In this document: in pieces, positions 1 through 40,505 of the stretch
Position numbering within the stretch: the stretch's first letter is position 1
Layout: each line of letters begins with the position of its first letter
Source: an uncultured Gammaproteobacteria bacterium
GTDB taxonomy: Bacteria; Pseudomonadota; Gammaproteobacteria; Immundisolibacterales; Immundisolibacteraceae
DNA length: 40,505 nt
Direction of reading: 5' to 3'
NCBI GenBank assembly: GCA_913060775.1
Contig: CAJXVN010000003.1
Location: forward strand, 1 to 40,505
Program-made: the position numbers and the translations under genes
The notes under the pieces: generated by a model
Databases searched by the model: none
Told to the model about the DNA's origin: nothing
The model's input: only the letters and a program-made list of their open reading frames with translations

Positions 1-29
1 GTGGGCTCGGAGATGTGTATAAGAGACAG
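1..29 (+). other. Nextera Read 2 transposase adapter (contamination)
   Basis: The first 29 bases match the 3' part of the Illumina Nextera Read 2 adapter and end in the 19-bp Tn5 mosaic end (AGATGTGTATAAGAGACAG). They are library sequence, not genome; the insert starts at base 30. Confidence 0.97.
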
Positions 30-2616
30 ATTTTTGCTCAGCCTGTACTTGGGCGGCGCTTGCTTTACTCCTTACTTCTGAAATATTACCTTCAGGGAAT
101 ACCGCCATACGTGATTTGCGCAGTTCTATCAGCGTGCTATCTAGCTGCATGAGTTCTTCAGATACGCTTTTAAGCTGTGTTTCTGCACTTTCAATATCAC
201 GGTTTAGTACAAGCAAGGTACGACTCACCTCTTGTAGCTCTTCATTAAGGTTGGTGTGCAGTTGATGATTGTGTTTATAAGTTTTGAGCGCTTCGGCTTT
301 TTCATTTAACCACTTAGCAATTTTTTCAATAGGCAGGTTGTGAACTTCAGCACCGTGCGCCGTCATAGTCTCACGAAGCGTTGCAATGCTGTCGTTAACC
401 CCTTTAGTTTTGTTCTCTACTTCTGCGTTGCGTTCGGTGAATTGCTTTTCCAATGTTTCGCGCCGCTGCAAAGAAACTGCAAGTTCTGACTGTTTGGCTT
501 GCAACGCTTGTTGTGCTTCATTTTTGTTCTGCACTGCGGCATTTAGGGCTTGTTCGCATTGCTCTATGCGCGTTAACTGGGCACTAATGTCATCAAGACG
601 GGTTTTAAACTGCTCGGTAAATTGGGCAACGCTTTGCGATATATTAATATCGACTTTTTCAAAGCTCGATATATCAGCGCTAAGTACGCTTGAAAACTGC
701 TTCCACTTTTCTAACAACGCATCGCGTTTTGCGCTTGTTTGGTCTAGCTGCTTATTAACCTGGGTAAGGGTTAACTCAGTGTGTGTAACGCTTTCTTTTG
801 CCTGTGCTCCTTGTTGCTCAATATCATCTAACTGCTCTTTTAAGCTGTCACGCTTTTGTACAGTTTCAGGTATATCAATCGCCACGCTAGCCGTAGTGTG
901 CTCGTTAGCTCCACATACCGGACATGGCTCGCCACTTTTTAGCTGGGCGCGCAGGTGTGCCACTTCAGCATCTAGGGCGATCAGCGCCTCTATGTCTTTT
1001 AAATTACTGCGTGTTTGTTTGTAGGCGTCAACCAAGGCTTGTCGGTCAGATTGCTGCTGCGCTAGTTTTTTCGATAAGTCTTCCTTCTGTGCACTCAGCG
1101 ATACTTTGTCTTGCTCTAGTGCCAAATATTGCTGTTGAATATGACCTATCTGAATCAGGTTGTCCCAGTGATGAAGCTTGGTATCCCGCTCTTGTTGAAG
1201 ACTTGTTTTACTGCTTGCGCTATTTTTATTGGCGTTAGAAAGCGCAGCATTTAACGCCTCTTCACAAGTGGCGACGTTGGCGGTCGCATTATCAAAAGTT
1301 TGCGTTAATGTTTTCAGCGCCTGATTCGTTTGTGTAATAGCTTCATCAATTGAGGAAAGCGCGTCGCGGTGCTCTTCGGCACTTTGTTTAAGCGTCGCTA
1401 TTTGCTTCTGTTCGCTCTCAATATGCCGCGCAGTTTCACTCCAACCGCTGATAAACTCGGCCATACTGCTGAGTGAGTGGTTTTCATTTAGGTAGGCTTC
1501 TAATTCACCCAGTTTTTTCTTGTTATCGGCTGACGCATTTTCTATTTCTGTACGCTTTTTAGTTAGCGCATTTATGGAGCGCGTAAACTGCGCAGCGCTG
1601 TCATTTGCTTTTTGTTGGGCGGCTGTACTCTGCGCTATATTATTATCTAACGGAACCACCTGCTCGTTTATGCGCTTTTCAAGTTCACTGCTTTGTTGCT
1701 TAGTTTGAAGTAGTGCTCGTTCAGCATTGGTCACTTCCGAGCTTAGCTGTTCTTTTTGCGTTTTTAATTCAGGAAGCTGAGCCGCTTTTTCATTGAGCTT
1801 TTCTTTGTAGCCCAATACGTCTTGCTGAAGCCCGTTTCGCTGCAAAAAAGGGAGGCGAAGCTTTTCGGCGGGCTCACTGTGAGTTAGCACATTAAGTTCT
1901 TGTTTCGCCTCATCAATCGCATTATTCGCAGCAAGCTGTGCTTCTTTCGCCTCTTTAAGCGCGAGTGCATTGGTGTTGAATGATTGTTGCCATTGCTGTT
2001 GCTGTTGTAGTTCAGTAAGTGTTTGGTTAAACGCCGCAACTTGACCATTAATACCGTCTTGCTCTTCTTCCAACTGGGTAATTTGCTCATTGCTAAGTAA
2101 CGTTACCCCTTCAAGCTTTATCGCGAATTCTTTTTTCTTTTGTTTAGCCTCGCTAAATTGCTGATGTACTGCTTGTGATATTTGCCCATAGATTTCAGTA
2201 CCAGTTAGTTCTTCAAGTAACTCAGCCCTGTCGCCTTCATTGGCATTTAGAAAGGCAGCAAAGTCGCCCTGCGACAACATCATAGATTTTGTGAAGCGCG
2301 CAAAGTTCAGACCAGTGAGCTTTTCTATCTCTTCATTTTTAGGGCGAACCTGGGTTGCTAGCACATCGCCACTTTCAACTTCAGCCAGCTCAACATCGGC
2401 ACTTTGCAGATTACCGTCAACTTTTCCTCTGGCGCGGCGCATGCTCCAAAACGCACGGTACGCTTTACCCTTAATATCAAACTCAACTTCCGCCAAACAC
2501 TCCGCTGTACCGCGAGTCATAATGTCGTTGTTCGACGTTGATATAGGCCCAAGTCGAGGCGTTTGGTGATATAAAGCTAAACATATTGCATCGAGCAGGG
2601 TGGTTTTACCCGCACC
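30..2616 (-). CDS. sbcC: SbcC exonuclease subunit, partial (both ends missing), in a chimeric ORF
   Basis: SbcC is the ATPase/coiled-coil subunit of the SbcCD nuclease, the bacterial Rad50-Mre11. The reading frame is open from the Walker A at 2599-2616 to the contig edge. Just after the P-loop comes LLDAICLALYHQTPRLG, then RFTKSMMLSQGDFAAFLNA, both typical of SbcC N-terminal lobes. A long Gln/Glu/Lys-rich coiled coil follows, interrupted by the Rad50 zinc hook CPVCG at 910-924, then the returning coiled coil. The C-terminal ABC signature and Walker B would lie beyond the left edge, and the true N-terminus is replaced by FtsY sequence. The region is clearly AT-richer than everything to its right and uses many TTA, CAA and AGT codons, so it probably comes from another organism (Alteromonadales-like is a guess). 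Confidence 0.93.
2599..2616. other. Putative chimeric junction between ftsY and sbcC
   Basis: These 18 bases encode GAGKTT on the minus strand, a Walker A core that FtsY and SbcC can share. Sequence to the right reads as FtsY (VLMVGVN) and sequence to the left as SbcC (LLDAICLAL). Base composition changes at the same point. Such shared stretches are typical sites of assembly or amplification chimeras. Confidence 0.85.
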
Positions 2617-2970
2617 GTTAACGCCCACCATCAGCACCACGGCTGGCTGGGCCTCTGGCAACTGCAACGGCGCTTCGCAACTGGCCAGCATTTCGGTCAT
2701 TTTACGGTGCAGTGCCCGATAAACTGCCTGACCATCATCCAGCTCGCTCCGACCCAGCTGATCGTGTAGATCAACAATAATCTGCTGGGTAGCCTCCACG
2801 CCGACATCGGCAGTGAGCAGCAGGGCCTCCAGATCATCAAGCGTTTCCACATCGACCGTTTTCTCGCCGAACACCAGGTCGGCGAGGCCATCAGTCAAAC
2901 GGGTGCGGGTTTTCGCCAGGCCCTGCTTAAGGCGGCCAAAGAGTCCTTGCGAGTCAGATTTTTCACTCAT
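2599..2970 (-). CDS. ftsY: FtsY signal recognition particle receptor, N-terminal fragment
   Basis: FtsY is the SRP receptor GTPase that docks ribosome-SRP complexes at the inner membrane. The 124 codons present cover a short lead (MSEKSDSQGLFGRLKQGLAK), the helical N domain (LEALLLTADVGVEATQQII) and the P-loop strand VLMVGVNGAGKTT. The rest of the G domain (usual continuation TTIGKLA, DTAGR, TKLD) is absent because the frame runs into SbcC. The gene is divergent from the M16 peptidase genes, the usual arrangement in Pseudomonas-type genomes, where ftsE and ftsX follow ftsY. That supports ftsY as the native gene and SbcC as the foreign piece. The start is the ATG at 2970. Confidence 0.9.
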
Positions 2971-3181
2971 GCGAAACAACTAGTCCAAAGAGGTGTCAAA
3001 ATGCGCCGGGTCAGCCCCGGAATCAGCTCCCGGGGTCGGCTCACAGCAGGTTCGCTACGGCGAACTTCCCGGAGCACCGTTATTCTAAGGAACCTCCTCG
3101 CGGATACCTAGCATCTGCACACATTGTCACCAACTTTTCGCGACTCCATTCCATGCACCCTCCTCGTATCGAGAGCTAACC

Positions 3182-4612
3182 ATGAATCGATTGACCCGCT
3201 TTGTCCCTACCCTGCTAGCCATCCTGCTCGGCCCGGCGATAGCCAACGCTGCGTCTCAGCAACCGGTGACCGAATTCGAGCTGGCCAACGGGTTGAAAGT
3301 ACTGGTGCGGGAGGATCACCGCGCGCCGGTAGTGGTTTCACAGGTCTGGTACAAGGTGGGTAGTAGTTACGAACATGGCGGCAATACCGGCGTCTCCCAC
3401 GCCCTGGAACACATGATGTTCCAGGGCACCAAACGCTATGGACCCGGCAAGTTTTCAGAAATCATTGCGGCCCAGGGCGGCAGTGAAAACGCCTTCACTG
3501 GCATCGATTACACCGCTTATTTTCAGACCCTGGCCAGTGATCGCCTGGAAATCGCCCTGGAACTGGAAGCCGATCGCATGGTTAACCTGCAGATTCAGGA
3601 CGAAAAATTTGCCAAAGAAATCCAGGTGGTGATTGAAGAGCGACGCATGCGTACGGAAGATCGACCCACCGCCCAGCTTAATGAACTGTTCCGGGCCAGT
3701 ACCTGGGTCAGCCACCCTTACCGCAACCCCGTCATCGGCTGGATGAGCGACCTGGATGCCATGACCACTGCCGACCTCAATGACTGGTATCGGCGCTGGT
3801 ACATGCCCAACAACGCCACCCTGGTGGTAGTCGGCGACGTCGATACCGCCACCGTGAAAAAGCTGGTCAAAAAGTATTTCGGCCCGTTAAAAAAGGGCCA
3901 ATTGCAACCACCCAAAGAGCGACAGGAGGTCCCGCAAACCGGTGAACGCCGTCTTACGGTGAAATTACCCGCCCAGTTACCCCACCTGATTATGGGATAC
4001 CACGTCCCCCGATTTGGCGGCGAGGCAGACGGCGCCGTGGATAGTCAGGCGATAACCGATAAACCAGCGACCGCGGCCACGGACGAGGCCTATGCGCTGG
4101 ACGTACTCACGGCCATCCTCGACGGTGGCAGCAGCGCCCGATTTGCCCGCGAATTACAACGCGGCCAGGCCATTGCCGCCAGTGCCAGTGCCGGCTATCG
4201 CGGTGCCCTGCGCGCGCCCGGTCTGTTCACGGTCGATGGCACACCGGCACAGGGCCACACCATCGCCGAACTTGAAACCGCCCTGCGCGCCCAGATTCAA
4301 CGGCTAATTGACGAACCGGTGAGCCCTGCGGAGCTGAATCGAGTTAAAACTCAGGTCGTGGCCGACAACGTATACACCCGCGATTCGGTTTTTTACCAGG
4401 CGATGCAGCTGGGCATGCTCGAGACCGTTGGCCTGCCCTGGCAGATGCTCGATGAGTACGTCGATCGTATCAAGGCTGTCACGCCCGAACAGATCCAGCA
4501 AGTCGCCAAACGTTACCTGCGGCCCGATCGGGTAACCGTGGCCATTCTTGACCCCCAACCGATGGACACTAAGAAGCCCCGGCGTCCGCCGCCAGCAGGG
4601 TTAAGACATTGA
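3182..4612 (+). CDS. M16 family zinc metallopeptidase, catalytic subunit
   Basis: A secreted or periplasmic insulinase-like peptidase of 476 aa. Residues 1-23 form a signal peptide ending ANA. The inverted zinc motif HxxEH is at residues 73-77 (HALEH) and the distal glutamate ligand is in VVIEE (152-153), at the spacing usual for the family. A second M16 half-domain fills the C-terminal part (DGGSSARFARELQRG onward). The next gene is a paralogue without HxxEH, so the two are probably the catalytic and non-catalytic subunits of a heterodimer, like the paired genes beside ftsY in Pseudomonas. A weak purine-rich stretch precedes the ATG. The natural substrate is unknown. Confidence 0.93.
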   Translation: MNRLTRFVPTLLAILLGPAIANAASQQPVTEFELANGLKVLVREDHRAPVVVSQVWYKVGSSYEHGGNTGVSHALEHMMFQGTKRYGPGKFSEIIAAQGGSENAFTGIDYTAYFQTLASDRLEIALELEADRMVNLQIQDEKFAKEIQVVIEERRMRTEDRPTAQLNELFRASTWVSHPYRNPVIGWMSDLDAMTTADLNDWYRRWYMPNNATLVVVGDVDTATVKKLVKKYFGPLKKGQLQPPKERQEVPQTGERRLTVKLPAQLPHLIMGYHVPRFGGEADGAVDSQAITDKPATAATDEAYALDVLTAILDGGSSARFARELQRGQAIAASASAGYRGALRAPGLFTVDGTPAQGHTIAELETALRAQIQRLIDEPVSPAELNRVKTQVVADNVYTRDSVFYQAMQLGMLETVGLPWQMLDEYVDRIKAVTPEQIQQVAKRYLRPDRVTVAILDPQPMDTKKPRRPPPAGLRH

Positions 4613-4650
4613 ATCACTCCCACGATCAATCCACTCAGGCGAGGAACACG

Positions 4651-5943
4651 ATGATGAAGCAGATCAGCACCTGGCTAACCCTTCTGCTGATGCCGGCCAC
4701 CCTGATCGCCGGACCGGCGATCGAACAGTGGCAAACATCAACGGGCAGCAAAGTGCTGTTTGTCGCCACCGGAGCGTTACCGATGGTCGACCTGCAGCTG
4801 GTGTGCGACGCCGGCTCAGCCCGAGATGGCGATCAGGGCGGTCTGGCGATGATGACGAATGAGTTGCTATTTTCCGGCGCCGGCGATCTCGATGCGGACG
4901 CCATCGCCGCCGGTTTTGACGACCTGGGAGCCAAGGTCGGTAGTTCGGTAAGTCAGGACATGGCCATGGTCAGCCTGCGCAGCCTTAGCGATGCAGACCA
5001 CCTGCAACCAGCGCTCGATCTGTTCACCACCGTTGTCGGCCAGGCAAACTTTCCTGCCGCCGATTTTAAGCGGGAGCGCAAAAACCTGCTGACGGGACTG
5101 CAACAGGAAAAACAGAGCCCGGGGGCATTAGCCCAGCGTGCGTTTTTCCAGGCACTCTACGGTGATCATCCCTACGCCAACATGGCCAGTGGCACTGAAG
5201 CCAGCGCCAAAAAGCTCACCCGAGACCAGTTAGTGGCTTTCAAAGAGCGCTACTATCGCAGTCAAAACTGCCTGGTCGCGCTGGTCGGTGACCTCTCCAG
5301 AGAGCAGGCAACCACCATCAGCGAACAGCTCTCCGCTCGACTGGCACGCGGTGCTCCGGCACCGAAGCTGGAGACGACTAAACACAGCACCGCGCACTTC
5401 GAACAGATCAACCACCCGTCTCAGCAGACCCACGTGCTTATCGGCCAACCGGTGGTGGGCCGACTGGAGCCTGATTATTTCCCGCTGTTTCTCGGCAACC
5501 ACATTCTTGGTGGCAGCGGGCTGCGCTCGCGGATCAGCCAGGAAGTCCGCGACAAACGTGGTCTCGCTTATAGCTCCTACAGCTATTTCTCACCGATGCG
5601 CCAGGCGGGCCCCTTTGTCATGGGCCTGCAAACTCGTAACGACCAGGCCGATGAAGCCGCCGGATTGCTGCGTGAAGAACTACAAAAATTCATCACCAAG
5701 GGCCCGGATGATCAGGAACTGCTAGCGGCCAAACAGAACCTGACCGGCGGCTTTCCATTGCGGATCGCCAGTAATGGCAAAATTATCGGCTACCTGGCAG
5801 TCATTGGTTTCTATGGGTTACCGCTGGACTACCTCGATACCTGGGTCGACCGAATTGAGGCCATCGACGCCGATCAGATTCGTGACGCTTTTTTGCGCCG
5901 CGTAAAGCCAGACCAGCTAGTGGAAATTCGGGTCGGCGGCTAA
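4651..5943 (+). CDS. M16 family peptidase-like protein, non-catalytic partner
   Basis: 430 aa from the ATG at 4651, preceded by a GAGGA ribosome site at 4641-4645 and followed by a signal peptide (MMKQISTWLTLLLMPATLIAG). The same frame is open back to a TTG at 4609 overlapping the previous stop, but that start would put 14 polar residues before the signal peptide. The HxxEH motif is missing: the equivalent region reads GGLAMMTNELLFSGAG. The Arg/Tyr-containing segment RGLAYSSYSYFSPMRQAGPF typical of the substrate-binding M16 subunit is intact. It most likely assembles with the upstream HxxEH protein. Function beyond that is not evident. Confidence 0.9.
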   Translation: MMKQISTWLTLLLMPATLIAGPAIEQWQTSTGSKVLFVATGALPMVDLQLVCDAGSARDGDQGGLAMMTNELLFSGAGDLDADAIAAGFDDLGAKVGSSVSQDMAMVSLRSLSDADHLQPALDLFTTVVGQANFPAADFKRERKNLLTGLQQEKQSPGALAQRAFFQALYGDHPYANMASGTEASAKKLTRDQLVAFKERYYRSQNCLVALVGDLSREQATTISEQLSARLARGAPAPKLETTKHSTAHFEQINHPSQQTHVLIGQPVVGRLEPDYFPLFLGNHILGGSGLRSRISQEVRDKRGLAYSSYSYFSPMRQAGPFVMGLQTRNDQADEAAGLLREELQKFITKGPDDQELLAAKQNLTGGFPLRIASNGKIIGYLAVIGFYGLPLDYLDTWVDRIEAIDADQIRDAFLRRVKPDQLVEIRVGG

Positions 5944-5986
5944 CCGTCGGCCCGGTCACTGCATTACTAATCCGGACTGGCTGAAC

Positions 5987-6625
5987 ATGGCAAACAGGCG
6001 AGGCACCCTGCGCATTATCGGCGGCCAGTGGCGCGGGCGCCGACTGCCCATTATTGAGGCCAGCGGACTCAGGCCTACCCCCGACCGGGTCCGCGAAACC
6101 CTGTTCAACTGGTTACAGGCAGAAATCCCCGGCAGCCACTGTCTGGATCTTTTTGCCGGCACCGGCGCGCTTGCATTTGAAGCCCTTTCCCGGGGCGCGG
6201 AACGGGTCACGGTGGTAGAGAGTAACTCCCGGGCCTGCGACCAGATACGCGCCAGCGCCGCCGCCCTGGGAACCGATCGGCTCAACCTGATTTGCGCCGA
6301 TGTCAGCGATTTTCTGCGGCAGTCAGCTGAGGTTTTTACCGGCACGGAAACAGGCTCCGCGCCAGCGCCGAGCTGGGACCTGGTTTTTGTCGACCCACCC
6401 TACAAGCTCGGCTATCCACCCCCACAGTGGCCACTGATCGGCGATCACCCCCGGATTGCCGACGACGCCGCCATCTATATGGAGAGTCATGCCGACCACC
6501 GCGACACCCCGTTAACCGGCACCACCCGGCGCTGGCGGGAAAGACGCCATAAAGTCGCCGGGGAAATCTGCTACCGTTTGCTGGAACCCGCCGAACCACC
6601 GATCCCCGACCAGCCGCCGAAATAA
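5987..6625 (+). CDS. rsmD: 16S rRNA (guanine966-N2)-methyltransferase
   Basis: RsmD methylates G966 of 16S rRNA using S-adenosylmethionine. The 212-aa protein opens with RGTLRIIGGQWRGRRL and the family stretch LRPTPDRVRETLFNWL (28-43). It carries the SAM-binding loop LDLFAGTGALAFEALSRGA (53-71) and the catalytic DPPY motif at 136-139. A short Ala/Pro/Gly-rich insertion (about 117-129) precedes the DPPY strand. It lies 43 bp after the M16 pair and upstream of coaD, the usual rsmD-coaD neighbourhood of Gammaproteobacteria. No strong ribosome site is visible before the ATG. Confidence 0.96.
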   Translation: MANRRGTLRIIGGQWRGRRLPIIEASGLRPTPDRVRETLFNWLQAEIPGSHCLDLFAGTGALAFEALSRGAERVTVVESNSRACDQIRASAAALGTDRLNLICADVSDFLRQSAEVFTGTETGSAPAPSWDLVFVDPPYKLGYPPPQWPLIGDHPRIADDAAIYMESHADHRDTPLTGTTRRWRERRHKVAGEICYRLLEPAEPPIPDQPPK

Positions 6626-6795
6626 TCCCGAAAGAATCCGGGGAACTGACCGAGGGAATGACAAAGCGCGCCTATATCCGCACAATGAGGCGGTGGAACC
6701 TGCGCTAGGCCGCCGTAGCCACTTTGCCCCGAGACCCGGGCCCCCTGACTGGCGATCAACCCACGTTATGCAACCAGCTAAAAAGGAACCTCCCA

Positions 6796-7579
<784 letters not shown>

Positions 7580-7580
7580 C

Positions 7581-9242
7581 ATGAAAAAACTGCTCCTGTT
7601 CCTCCTCTTTGCCCTCGTCAGCAACCTGGCGACTGCCGCACCCAAACTCGGTGCCATTGCCAGCGCCCACCCATTGGCCACCGAAGCGGGGTTTGAAGTA
7701 CTAGCCGCCGGCGGTAATGCCTTTGATGCCGCCGTGGCGATTAGCGCTGTACTCGGCGTCGTCGAGCCCAGCAGTTCTGGCTTTGGCGGTGGCGGATTCT
7801 GGCTACTGCATGACCAGACAAGTGGCGAGCAGGTGATGATCGATGGCCGCGAAAAGGCTCCTGGCGCCGCCCACCGCGATATGTACCTTGATGAACAGGG
7901 CGAATTCCAGCGCCTCAGCTCTCTTAACGGCCCACTGGCTGCGGGCATCCCCGGACTACCGGCAGCACTGGTCACCCTCACCGACGAATACGGCAAGCGT
8001 TCCCTGGCGGACAACCTGGCGGCTGCCGAACGTATCGCCCGGGAAGGTTTTGTCGCTGACCAGCACTACCTGAAAATGGCAAAAATTCGACTCGAGGCAC
8101 TCCGGGCTTCCCCCGCCGCCAGCGCCGTTTTTCTCGACCAGGGCAAAGCGCCTGAAACCGGTTTCATCCTGCGCCAGACAGACCTCGCCGACACCATAAA
8201 GGCGATGCGCGATCACGGTCGGGCCGGCTTTTATAGCGGCCCTGTGGCGGGAAAACTGGTTTCCGGCACTCGGGCTGCCGGCGGCATCTGGACCCTGCAG
8301 GACCTGCAGGACTACACCGTGGTCAAGCGCAAACCGATACGAGGCACCTACCACGGCCTGAACATCATCACCGCCGCTCCACCCTCCTCGGGAGGAATCG
8401 CACTGGTCGCGATACTCAATATTCTTGAGCAATTCGACCTGGCTGAGCAGCCGGCGCTGACCCGCAAACACCTGATCATCGAAGCCATGCGTCGCGGTTA
8501 TCGGGATCGCGCCCAGTACCTGGGCGACCCGGATTTTGTCGACATTCCCTATGCGCTGCTGGAGAGCAAGGCCTACGCTGCCGGATTACGCGCCAGCATC
8601 CGCGATGACAGGGCCAGCAGTAGCGCCCAGCTCCCCGGCCGGGCTCCCGATTATGAGGGAACCGACACGACCCATTTTTCGGTGGTGGATATCCACGGTA
8701 ACCGGGTCGCGGGCACCCTGAGCATCAACATTCCGTTTGGCAGCGCCTTTGTTCCCCCCGGCACTGGCGTGGTGCTGAATGACGAAATGGATGATTTTTC
8801 CGCCAAAGAAGGTGTCCCCAACACCTACGGTCTGGTGGGGGCCGAAGCCAACTCCATTCGACCCGGCAAACGGCCACTATCGAGTATGACTCCCACCTTT
8901 GTAGAGCGTGGCGATCAGGTGGCGGTACTCGGCACCCCCGGCGGTAGCCGCATTATCACCATGGTGCTGCTGGGCCTGCTCGAGTTTGCCGAAGGCGCCG
9001 ATGACCCGGCCGTCTGGACCGCCAGCAAACGCTTTCACCACCAGTACCTGCCGGATGAAGTGCAGTTTGAGGAAGGCGGACTTGACCCGGAGACCCAGGC
9101 CGGTCTTGAGGCGCTGGGCCATACCCTGAAAGAGCTGTCTCGCAACTACGGCAACATGCAGGCTATTTTTAGCGACCGCCGCGCCGGCGTCATGAAAGCC
9201 GCGGCCGATCCCCGCCGCGTCGGACTGGCAGAGGTGCGGTAA
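7581..9242 (+). CDS. ggt: Gamma-glutamyltransferase precursor
   Basis: Ggt is a periplasmic enzyme that cleaves gamma-glutamyl bonds of glutathione and related compounds, made as a proenzyme that cuts itself into two subunits. Signs in the 553-aa protein: a signal peptide (MKKLLLFLLFALVSNLATAA), the large-subunit start (AIASAHPLATEAGFEVLAAGGNAFDAAVA), and SSGFGGGGFWL. The autocleavage site and nucleophile is in DTTHFSVVD, with the catalytic threonine at about residue 363. The substrate-binding serines are in PLSSMTPTF and the oxyanion loop in GTPGGSRI. It sits 1 bp after the ferredoxin stop and 5 bp before the next gene, so it is probably co-transcribed. Confidence 0.96.
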   Translation: MKKLLLFLLFALVSNLATAAPKLGAIASAHPLATEAGFEVLAAGGNAFDAAVAISAVLGVVEPSSSGFGGGGFWLLHDQTSGEQVMIDGREKAPGAAHRDMYLDEQGEFQRLSSLNGPLAAGIPGLPAALVTLTDEYGKRSLADNLAAAERIAREGFVADQHYLKMAKIRLEALRASPAASAVFLDQGKAPETGFILRQTDLADTIKAMRDHGRAGFYSGPVAGKLVSGTRAAGGIWTLQDLQDYTVVKRKPIRGTYHGLNIITAAPPSSGGIALVAILNILEQFDLAEQPALTRKHLIIEAMRRGYRDRAQYLGDPDFVDIPYALLESKAYAAGLRASIRDDRASSSAQLPGRAPDYEGTDTTHFSVVDIHGNRVAGTLSINIPFGSAFVPPGTGVVLNDEMDDFSAKEGVPNTYGLVGAEANSIRPGKRPLSSMTPTFVERGDQVAVLGTPGGSRIITMVLLGLLEFAEGADDPAVWTASKRFHHQYLPDEVQFEEGGLDPETQAGLEALGHTLKELSRNYGNMQAIFSDRRAGVMKAAADPRRVGLAEVR

Positions 9243-9247
9243 CGCCC

Positions 9248-11026
9248 ATGGCAAAGCCAGAGCATCAGGGAAAACTGCAACTGGGACGGGTGCTCCGCTG
9301 GCTGGTCGATGACGAACTAATCACGGCTAAATCCGCACAGGCGCTGTCGGCCGGTGGCGATGGCGGCCTGGACCACCCGCTGCTGGTTGTCGCCAGACAG
9401 AACTGGAAAAGCGCCACTCAGCCGCCGTTTCCGTTAAACGCCGAACGACTATCCCAATGGCTCGCCAACCGGGTCGGCCTGGACTACTTCCGCATCGATC
9501 CATTGAAACTGGATTTACGCTCGGTTACCGGGGTGATCTCTTACGCTTACGCCAGCCGTTTTCAGATTTTGCCGATACGGGCTGACCAGCAGACCATTAC
9601 TGTGGCCGTGAGCCAGCCCTTTGTTACCGACTGGCTCGACACGGTCACCCACGTCAGTAAGAAAAAAGTGGTGCGGGTGATCGCCAGCCCGGTTGAAATC
9701 AGCCGCTACCTGGAACAGCTCTTCAAGCTCAACGAGTCGATCGACTCCGCCGCCGACCGCCGCAACGCCAACAGCGAGATCGGCAACTTTGAGCAGTTAA
9801 TTGAGCTTGGTTCCAGCGCCCGGGATGGCGAAGATCAACACATCGTCAACATCGTTGACTGGCTGCTCCAGTACGCCTTTGATCAACGGGCCAGTGACAT
9901 CCACCTGGAGCCGCGACGCAACGAAGGATTGCTGCGCTTTCGTATCGATGGCGTGCTGCATCAGGTGCACACGGTGCCGGACAATGTCATGTCCGGGATT
10001 CTTAGCCGGCTAAAGATTCTTGGCCGCATGGACGTATCGGAAAAACGCCGACCTCAGGATGGCCGGGTAAAAACCCGTTCCCCCGGCGGCAGAGAGGTTG
10101 AACTGCGCGCCTCCACCATTCCCACTGCCTTTGGTGAAAAAATGGTGCTGCGTATTTTCGACCCGGAAACCGTGGTCAAAGGCTTCAGTGAACTCGGTTT
10201 TGACAAGTCCGAAAACAATCGCTGGAACGAACTAATAAAAAACCCCAACGGCATTATTCTGGTCTCCGGTCCTACCGGCTCTGGCAAAACCACCACCCTC
10301 TACTCCAGCCTAAAGCAACTGGCCAAACCCACCCTCAATGTCTGCACCATCGAAGACCCCATTGAAATGATCGAAGCGGCCTTCAACCAGACTCAGGTGC
10401 AGCCCAGCGCCGGCCTTACCTTTGCGGACGGTGTGCGCACCCTAATGCGCCAGGACCCGGACATTATTATGGTCGGCGAAATACGCGACCAGGAAACCGC
10501 CGATGTCGCCGTACAGGCCGCCCTGACCGGCCATCTCGTGCTCTCTACTATCCACACCAACGACGCTCCCTCGTCCCTGTCCCGACTAATGGAGCTGGGC
10601 GTTCCCTCTTATTTGATCGAAGCCACCCTGCTGGGCGTGCTGGCACAACGGCTAGTGCGCACGCTCTGCCCGCACTGCAAAAAGGAGACACCGGTGGACG
10701 AAGTCCTCTGGCGTAACCTGGTGCGACCCATCAAGCTCCCGGTGCCCGACAAGATTTTTGCTCCGGAAGGCTGTGACGAATGTCGCGGCACCGGCTTTCT
10801 GGGCCGGGTTGGTATTTATGAAATGATGATGATCGACCCGGAAACCCGTGGCCTGATAACCGACACCCTGGATCTGCGCGCCCTGCAAAAAGCGGCCCTG
10901 ACCGGCGGCATGGTGCCACTGCGGGTGGCAGGGGCCCGTAAGGTAAGCGCCGGACTCACCACCTTGAGCGAAGTGATGCGAGTGGTGCCACCACCCCAGG
11001 AAGATCCCTTACTCAAGCAAAATTGA
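9248..11026 (+). CDS. GspE/PulE-family secretion ATPase
   Basis: A 592-aa hexameric ATPase of the type II secretion / type IV pilus family. The N-terminal part (to about 170) resembles the T2SSE N-terminal domain. The NTPase core has the Walker A GPTGSGKT (341-348), an Asp box (TIEDPIEMI), the Walker B region DPDIIMVGEIRDQETAD and the His box (LTGHLVLSTIHTND). A C-terminal CxxC...CxxC zinc element (CPHC, CDEC) is typical of GspE and PilB. No gspF/pilC, pseudopilin or secretin gene is near, so its apparatus must be encoded elsewhere and its pathway cannot be settled here. A GAGGTG stretch precedes the ATG. Confidence 0.9.
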   Translation: MAKPEHQGKLQLGRVLRWLVDDELITAKSAQALSAGGDGGLDHPLLVVARQNWKSATQPPFPLNAERLSQWLANRVGLDYFRIDPLKLDLRSVTGVISYAYASRFQILPIRADQQTITVAVSQPFVTDWLDTVTHVSKKKVVRVIASPVEISRYLEQLFKLNESIDSAADRRNANSEIGNFEQLIELGSSARDGEDQHIVNIVDWLLQYAFDQRASDIHLEPRRNEGLLRFRIDGVLHQVHTVPDNVMSGILSRLKILGRMDVSEKRRPQDGRVKTRSPGGREVELRASTIPTAFGEKMVLRIFDPETVVKGFSELGFDKSENNRWNELIKNPNGIILVSGPTGSGKTTTLYSSLKQLAKPTLNVCTIEDPIEMIEAAFNQTQVQPSAGLTFADGVRTLMRQDPDIIMVGEIRDQETADVAVQAALTGHLVLSTIHTNDAPSSLSRLMELGVPSYLIEATLLGVLAQRLVRTLCPHCKKETPVDEVLWRNLVRPIKLPVPDKIFAPEGCDECRGTGFLGRVGIYEMMMIDPETRGLITDTLDLRALQKAALTGGMVPLRVAGARKVSAGLTTLSEVMRVVPPPQEDPLLKQN

Positions 11027-11163
11027 GCCAGCTCAAGCGAAAAACTGGCCCTTTGCTCGACCACCATTTAACCAGCAGTTATTATTCGCTGCTGTTTCAC
11101 AGTCACTACCTGCTTGCATCATCGGGTATCACCGACGCACCCAACTGAACAGGAGAGTCAATC

Positions 11164-12282
11164 ATGGGCAAAGTTGAACCGATCTCCACCCAGCACCGCT
11201 TTAGCGAAGAGAACGTTCGCGCAGGGGCACGCAACCTGCTGATCAACGGCGCTGGCGTTACAACCGGCACCGAAGTACTTATCCTGAATCAGCCGGGGCT
11301 GGTCGAACCGGCGGTGGCCGACATTATCGAGGAGGAAGCCCGCGCCCTGGGCGCCACGGTATACGTGATGTGGGCCGGCAGCGTTAAAGGACCTGAAGAA
11401 CTGCCCGGTCCGGCGATGGCGGCGATGCAAAATTGCGAAGTGACCATATTCAACCACATGCTCGCCGGCCTGCTACGGTTAATTCCGTTTGATGGCACGG
11501 GTCTGAAGCTCCTCAATTTCTGCACCACCTGGGACACGCTGGGCAGCGAATTCGCCCGCGTCCATTACCGGGTAATGATGGAAGTAATGCAGTATTTCGG
11601 CCCCAAACTCGCGGCTGAATCTAGCTACCGCATCACCTGTCCACTGGGGACCGATTACTACGGCGACATGGAAACTCCGCCGGCCACTGCAAAGAAAAAA
11701 GGCGATACCGGAGACGGTTTTAGCTTGCGCACCTTTCCAATCAGCGTCAGCCCGCCGGTGATGAGCATGAAAGCCAATGGCAAGCTGGCAATACGGTGGC
11801 TGACCCCGGCCGGGATTCACGAGTTTGACGAACCGGGGATTAGCCTGCCCAGCCCGGTGCTCGCGACCATTAAAGATGGCCGCATGGTCGATTTCGACGG
11901 AGCCGATGATGCGGTGGCAGAGCTACGGCGGTTTCTGGAAAAAATTGGTGACCTGACCGACAAAGATGGTTACATCATCAACTCCTGGCATGCAGGCACC
12001 AACCCCCGCTGTTTTGCCCACGTTACGCCGGAGGAAAACCTGGATGCCTGGATGTACATGATCCACGGAAATCCCCGTATTGTTCACCTGCACACCGTGG
12101 GTACCGCACCCCCCGGTGAAATGTCGATCCCGATAGTCGATCCAACCATCCGGTACGGCGATAAAACCTTCTGGAATGCAGGTAAACTGGTAATCCTTGA
12201 CGACCCCGAAGTTCGCGAACTGGTAGCCAAATACCAGGACCCGGATGAGGCCCTGTTTGTGGACGACAACATCGGCGTATAG
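11164..12282 (+). CDS. M29-fold metalloprotein, NicX-like (possible ring-cleaving dioxygenase)
   Basis: 372 aa, no signal peptide, so cytoplasmic; a good AGGAG ribosome site precedes the ATG. The C-terminal half has a layout recalling M29 aminopeptidases and their relative NicX (2,5-dihydroxypyridine 5,6-dioxygenase): AGTNPRCFAHVTPEENL (near 280-295), HGNPRIVHLHTVG, then IPIVDPTIRYGD. The histidines and acids there could ligate a metal. The N-terminal half (GAGVTTGTEVLILNQPGLVEP, EEARALGATVYVMWAG) is a Rossmann-like alpha/beta domain, also as in M29. It begins a four-gene run with a DszB-like protein and a flavin reductase, which favours catabolism over peptide cleavage. Family placement is by recalled motif pattern only; substrate unknown. 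Confidence 0.55.
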   Translation: MGKVEPISTQHRFSEENVRAGARNLLINGAGVTTGTEVLILNQPGLVEPAVADIIEEEARALGATVYVMWAGSVKGPEELPGPAMAAMQNCEVTIFNHMLAGLLRLIPFDGTGLKLLNFCTTWDTLGSEFARVHYRVMMEVMQYFGPKLAAESSYRITCPLGTDYYGDMETPPATAKKKGDTGDGFSLRTFPISVSPPVMSMKANGKLAIRWLTPAGIHEFDEPGISLPSPVLATIKDGRMVDFDGADDAVAELRRFLEKIGDLTDKDGYIINSWHAGTNPRCFAHVTPEENLDAWMYMIHGNPRIVHLHTVGTAPPGEMSIPIVDPTIRYGDKTFWNAGKLVILDDPEVRELVAKYQDPDEALFVDDNIGV

Positions 12283-12316
12283 CGCCGTTTAATGAATAAA
12301 GAGAAGCTGATAATCA

Positions 12317-13372
12317 ATGAGTAACACAATCTGGTACACCCGCTGTCCGGTCCCCACCGCATCCGGTATCGCCAAGCAACACGATCGTTTTAACGAGGCC
12401 TTCGCCGACAGCGGCTGGCAGGTACGCAATATTCGCGAGCGCGGCACGGATGGCACTAGCCTGAACACCCATTTCAGCCACGACCTGGATGATTCGTTCC
12501 GTGAGGGCGGCGGCTCTCCGCCGGTCTGGGCTCGGGCCAACGGCGCCGATACCTCCCTGCTTGGGGTCTGTTTTATTGAAGAGACGCTGGGACTGTTCGT
12601 CCGTGCGGATGACGATTCCATTCAGACCGTCCCCGACCTGGTGGGCAAACGGCTGGCACTGCCTGACTGGCCCGAACTGATCATGAACTTTTTCCGGTTT
12701 TCTGCGGAAAAAGCCTTTGTATCGGCCCTGCAGCTGGAAGGCATCCCCGAAAGCGAAGCCAATTTTGTCGATGTCGTCGAGACCGGCGACCATTTTCAAC
12801 TGCTTAACCCCACTTTTACCGACGGCTCCGATCGCACGCTTGCCTCCTACTACCACTGCCAGATGGAAGCGCTCCTCAATGGTGAGGTGGATGCGATTTT
12901 TGCCAAGGGTGGCGAAATTGCTGCCATGCAGGCCGAAAGCGGCGGTCGCCTGCGCATGCTCACCAACCTGATGGATGCCAAACCCATGTGGGCCAAGGTC
13001 AACAACGCCACTCCACGCATCCTCACGGTCAGTAATTCGCTGGTTAGAAGCAACCCGGATAAAGTGGTTACCTACGCTCGTACCCTGTTACAGGCCGCCA
13101 ACTGGGCCCAGCAGAATCACGCGGAAGCGGACGTGGCCATGGCCTCCGAAACCGGCGTTGCGCCTGCCGACATCCATACCTATTACACCCGCGACATCTA
13201 CGACAAGCTCGCGCCGGAGCTGAGCGTTAAAATGATCGATGCCGTCGAAGTCCTGAAAACCTTCCTCTTTGAGCACGGTTATATCGACAACAATTTCTCC
13301 ACCGATGAATGGATGGCCAAAGAGCTGTTACAGGAAGCCTACCGACTGGAAGGCATGCCCTGGCGCGACTAA
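12317..13372 (+). CDS. DszB-like desulfinase homologue (periplasmic-binding-protein fold enzyme)
   Basis: 351 aa, no signal peptide. The N-terminus TIWYTRCPVPTASGIA matches the DszB segment around its nucleophile (YSNCPVPNA), placing the cysteine at residue 10. Further on, HFSHDLDDSFREGGGSPP aligns with the DszB stretch holding its other two catalytic residues: His52 and Arg62 here, 10 residues apart as in DszB. DszB releases sulfite from 2'-hydroxybiphenyl-2-sulfinate in dibenzothiophene desulfurization and has the fold of SsuA/NitT-type binding proteins. Absence of a signal peptide and of any ABC transporter gene nearby argues for an enzyme. Later parts (GEVDAIFAKGGEIAAMQA, VSNSLVRSNPDKVVTYARTL) also follow DszB. 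The substrate need not be a biphenyl sulfinate. Confidence 0.7.
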   Translation: MSNTIWYTRCPVPTASGIAKQHDRFNEAFADSGWQVRNIRERGTDGTSLNTHFSHDLDDSFREGGGSPPVWARANGADTSLLGVCFIEETLGLFVRADDDSIQTVPDLVGKRLALPDWPELIMNFFRFSAEKAFVSALQLEGIPESEANFVDVVETGDHFQLLNPTFTDGSDRTLASYYHCQMEALLNGEVDAIFAKGGEIAAMQAESGGRLRMLTNLMDAKPMWAKVNNATPRILTVSNSLVRSNPDKVVTYARTLLQAANWAQQNHAEADVAMASETGVAPADIHTYYTRDIYDKLAPELSVKMIDAVEVLKTFLFEHGYIDNNFSTDEWMAKELLQEAYRLEGMPWRD

Positions 13373-13408
13373 AATCACCCAACCCCCCTCTAACGGAATC
13401 CAGTCAAC

Positions 13409-13885
13409 ATGGACTCAAAAACACTTCGCAATTTATTCGGCCAGTTTGCTACCGGCGTCACCGTTATTGGTAGCCACAATGGTGAGGGCGACAAGTTTGG
13501 CCTGACCGTCAACTCCTTCAGCTCTGTATCGCTGGATCCGCCTCTGGTCATGTTCTGCATCATTCGAAATTCCGGCAGTCTGGAACCAATTCAGCAATCG
13601 GAAAGCTTCAGCGTGAGTATTCTTGCCGCTGACCAGGAAAACATTTCCAACACCATGGCCAAAAAGGGCGGCAGCGAAAAATTTGATGACGTTGCCACCT
13701 TTACCGCAGAAACCGGTGCCCCCATTATCACGGGCAACATTGGCTGGCTCGACTGCAAACTCTGGAAACTCCACGACGGTGGCGACCATTTGATTGTCGT
13801 CGGCGAGGTAGTCGCCGGCGAAATCGGTGAAGGAGAGCCATTGTTATTTGCGGGCGGTCGATACGCCCGTCTGGCTAAAAACTAA
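13409..13885 (+). CDS. Flavin reductase-like protein (DszD/HpaC family)
   Basis: 158 aa of the flavin reductase domain: FGQFATGVTVIGS, FGLTVNSFSSVSLDPPLVMFCI, SVSILAADQENISN and the ending FAGGRYARL are the usual blocks. Such proteins supply reduced FMN or FAD to two-component monooxygenases, as DszD does for DszA and DszC. No monooxygenase gene is in this cassette, so the partner is elsewhere or this is a flavin-binding protein with another role. It starts 36 bp after the DszB-like gene and 66 bp before the small protein, in the same direction, so co-transcription is likely. The ribosome site is weak. Confidence 0.85.
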   Translation: MDSKTLRNLFGQFATGVTVIGSHNGEGDKFGLTVNSFSSVSLDPPLVMFCIIRNSGSLEPIQQSESFSVSILAADQENISNTMAKKGGSEKFDDVATFTAETGAPIITGNIGWLDCKLWKLHDGGDHLIVVGEVVAGEIGEGEPLLFAGGRYARLAKN

Positions 13886-13951
13886 CGGGGCAAAACCAAC
13901 CCCACCACTAGCTGCTACCATGAGGTTCCTGGCTAAACCAAGGAGACGACA

Positions 13952-14335
13952 ATGGCGACAGAAATTAGTTTGCAGGAACTGGCCCGTACACCCGGAGTTA
14001 TTGGGGCAGCTCGCTGGAAAGCGTCCCAGTACAACACCAATATGGCCGCGGCGCCGGTTCTGGTTGAGTCCGCCGGTGATATCGACAACGCCCGCGCCGA
14101 ACGGCTGGTAAACAACGCTGAAGTGGCCGGCATGTCGGTGATGGGCGTCGGCATGCTTAACAAAACAAACAACCCCGGCGATAAACGCAACGTCTTCCCG
14201 ATCGATTCTTATTACATCAACGGTCAGGACACCAGCATGATTGCCACCTTCAACCGGGTAGCGGTGCTGTTGGATAACGGCGTTGACTATGAAGTCAGGG
14301 AAATAATCGCAATGATGAACCAGATAGGTAACTAA
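13952..14335 (+). CDS. Small protein of possible roadblock/DUF2173-like fold
   Basis: 127 aa with an AAGGAG ribosome site 6 bp upstream, last gene of the run beginning at 11164. The start ISLQELARTPGVIGAARWKA and the end NRVAVLLDNGVDYEVREIIAMM recall the DUF2173/roadblock-LC7 pattern (short helix, strand 'PGVxxA', a strand-rich middle and a final helix). This comparison is from memory and weak. There is no signal peptide, membrane segment or cysteine, so it is probably a soluble partner or regulatory protein for the enzymes ahead of it. Function unknown. Confidence 0.75.
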   Translation: MATEISLQELARTPGVIGAARWKASQYNTNMAAAPVLVESAGDIDNARAERLVNNAEVAGMSVMGVGMLNKTNNPGDKRNVFPIDSYYINGQDTSMIATFNRVAVLLDNGVDYEVREIIAMMNQIGN

Positions 14336-14410
14336 CTGGCTGACCAACGGCGACAAGGCACGCTTCAGAAAATGGCGCAACACCCGGCCTCCTAGCTGCT
14401 AATCTCCCTT

Positions 14411-14453
14411 CATTCTGAGGTTGTCGATGGGCGCCATGGACCTCCTCAGAATG
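14411..14453. repeat. Long imperfect palindrome, REP-like, between convergent genes
   Basis: CATTCTGAGG (14411-14420) pairs perfectly with CCTCAGAATG (14444-14453). Inside, GTC-G-ATGG-GCG-CCAT-G-GAC extends the hairpin, with an inner perfect ATGG/CCAT stem. It lies in the 193-bp gap between the convergent 13952 and 14834 genes. No T-run follows on either strand, so it is not a classical Rho-independent terminator. It could be a REP-type element or a transcript-end hairpin. Confidence 0.75.
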
Positions 14454-14528
14454 AACAAGATGTCAAACCATCCCCCCCGATTAACGCACTCTTCAACCCC
14501 GCCTGATCCCTCATTAATCACCCAATGC

Positions 14529-14834
14529 TCATAGCCCGGTCGCTCCCGGCTCACCGTCGGTGATCACTATCTGCACCTGCGCCACCTCACTGCGCAGGCG
14601 CCGCGCATCCGCGTAAACTGGCGACTCGTAAAACGCTTTCGCGGCCTCAAAATCCGGGAACTCAACAACGATAGTGCGCCGCTCCTCTGGCTCGCCTTCT
14701 AGCGTCTCCGTCCGCCCACCGCGCACCAGAAACCTGCCACCAAACTGCGCAATAATGCCCGGTGTGCGGGCCATATAAGCCGCGTAGGCATCTGCATCAC
14801 TCACTGCTGCACGGTAAATCAGGTATGCCGCCAT
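14529..14834 (-). CDS. DUF1330 family protein
   Basis: 101 aa with the dimeric alpha/beta-barrel pattern of DUF1330: YLIYRAAVSDADAYAAYMARTPGIIAQFGGRFLVRGG, then TIVVEFPDFEAAKAFYESPVYADARRLR. The family is common in Proteobacteria and of unknown function; the fold resembles muconolactone isomerase and antibiotic monooxygenase-like proteins. The ATG at 14834 is preceded by an AGGA site. It reads in the same direction as the DUF1461 gene 27 bp upstream. Confidence 0.85.
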   Translation of the reverse strand: MAAYLIYRAAVSDADAYAAYMARTPGIIAQFGGRFLVRGGRTETLEGEPEERRTIVVEFPDFEAAKAFYESPVYADARRLRSEVAQVQIVITDGEPGATGL

Positions 14835-14861
14835 GTTAGGTCCTGCCTCGATTACTCATCT

Positions 14862-15599
14862 TTAAATCTCTTCCCGTTGTAACCTGCGCCCCACCACCAG
14901 ATACCAGGCAACCATCACCAGGCCAGCCAGTAACGCCCAGAACATTGCCACCACACCAAACAGGTTAGGCGCCTGCATCATCATGCTCATCAGTGACTCT
15001 TCGTAATAGAAAAACCACTGATGGCCCGGCGGAAAAACCCAGCGATGCAGCTGGTAAAAAATTGATTCCGCACCCACCACAGCTATCAGTCCCAGACCAC
15101 CACAACCCAGAACAGCGCCGGCGAATACCAATTTTTTCCCCGGCAACGAAACCGACTTACGGCGCAGCTGAATTGATCCCACCAATAGCAGTGCAATCGC
15201 TCCCCAGCCCACCGGTCGTAATATCGACACCAGTCGGGCAACATCCCGCAGGTGAATCACTTCAGCAGGCGTCAGTAACCGACCGATCACCCGCCCATCA
15301 CCCGCGCGATAAACAAGCTGATCAAGCCCGTTACCCCGGTGATGAACCCCCCGGACAATGGCATCGAATAGCCGTTGTCGCTCGTCAAAGCTGGTTAACT
15401 GAAATCCTGGTCGGCGCTGATTCAGTGGACCATATTGATCAATTGTCCTGTCGATCTGCAATAACCGGTAGGCGGGTCGGTAACCGAACCCCTGGGCCGC
15501 CAGCAACTCCCAACCCACCGCCAGGGATGCAATTATCAGATTGGCTAAAAATAGCGCCCACATTAACGTTCCACCCAGGGCCTTTAATTTAATTGCCAT
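14862..15599 (-). CDS. DUF1461 integral membrane protein
   Basis: 245 aa from the ATG at 15599. The frame is open to a TTG at 15626, which would add nine residues; the ATG places the first membrane helix (LMWALFLANLIIASLAVGW) close to the N-terminus. Further helices lie at about 125-145 and 160-180 and near the C-terminus. The extracytoplasmic segment LHRWVFPPGHQWFF and the helix after it follow the DUF1461 pattern. A GGAGG lies 13 bp before the ATG, rather far, so the start is uncertain. Function unknown. Confidence 0.75.
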   Translation of the reverse strand: MAIKLKALGGTLMWALFLANLIIASLAVGWELLAAQGFGYRPAYRLLQIDRTIDQYGPLNQRRPGFQLTSFDERQRLFDAIVRGVHHRGNGLDQLVYRAGDGRVIGRLLTPAEVIHLRDVARLVSILRPVGWGAIALLLVGSIQLRRKSVSLPGKKLVFAGAVLGCGGLGLIAVVGAESIFYQLHRWVFPPGHQWFFYYEESLMSMMMQAPNLFGVVAMFWALLAGLVMVAWYLVVGRRLQREEI

Positions 15600-15633
15600 C
15601 CGCGAAAAAGCGCCTCCGCCCAGCAAAAAACCA

Positions 15634-16020
15634 TCAGTTCAAATCGATAGCGAACTCTTTCAACAACTCAAGCGGCACGATTTCGAGCGCTCGTTGGTGG
15701 GTGCTGGCGAGTGCAACTCGGGGCGCCATTCCCAGTTCATGGGCCTCCATCCAGCGCGCCGCACAGAGACACCAACGCTGCCCCGGCTGAACCCCGGGAA
15801 AGCCAAACTCCGGCTGCGGAGTGGCGAGGTCGTTTCCACGAAAACGGGAGTATTGGAGAAATTCGGACGTGGCGATAATACAAACCGTGTGGGACCCCAC
15901 ATCATGATCCGCAGTGTTACAGCAACCATCGCGGAAATAACCGGTCAGCGGGTCCAGGCTGCAGGGCTGAAGCGGCTCGCCAAATACATTTAAGGATTCC
16001 GCCTGGTCAGGAATGTTCAT
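15634..16020 (-). CDS. DUF2237 family protein
   Basis: 128 aa matching DUF2237 almost throughout: NVFGEPLQPCSLDPLTGYFRDGCC, a stretch with DVGSHTVC and EFLQYSRFRGNDL, TPQPEFGFPGVQPGQRWCLC and RWMEAHELGMAPRVAL. Conserved cysteines (PC, GCC, CLC) suggest a metal or redox site. Family function is not established. An AAGGAAA ribosome site precedes the ATG at 16020. It reads in the same direction as the DUF1461 gene, whose start is 34 bp downstream. Confidence 0.9.
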   Translation of the reverse strand: MNIPDQAESLNVFGEPLQPCSLDPLTGYFRDGCCNTADHDVGSHTVCIIATSEFLQYSRFRGNDLATPQPEFGFPGVQPGQRWCLCAARWMEAHELGMAPRVALASTHQRALEIVPLELLKEFAIDLN

Positions 16021-16072
16021 CGTTCGTTTCCTTTACACAAAACAACAATTGGGTGGGTGATACGTTAATTTT

Positions 16073-17065
16073 CTAGCTCCCAATCAGCCGTTGCAAATTG
16101 CCACTATAGATTGCCTCGCGCTCGGCAGGAGGGATCGGCATGGCATCAATACTTTTTAAAGTATCGGCGGTAAACCCTTCACCGCCCAGGCCATCAAACG
16201 GCGTATCGGTGCCAAACAGCAGGCGCTGCGAACCGAAAAAAGCATAGGCGGCCTGCATACCCGCGATGCTGCCCATCAACGCAGTGTCGTTATAGAACAT
16301 ACGGAAATAGTCACTTGGATTGAGTCGCAGTTTCTCTTTAGCCTGAACCAGCTCGGGCAGACCGGGGCGATCGTAAACCCACTCCACCCGCTTATCAAAG
16401 AAGGGCAGCATGGCACCCGCATGATGGGTAATGATTTTAATATCCGGATGACGATCGAAGATACCGTCAAACACCAGGCGGGTCATGGCAGCGGTGGTCT
16501 CATAGGGCCAACCGAACACCTGCCAGATCCAGTATTTTGAGACGTCTTCCCCAGCGTAATCGGGCTGACCACCACCCCGCGCCGGGTGTAGCCAGATTGG
16601 GGCATCCAGTTTGGCCATCAAATCAAAAAACGGCTTGAACTCCGGCAAATCCAGTGGTTTGCCTTTAGCACTGGTGTAAATCAGCACCCCTTTCATACCC
16701 AGCTCGGTCAGGCAACGCCCAGCCTCGGTGACCATCGCCTCCGGATTATTCATTGCGACGATCCCCACCGGGATAAATCGATCCGGCCGGTTTGCCGCGA
16801 CCGCCGCAATCTCATCGTTAGCGACTCTCGCCAGTTCAGCGGCAACGACTGGATCGCTAATTGCGATTTCCAGCGGCGGGGATGAGAGGGTGATCACCTG
16901 CTGATCCACCCCCAGGTCGTCCATGATGGCGATTCGGCGATCCATATCCGCCAGTTCTGGCATGCTGTCGAGCATGCCAGACAGATAATCCGGCCCGGTC
17001 ATGGCGGCCTTGAGTCGTTGGTAAAAATTCTGTGGCATGACGTGAGTGAAACAGTCAATTTTCAA
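16073..17065 (-). CDS. Amidohydrolase_2 family protein (ACMSD-like), TTG start
   Basis: 330 aa of the amidohydrolase superfamily branch that includes ACMSD and gamma-resorcylate decarboxylase. Visible blocks: MKIDCFTHVMP, APIWLHPARGG, IKIITHHAGAMLPFF and LLFGTDTPFDG. The metal-site histidines and the late aspartate are present, but in the N-terminal HxH the first histidine is replaced (C-F-T-H, Phe6/His8). The TTG at 17065 is chosen because GGGGAGG lies 7 bp upstream and the protein then starts at the usual MKID. A decarboxylase or hydrolase acting on an aromatic or cyclic acid is likely; substrate unknown. Confidence 0.85.
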   Translation of the reverse strand: MKIDCFTHVMPQNFYQRLKAAMTGPDYLSGMLDSMPELADMDRRIAIMDDLGVDQQVITLSSPPLEIAISDPVVAAELARVANDEIAAVAANRPDRFIPVGIVAMNNPEAMVTEAGRCLTELGMKGVLIYTSAKGKPLDLPEFKPFFDLMAKLDAPIWLHPARGGGQPDYAGEDVSKYWIWQVFGWPYETTAAMTRLVFDGIFDRHPDIKIITHHAGAMLPFFDKRVEWVYDRPGLPELVQAKEKLRLNPSDYFRMFYNDTALMGSIAGMQAAYAFFGSQRLLFGTDTPFDGLGGEGFTADTLKSIDAMPIPPAEREAIYSGNLQRLIGS

Positions 17066-17128
17066 TGCTAAACCTCCCCGCGAATACTGAACTGGCCATT
17101 GATGGGCCAGTTACAACACAAAAAAAAG

Positions 17129-18130
17129 TTACCCAAGACGAGGCTGATTCTGAAATTCAACCATCCAGTTCGGGTAGGGCAGCGGTATTGCACTAACTTC
17201 ATTGAGCTGCTCCAGCTGCTCGGCGGTGAGCCGTAGATCAGCAGCGGGTAAGTTTTGCTCAAGCTGCTCAACATTTTTAGCCCCAAGAATCGGACAGGTG
17301 ATCGCCGGGTTGGCCAGCTGCCATGCCAGGGCTACTGCACCAGTGCTGGTCTGGTGCTCAGCAGCAAACAGCTCAAGCATATCAATGACTTTCTCGCCCG
17401 TTTCAAGGTTCATCGGCGGAAAATTAGAAAACATCGGTATATCCCGACGACCCTTTGCACCGTGACGATATTTGCCGGTTAGGTAGCCGTTGCCGAGTGG
17501 ACTCCAGGTCATGATGCCGACCTGTTTATATTGGCAGAGCGGAATCAGCTCATGCTCAAGCTCGCGTCCCACCAGGTTGTAGTAGGCCTGCAAAATCTCG
17601 AACCGGGGCAACCTTTCACGTTCAGAAATCGCCAGGAATTCCGCAAGCTGCCAGGCACACAGGTTAGAGCCGCCGACGTAACGCACCTTACCGCTGCGTA
17701 CCAGATCATCCATCGCCCTCAGGGTTTCCAGGGGCGGGGTTAATTCGTCCCAGCCGTGAACAATCAGCACGTCCAGGTAATCGGTCTGCAACCGTTTCAG
17801 ACTCTGTTCCACGGACCGTATCAACTGGTGTCGGCTAAGTCCCTGGTCGTTCGGCCCCTCACCAGTAGGGCTGCGCACCTTGGTGGAGATTACAACCTGC
17901 TCACGCTTACCGACCAGCGCTGCACCCAGCAGCTCCTCTGACTGACCAAAGCTGTAGTTGTTAGAGGTATCAAAAAAATTAATACCTGCCTCCAGCGCCC
18001 GATCAACGATTGCCTTACTCTGAGCGGCATCTAGCCCTCCCAGACCAAATCGATCCTTGCCAAAAGTCCAGGCACCCATACAGAGCCTGGAAACCAGCAG
18101 GCCAGTATTGCCAAGTACGCGCATCTGCAT
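17129..18130 (-). CDS. Aldo/keto reductase
   Basis: 333-aa NADPH-dependent oxidoreductase with a TIM barrel. The catalytic tetrad is complete: Asp54 (FFDTSNNYS), Tyr59, Lys84 (ISTKVR) and His125 (VHGWDE). It resembles the YhdN/Tas-type reductases of the potassium-channel-beta-like group (LGNTGLLVSRLCMGAWTFG at the start, WSPLGNGYLTGKYR in the middle). GGGGAAA precedes the ATG at 18130; an in-frame ATG two codons later is also possible. Same direction as the amidohydrolase, 63 bp apart. Substrate unknown. Confidence 0.93.
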   Translation of the reverse strand: MQMRVLGNTGLLVSRLCMGAWTFGKDRFGLGGLDAAQSKAIVDRALEAGINFFDTSNNYSFGQSEELLGAALVGKREQVVISTKVRSPTGEGPNDQGLSRHQLIRSVEQSLKRLQTDYLDVLIVHGWDELTPPLETLRAMDDLVRSGKVRYVGGSNLCAWQLAEFLAISERERLPRFEILQAYYNLVGRELEHELIPLCQYKQVGIMTWSPLGNGYLTGKYRHGAKGRRDIPMFSNFPPMNLETGEKVIDMLELFAAEHQTSTGAVALAWQLANPAITCPILGAKNVEQLEQNLPAADLRLTAEQLEQLNEVSAIPLPYPNWMVEFQNQPRLG

Positions 18131-18238
18131 TGTCTTTCCCCATCTCTAAAACGATCAAATTCGACCGCTCCTCTAGTGGGTGAAATGGTAGACCATCGTT
18201 GCGCGCTTCGGCAGGGGGTTAGCCGCCACCCAGGCAAT

Positions 18239-19186
18239 TTATTTACTGCGCCGGGTCTCTAGCAGAATCTGCTCCGCCCGAGCGCCCAGATAAACATAGA
18301 GGCCGAGGCCTATTAACAGGCCAACCGCCGGCATCATTACCCAGACAGCCTCGGTCAGCTGTCCGGGTGTGGTACCAAAGGCTGCTTTGAAAATCATCAT
18401 CAACGCCTCGATAGAAATGGCGATCAAAATAGCGGCGATAAACCGCGTAATCGTCCGCCGGGTCGAGCTATGACGAAAAACGTCCTTACCGAGCAGCACC
18501 TCCTCTTCGAGCGTGGTCTTGCCCAGATCAAATATCGCCAGCGCCAGAGTCAGGTAAATCACCACTCTAAAGACCTGGATAACCGCCTGGTGGTCGGAAA
18601 GCCCGGTTAACACCACGAACAACTGACTCGCGGCATGCCAGAGCATCGCAAACACGACCAGGAATAGACCGACGGAGATCAACAAATAGACGGCCTTAAA
18701 CGACCACTCCACCCGCCGCAACTGGGTATCACCCATGAAAAACGACAGAATCTTGTTGAGGTCTACGTCCAGCACCAGATAGCCACCGGGCCGGGAATCA
18801 CTGCCAGCCAACCGGGTAACGGCGGAAATACAGAGCGCACGGCTATTAACCGACAGATAGGGCTCAGTGACACCCGGCTCTCCGGAGCCCTGCGCCAGTG
18901 AGAAATAGGGGCGCCGGCTACGATCAATGCCATCGCCACCGCCCTGATAGCCTTCTGCGTAAGGGCTAATCAGGGTATCGCCGACCTGACTACCTGCCTC
19001 ATCAAGCACAAACAGGGTGCTAATAAAGGGGAAATTTTTGGCGATAACAGCCAGTGATTTTTCCCGCTCTTCATCGCTGGTAGAGTGCTGCCACTCCTCA
19101 CCCAGACTACTGATAGACGATGCCAGCAGGTTATGGATGACCGGACGGTAGTCGCGATAACGATCAATGGTATTCAGGTAGTTCAC
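18239..19186 (-). CDS. Membrane protein with PDC sensor domain and no output domain
   Basis: 315 aa from a GTG at 19186 (an in-frame stop lies seven codons upstream). Residues 1-165 look like a PDC/Cache sensor: RYRDYRPVIHNLLASS, FISTLFVLDEAGSQVGD, RRPYFSLAQ, EPYLSVNSRALCISAVTRL, YLVLDVDL. Four or more membrane helices follow (about 181-203, 222-241, 262-284, 295-313). There is no kinase, GGDEF, HAMP or chemoreceptor domain, so the signal must pass to another protein or the membrane part is itself the effector. There is no helix before the sensor domain, unlike typical Cache receptors. Ligand unknown. Confidence 0.75.
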   Translation of the reverse strand: MNYLNTIDRYRDYRPVIHNLLASSISSLGEEWQHSTSDEEREKSLAVIAKNFPFISTLFVLDEAGSQVGDTLISPYAEGYQGGGDGIDRSRRPYFSLAQGSGEPGVTEPYLSVNSRALCISAVTRLAGSDSRPGGYLVLDVDLNKILSFFMGDTQLRRVEWSFKAVYLLISVGLFLVVFAMLWHAASQLFVVLTGLSDHQAVIQVFRVVIYLTLALAIFDLGKTTLEEEVLLGKDVFRHSSTRRTITRFIAAILIAISIEALMMIFKAAFGTTPGQLTEAVWVMMPAVGLLIGLGLYVYLGARAEQILLETRRSK

Positions 19187-19627
19187 CGGTAAAAAATCCC
19201 AATCTTAGTCGTAGAAAACCCAAACCACTTGCAACTACCAGGCCATTTGCTGACGATCTGGCCCTGCCAGGCTGCTTTTTGCCGACTCGATAAGGCTGGA
19301 GGACGAATCGCTAGCTTCAGTGCCGACGTGAATCCCAATGGCAATGGCAGAAATCGCACCAAAACAGTGCATCCCGCCGCCACCTTTGATAAGAATCTTT
19401 ACTCTCGGTGCAAACTCAATCCACCCCGCGGCTTTTCGCCAAGGATAGATTCCCATCCCGAATCACAGTTTTGCGCCACTCAACCACCTATACTCTAGAG
19501 AGGACGTCACAGCACCATACTCCACAGCCGGGGTGAAACCATGCAGCGGTACAATTAGTCCTAAACGAATCCAGCCCGATTAGCCGGTCAACCTGAACAA
19601 GGTGGTAGCGGTATCACGGAGAACATC
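19187..19627. other. Intergenic region upstream of divergent genes
   Basis: A 441-bp gap between the PDC-sensor gene (-) and the CigR-like gene (+). It must hold promoters for both, but I see no clear sigma70 pair, operator or RNA. A small minus-strand ORF at 19235-19372 is the only possible gene. Confidence 0.5.
19235..19372 (-). CDS. Possible small hypothetical protein
   Basis: 45 codons from an ATG preceded by AAAGGTGGCGGCGGG, giving MHCFGAISAIAIGIHVGTEA followed by a Ser-rich tail. The start looks faintly like a signal peptide. Other frames are also open here, so this may be chance. It reads toward the PDC-sensor gene, 48 bp away. Confidence 0.2.
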   Translation of the reverse strand: MHCFGAISAIAIGIHVGTEASDSSSSLIESAKSSLAGPDRQQMAW

Positions 19628-20236
19628 ATGCGCACTAAAAAACTCACCCTGCTGGCACTGCTATCAACTGCCGTTTTATTTACCAGTAGTGCCACTCAGG
19701 CGGAGCGGCCTGAAGGGGCGGGTAAACAGCCGGGCACGGAGGTCGAGCAGTCTTTTATGCAGCGGTGGTTTGGCTGGGGAAAACGGGCCGAAGAAAATGA
19801 CGATCGACGTGACGAGCCAGCGAAAGAAAATAAAAAACCCAAAACCAGCAAAGCCAAACATAAAACCGACCAGACATTCAACGAAACGGAACGCTCCCTT
19901 ATTACCGATTATTACCGGAACGAAAACACCCACCGCGGTAGTGGTAACGGTACCCAATCGAAGAAAAAGAAGTTACCACCCGGGTTACAAAAAAAACTTG
20001 AGCGAGGCGGCGAACTACCCCCCGGCTGGCAAATGAAAGTAAACCGTGGCGAAGTGCTGGACGCAGAATTATTGAGCCATGCCCAACCATTACCCGATGA
20101 CTTAAGAAACCGCTTACCGATCCTTCAGGATGGCACTGAACTGCGTCGAATTGGCGACAAAATTGTTCGTATTATGGAAGGCAACGGGACCGTTTTAGAT
20201 GTTATTGATCTCGCTGATACTGCCTTACGCCGCTAG
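19628..20236 (+). CDS. CigR/RcnB-like secreted protein
   Basis: 202 aa. Signal peptide at about 1-25 (MRTKKLTLLALLSTAVLFTSSATQA). Then a very charged, low-complexity region with WFGWGKRAEENDDRRDEPAKE and many lysines (about 45-115). The C-terminal part is the CigR-like module: KKKLPPGLQKKLERGGELPPGWQ, then LPDDLRNRLP, then IGDKIVRIMEGNGTVLDVIDL. The family name comes from Salmonella CigR; most members are uncharacterised envelope proteins. An ACGGAGAA ribosome site precedes the ATG. The neighbours give no functional hint. Confidence 0.75.
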   Translation: MRTKKLTLLALLSTAVLFTSSATQAERPEGAGKQPGTEVEQSFMQRWFGWGKRAEENDDRRDEPAKENKKPKTSKAKHKTDQTFNETERSLITDYYRNENTHRGSGNGTQSKKKKLPPGLQKKLERGGELPPGWQMKVNRGEVLDAELLSHAQPLPDDLRNRLPILQDGTELRRIGDKIVRIMEGNGTVLDVIDLADTALRR

Positions 20237-20371
20237 CTTTAAAGATATTCAACTGCAGCTGCCAGAATATTAGATCAATCGTTCCCATTGCTCGGTGGAG
20301 AGCAGCACTTCCTTTGAGGTGTTTGAATATAGTGTTGACCAGAGGCCTAGTAGAAACATCGCAACATCCCT

Positions 20372-20387
20372 AAGCGGAGGCCCGCTT
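20372..20387. other. Short hairpin
   Basis: AAGCGG (20372-20377) pairs with CCGCTT (20382-20387) around a 4-base loop, downstream of the convergent 19628 (+) and 20653 (-) genes. It may mark a transcript end; no T-run accompanies it. Confidence 0.3.
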
Positions 20388-20446
20388 GAAAAGGCTAGCG
20401 CCCCCCTTTACTTCCGTTGCCTTTACTTAAAATTCCGCTACCCAAA

Positions 20447-20653
20447 CTAGCGGGTACCCTCGGAAATAAACTGCAAACTAGCCGGGGTGAACGTTTTAGC
20501 TTTAACTGTACATTGCCTACCACTATTATTTTGAACGGTAACGTTAACAGTCGATCCAGATCGGCTATATTCGATCTGGGCAGCCCCACTTTTTGAAGAA
20601 TCCACGGGCTGTTTCGATTTCCCCACAACATCTCCTTCATTCACACCTATCAT
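20447..20653 (-). CDS. Small hypothetical protein
   Basis: 68 codons from an ATG with GGAG 7 bp upstream. The centre AQIEYSRSGSTVNVTVQNNS looks like a beta-strand pair and is followed by a lone cysteine (GRQCTVKAKTF). No signal peptide and no recognised family. It lies 80 bp downstream of the EF-hand/GAF gene in the same direction, so the two may be co-transcribed. Base composition is AT-richer than the flanking genes. Confidence 0.45.
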   Translation of the reverse strand: MIGVNEGDVVGKSKQPVDSSKSGAAQIEYSRSGSTVNVTVQNNSGRQCTVKAKTFTPASLQFISEGTR

Positions 20654-20672
20654 TCACGTCTCCATCATTCAC
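20637..20672. repeat. Three direct copies of TCATTCAC
   Basis: TCATTCAC occurs at 20637-20644, 20650-20657 and 20665-20672. On the minus strand it is GTGAATGA, around the start of the 20653 gene. It could be a protein-binding array, a slipped duplication or chance. Confidence 0.5.
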
Positions 20673-20732
20673 GCACTACTCGGTGAATAGCGCAGTGTAC
20701 AACACACCGAAATCATTCGTGACATCGGGTCA

Positions 20733-21635
20733 TCATGTCAAATTAGCTCTGCCCGATTCAACCTCTTTGTGGATGGCGTTCAAAAAATTATACAAACTGT
20801 CAGCTACTCCTGTGGCCAAATCAACATCGTAATCTTTGCTAAACGCATAGCGAGATTCACTATCTATACACAGAAACCCTAGTAAATTATTTTCAGTCCT
20901 TTCTTGGGGACTATTTGGCGCAATTGGGACGACCAAGGTACTCTTGTACGGCAGTGGCCACCTCCGAAGACGAACAAATATACCTTTATCTATTTCACCA
21001 TAAGTATCAAAACTGGTGTTTCGGTAGGTTTTTTTTGCATTTTCTCGCGGAAGATTATTCCTAAGAAAATAATCTTCTTTCGTCGTTTCAATGCACTTAA
21101 TGAGCTCCGTAAAACAGGTATTCTTTTTTACGTAGTGCTTAACCCGGTCTAATTTATCGTTCATTGCCCTAACTCGCTTACCGACCTCGTCACGCGCTAG
21201 GGCATGTGCATACATATCTCCTTCATCTTCATCCCATAATAGAATCTTCACCGTAGCACTGCACATTGTGCCGGTGATAACTTGGAACGCCCTAGAAAGG
21301 TTGTTACACATTGCTTCGCATGCAATTCGCGCATCTTCAAGGTCGATCACACCGTCGTGATTCTTGTCTAACTCATTATGAACAGAAGCGAAACCAGCAT
21401 TTAAAACCTTCAGCGTTTTTGCGTATTTTCGATCTCTCCCCCATGTCAACTGAACATAGGCCGCATTAATCAACAATAACAACAACAGGATGCTTAATAA
21501 AAATAGAGCATACAGACCCTGGTCATCCATCCATCCGAATACATCATTCCCAAATAAACCTAGAGCGATAACTCCGGACGCAAACCCTACGACCGTTAAC
21601 ACTAAGTTTCCAACTGCACCAAAGATGCCCCTCAT
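20733..21635 (-). CDS. Membrane protein with EF-hand and GAF-like domain
   Basis: 300 aa from the ATG at 21635, which has AAGGA 6 bp upstream; another ATG two codons earlier abuts that site. Two membrane helices come first (about 8-28 and 41-62), then a canonical EF-hand calcium loop DKNHDGVIDLED (about 90-101). The rest looks like a GAF domain: ITGTMCSATVKILLWDEDEG, a charged helix, a TTKEDYFLRNN segment, YKSTLVVPIAP, LLGFLCIDSESRYAFSKDYD and a final helix (VADSLYNFLNAI). There is no catalytic domain. Likely a membrane-tethered cytoplasmic sensor, perhaps calcium- or nucleotide-responsive. AT-rich composition suggests recent acquisition. Confidence 0.7.
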   Translation of the reverse strand: MRGIFGAVGNLVLTVVGFASGVIALGLFGNDVFGWMDDQGLYALFLLSILLLLLLINAAYVQLTWGRDRKYAKTLKVLNAGFASVHNELDKNHDGVIDLEDARIACEAMCNNLSRAFQVITGTMCSATVKILLWDEDEGDMYAHALARDEVGKRVRAMNDKLDRVKHYVKKNTCFTELIKCIETTKEDYFLRNNLPRENAKKTYRNTSFDTYGEIDKGIFVRLRRWPLPYKSTLVVPIAPNSPQERTENNLLGFLCIDSESRYAFSKDYDVDLATGVADSLYNFLNAIHKEVESGRANLT

Positions 21636-21664
21636 TAGCATTCCTTAGTTAACCCTATTTGACA

Positions 21665-21693
21665 ATTATAGAATTCAAACGTCTTCTCAAATC
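21665..21693 (-). promoter_or_regulatory. Possible sigma70 promoter for the EF-hand/GAF gene
   Basis: A perfect -10 TATAAT (minus strand, 21670-21665) lies 29 bp before the start codon. A poor -35 (GATTTG, 21693-21688) is 17 bp further upstream. The surroundings are AT-rich, so chance is possible. Confidence 0.35.
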
Positions 21694-21752
21694 CCTAAGC
21701 TTTGAGACCATATACTCGTAACAATAAACTTAACATAGCTAATAAAATATCC

Positions 21753-22322
21753 CTAACGACCCATCCCATAAAACTCATCATTCGGCCGCATGCTCAGCAT
21801 GTTCGCCAGGCGGTTAGAGAGACAAAAGAACGCCGCAATAGCCCCAATATCCCAGATATCTTCGTCGTCAAAACCGTGACTACGCAGGGTTTCGTAATCA
21901 TCGTCGCCAATTTCGTCGGAACTAAAACCAACGGTCATGGCAAAGTCGAGCATGGCTTTCTGTTTATCGGTAATGTCGGCTTTGCGATAGTTAATCGCTA
22001 CCTGGTCGGCAATCAGCGGGTTTTTAGCAACGATGCGCAGAATCGCCCCGTGGGCCACCACGCAATACTGGCACTGATTGCCGCCGCTGACAGTCACCAC
22101 GATCATCTCTTTTTCTGCCCGGGTAAGGTTGCCTTTGCGCAGCATCACCGCGTCGTGCATGGCAAAAAAGCCGCGCCACTCATCAGGACGGTGGGCCAGA
22201 GCGAGGAATACATTGGGAATGAAGCCGGTTTTTTCCTGCACGGCTTCAATCTGTTCGCGTATGTCCTCGGGTAAATCGGCGAGATCCGGGATCGGAAACC
22301 GACTGACAGGGGGATTGCTCAT
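21753..22322 (-). CDS. AhpD-like / carboxymuconolactone decarboxylase-family protein
   Basis: 189 aa of the alkylhydroperoxidase-D fold, peroxidase-related subgroup. The redox motif CQYCVVAHG is present with the preceding glutamate in RAEKEMIVVTVSGGNQC, as in AhpD (E...CxxCxxxH). The start LADLPEDIREQIEAVQEKTGFIPNVFLALAHRP is the subgroup's usual N-terminus. Likely a peroxide- or hydroperoxide-linked thiol enzyme. AAGGAG precedes the ATG at 22322. It lies 14 bp downstream of the sulfatase gene in the same direction, so the two are probably co-transcribed. Confidence 0.9.
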   Translation of the reverse strand: MSNPPVSRFPIPDLADLPEDIREQIEAVQEKTGFIPNVFLALAHRPDEWRGFFAMHDAVMLRKGNLTRAEKEMIVVTVSGGNQCQYCVVAHGAILRIVAKNPLIADQVAINYRKADITDKQKAMLDFAMTVGFSSDEIGDDDYETLRSHGFDDEDIWDIGAIAAFFCLSNRLANMLSMRPNDEFYGMGR

Positions 22323-22336
22323 TGCTACTCCTTAAT

Positions 22337-24007
22337 TTATTGAGTGACCATTTTTTTACTGCCCGCACCGAACACCGGTCGTTCGGGCAGCACAATGCCG
22401 GTTCTGGCGGCATAACGCTGCCAGGCCTGGATGAGCGCCTGCAATCGCTCCGGCTCCTCGGCCGCTAAATCATTGGTTTCACCGGGATCAATGGCGAGGT
22501 TAAACAACTGCCAGGTCGCTGTGCCAAAAGGCCGATTGATATTGGATATTTTCCAGTCACCTTTGCGCAGTGCCTGCATGCCAAACAGCTCAAAACCGAA
22601 CTCGGCGTCGGGGAGATGCACGGCGTTGGATTCACCGCGCAGCACGGGCAGCATGGAGCGGCCCTGAACTGGCAACACGGCCTGGCCATTGTAGTGGAGT
22701 GGGGCAGTTATGTCCGCCAGCTCAAGCACGGTGGGCATGATGTCCTGCACCGTACTGATGGCGTTAATGGGCCGGTCCGCTGCGCCGACGCCCGGGCCAG
22801 CGACTATTAATGGCGAGCGCACGCCACCCTCACTAATAAACAGCTTATGCAGCGCAAACGGCGCCGTGCCCGCCAGTGCCCAGCCCGGACCAGTGGATGG
22901 ACGCGACCCCTTGCGACCAAGGTTCTCCAGCCGATTATCCGAATTTTGCTCAACCCAGTTATCCGGCACCAGCGGGTTTTGCTGCAACAGAATGCCATTG
23001 GCACCATTATCGGAAATAAACATTATCAGGGTACGGTCGTAACGACCCTCGCGTTTGAGGGTATCGATCACCTTGCCAACGTTGTGGTCCAGGTTCTCCA
23101 CCATCGCCGCGTAAAGCTCCATTGCCCGCGAGGAATAAACCTGCTCGTCAGGGGTGAGCTTGTCCCACGGTCTGACGTGCGGAGGCAGGGGCGCAGCCAG
23201 ATCAGCGTCGTCCAGCAGACCCAGCTCAACTAGCCGGGCAATGCGGGTCGCCCGGAGCTGGTCATAACCCGCGTCGTACTTGCCCCGGTAACGGTCGATC
23301 CAGTGATCGGGCACGTGGAGTGGGTCGTGGGGTGCGGTAAAGGCAAGATAGGCAAATAGCGGCTGCTGCCTCGGCGTATCACTGATCCAGGTCGATAATT
23401 TATCGGCATAAAAATCGGATGAATAAAACTGATCGGGCACGTGAACCTGTTTACCGTCATGTCGATAAATTGGCAGATAGTTCGGGGCGTAGGGGGCTTC
23501 ATCGCCAAAGTGACTCGCCGCTCCGCGAAGCATGGCGAACGAGTGATCAAAACCAAACTGGGAGGGATCCTGTGCCGGCTCCAGCCCCAGATGCCATTTG
23601 CCGGCCATCAGGGTTTTGTAACCGCTGTCATTAAGCAGTTGTGGCAAGGTCACTGCCCGGCTGTTGAGGTGACCCTCGTACCCGGGCACACCAATCTGAT
23701 TCGGGCTGATCAACTCAATCATGGTCCCCAGCCCGACCATGTGATGGTCGATGCCGGTCAGCAGCATTGATCGAGTCGGCGAACATGTAGATGCCGTGTA
23801 AAACTGGGCGAACCGCTGCCCACGAGCGGCAAGGGCATCCAGATTAGGCGTGTGAATCTCGCCACCAAATCCGCCCCAGTCGGTATAGCCCATATCGTCT
23901 GCCACGATCAGCAGGATGTCGGGCCGAGCCGGAGCGCTCTGAATCGGTACCGGAATCAACCCAAAAATGATGAATGCAGCCAGCCACTGCAGCGCAAACC
24001 TGTTCAC
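22337..24007 (-). CDS. Sulfatase (arylsulfatase family), secreted, GTG start
   Basis: 556 aa of the alkaline-phosphatase superfamily. The signal peptide spans about residues 1-24. Calcium ligands are in IVADDMGYTDWGG (Asp37/38). The sulfatase signature is CSPTRSMLLTG, with Cys75 the residue normally converted to formylglycine. The later metal motif LIMFISDNGANG is intact, and the C-terminal subdomain (MQALRKGDWKI, QLFNLAIDPGETNDLA) is typical. It should hydrolyse a sulfate ester in the periplasm or outside the cell. The GTG at 24007 is supported by an upstream GGAGAGG. A formylglycine-generating enzyme is not in the window. Confidence 0.94.
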   Translation of the reverse strand: MNRFALQWLAAFIIFGLIPVPIQSAPARPDILLIVADDMGYTDWGGFGGEIHTPNLDALAARGQRFAQFYTASTCSPTRSMLLTGIDHHMVGLGTMIELISPNQIGVPGYEGHLNSRAVTLPQLLNDSGYKTLMAGKWHLGLEPAQDPSQFGFDHSFAMLRGAASHFGDEAPYAPNYLPIYRHDGKQVHVPDQFYSSDFYADKLSTWISDTPRQQPLFAYLAFTAPHDPLHVPDHWIDRYRGKYDAGYDQLRATRIARLVELGLLDDADLAAPLPPHVRPWDKLTPDEQVYSSRAMELYAAMVENLDHNVGKVIDTLKREGRYDRTLIMFISDNGANGILLQQNPLVPDNWVEQNSDNRLENLGRKGSRPSTGPGWALAGTAPFALHKLFISEGGVRSPLIVAGPGVGAADRPINAISTVQDIMPTVLELADITAPLHYNGQAVLPVQGRSMLPVLRGESNAVHLPDAEFGFELFGMQALRKGDWKISNINRPFGTATWQLFNLAIDPGETNDLAAEEPERLQALIQAWQRYAARTGIVLPERPVFGAGSKKMVTQ

Positions 24008-24040
24008 GTCAACCCTCTCCCTGTTAATGGCAAGCCGTTT

Positions 24041-24928
24041 TTATTTTATGAGGGGCTCGCCTTTTGCCTGGTACCAGTTCTGTATGGTTTGCCAGGTGTC
24101 CTCCGCCGTTTCAGCGTACCAGAACAGCTCGACATCTTTACTGCTTATTACCCCCTCATCGAGCAGAAACGGAATATTCAGCGCCTGTTTCCAGAATGAC
24201 TCGCCAACCAGCACCACCGGCAGCGGATCAATTTTCTCGGTTTGAATTAACGTCAGCGTATCGAACAGTTCATCAATCGTTCCAAAGCCCCCCGGGAAAA
24301 CCACCAACGCTTTTGCGCGCAACAGAAAATGCATCTTACGCGTGGCAAAGTAATGAAACTCAAAGCAGAGACCGGGGGTCAGGTAGGCATTCGGGTTCTG
24401 CTCGTGGGGCAGGGTGATGTTCAGACCAACGGTTCGGGCCCCCACCTCCGAGGCTCCTCGGTTCGCAGCCTCCATGATCCCGGGGCCACCGCCGGTCATC
24501 AGGGTGAGTGATGGGCTGGCATCATCCGACTGGGTCCGCCCAACCAGATGCCCAAGTTCACGAGCCACGGTGTAATAACCACTTTTATCGAGAATCCGCT
24601 CTGCTTGCGCCACTGCCTGCTGTAGCGTGGCGTCGTCGGGGTCAGTGGCCAGTTGGCACCGCCGCTGATCCAGTTGTAGCTGGGCGGCGGCCGGCTCCAG
24701 AATTCGTGTGCCGCCGAACACCACAATGGTCTGGTCAACACCATGCTGACGCATCAACGAGTCGGCTTTCTGATAATCGAGAAGCAGCCGTATCCCCCGG
24801 GCCTCGTCGCCGTCGAGGTAGTCAATATTGGCATCCGCAGGACGGTACAACCCAACCTCTAGTCCAGCCTTTGACCCCTGTTTAGCCCCGGTTTGCCCAT
24901 CCAGCTGAGGGTCGTTGCCTTCATTCAT
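24041..24928 (-). CDS. LOG family protein (TIGR00730-like)
   Basis: 295 aa. Motifs: GGGPGIMEAANRGA and PGGFGTIDELFDTLTLIQT, the paired nucleotide-binding and catalytic signatures of LOG-type enzymes (once mislabelled lysine decarboxylases). LOG enzymes split nucleoside 5'-monophosphates into base and ribose 5-phosphate. The protein has an N-terminal extension of about 60 residues relative to short LOGs, like other long bacterial members. Its ATG overlaps the stop of the DUF35 gene (ATGA), implying translational coupling with the thiolase/DUF35 pair. Why these are linked is unclear. Confidence 0.9.
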   Translation of the reverse strand: MNEGNDPQLDGQTGAKQGSKAGLEVGLYRPADANIDYLDGDEARGIRLLLDYQKADSLMRQHGVDQTIVVFGGTRILEPAAAQLQLDQRRCQLATDPDDATLQQAVAQAERILDKSGYYTVARELGHLVGRTQSDDASPSLTLMTGGGPGIMEAANRGASEVGARTVGLNITLPHEQNPNAYLTPGLCFEFHYFATRKMHFLLRAKALVVFPGGFGTIDELFDTLTLIQTEKIDPLPVVLVGESFWKQALNIPFLLDEGVISSKDVELFWYAETAEDTWQTIQNWYQAKGEPLIK

Positions 24929-25344
24929 AACGGTTTAAATTTAACCAGCGTGATGGATTCATCAATGTCGTCAAAATAGACCGTCACCGGCATATCCACC
25001 ACCATGTTTTCCGGCTCGCATCCAACAATATTAGTGGTCAGTTGCGGTCCTTCATCCAGCTTAACCACCGCCACGATCAAGGGTAGATCATCCGCCAGTC
25101 CCGGATGCGGAGGCACGTGCATAACCGTGTAGCTATAAACGGTGCCTAGTCCTGAGACCTGCCGCCAGCTCAGGGCCGAGGAGAGGCATTCGCTACAGAC
25201 CTGGCGGGGATAGAAAATCCACTCGTTACAGTCGTCACAGCGCTGCAGCTCCAGGCGATGCTCCCTGGCCGCCTGCCAGTAGGGGCGGGAAACATCGGTG
25301 ATGGCCGGAACCGGTCGGGGAAAAGCCGTCGCCTGGTTACTCAT
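24925..25344 (-). CDS. DUF35 OB-fold zinc-ribbon protein, partner of the thiolase-like protein
   Basis: 139 aa from the ATG at 25344. The N-terminal helix PYWQAAREHRLELQRCDDC leads into a rubredoxin-like zinc ribbon (Cys36, Cys39, Cys50, Cys53), then an OB fold (GLGTVYSYTVMHVPPHPG onward). DUF35 proteins bind thiolase-like enzymes; in actinobacterial sterol degradation the DUF35 part of ChsH2 pairs with the aldolase Ltp2. Start and stop codons overlap both neighbours (ATGA on each side). An upstream in-frame start would add nine Gly-rich residues and is less likely. Confidence 0.93.
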   Translation of the reverse strand: MSNQATAFPRPVPAITDVSRPYWQAAREHRLELQRCDDCNEWIFYPRQVCSECLSSALSWRQVSGLGTVYSYTVMHVPPHPGLADDLPLIVAVVKLDEGPQLTTNIVGCEPENMVVDMPVTVYFDDIDESITLVKFKPL

Positions 25345-26507
25345 GCCTCCACCCCCAGAATCAGTCCACACTGCTCGGCCATAATGCCGCCGTTACCGTT
25401 TACATAGCCGATGGTGGCCCCGTCCACCTGGCGCTCGCCGCCCCGACCCATCAACTGGCGCACGCCTTCAATCACGTGGCTCATGCCACCCGCCATACCC
25501 GGTTGACCAAAAGAGAGCTGGCCGCCGTGAGTATTACAGGGGAAATCACCGGACCAGGTCAGGTCATGCTCTTCAATAAACCGCCCACCGGCACCCTTGG
25601 CGCAAAAGCCGGCATCTTCAATCGTCACCAGCACGGTAATGGTGTAGCAGTCGTAAGGCTGAATAAAATCAATCTGTTCACGGCTCACGCCGGCCATGGC
25701 GAAGGCATGATCCGCCGCCGGTTTAACCAGCGAGTGGGTCATGTTCGGTGCCCGCGTAATACTTGAGTGTTCACCGGCCTCACCGGCGCCCAGCAGGTAG
25801 ACCGGCCGGTTGGGACTGTGCCGTGCCCGATCGGCACTGGTGACGATAAAAGCACCGCCACCGGTAGCCGGGCTAACAATCTCCAGCAGGTGTAAGGGCT
25901 CGGCAATCATCCGCGATGACAGCACATCATCAATCGTGATCCGCTTATCGCCAAACAGCGCCTGGGGATTGGCGCAGCCATTGGTGCGCTGATCCACCGC
26001 CACCTTTGCGAGCTGCTCGGGCGTGGTACCAAATTCGTGCATATGGCGCTGGGCAATCAGCGCATAACCGGGGTTGGCCCCGACCATGCCGTAAGGGGCA
26101 TCAAACTCTGCCTCGGTGGCTGGAAAAGGGGGCGGCTTTGCCATAAACAGGCGGCTGTCCCAGGTATCGCCAACCACGCACAGCACGGTGTTACACATGC
26201 CGGCTTCGATGGCCGCGGCCGCCCGCCAGACCATGCCCGCGCTGGAAGCACCGCCGAGCTCAACCTGATCAAAATAGCGAGGTTTCAAATGCAGGTATTC
26301 CACCACCGCCGACGGCCAGAGCATGCTGAAATCACTCAACGAGCAGGCGGTGAGCAGGCCGTCAATTTCCGATTTTTCCAAGCCGGCGTCGGCAATCGCC
26401 TCACGCGCCATCTCCGCCATAATGCCCAGAGAGGTTTTGCCCTCGGGTTTTTTCTGTGGGGCCATTTCGGCGTAGCCGGTAATGGCCGCTTTCCCTCTCA
26501 ACGACAT
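25341..26507 (-). CDS. SCP2-type thiolase-like protein lacking the catalytic cysteine
   Basis: 388 aa with the thiolase fold (AAITGYAEM, LTACSLSDFSMLWPSAVVEYL, DFIQPYDCYTITVLVTIEDAGFC). The nucleophile loop reads VELGGASSAG (about 82-91) with no cysteine, and the canonical GHP loop reads NTHGGQLSFGQPG, with Gln for His. Normal thiolysis is therefore unlikely. The pattern fits the Ltp2-like group, which act with a DUF35 partner as retro-aldolases on acyl-CoA side chains; the DUF35 gene here overlaps its stop. The ATG at 26507 has GGAGG 8 bp upstream; a GTG two codons earlier is too close to it. Confidence 0.88.
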   Translation of the reverse strand: MSLRGKAAITGYAEMAPQKKPEGKTSLGIMAEMAREAIADAGLEKSEIDGLLTACSLSDFSMLWPSAVVEYLHLKPRYFDQVELGGASSAGMVWRAAAAIEAGMCNTVLCVVGDTWDSRLFMAKPPPFPATEAEFDAPYGMVGANPGYALIAQRHMHEFGTTPEQLAKVAVDQRTNGCANPQALFGDKRITIDDVLSSRMIAEPLHLLEIVSPATGGGAFIVTSADRARHSPNRPVYLLGAGEAGEHSSITRAPNMTHSLVKPAADHAFAMAGVSREQIDFIQPYDCYTITVLVTIEDAGFCAKGAGGRFIEEHDLTWSGDFPCNTHGGQLSFGQPGMAGGMSHVIEGVRQLMGRGGERQVDGATIGYVNGNGGIMAEQCGLILGVEA

Positions 26508-26571
26508 CTGCACTCCCTCCCCAGGTAGCTAGCTGCTAACGATAACCGCTATTGTAGTTACAATCCCAATC

Positions 26572-27531
26572 ATGCCTAGTGAATCTGACTATCAAGCGAG
26601 TGGTCTGCGCCGATCAGGCCATTTCCAGACCATTGTTCCCACCCTGTTTCGCAGGGTGAACGGGATTCACTGGCAGCGCCAGCGCATCGCCACCACCGAT
26701 GATGATTTCATCGACCTGGACTGGCTAACCAATAACAACCAGAAACTGGTATTGCTCTGCCATGGGCTCGAAGGCAGCAGCGATACCCACTACATGAAAG
26801 GTATGGCCCGCGCCTTTGCCGCAACTGGCTGGGACGCCGTTGCCTACAACTTTCGTGGTTGCAGTGGGCAACCCAATCAACAGGCACGGGCGTATCACAG
26901 CGGCGCCACCGATGACCTGGCCGAGGTTGTTGAACAGGTACTAAAAGCCGGCAAATACCAGCAACTGGCGCTGATCGGTTTCAGCCTGGGGGGAAATTTA
27001 ATCCTTAAATACCTTGGCGAGCCTAACGGCAACCGACCTGCTGAACTCTGCGGCGGCGTGGCCATCTCGCCACCCTGCGATCTGTCCGGTTCCTGTGACC
27101 GCCTGGATGAGCTACAAAACTGGATTTACGAGCAACGTTTTTTGCGCTCCCTGAATCGCAAAATGGTCGAGAAGGGTGAAATCGTCAAACAGGCATTGGG
27201 CATCGACCGGCTACCTAACTGTCGCACCGTCCGCGAGTTCGATCACCGCTTTACCGCCCCGCTGCACGGGTTTGATGGCGCTGAAGATTACTACCAGCAG
27301 AGTAGCTCGAATCAGTTTCTGGGTGATATTTCCCATCCCACCCTGCTATTGAGCGCGCGAGACGACCCGTTTTTAAGCAGCAGTTGCTACCCCACACCGC
27401 AACAGGTGAGCAATTCCAACCTGCGCCTGCAATACAGCCGCCACGGCGGTCATGTCAGTTTTATGCAGGCCGATCCGCTGGGGCGCTCCTGGGCAGAGCA
27501 GCAGTGCGTGGAATTTCTAAGCGCGACTTAA
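26572..27531 (+). CDS. YheT-like alpha/beta hydrolase
   Basis: 319 aa of the COG0429 (YheT) esterase family. N-terminal SGHFQTIVPTLFRR is characteristic. The fold signs are LLCHGLEGSSDTHYMKG, the nucleophile elbow GFSLGGN (serine in the middle), an aspartate in LLSARDDPFLS and the final histidine in SRHGGHVSFM. Cytoplasmic, probably a carboxylesterase on small or lipid esters. Divergent from the thiolase-like gene with a 64-bp gap. No strong ribosome site before the ATG. Confidence 0.94.
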   Translation: MPSESDYQASGLRRSGHFQTIVPTLFRRVNGIHWQRQRIATTDDDFIDLDWLTNNNQKLVLLCHGLEGSSDTHYMKGMARAFAATGWDAVAYNFRGCSGQPNQQARAYHSGATDDLAEVVEQVLKAGKYQQLALIGFSLGGNLILKYLGEPNGNRPAELCGGVAISPPCDLSGSCDRLDELQNWIYEQRFLRSLNRKMVEKGEIVKQALGIDRLPNCRTVREFDHRFTAPLHGFDGAEDYYQQSSSNQFLGDISHPTLLLSARDDPFLSSSCYPTPQQVSNSNLRLQYSRHGGHVSFMQADPLGRSWAEQQCVEFLSAT

Positions 27532-27748
27532 CGGGACAATCGACAGTTCGGTCAAGCCGTGGCGTTGAATGGCAGAGCATCCCTTCAAGAGTTCATTCTT
27601 AGCCAGCCCCAACTCAATCTCAACGCACCAGACCCAGCGAACCTGAGTGGACAACGAGGCCACGCCCCATGGAAGAGGGTAACCTGGCCAGGGTAAGGAC
27701 GCAGGCGACCAGGAAATTGCCATCAGCTACGCTTTTGGCAACCTATAG
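27532..27748. other. Non-coding gap between convergent genes
   Basis: Together with 27749-27847 this is a 316-bp stretch between the YheT gene (+) and the AEC transporter gene (-). I see no convincing gene, RNA or T-tailed hairpin in this part. Confidence 0.5.
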
Positions 27749-27847
27749 TCATCGGTTGATCTGGAGGTAATAGTCAAAGAATTTCGCTTCACCCACCGGC
27801 CTGCCAGCCTTTTCCTCACTGAACAGATCGACCAACCGCGAGCCGAT
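27749..27847 (-). pseudogene. Possible gene remnant in frame after the AEC stop
   Basis: Directly after the TAA of the AEC gene, the same frame stays open for 32 codons to a TGA. It reads like protein, ending GRPVGEAKFFDYYLQINR. It has no start codon of its own. It may be the tail of a lost gene or chance; I do not recognise the family. Confidence 0.2.
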
Positions 27848-28768
27848 TTAAAATGCTTGCTGTAACAAGGGTGCTACCAGCACATACCCCACGGTGGTCA
27901 AGGTCAGCACCGTACTAAACAGGGCAGAATCGAGCTTGTATTTTTCACTCAACGCAATGCCAACGGCGATGGAAGGTGCCGCGGCGGTAATAACGGTTGC
28001 ACCCAGTAGCTCCCCGCTCAGGCCGAGACCGGCTGCCGCGAAATAACCGACTGCACCACCACCCACTATTTTCAGTACCAGCGCAGGCACTGCCAGCAGT
28101 ATCAATTTAAGTTTGGTCAACTCAAAGGTGGTACCCACTAGAAACAGCAGTAGCGGCACGGCCGCCATGCCGAGGGAATCGATGGTGGCGGTCACACCAT
28201 CTGGCAGGGTAACGCCGGAAAAATTCAGACCAATGGCGACTATCAGCGTCCAGAAAGGCGGCAGTTTTAAAAACACCAGACCAACCCCGGCGGGGGGACC
28301 ATCCGCCCCGTAACGGGCCACCAGCATCACCCCAACCGACCAGACAATGGGAATGGTCGCCATGAGGTCATAAACCAGCGGCACTCTGATTGCATCGGCC
28401 GCACCGTAGAGCCCTTCAATAACCGGCACCGCAGCCCCCAGACCGTTACCAAACGCGGTGGCCAGAATTAACGCGCCAGCCTGAGGGCGGGTAATCCAGC
28501 CGAGCTTTTCCATGGCACCAAAAACCACCACACAGGCCACCATGCCCGCGAGTATTACCACCACGCCAGTGGCCGGTACTTTAAGCAGAGTTAAGTCGGG
28601 AGTCGATTGCAGGAATACGTTAAGAATCAGCGCCGGCGCGAGCAGGTTAATCACTAACGAATTGAGCACCGCCCGCAGTTCCGCCACGGGCAGGCCACCA
28701 GGCTCCAGTTTCCGCCAGACAACGCCCGCAGCCAGCATCAACATGACCGGAATCAGATTTTCATACAT
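27848..28768 (-). CDS. AEC (auxin efflux carrier) family transporter
   Basis: 306 aa with about ten hydrophobic helices in two halves, typical of the AEC/MdcF permease family: MYENLIPVMLMLAAGVVWRK at the start, SLVINLLAPALILNVFL, LATAFGNGLGAAVPVIEGLYG, then LLLFLVGTTFEL and GATVITAAAPSIAVGIAL in the second half. The ATG at 28768 is chosen because AAGGA lies 9 bp upstream and the first helix then starts at once; the open frame continues 40 codons further as sequence unlike a transporter. Substrate unknown (malonate- or other organic-acid-type anions are typical). Divergent from msrB. Confidence 0.9.
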   Translation of the reverse strand: MYENLIPVMLMLAAGVVWRKLEPGGLPVAELRAVLNSLVINLLAPALILNVFLQSTPDLTLLKVPATGVVVILAGMVACVVVFGAMEKLGWITRPQAGALILATAFGNGLGAAVPVIEGLYGAADAIRVPLVYDLMATIPIVWSVGVMLVARYGADGPPAGVGLVFLKLPPFWTLIVAIGLNFSGVTLPDGVTATIDSLGMAAVPLLLFLVGTTFELTKLKLILLAVPALVLKIVGGGAVGYFAAAGLGLSGELLGATVITAAAPSIAVGIALSEKYKLDSALFSTVLTLTTVGYVLVAPLLQQAF

Positions 28769-28926
28769 CGGTTGAGTTCCTTGTTGGGCCAGCCTGGTTG
28801 GCAACCAGAACTGCGGCTGCAGTGGCCATCGCTCTTTATAAAATGTAAAAACCGCGCACCTGAACCGCAGGTCGGCGATAATCTGCATTCAGTTATACAG
28901 GCTATTTAAATAAGGGTGGAGTAGCA

Positions 28927-29331
28927 ATGGATAAGGTTGAAAAATCAGACGAGCAGTGGCGGGAAGAATTAACCCCTGAACAGTATCAGGTGTGTCGCCG
29001 CCAGGGCACCGAACCTGCCTTTACCGGGGCCTATTGGGACACCAAGGAAGCAGGGGTTTATCGCTGTGTCTGCTGCGACGAGCCACTATTTGATTCGTCG
29101 ACCAAATTTGATTCCGGCAGTGGCTGGCCGAGCTTCTGGGCACCGCTCAATGAAGAAGGCGTGGAAACTCACACCGACCAGAGCCACGGCATGATTCGGA
29201 CCGAAGTTCACTGTCGCCGCTGTGGGTCTCATCTGGGCCATGTTTTCCCCGATGGACCGAAAGAGGAAACCGGGCTGCGTTACTGCATAAACTCCTTATC
29301 GCTCGACCTGAAGCCTCGCGACGGCGAGTGA
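28927..29331 (+). CDS. msrB: Peptide methionine-R-sulfoxide reductase
   Basis: 134 aa. MsrB reduces methionine-R-sulfoxide in proteins. The zinc site is complete (Cys47/Cys50 in CVCC and Cys96/Cys99 in CRRC), the substrate block [11 protein letters not shown] is present, and the catalytic cysteine is Cys120 in GLRYCINS. The resolving-cysteine position (within KFDSG) holds no Cys, so recycling probably uses another thiol, as in one-Cys MsrB proteins. A GGAG ribosome site precedes the ATG. Its stop overlaps the next gene's GTG start. Confidence 0.97.
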
Positions 29332-29771
29332 ACCGCCCGGCAACAACCACCGAGCCGGTAATCATCACTGCAAACTGGGCGGATCACCAGTTGCAGCTGG
29401 CGGCGGTGCGCACGGCCGTTTTTGTGGATGAACAGGGAGTGCCCGAGGAAATCGAAATGGACGCCGAGGATGCCCGGTGCCACCACCTGTTAGCGCTAAT
29501 AGAGCAGCAGCCGGTGGGCACGGCGCGGCTACTGGCAAATGGTCGTATCGGGCGACTAGCGGTAATAAAACCCTGTCGTAATCGCGGCGTTGGTCGGCAA
29601 CTGCTCCACGCCAGTATGGCGCTGGCAAAATCCCTCGGCATGAATAATCTCCATTTGCATGCCCAGGTACAGACGCTCGATTTTTATCGTGCCGCCGGCT
29701 TTGTGGCAGAGGGAGAAGTGTTTGTTGAGGCCGGCATCCGGCACCAGAATATGACGCTGTCCTTCGGCTAA
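29328..29771 (+). CDS. GNAT family N-acetyltransferase (YjcF-like)
   Basis: 147 aa starting at a GTG that overlaps the msrB stop (GTGA), so translationally coupled. The N-terminal block [20 protein letters not shown] is typical of the YjcF-like subgroup. The acetyl-CoA site is [21 protein letters not shown] (Q/RxxGxG/A as RNRGVG), followed by [16 protein letters not shown]. Probably acetylates a small molecule or protein; substrate unknown. Confidence 0.93.
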
Positions 29772-29837
29772 CGGGCAATCAATCCATACACCACCGTGCC
29801 CTTTGATGACCATTCAAATTACTATCTAAGGGGGGTA

Positions 29838-29849
29838 TCCCTTAAGGGA
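29838..29849. other. 12-bp perfect palindrome
   Basis: TCCCTTAAGGGA reads the same on both strands and lies between the GNAT and SelW-like genes, about 130 bp before the latter. It could be an operator half of that transcription unit; no clear promoter is adjacent. Confidence 0.3.
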
Positions 29850-29982
29850 GCACTGGTTAACACGACCGTTTGAATTGTAAGATTTATCGGCGGTAGCAGG
29901 CCCCAATAACCTGAAGCGGATGCAACATTAGCCGGACCCGACCGGTCATATCACCCGATATTGTCCATTACCGAAGCTGAAG

Positions 29983-30291
29983 ATGACCGCAACCCCACAG
30001 ACTCCCTATCCCCGCGTAACCCTCCGTTATTGCACCCGCTGCAACTGGTTACTGCGTGCCGCCTGGCTGGCACAGGAACTGCTGCAGACCTTCAACACCG
30101 ACCTTGGCGAAGTGGTCCTGCAGCCCGGCGACGGGGGTATTTTTCAGGTTCACGTTGAAACCGAAAACGGTCACCGCGAACTTATCTGGTGCCGGGCTAC
30201 TGAACAGGGATTTCCGGAGGCCAAAATATTAAAACAACGGCTACGCGACCAGATCGCCCCGGGCCGTGATCTGGGGCATAACGACCGATGA
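29983..30291 (+). CDS. SelT/SelW/SelH (Rdx) family protein, Cys form
   Basis: 102 aa with a thioredoxin-like fold. The CxxC motif (Cys17-Cys20 in RYCTRCNWLLRA) sits in the family's usual first loop; cysteine replaces the selenocysteine of eukaryotic SelW. Then LAQELLQTFNTDLGEVVLQPG and GIFQVHVE complete the Rdx pattern. Bacterial members have no proven substrate but are presumed thiol redox proteins. The stop overlaps the start of the DsbD-like gene by ATGA, linking the two in one redox unit. Confidence 0.93.
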   Translation: MTATPQTPYPRVTLRYCTRCNWLLRAAWLAQELLQTFNTDLGEVVLQPGDGGIFQVHVETENGHRELIWCRATEQGFPEAKILKQRLRDQIAPGRDLGHNDR

Positions 30292-32411
30292 CCCTGTTAC
30301 GCCATTTAATTAGCCTGTTACTGTTCTTAGCAGCGGCTGCCGTGCAGGCAGCCCCGGTTGCCACCGAACATACCGAAGTGGAACTGCTCGCCGAGCAGGA
30401 CGCCATCGTTCCCGGCCAGCCCTTTTGGGTGGCCTACCGATTGGAGGCCAATCCCGGCTGGCACACCTACTGGCGAAATCCCGGCGACTCGGGGCTGCCC
30501 AGCGCCATTACCTGGCAACTGCCGGAGGGGTGGCAGGTGGGCGAGCTGCACTGGCCCTACCCGGAACTGATATCGACACCGCCATTTGCCACCCATGCCT
30601 ATCACGGCGAGGTGCTATTGCTGGCGCAAATCACGCCGCCTGCACAGATTAGCGGCGACACCTTCACGCTTGCTGGCGACGCAGCCTGGCTGGTCTGTAA
30701 GGATCTCTGCCTGCGCGAGACCGCTCAGTTAACCTTGCAACTACCCGTGGCGGAGCACTCCACCGCCATTAATCAGCACCGTTTTGATGTCGCCCGAAAC
30801 AACTGGCCCCAGCTAAACCAGGCATGGCAACTGGCTGCAGGCCGCCATGCTGACCAGCTCTATCTGCAGATCAGTGATGGCCCTCGGGCACTCGACCCAC
30901 CCGTCCATTTTTTCCCGATCACCGCTGACCAGATTGAACCCGCCGCGCCTCAGCCTCTGGTACAAACCGATCGGGGTTACCGGCTACAACTGGCGGTTTC
31001 TCAGTACAGCGACCAGCCCTTTAATCGGCTGGAAGGGGTCCTGGTTGGCGGCCAGAGCTGGCATCAAACACTGGACCAGCGAGGTCTGAAAGTCGCGGTC
31101 GATATTGCCCCACTGGACGCCGCCCCCACCGACGGTTTATTAATCGCCAATCAATCCACTCAGGCTCTGTCGGACAATTCTGTTAGCCAACCCGGAAGCA
31201 CGATGGGCTTTGGTCTGGCGCTACTACTGGCCTTTATTGGCGGTGCCATTCTTAACCTGATGCCCTGCGTGTTCCCGGTACTCTCCATCAAAGTACTGGC
31301 GTTTATCGACATGGCCCAGGGACACAAGGGTCATGTGCGTCGCCACGGCCTGCTGTTTGCACTCGGAATATTGGTCTCTTTCTGGGTATTGAGTGGGCTG
31401 ATGCTGCTGCTGCAACAGGCCGGCGCTGAAATTGGCTGGGGGTTTCAACTGCAGTCCCCGGGGTTTGTCATTGTGCTCTGCCTGCTGCTGTTTCTGCTGG
31501 CACTGAACCTGTTTGGCCTGTTCGAAATAGGCGGCACCGTCATGCGTCTGGCCGGCAATGCCGACACCGGCAGCGGCTATTCCAGCAGCTTTTTTACCGG
31601 CGTGCTGGCCGCCGCCGTTGCCACGCCCTGCACGGCACCTTTCATGGGCGCTGCCCTGGGTTATGCGTTAACCCAGCCGGCACAGGTGACACTACTGATT
31701 TTCACTGCCCTGGCACTGGGTCTGGCCAGCCCCTACCTGTTACTCGCCGAGATACCCGGGCTGTTAGAAAAACTGCCCCGCCCAGGCGCCTGGATGGTTA
31801 CCTTTCGCCGATTACTGGCGTTTCCACTGCTGGCTAGCGCCATCTGGCTGGGGTGGGTACTGGGCCACCAACAGGGAGTCGATGCCGTCGCGGTACTGCT
31901 ACTGGCCATGCTGGCGCTGGCGCTGGCAGCCTGGCTCCACGGTATGCAGCAGCACCGTGCCAGCCGTCGCCGCTGGCTGGATGGCATTATTATCGCCGTG
32001 CTGCTGCTACAAATCCCCCTCTGGCAACAGATGACCGGTCAGCAGCCAATGACCGGACAAACCAGTGCAGCGACCGCCGCCACCTGGGAAACCTTCGACA
32101 CGGACAAACTTGCCGCCTATCGGGCGAACGGCGAAGCCGTGTTTATCGACTTTACCGCCGCCTGGTGCATTACCTGTCAGGTCAACAAAAAACTGGCGCT
32201 CACCCACGAGGATGTCATCCGGCATTTTGCTAATAACAGGATTCGCACTATTCGCGCTGACTGGACCCGGCAGGACCCGACGATTACCGCCGCGCTGGCG
32301 GCAGTAGGCCGTAACGGCGTACCAACCTATCTCTATTATGACCGGGCCGGCGCGGCCCATCTGTTACCGGAACTACTCACCCCAGATCTGGTTATAGACG
32401 CGGTCCGCTAA
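30288..32411 (+). CDS. DsbD/ScsB-like thiol:disulfide transmembrane reductase
   Basis: 707 aa, moving electrons from cytoplasmic thioredoxin to periplasmic thiols. Order of parts: signal peptide (about 1-22), periplasmic DsbD-type N-terminal domain with VCKDLC, a CcdA-like membrane core with the two redox cysteines in LNLMPCVFPVLSIK and VATPCTAPFMGAAL, and a C-terminal thioredoxin domain with AWCITC. The long N-terminal part (RLEANPGWHTYWRNPGDSGLP) matches the ScsB/DipZ-like subgroup rather than E. coli DsbD. Translationally coupled to the SelW-like gene. Likely targets are sulfenic or disulfide-bonded periplasmic proteins. Confidence 0.93.
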   Translation: MTLLRHLISLLLFLAAAAVQAAPVATEHTEVELLAEQDAIVPGQPFWVAYRLEANPGWHTYWRNPGDSGLPSAITWQLPEGWQVGELHWPYPELISTPPFATHAYHGEVLLLAQITPPAQISGDTFTLAGDAAWLVCKDLCLRETAQLTLQLPVAEHSTAINQHRFDVARNNWPQLNQAWQLAAGRHADQLYLQISDGPRALDPPVHFFPITADQIEPAAPQPLVQTDRGYRLQLAVSQYSDQPFNRLEGVLVGGQSWHQTLDQRGLKVAVDIAPLDAAPTDGLLIANQSTQALSDNSVSQPGSTMGFGLALLLAFIGGAILNLMPCVFPVLSIKVLAFIDMAQGHKGHVRRHGLLFALGILVSFWVLSGLMLLLQQAGAEIGWGFQLQSPGFVIVLCLLLFLLALNLFGLFEIGGTVMRLAGNADTGSGYSSSFFTGVLAAAVATPCTAPFMGAALGYALTQPAQVTLLIFTALALGLASPYLLLAEIPGLLEKLPRPGAWMVTFRRLLAFPLLASAIWLGWVLGHQQGVDAVAVLLLAMLALALAAWLHGMQQHRASRRRWLDGIIIAVLLLQIPLWQQMTGQQPMTGQTSAATAATWETFDTDKLAAYRANGEAVFIDFTAAWCITCQVNKKLALTHEDVIRHFANNRIRTIRADWTRQDPTITAALAAVGRNGVPTYLYYDRAGAAHLLPELLTPDLVIDAVR

Positions 32412-32437
32412 AGGACCACCGGCAACGGGGTAGCGCC

Positions 32438-34225
32438 TCAGTGCAATGTTAAGGATATGGGGTCACTCCCCGGCGTTTCGAAAAACCCCAGGAAACGCTC
32501 CAACTGCGCTCGGTTTCCCCTCAGCGCGATGTCACCCCGATCGATGGCCTGCGTAAAGCTGTCCTTACCCAGCATTATTTGATCAAACACTGGTTTGTTG
32601 AGAGATAACACCAAATCGGTGTTATCTGGAAGCCGGTTCGCGAATTCACAAATACCACGCCGTATCGTTAATACCATTTGCTGCGACAAATCGGTAAAGG
32701 CAAAACCGACAGACATGTCGACAGAAAGTGTTTCTTCAGCCTTCAGGCGACTGGTCCAGGATCTCAAGCTGGCCGCCGGAGACATCTCAGCAATAATATC
32801 TGGCGGGACAAATACATTGGCCATCTTTTTCGCCCCAACGGCCCTGCCCATGAGTCCCTCCAGCTCTTTTGCTGAGCTCAAATACCAGTTACGCCAGTTG
32901 ATGTTCATATTGGCATAGCCAAGCTGACGAAAAGCATTTGCCTTGAGCTGCCGAGCCGTTTCATCGGCATGATCAATGCGTATCAGGTGGGTTGCCAGCT
33001 CAGCAGCCCATTGGTAATCACCCCGGTCATACGCGCCACCAGCCTCGCCCAGGAGCCGGTCTCGACCGCCCATTAACGCGACCAGACGGCGAGATTTTTC
33101 CTTAACGGGAACGGGATCAAGGGCGACTGGATCCCCTTGGTACCAACCCAGATAGCCCGAATAAATTGCTCTTACCGTCTGCTTTACGGTGCCGTAATAT
33201 TGCCGGAGGTAAGGCGAATATTCGTAAAGATGCTCCGGTAATTTCACCCGTTCGACCAACTCATCGGGGGTTAGCCCCTTGTTCATGTAGCGCACGGTTT
33301 GGTCGTGTACAAACTGAATGCCGTCGCGGGTCATGCGCAGCACCTCCTCAACTTTTTCAGCCCCATAAACGGGCTGGCCGTGGGCAGGTACCAGGTAGTG
33401 TGCGTTTAACTGGCGCAGGCGATCAATACTCTCCACCCACTGCACCGGGTCACGAAATTTGGAACCACGAAGCGTATACACATTAGGGAACGCCGGCCCC
33501 TGAATAACCTCGGTATCGATCAGCACACGACTGGCCGGTAGATAAATGGCCAGCTCATCCGGGGCCTCACTGGGCACGTGCATCATCTCCAGATCAACAC
33601 CGGCGATGGTTACGGCCAGAAACTCATCGACTGTATTAGTTGGCGCGATAAACGTACCCGGCCCACCCGCGGTAAGCAGCGGGCCAATGCCAACATTCAT
33701 ATCCTTCGTATCGGCGCCGTCGAGGAACATGCCAAACGTATAGCCTGCGCGGATGCCCTGAATCGGCGCGAGAATATTGCTCTCATCCACCAGCAGCCGC
33801 ATGAGTCTGGCCTGGGCATAAATGGCCACCTCGCCGGACTGAACCTGAGCCTGGCTCACAAACCCCTTGATGCCGCTAATATGATCCTGGTGAAAATGGC
33901 TATAAATCACCGCCACTACAGGCTTGTCAGTAATTTTTCGAAACTCTCGCAACACCTCGCGGCTGGTCACCGGGCTCATTCCCGCATCGACCAGAATGAT
34001 GCCGTCATCGCCTTCAATCATCACCGTACCCGCGACATTCCAGCCCACAGCGCTGTAGACATTGTCGGCAACTTTGTAGATTTTTTTAACAAAATGCTCC
34101 GTATGCTGCTTAAGTTCAGCGTTTATTGCTGGTGCTACCTGGGCCGCTATCTGCGCATGAACACCCCTGCCTGTAAGACCCGCCATAAGGGCACACAGAA
34201 TTGAAACGAACACGCTGGTTTTCAT
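32438..34225 (-). CDS. Alkyl sulfatase, SdsA1-like, metallo-beta-lactamase fold
   Basis: 595 aa with a signal peptide (about 1-24), so exported. The zinc site starts at SHFHQDH (His110, His112, Asp114, His115) and continues with the glutamates in PSEAPDE and DTEVIQGPAFPN, matching SdsA1. A dimerization domain follows (YRGDYQWAAELATHL-type helices; YANMNINWRNWYLSSAKEL), then an SCP2-like C-terminal domain that binds the alkyl chain (about 480-595). The enzyme should split primary or secondary alkyl sulfates. GGGGAG precedes the ATG at 34225. Divergent from the DUF1329 gene; a palindrome lies between them. Confidence 0.92.
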   Translation of the reverse strand: MKTSVFVSILCALMAGLTGRGVHAQIAAQVAPAINAELKQHTEHFVKKIYKVADNVYSAVGWNVAGTVMIEGDDGIILVDAGMSPVTSREVLREFRKITDKPVVAVIYSHFHQDHISGIKGFVSQAQVQSGEVAIYAQARLMRLLVDESNILAPIQGIRAGYTFGMFLDGADTKDMNVGIGPLLTAGGPGTFIAPTNTVDEFLAVTIAGVDLEMMHVPSEAPDELAIYLPASRVLIDTEVIQGPAFPNVYTLRGSKFRDPVQWVESIDRLRQLNAHYLVPAHGQPVYGAEKVEEVLRMTRDGIQFVHDQTVRYMNKGLTPDELVERVKLPEHLYEYSPYLRQYYGTVKQTVRAIYSGYLGWYQGDPVALDPVPVKEKSRRLVALMGGRDRLLGEAGGAYDRGDYQWAAELATHLIRIDHADETARQLKANAFRQLGYANMNINWRNWYLSSAKELEGLMGRAVGAKKMANVFVPPDIIAEMSPAASLRSWTSRLKAEETLSVDMSVGFAFTDLSQQMVLTIRRGICEFANRLPDNTDLVLSLNKPVFDQIMLGKDSFTQAIDRGDIALRGNRAQLERFLGFFETPGSDPISLTLH

Positions 34226-34526
34226 ATTTACTCCCCGGCATCTGCGCTTGCGGCCCCACGAACCACAACCACCACGCCCCGAACAATTCTGGTTCTGTAA
34301 AAGACAGAACCGTTATTCAATCGTTATCGAATAGCGCCATTCAGCAATCCGTCACACCAGCCAACCCTACTACAAGTGCTAAACAAAAATGCTAGGATAG
34401 CCGGAGATGGTTGATCTCGAAGGGATTCCTGATCATTTTTCTTTATCTTTACCGACGGTATTTTCGTCTCTCTAACGGTTACGGATGATATAGAGAAAAC
34501 AACGTTTCCCACCCTGGGAGGTCACC
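34226..34526. other. Divergent regulatory region
   Basis: 301 bp between the alkylsulfatase (-) and DUF1329 (+) genes. It contains the palindrome at 34291-34311 and AT-rich stretches. I cannot pick a sure promoter pair; no ORF or RNA is seen. Confidence 0.5.
34291..34311. promoter_or_regulatory. Perfect inverted repeat, candidate operator
   Basis: GGTTCTGT, a 5-base spacer, then ACAGAACC: an exact 8-bp inverted repeat between two divergent genes. No T-run follows, so an operator is more likely than a terminator. Which regulator binds it is unknown; none is encoded nearby. Confidence 0.55.
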
Positions 34527-35966
34527 ATGCACAACAGCCATAAAAAAAATACTCTGCTCCTGTTTGTTGTTTGCGCGCTATCTGCACTCTCCGTCTCAGC
34601 AAAAGTTACTCCTGAATAAGCTGCCCAGTTGGGGCTCGAAAACACGGTATTAACCCCCATGGGCTCAGAGCGAGCCGGGAACGCTGATGGCTCCATTCCA
34701 GCATGGACTGGCGGCATAACTGAGCCGCCGGCGGGATATACGCCAGGAGACTGGTACGTAGATCCGTTCGCCGATGATGAAATTCTGTTTACGATTACCG
34801 CACAAAATTACAAACAGTACGCGGACAAGCTAACACCCGGTACCCAGGGGCTATTTGTGCGATACCCCGACACTTTTGTAATGCATATTTACCCTTCTCG
34901 GCGTAGCGCGAGCTATCCCGGCTTCTTCTATGAGAATTCAATCTGGAACGCTACCAACACCGAGTTTGTTAGTAACGACAAACCCACATTGGCGGAACGG
35001 AGTGTGAACAAGGAGACCTTCAGACCGGGTGTTTGGTTTCCTATCCCCCAGACCGGTGGGGAAGCGATGTGGAACCACACCTATTACTACTGGGGTAAAT
35101 CCTATAAGGCCACTTCTTACGGCATTAACATCTTTGCCGATGGCAGCTATGCCGATCAGATGCTCATTGATCGCTGGTTTGCGCCCTGGGCAATGCCAGC
35201 GGGGGAAATCCCCAACGACAGTTACTTTAAGCGAAACGGCGGCCCAGTCCTGTGCGCCAGTCAGGAGAATCTCTATCCACCCCGTACCGCCGGGCAGATG
35301 TTTGGCGGTTGTAACAGCTGGACTGAGAATGATTTTGACGCCTATCTCTATATCCCCGGTCAGCGACGGGTGCGTAAAGCACCGGAGATTGGCTTTTACG
35401 ACAGCCCGGGAACAGGGTCCGACGGTCTGCGCACATCAGACTCTCGATGGGTCTGGGCGATCACTGGAAGTGAAGAGTGGTATGAGTATGGAGACCTAAA
35501 AAAAGGTGAGTACTATGTCCCCTATAACGCCTACAAGATGGCTCAACCGGGGATTACCTTTGATGATCTGGTGAGACCAGGACACCTGAATCCAGAATAT
35601 GTGCGGTATGAACTACACCGAACCTGGGTCATCGAAGGACATACCCGTCCTCAATTTCGTCATTTGAGCCCCCATCGTCTGGTTTACGTCGATGAGGATA
35701 CCTGGGCCGGCGTCACCGGTGAAATGTATGACGGACAGGACAAATTGTGGCGTGTTGTTGAGTCATACAACATCAATTTTTATGACCAGAAGCTGAACTT
35801 CTTCTGGGGTGATGCCCACATGGACGTAATTTCCGGACGTTACAGCTCGTCGTCATCCTTTTACAACATTGGCGTAAAGGATGGTAACGGCCCCCCCGTG
35901 TTTAATGGCGACCCTGAGTGGGAATATATGAAACCATCAGGATTACGCAAATTGGGTGTGCGTTGA
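34527..35966 (+). pseudogene. DUF1329 outer-envelope protein gene with in-frame stop at codon 31
   Basis: GGGAGG 6 bp before an ATG at 34527 starts a normal signal peptide (MHNSHKKNTLLLFVVCALSA, ending SVSAKVTPE). A TAA follows at 34617-34619, then the same frame continues for 448 intact codons: AAQLGLENTVLTPMGSERAG, NADGSIPAWTGG and, much later, RYELHRTWVIEGHTRP and MDVISGRYSSSSSFYN, all typical of DUF1329. Family members read EEA or similar where this one has E-stop-A, so a single GAA to TAA change explains it. Possible restarts are the TTG at 34629 or ATG at 34659, but these would lack the signal peptide. DUF1329 proteins are LolA-like envelope proteins often found with degradation genes. 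Confidence 0.85.
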
Positions 35967-36023
35967 TTTAGTACCGCCGTAACAACCTTGGTTACATCCC
36001 GGGCGACGGATTTCTTTAAAACC

Positions 36024-36060
36024 AGAGCAGCAATTGTTTTCTAAAAACAATTGCTGCTCT
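36024..36060. terminator. Long perfect hairpin between convergent genes
   Basis: A 17-bp perfect stem (AGAGCAGCAATTGTTTT, loop CTA, then its complement) lies 57 bp after the DUF1329 stop and before the sulfotransferase stop. A-rich and T-rich bases are at the loop side, not after the stem. A bidirectional transcript-end structure is likely; it is not a textbook intrinsic terminator. Confidence 0.6.
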
Positions 36061-36117
36061 GATAAGCCATCCGGCGCGTCAGTAGTCCTGAACCTGTCGC
36101 AGAGTTATCGATAAAAA

Positions 36118-37125
36118 TTACCTGCCGTAATGTTCGTCATAGGGGAAATCGCAACCCAGTTCAGCGAGCCCCCTGCGGCAGTAATCATCGATAAAGGCCT
36201 GCTGTTCACCGCTAAGCATATCGCCTGAACTGCCTTGCTTGCCCTGTCGAATCATCGCGCCGCCGGGGCGGGCAAAAGGGGAGACTTCGCCGGGGTAAAA
36301 CTTGTGATCGATCGCCTTCATCGACTGGTAAGACGTCAGCTCGGCGATCCGCTCCACCTCAGCATCGGTCAACTCCACAGCCATGAGTTCGGCAACCTTT
36401 CGAATCATGCCCTGGGGGTCGGCCATCATCTGCTCATAGGTCACAAACAGCACGTTGTCGCGCTCGCGCCAGGGCCAGTAGCTGGCCACGAACCGGTGCC
36501 AGGGCCCAAAGGCGGCGCCGTCTGACATGCACTGCTTGACCCAGGTGGCGGTGGAGGGGATCAGCGGCCCCAGTAACATGCTGCCGAAAAAATGATGGGC
36601 AGAAACCACCACGTCTTTCGGGTCACGCACCACACAGATGTATTTGGCCTGTTCGCTGTAGGGTACAAATTCCGCACGGCCATGCGTTTTGATGACTCGT
36701 TGACCGGTTTTGGAGCGTTTGATGGGCCGCGGGTCACGCAGGGCAATGGTCGTCTCCTGCGACGGGCAATCGGCCCAGGGGGCGACATCAAGAATATCGT
36801 TAAACTCGCCGGTGCCTTTTTCTGCCACCTGATAAGCAACGTACATCAACCAGTTGGTGCCGCTCTTGTAATAGGAGCAGACAAACACGTCGTGTTCGGT
36901 AGGGGTGTAGTCCACAAAGGCCTTATCAATGGCGGAGTCAAACATGCCGGCGAAAGGCTTGAAAAAATGGCGGAACAGCCATGCCTCAAAGCCCAGCGCC
37001 CGGGCGATCGCAAAGACGCCCCGTAGTAACCAGGTGAGGGGCGTCATCAGTTTTCCCTGCCGGGCCACGGCATCAAGCGCCTGTTTACGGGCAGCGGCGA
37101 CATCGGCAAATTCGTAACTGGACAT
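36118..37125 (-). CDS. PAPS-dependent sulfotransferase family protein
   Basis: 335 aa. The 5'-phosphosulfate loop is DVFVCSYYKSGTNWLMYVAY (K in YKSGTNW) and the 3'-phosphate site is CVVRDPKDVVVSAHHFFGS. The late block LTSYQSMKAIDHKFYPGEVSPF resembles cytosolic steroid/alcohol sulfotransferases. It should move sulfate from PAPS to an alcohol, phenol or amine. A hydrophobic stretch near residues 25-45 (WLLRGVFAIARALGFEAWLF) is not a clear signal peptide. The ATG at 37125 has GGAG 6 bp upstream; the open frame extends further but without family-like sequence. Confidence 0.92.
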   Translation of the reverse strand: MSSYEFADVAAARKQALDAVARQGKLMTPLTWLLRGVFAIARALGFEAWLFRHFFKPFAGMFDSAIDKAFVDYTPTEHDVFVCSYYKSGTNWLMYVAYQVAEKGTGEFNDILDVAPWADCPSQETTIALRDPRPIKRSKTGQRVIKTHGRAEFVPYSEQAKYICVVRDPKDVVVSAHHFFGSMLLGPLIPSTATWVKQCMSDGAAFGPWHRFVASYWPWRERDNVLFVTYEQMMADPQGMIRKVAELMAVELTDAEVERIAELTSYQSMKAIDHKFYPGEVSPFARPGGAMIRQGKQGSSGDMLSGEQQAFIDDYCRRGLAELGCDFPYDEHYGR

Positions 37126-37318
37126 GGATGCTCCGGGTTGGATCAATCGGGTGAATGGGGCGGTTAAGCGGACTGAATTCTGGCAACCTCCCGCTTTAAA
37201 ATCAATCGATATAAAGGGACACTGGAATCCGTTTTTTGGGCCGCCAGCCACCCGTTACGGGCTGTTTTTCGGTAGCATTCGCTCGCCGCTACACACCCCA
37301 CCCTGATTGGAGATTGAC

Positions 37319-37753
37319 ATGGAAGATGCCGCCGCCGGAATGTTGCTAGTCGCTCTGGCCGCAATGGCCATGGTGATGGTCGCACCGGTGATTTTCTACC
37401 TGCTGTCGCTACAGAAAAGCCTGCACCTGTCCGGAAAAGAGAATCAACGGATGCTCCCCGGCATGGTCTGGCTAAACCTGATCCCGGTGTTTAATCTCGG
37501 CTGGCACCTCTACACGGTGCTAAAAGTAGGCGAAACCCTTTCCGCTCGGCTGGGTAAGCAGGCCGGCGACGGCGGTCGCACCCTGGGGATCCTTACCAGT
37601 CTGCTGGCGTTTGGTTGCCTGATCCCGGCGTACCGCAATTATTTTGCGATAGCCACCCTGGTGGCATGGGTGCTCTACTGGGTAAGAATTACCGCTTACA
37701 ACGTGTTTCTTCGCGATCAGTTGCGCGCCCTTGAAGAGCAGGAATCCTCCTGA
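37319..37753 (+). CDS. Small integral membrane protein, function unknown
   Basis: 144 aa from the ATG at 37319 with GGAGA 6 bp upstream. Three or four hydrophobic helices: about 7-29 (MLLVALAAMAMVMVAPVIFY), 48-65, 88-103 and 108-124. The loop NQRMLPGMVWLNLIPVFNLGWHLYTV is reminiscent of small DUF4328-like or related membrane proteins, but I cannot assign a family. Divergent from the sulfotransferase with about 190 bp between. Confidence 0.7.
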   Translation: MEDAAAGMLLVALAAMAMVMVAPVIFYLLSLQKSLHLSGKENQRMLPGMVWLNLIPVFNLGWHLYTVLKVGETLSARLGKQAGDGGRTLGILTSLLAFGCLIPAYRNYFAIATLVAWVLYWVRITAYNVFLRDQLRALEEQESS

Positions 37754-37793
37754 GCAAGGCCAGTCCTACGTTCGAACCAAACCGGTCGAGAAC

Positions 37794-38828
37794 CTACTCA
37801 GCCGCTTCATCGGGCAGGGGTTCCAGCAGTTCATCAAGGTCTCGCGAAAAGGTACTGACGGTGTGATTGGGAATCACGAACACCCAGGGACTTAGCCGGG
37901 CATTCAGACGATCAACCTCCGCTTTCACGTCGCCTTCTCCGCTGGCCGTTAGCCGCGCAACAATCCCGAGATCTTTTGCCTGCAGCTGAACCCGCACCTG
38001 CAGCCCATCAAAGGCAATAAAGTTCACCACAATGACCTTGTCCCAGTTCAGCTCTGCCTTGTCGACCTGATTGACATCGGTTAACCGCAACTCCTGCAGA
38101 CCGTAGGCAATTGCGGTTACCTCCGTGGTCTTGGCGGTCCGACCGGCCGGAATATCCTGCAGGGTGAAGGCCTCGTCAGCACTCTGCCGACTGACCCGCA
38201 CCAGGGGTTTACCCGGGTGCTGAATAGTCACCTCGCGCATCCGTGACTGCTTGATGTCAATCAGCGCTCGGTCCAGCCAGGCCGACGCCAGGCGGTCAGG
38301 GTTCAGGTCGCCACTGGCGACCCAGGTCTGGTTATCATCGATGCGCCGCAGGTAATAGTGTCGCTCACCGCGCCCGGCCATCGGCCGATCATTGCCAAGC
38401 AGAAAATGGGTCAACGGCTGCTCGGCTGCGTCGGCAATCATTATTTCCACGGAAGCCGCATCCGGTTCACTACGATCGCGCAATCCCAGCCGCTGGTGCA
38501 GGGCGGGATTATCCGTTTTAGGTTCCAGCAGTTCCACGTCGCCAATCTGCTCCAGCATCTGCCACACCTTACCGTTATCCGCCGGATAGCCATGACGCTC
38601 TACCACTCGCCACTGATCGCCATCGAGCTGCAAATTCAGCTCTCCGGCGGGGCTATCTAGCCGAACCGCCGCCGCCAGGGTCAGTTTGCTGTCGACCCAG
38701 TCTGGCTCCAGACTCTCGCTGGTACTGACCACTGCGGTACCGGTTCGATAACCACCTAGTGTCAGTGCCGTCACCACCACCACGGCCAGGGTAACCCCGG
38801 CCAGTCCAATGAAAGTACGCTGCTGCAT
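37794..38828 (-). CDS. DUF4340 membrane-anchored protein
   Basis: 344 aa with an N-terminal membrane helix (TFIGLAGVTLAVVVVTALTLG) and a large exported part. DGDQWRVVERHGYPADNGKVWQMLEQIGDVELLEPKTDNP is the recognisable DUF4340 unit. It directly follows the GldG-like gene, 2 bp after its stop, the usual order for the GldG-type ABC system (ATPase, permease, GldG, DUF4340). Role unknown, probably a periplasmic part of that complex. Confidence 0.88.
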   Translation of the reverse strand: MQQRTFIGLAGVTLAVVVVTALTLGGYRTGTAVVSTSESLEPDWVDSKLTLAAAVRLDSPAGELNLQLDGDQWRVVERHGYPADNGKVWQMLEQIGDVELLEPKTDNPALHQRLGLRDRSEPDAASVEIMIADAAEQPLTHFLLGNDRPMAGRGERHYYLRRIDDNQTWVASGDLNPDRLASAWLDRALIDIKQSRMREVTIQHPGKPLVRVSRQSADEAFTLQDIPAGRTAKTTEVTAIAYGLQELRLTDVNQVDKAELNWDKVIVVNFIAFDGLQVRVQLQAKDLGIVARLTASGEGDVKAEVDRLNARLSPWVFVIPNHTVSTFSRDLDELLEPLPDEAAE

Positions 38829-38830
38829 TT

Positions 38831-40457
38831 TTAACCACCCCGCCTGCGGGACTGGGTCAGGCCCGCCAGTAGTGCCATAAAAATAATCAATAGCGGCATC
38901 AACCCAATGTTGATGAACTTCACCCGAGATTCAAGCGTGTCGATGTCTTTACGCAGGTCGTGCTGCACGCTGCGCAGCTCTTTGCGAATGGCGACTTTTT
39001 CCTGCAGAAAACTATCGATTTCCTCGCGCGCCTGCTGATCGATCAGGCCGGCGTCGGCGCCCTGCTGCTGCAGCTCAGCAAGTTTCTGCTCTGCCGCCTG
39101 CAGGCGCATCTGCAGTTGCTGCTCGGTGGCGCGATACTGCTCTTCGGCGGCCTTACCCAAATCAACAATGCGGGTAAACGGCCGAGAAAAACTACCCCGA
39201 CTGCGCACGCTGATAAGGTCACTGCTGCCGCTGAGGTTGTCGAGCATGTTAATGACGAAATTACCGTTATCTGCATAAGGCATCGCCACCCGGTCGCCAA
39301 AGAAATCCTGTACCTGCACCCAGAAACGGTCATGGAGCAGGTCACTGTCGGCCACCAGCACAATCTGCGCATCGTCCGATTCGGTTAATCGCTCGCCCGA
39401 CCATTCAACGCCTTCGGGCAGACCATCGGCATAGGCACTGCGAATTTTACCGCTGAGCCGCACTGCCACAGTCTGCGGCCCGGTGGGCTGAAACTGCCCG
39501 AGAATCTCTTTGGGATTCGGCGAAAACTGGATCGAGGCCACCGGAACAGGACCCGAATTCGGCCCGGTAACAATCAGGTTTTCCACGGTCACTTCACTGT
39601 CCGGGAGCTTTTCAATCGCCCCGGCTGTCGCCACATACATGGTGGTGAGGCTCCGGGTCACCACATCCTTCTGGTTAAAGTGCTCGCTCTTCAGCTCCAG
39701 CCACGGCAGGTAGGGTTCCGGCTTGCTGCCCGGATTCTGCGAGGTGGTCACCCGTCGGGCAGCGTCGTAATCACCGACCAGCTGAGTGCCATCAACGCGC
39801 ACGCCCCAGGCCGCCAGTTGCTGATCAAAATCAGACGGCGGTTTTGGCTCCTGCTGATTCTGCATGAACGGCATCGTGGGAATAATTTCGACATCCGAGT
39901 AGGGGTCGACAAAAACCATGGTACGCCCGCCACCAAGGACGTACTGGTCAATGGCTACCCGCGAGGCGTCATCAAACATCTGCGGGTGGATGATCATCAG
40001 GATATCCACGTCATCGTCGATTTTCGCCTGGGTACCTTTGAGCACACGAACCTCAAATATCTCACCGATCTGTTCGGTGATGGTCCATTTCGGTGATTGC
40101 GGACGACCCCGCCCGCCCTGTTCACCGTTAACCGGCAAGCTGCTATAAATCGCAACCACCGGTTTTTCCGGGTTATCAAGCTTGTAGATCAACCGGGTCA
40201 GGTCGTGTTCGAGCAGTTCTTCATTGCTCGGCGCAAAGAAACCGATCACCTCTTCGCCGTCGGTCGTATTGGTGGCGGAAAGACCAAAATAAGCGGTATC
40301 ACCCACATCGCTGGTGGGCACGCCGCGCACACCGGCCCGGACCGCCTCGTCCTCCTGTTCCGAAAAGGGTTCGGGGTCAATAACGCGCAGCCGAATCTTG
40401 CCGCGGGCCAGACTGACATACTCGTTAAGCAACTCTTCAACCCGCACGGCATATGCC
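38831..40457 (-). CDS. GldG-type ABC transport auxiliary protein, N-terminus missing
   Basis: About 542 codons remain; the start is lost at the contig end. The N-terminal thioredoxin-like part RGKIRLRVIDPEPFSEQEDE and the middle region (KPVVAIYSSLPVNGEQGG, DDVDILMIIHPQMF, YVLGGGRTMVFVDPYSD) match GldG/DUF7088 proteins. A long Gln/Glu coiled coil follows, then a C-terminal membrane helix (FINIGLMPLLIIFMALLAGL) with a basic tail. GldG is linked to gliding in Bacteroidetes, but the proteobacterial versions work with an ABC permease in an unknown process. The six codons MCIRDR that appear in front of AYAV come from adapter sequence. Confidence 0.9.
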
Positions 40458-40505
40458 CTGTCTCTTATACACATCTGACGCTGCCGACGAAGAGGATAGT
40501 GTAGA
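40458..40505 (-). other. Nextera Read 1 adapter with i5 index (contamination)
   Basis: From 40458 the sequence is the reverse complement of the Tn5 mosaic end and the Read 1 adapter. Then comes AGAGGATA at 40491-40498, which equals the reverse complement of the Illumina index TATCCTCT (S503), followed by the start of the P5 complement. Not genome. Confidence 0.97.

Follow-up and report, generated by a model that had tools for sequence, protein, structure and literature searches.

A conserved Immundisolibacteraceae gene unit placing a predicted distant NicX relative beside a DszB-type protein

Introduction

Sulfur scavenging and fuel desulfurization are the main settings in which enzymes of the DszB type are known. 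DszB itself, i.e. the 2'-hydroxybiphenyl-2-sulfinate desulfinase of the 4S pathway, is encoded beside an LLM gene and dszC, and the roles of its residues C27, H60, R70 and G73 have been described (PMC12168087). A further desulfinase, BdsA of Gordonia terrae, belongs to the operon bdsABC, which couples it to FMN-dependent chemistry that needs a flavin reductase (PMC3868597). On the side of ring cleavage, NicX (2,5-dihydroxypyridine 5,6-dioxygenase, PDB 7cn3) binds its iron through H265, S302, H318 and D320, and R293 has a supporting role (PMC7910607).

Here, we compare these systems with a cassette of four genes, termed A to D, in a window of 40,505 nucleotides, i.e. the whole stretch of DNA that was analysed, which corresponds to contig C3 in a MAG of 3.06 Mb from the Immundisolibacteraceae (Gammaproteobacteria). 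This family is known for degrading oil-type aromatic compounds. Compared by description and not by sequence, bdsABC has monooxygenases in its operon, whereas the cassette in the window lacks them and has a flavin reductase. No paper that brings DszB together with NicX was found in the open-access literature. As far as can be told, the single domains of the cassette are either known or have known distant relatives, and it is their combination in one set of genes, together with an altered NicX-type site, that is apparently undescribed.

Results

The genes and their features are listed in table 1. As anticipated in the original prediction, which had been made from the DNA sequence alone, the four genes run in the same direction with short gaps (34, 36 and 66 bp for A/B, B/C and C/D in the ORF listing). 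All are under strong purifying selection, with dN/dS between 0.03 and 0.13 against three same-genus MAGs, and can thus be taken as real genes; one comparison for C was not computable owing to saturated dS, and the range given for C covers the computable pairs. A contig search with A returned three same-genus loci only, and the nearest named relatives of the window were Immundisolibacteraceae MAGs and a Gammaproteobacteria MAG (isolate B29_G4).

Table 1. Genes of the cassette and residues discussed in the text (positions in the window).
Feature	Position	Strand	Description	Evidence
Gene A	11164-12282	+	predicted distant NicX relative, orphan, changed putative metal site; 372 aa	hhalign; dN/dS 0.04-0.06
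A His276	11989-11991	+	aligned to NicX ligand His265; invariant in family	profile alignment
A R305-x-x-H308-x-H310	12076-12093	+	R305 aligned with NicX R293	profile alignment
A Glu319	12118-12120	+	Glu/Asp in family; aligned to NicX ligand His318	profile alignment
Gene B	12317-13372	+	predicted cytoplasmic DszB-type (sulfinate desulfinase-like) protein; 351 aa	profile; tree; dN/dS 0.03-0.04
B Cys10	12344-12346	+	equivalent of DszB Cys27	alignment
B His52	12470-12472	+	equivalent of DszB His60	alignment
B Arg62 to Gly65	12500-12511	+	equivalent of DszB Arg70 to Gly73	alignment
Gene C	13409-13885	+	predicted NAD(P)H:flavin reductase, HsaB/FerA/HpaC type; 158 aa	PF01613; FerA/HsaB models; dN/dS 0.04-0.12
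Gene D	13952-14335	+	small DUF2173-like protein, genus-specific cassette member; 127 aa	PF09941 (weak); dN/dS 0.09-0.13

An important question is whether these genes belong together. A, B and C are adjacent in 7/7 genomes of the family, which represent two genera with differing flanks. In three same-genus MAGs the complete order A-B-C-D recurs, and the flanking genes are conserved there too; since this neighbourhood is syntenic as a whole, only recurrence in the sister genus is informative. There, three genomes retain A-B-C complete and in unchanged order; in two of them it is flanked by thiazole-biosynthesis and thymidylate-synthase-like genes, which were identified by their sequences, and in the third it reaches a contig edge (genes in this GC-rich genus were called by codon-usage scoring). 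One of the sister-genus genomes, G005, is complete in a single contig. A-B-C thus keeps together in both genera. The original prediction of a four-gene cassette and of its recurrence holds for A-B-C but not for D, which was not found in the cassette of the three sister-genus genomes and gives way there, 3' of C, to a gene of the polyketide-cyclase type (SRPBCC; PF10604 in the copy tested). The core unit is therefore A-B-C, with D as a genus-level addition. Outside the Immundisolibacteraceae, the A-B pair was not seen at any of the A and B loci inspected in detail.

B had been proposed to be a cytoplasmic DszB homologue that keeps Cys10, His52 and Arg62, and both the homology and the retained residues are supported. 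It aligns with DszB (PDB 2de2/2de3) over the full length (phmmer 8e-14), and a profile built from 16 members of the B family finds DszB with an E value of 2.4e-30 as against 2e-4 for SsuA; the DszB query of one search was assembled from the DszB alignment of this profile search. Equivalents of DszB C27, H60, R70 and G73 are all present, with C10, H52 and R62 invariant in 16/16 family copies, and, as in DszB, no signal peptide is visible (N-terminus MSNTIWYTRC). Homologues at 30-34% occur in rhizobia, Burkholderia, Sphingobium and Streptomyces. Most, but not all, distant homologues keep Cys, His and Arg, the exceptions being some tandem copies with Ser for Cys, one of which also lacks the His, and one homologue that is gapped at the His. 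In the tree, B groups with DszB and dsz-like relatives and apart from SsuA and transporter binding proteins (support 87/94), and the Immundisolibacteraceae copies form a family-specific clade of several subgroups (support 99/100), the exact place of which is unsure in view of long branches. The opposite outcome considered with the original prediction, i.e. a grouping with transporter binding proteins and variable Cys, His and Arg among close relatives, is not what the tree and the 16 copies give. The SsuA model scores 61.7 bits on B, below its cut-off of 163.5, and the match to the NMT1 domain PF09084, which is over cut-off, is expected from the shared fold. Nevertheless, B is unlike DszB in being remote in sequence, in falling into a separate clade, in having no dszA or dszC neighbours, in occurring as several paralogues per genome and in having a NicX-like partner. 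By homology, B is a true DszB-type protein with an intact active site, for which desulfination would be the expected activity and a sulfinate a plausible substrate.

The protein encoded by the leading gene had been described as NicX/M29-like. Its NicX part is borne out by comparison of profiles, where the A family matches NicX along 293 columns (hhalign probability 97.3, E value 2e-11, score 87.6, or 83.3 with the Immundisolibacteraceae members alone), with control scores of at most 26.2 in 60 column shuffles, 13.6 for the reversed profile, 19.3 for the B family against NicX and 28.0 for M29 against NicX; the NicX homologues for this profile were collected from plasmids, and the NicX query is identical to PDB 7cn3. 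The M29 part is not, as this peptidase family is undetectable in A (no PF02073 match in the family genomes, hhalign probability below 1). Twelve members of the A family gave no Pfam match and no meaningful NCBIfam match up to an E value of 10, and a search of solved structures with A as a single sequence and as a profile returned nothing credible. An AF2 model from a 4-row alignment is too poor for judging the active site (mean pLDDT 37). The tree of A has three supported groups, one for the cassette copies of each genus and one for a second sister-genus copy, which join in no clear order. On the strength of the profile match, A is best regarded as a full-length distant relative of NicX.

At the putative active site, however, A departs from NicX. 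In the alignment, A has H276 and R305 at the positions of H265 and R293, and H265 is the only one of the four iron ligands that is kept, S302 being replaced by T/V/A311, H318 by Glu or Asp and D320 by S/W321, in an alignment that is gapped in this very region and, for the A-family residues, excludes row L065 (wrong frame). Two additional His residues, H308 and H310, are invariant in the A family and correspond to none of the NicX ligands. Taken together with the aligned positions, they lead us to propose a metal site composed of H276, H308 and/or H310, and E319.

As predicted, B is followed by a flavin reductase. C matches PF01613 (E value 1.5e-41, 142.4 bits against a cut-off of 27) and comes nearest to the FerA/HsaB/HpaC type that serves two-component monooxygenases (5.5e-42 for FerA, 2.3e-41 for HsaB), but unlike these reductases it remains below the equivalog cut-offs and has no adjacent oxygenase component; the assignment as a flavin reductase of this type follows from these models. 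D resembles DUF2173 (PF09941; E value 0.0093) in a weak full-length alignment, yet D and all homologues tested score below gathering (16.7-21.6 bits against 26.1). The AF2 model of D, again from a 4-row alignment, has a pLDDT of 35. On contig C4, a paralogue of D (34% identity) precedes the gene of an HsaA-type oxygenase by 70 bp, and one same-genus MAG shows a similar arrangement. HsaA-type orthologues (71-80%) are present in 5/7 genomes, with no D homologue found beside them in the sister genus.

In line with the original view that this is not a plain dsz operon, neither a DszA/DszC-like monooxygenase nor a sulfonate transporter is found among the annotated flanking genes. Elsewhere, the genome that contains the window encodes an NtaA/DmoA monooxygenase (4.5e-169, over cut-off, contig C29) and an SfnG/SsuD-like enzyme (SfnG-like match 5e-75, below cut-off), both situated with Rieske genes. 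Given these enzymes and those of the HsaA type, partners of C may exist in trans. Counts of PF08028 in the genome are too general for pointing to a DszC.

Homologues of A are also found in Rhodobacteraceae. In their close vicinity, these loci have genes for a Rieske oxygenase and for a peroxidase-related or CMD protein, and several of them also those of a sarcosine-oxidase-like heterotetramer. Two Rieske genes tested there are of the VanA type, and no annotated B-like gene is present at the loci inspected. Several of these loci look like sites of N-methyl compound catabolism, and no paper was found that names these genes in homarine or trigonelline catabolism. Within the Immundisolibacteraceae, a sister-genus paralogue of A adjoins genes for a Rieske alpha subunit and a CMD protein.

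Discussion

Overall, our data are compatible with A-B-C(-D) being a catabolic module of the Immundisolibacteraceae that acts on a heteroaromatic intermediate, probably an organosulfur compound, the oxygenation by reduced flavin taking place in trans, a reading to which we assign a probability of roughly 40%. C would supply reduced flavin to a monooxygenase encoded elsewhere, i.e. of the NtaA/DmoA family, SfnG/SsuD-like or of the HsaA type, and this monooxygenase or a Rieske dioxygenase would open or hydroxylate the heteroaromatic compound to give an aromatic sulfinate. B would then release the sulfinate as sulfite by the Cys/His/Arg mechanism of DszB, while A, as a metal enzyme on a NicX fold with the site proposed above, might act on the same intermediate or a neighbouring one by cleaving its hydroxylated ring. 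D in one genus and the SRPBCC protein in the other may be accessory or substrate-handling proteins. At the loci inspected outside the Immundisolibacteraceae, A has no link to organosulfur chemistry, which speaks against this reading, as does the alignment of only one NicX iron ligand in A. A cyclic natural product as the substrate, as suggested originally, finds no support, with relatives and paralogues residing in contexts of aromatic catabolism (Rieske oxygenases, the CMD family, a DHDPS-type aldolase).

Whether B acts on a sulfinate at all has to be asked, since B lacks an adjacent monooxygenase, unlike its distant homologues, which neighbour LLM monooxygenases, ssuABC or a gene of the acyl-CoA-dehydrogenase family (DszC-like), and since it belongs to a clade of its own. 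Somewhat unlikely, but to be taken seriously, is an enzyme of DszB fold that has lost desulfination and reuses Cys, His and Arg to break a C-X or C-C bond of another kind, as in a decarboxylation or when a ring-cleavage product loses a leaving group. The binding-protein superfamily includes decarboxylases. The well-supported family-specific clade would fit such a change of function, as would the several B paralogues per genome and the lack of a sulfonate transporter nearby. Some of these paralogues lie beside genes for Rieske dioxygenases or an aldolase rather than sulfonate genes: the genome that contains the window has two of them flanking the gene of a DHDPS-type aldolase, with a GMC oxidoreductase next to it, and in a same-genus MAG another is followed by Rieske alpha and beta genes of the biphenyl/benzene-dioxygenase type. 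Sulfinate-like chemistry, however, is what predicts the retention of four DszB active-site residues in the window's B and of Cys, His and Arg in every family copy, and the nearest homologues outside the family reside in sulfur-scavenging clusters.

Conversely, B may desulfinate in a different setting, i.e. a 4S-like system for sulfur acquisition, with equivalents of DszA and DszC elsewhere and A as an incidental neighbour. An NtaA/DmoA-type monooxygenase and an SfnG/SsuD-like enzyme in the genome, the flavin reductase C, and the sulfatase, alkylsulfatase and sulfotransferase genes that the window also carries would all be in keeping with this. Yet we consider it doubtful, as the candidate monooxygenases are found alongside Rieske genes, B occurs in several paralogous copies, A stands next to B in every one of the family genomes and no sulfonate ABC transporter adjoins. 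That the adjacency is mere inherited synteny, with A, B and C in different pathways, would agree with the conserved same-genus flanks and with the absence of D from the sister-genus unit, but is made quite improbable by A-B-C staying together there at short gaps between different flanks. A sulfonate- or nitrate-type transporter binding protein, finally, as the PF09084 and weak SsuA matches of B might suggest, is already contradicted by the lack of a visible signal peptide and of a permease or ATPase nearby, by the far better profile match to DszB and the grouping with it in the tree, and by the kept catalytic residues, and has next to no chance of being correct.

If the catabolic-module reading applies, its implications go beyond this locus. 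In the Immundisolibacteraceae clade of B, one member is fixed next to a remote relative of NicX and others neighbour Rieske dioxygenases, which points to desulfination or a related bond cleavage inside the catabolism of aromatic carbon. To our knowledge, the fate of thiophene-type pollutants past the first ring cleavage is poorly understood, and the cassette provides concrete candidate genes for this stage of their breakdown. The A family, so far annotated as 'hypothetical protein', gains a testable proposal for its fold and active site. In a bolder and rather unlikely version, A would stand for a new class of ring-cleaving oxygenases, in which the iron site of a NicX fold has been rebuilt around H276, H308 and/or H310, and E319, and which together with B would constitute an undescribed route, distinct from 4S scavenging, in which a single pathway of carbon catabolism opens a heteroaromatic ring and removes its sulfur.

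Within the genus, the region behind the cassette differs in the MAG L017, in which an LLM gene lies on the opposite strand some 3 kb past D; in the window, this place is taken by an aldo/keto reductase.

Neighbouring and related genes

The truncated paralogue of the DszB-type protein B, in which the match is limited to the first 84 residues and lies in a 115-aa frame, may be a gene remnant. Outside the Immundisolibacteraceae, four loci (L072, L081, L084 and L090) carry DszB-like genes in tandem, and in one copy the catalytic Cys is replaced by Ser while the Arg is retained. The SsuA-type match at locus L161 has Rieske and LLM genes nearby, and the protein has no obvious signal peptide at its N-terminus.

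Features related to or near the cassette
Feature	Position	Strand	Remark
Truncated B paralogue	G000:C13:9372-9617 (genome G000; loci L004, L048)		first 84 residues, 57% identity to B
SsuA-type-model protein	L161:4501-5436		below model cut-off
DUF1330 gene	window 14529-14834	-	convergent with D
CMD-family protein	window 21753-22322	-	PF02627, 1.9e-9
Sulfatase gene	window 22337-24007	-	
Alkylsulfatase gene	window 32438-34225	-	
Sulfotransferase gene	window 36118-37125	-	
Small [2Fe-2S] and large molybdopterin hydroxylase subunits	L053:3825-6390		

The convergent position of the DUF1330 gene is kept in all same-genus loci. In one sister-genus genome (locus L053), the hydroxylase subunit pair lies downstream of A-B-C-SRPBCC. 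CMD-family genes are found alongside A homologues in other genomes, and that of the window lies 7.4 kb downstream of the cassette. Genes for three sulfur-ester enzymes, the sulfatase, alkylsulfatase and sulfotransferase, lie near one another in the 40 kb window that also holds the cassette.
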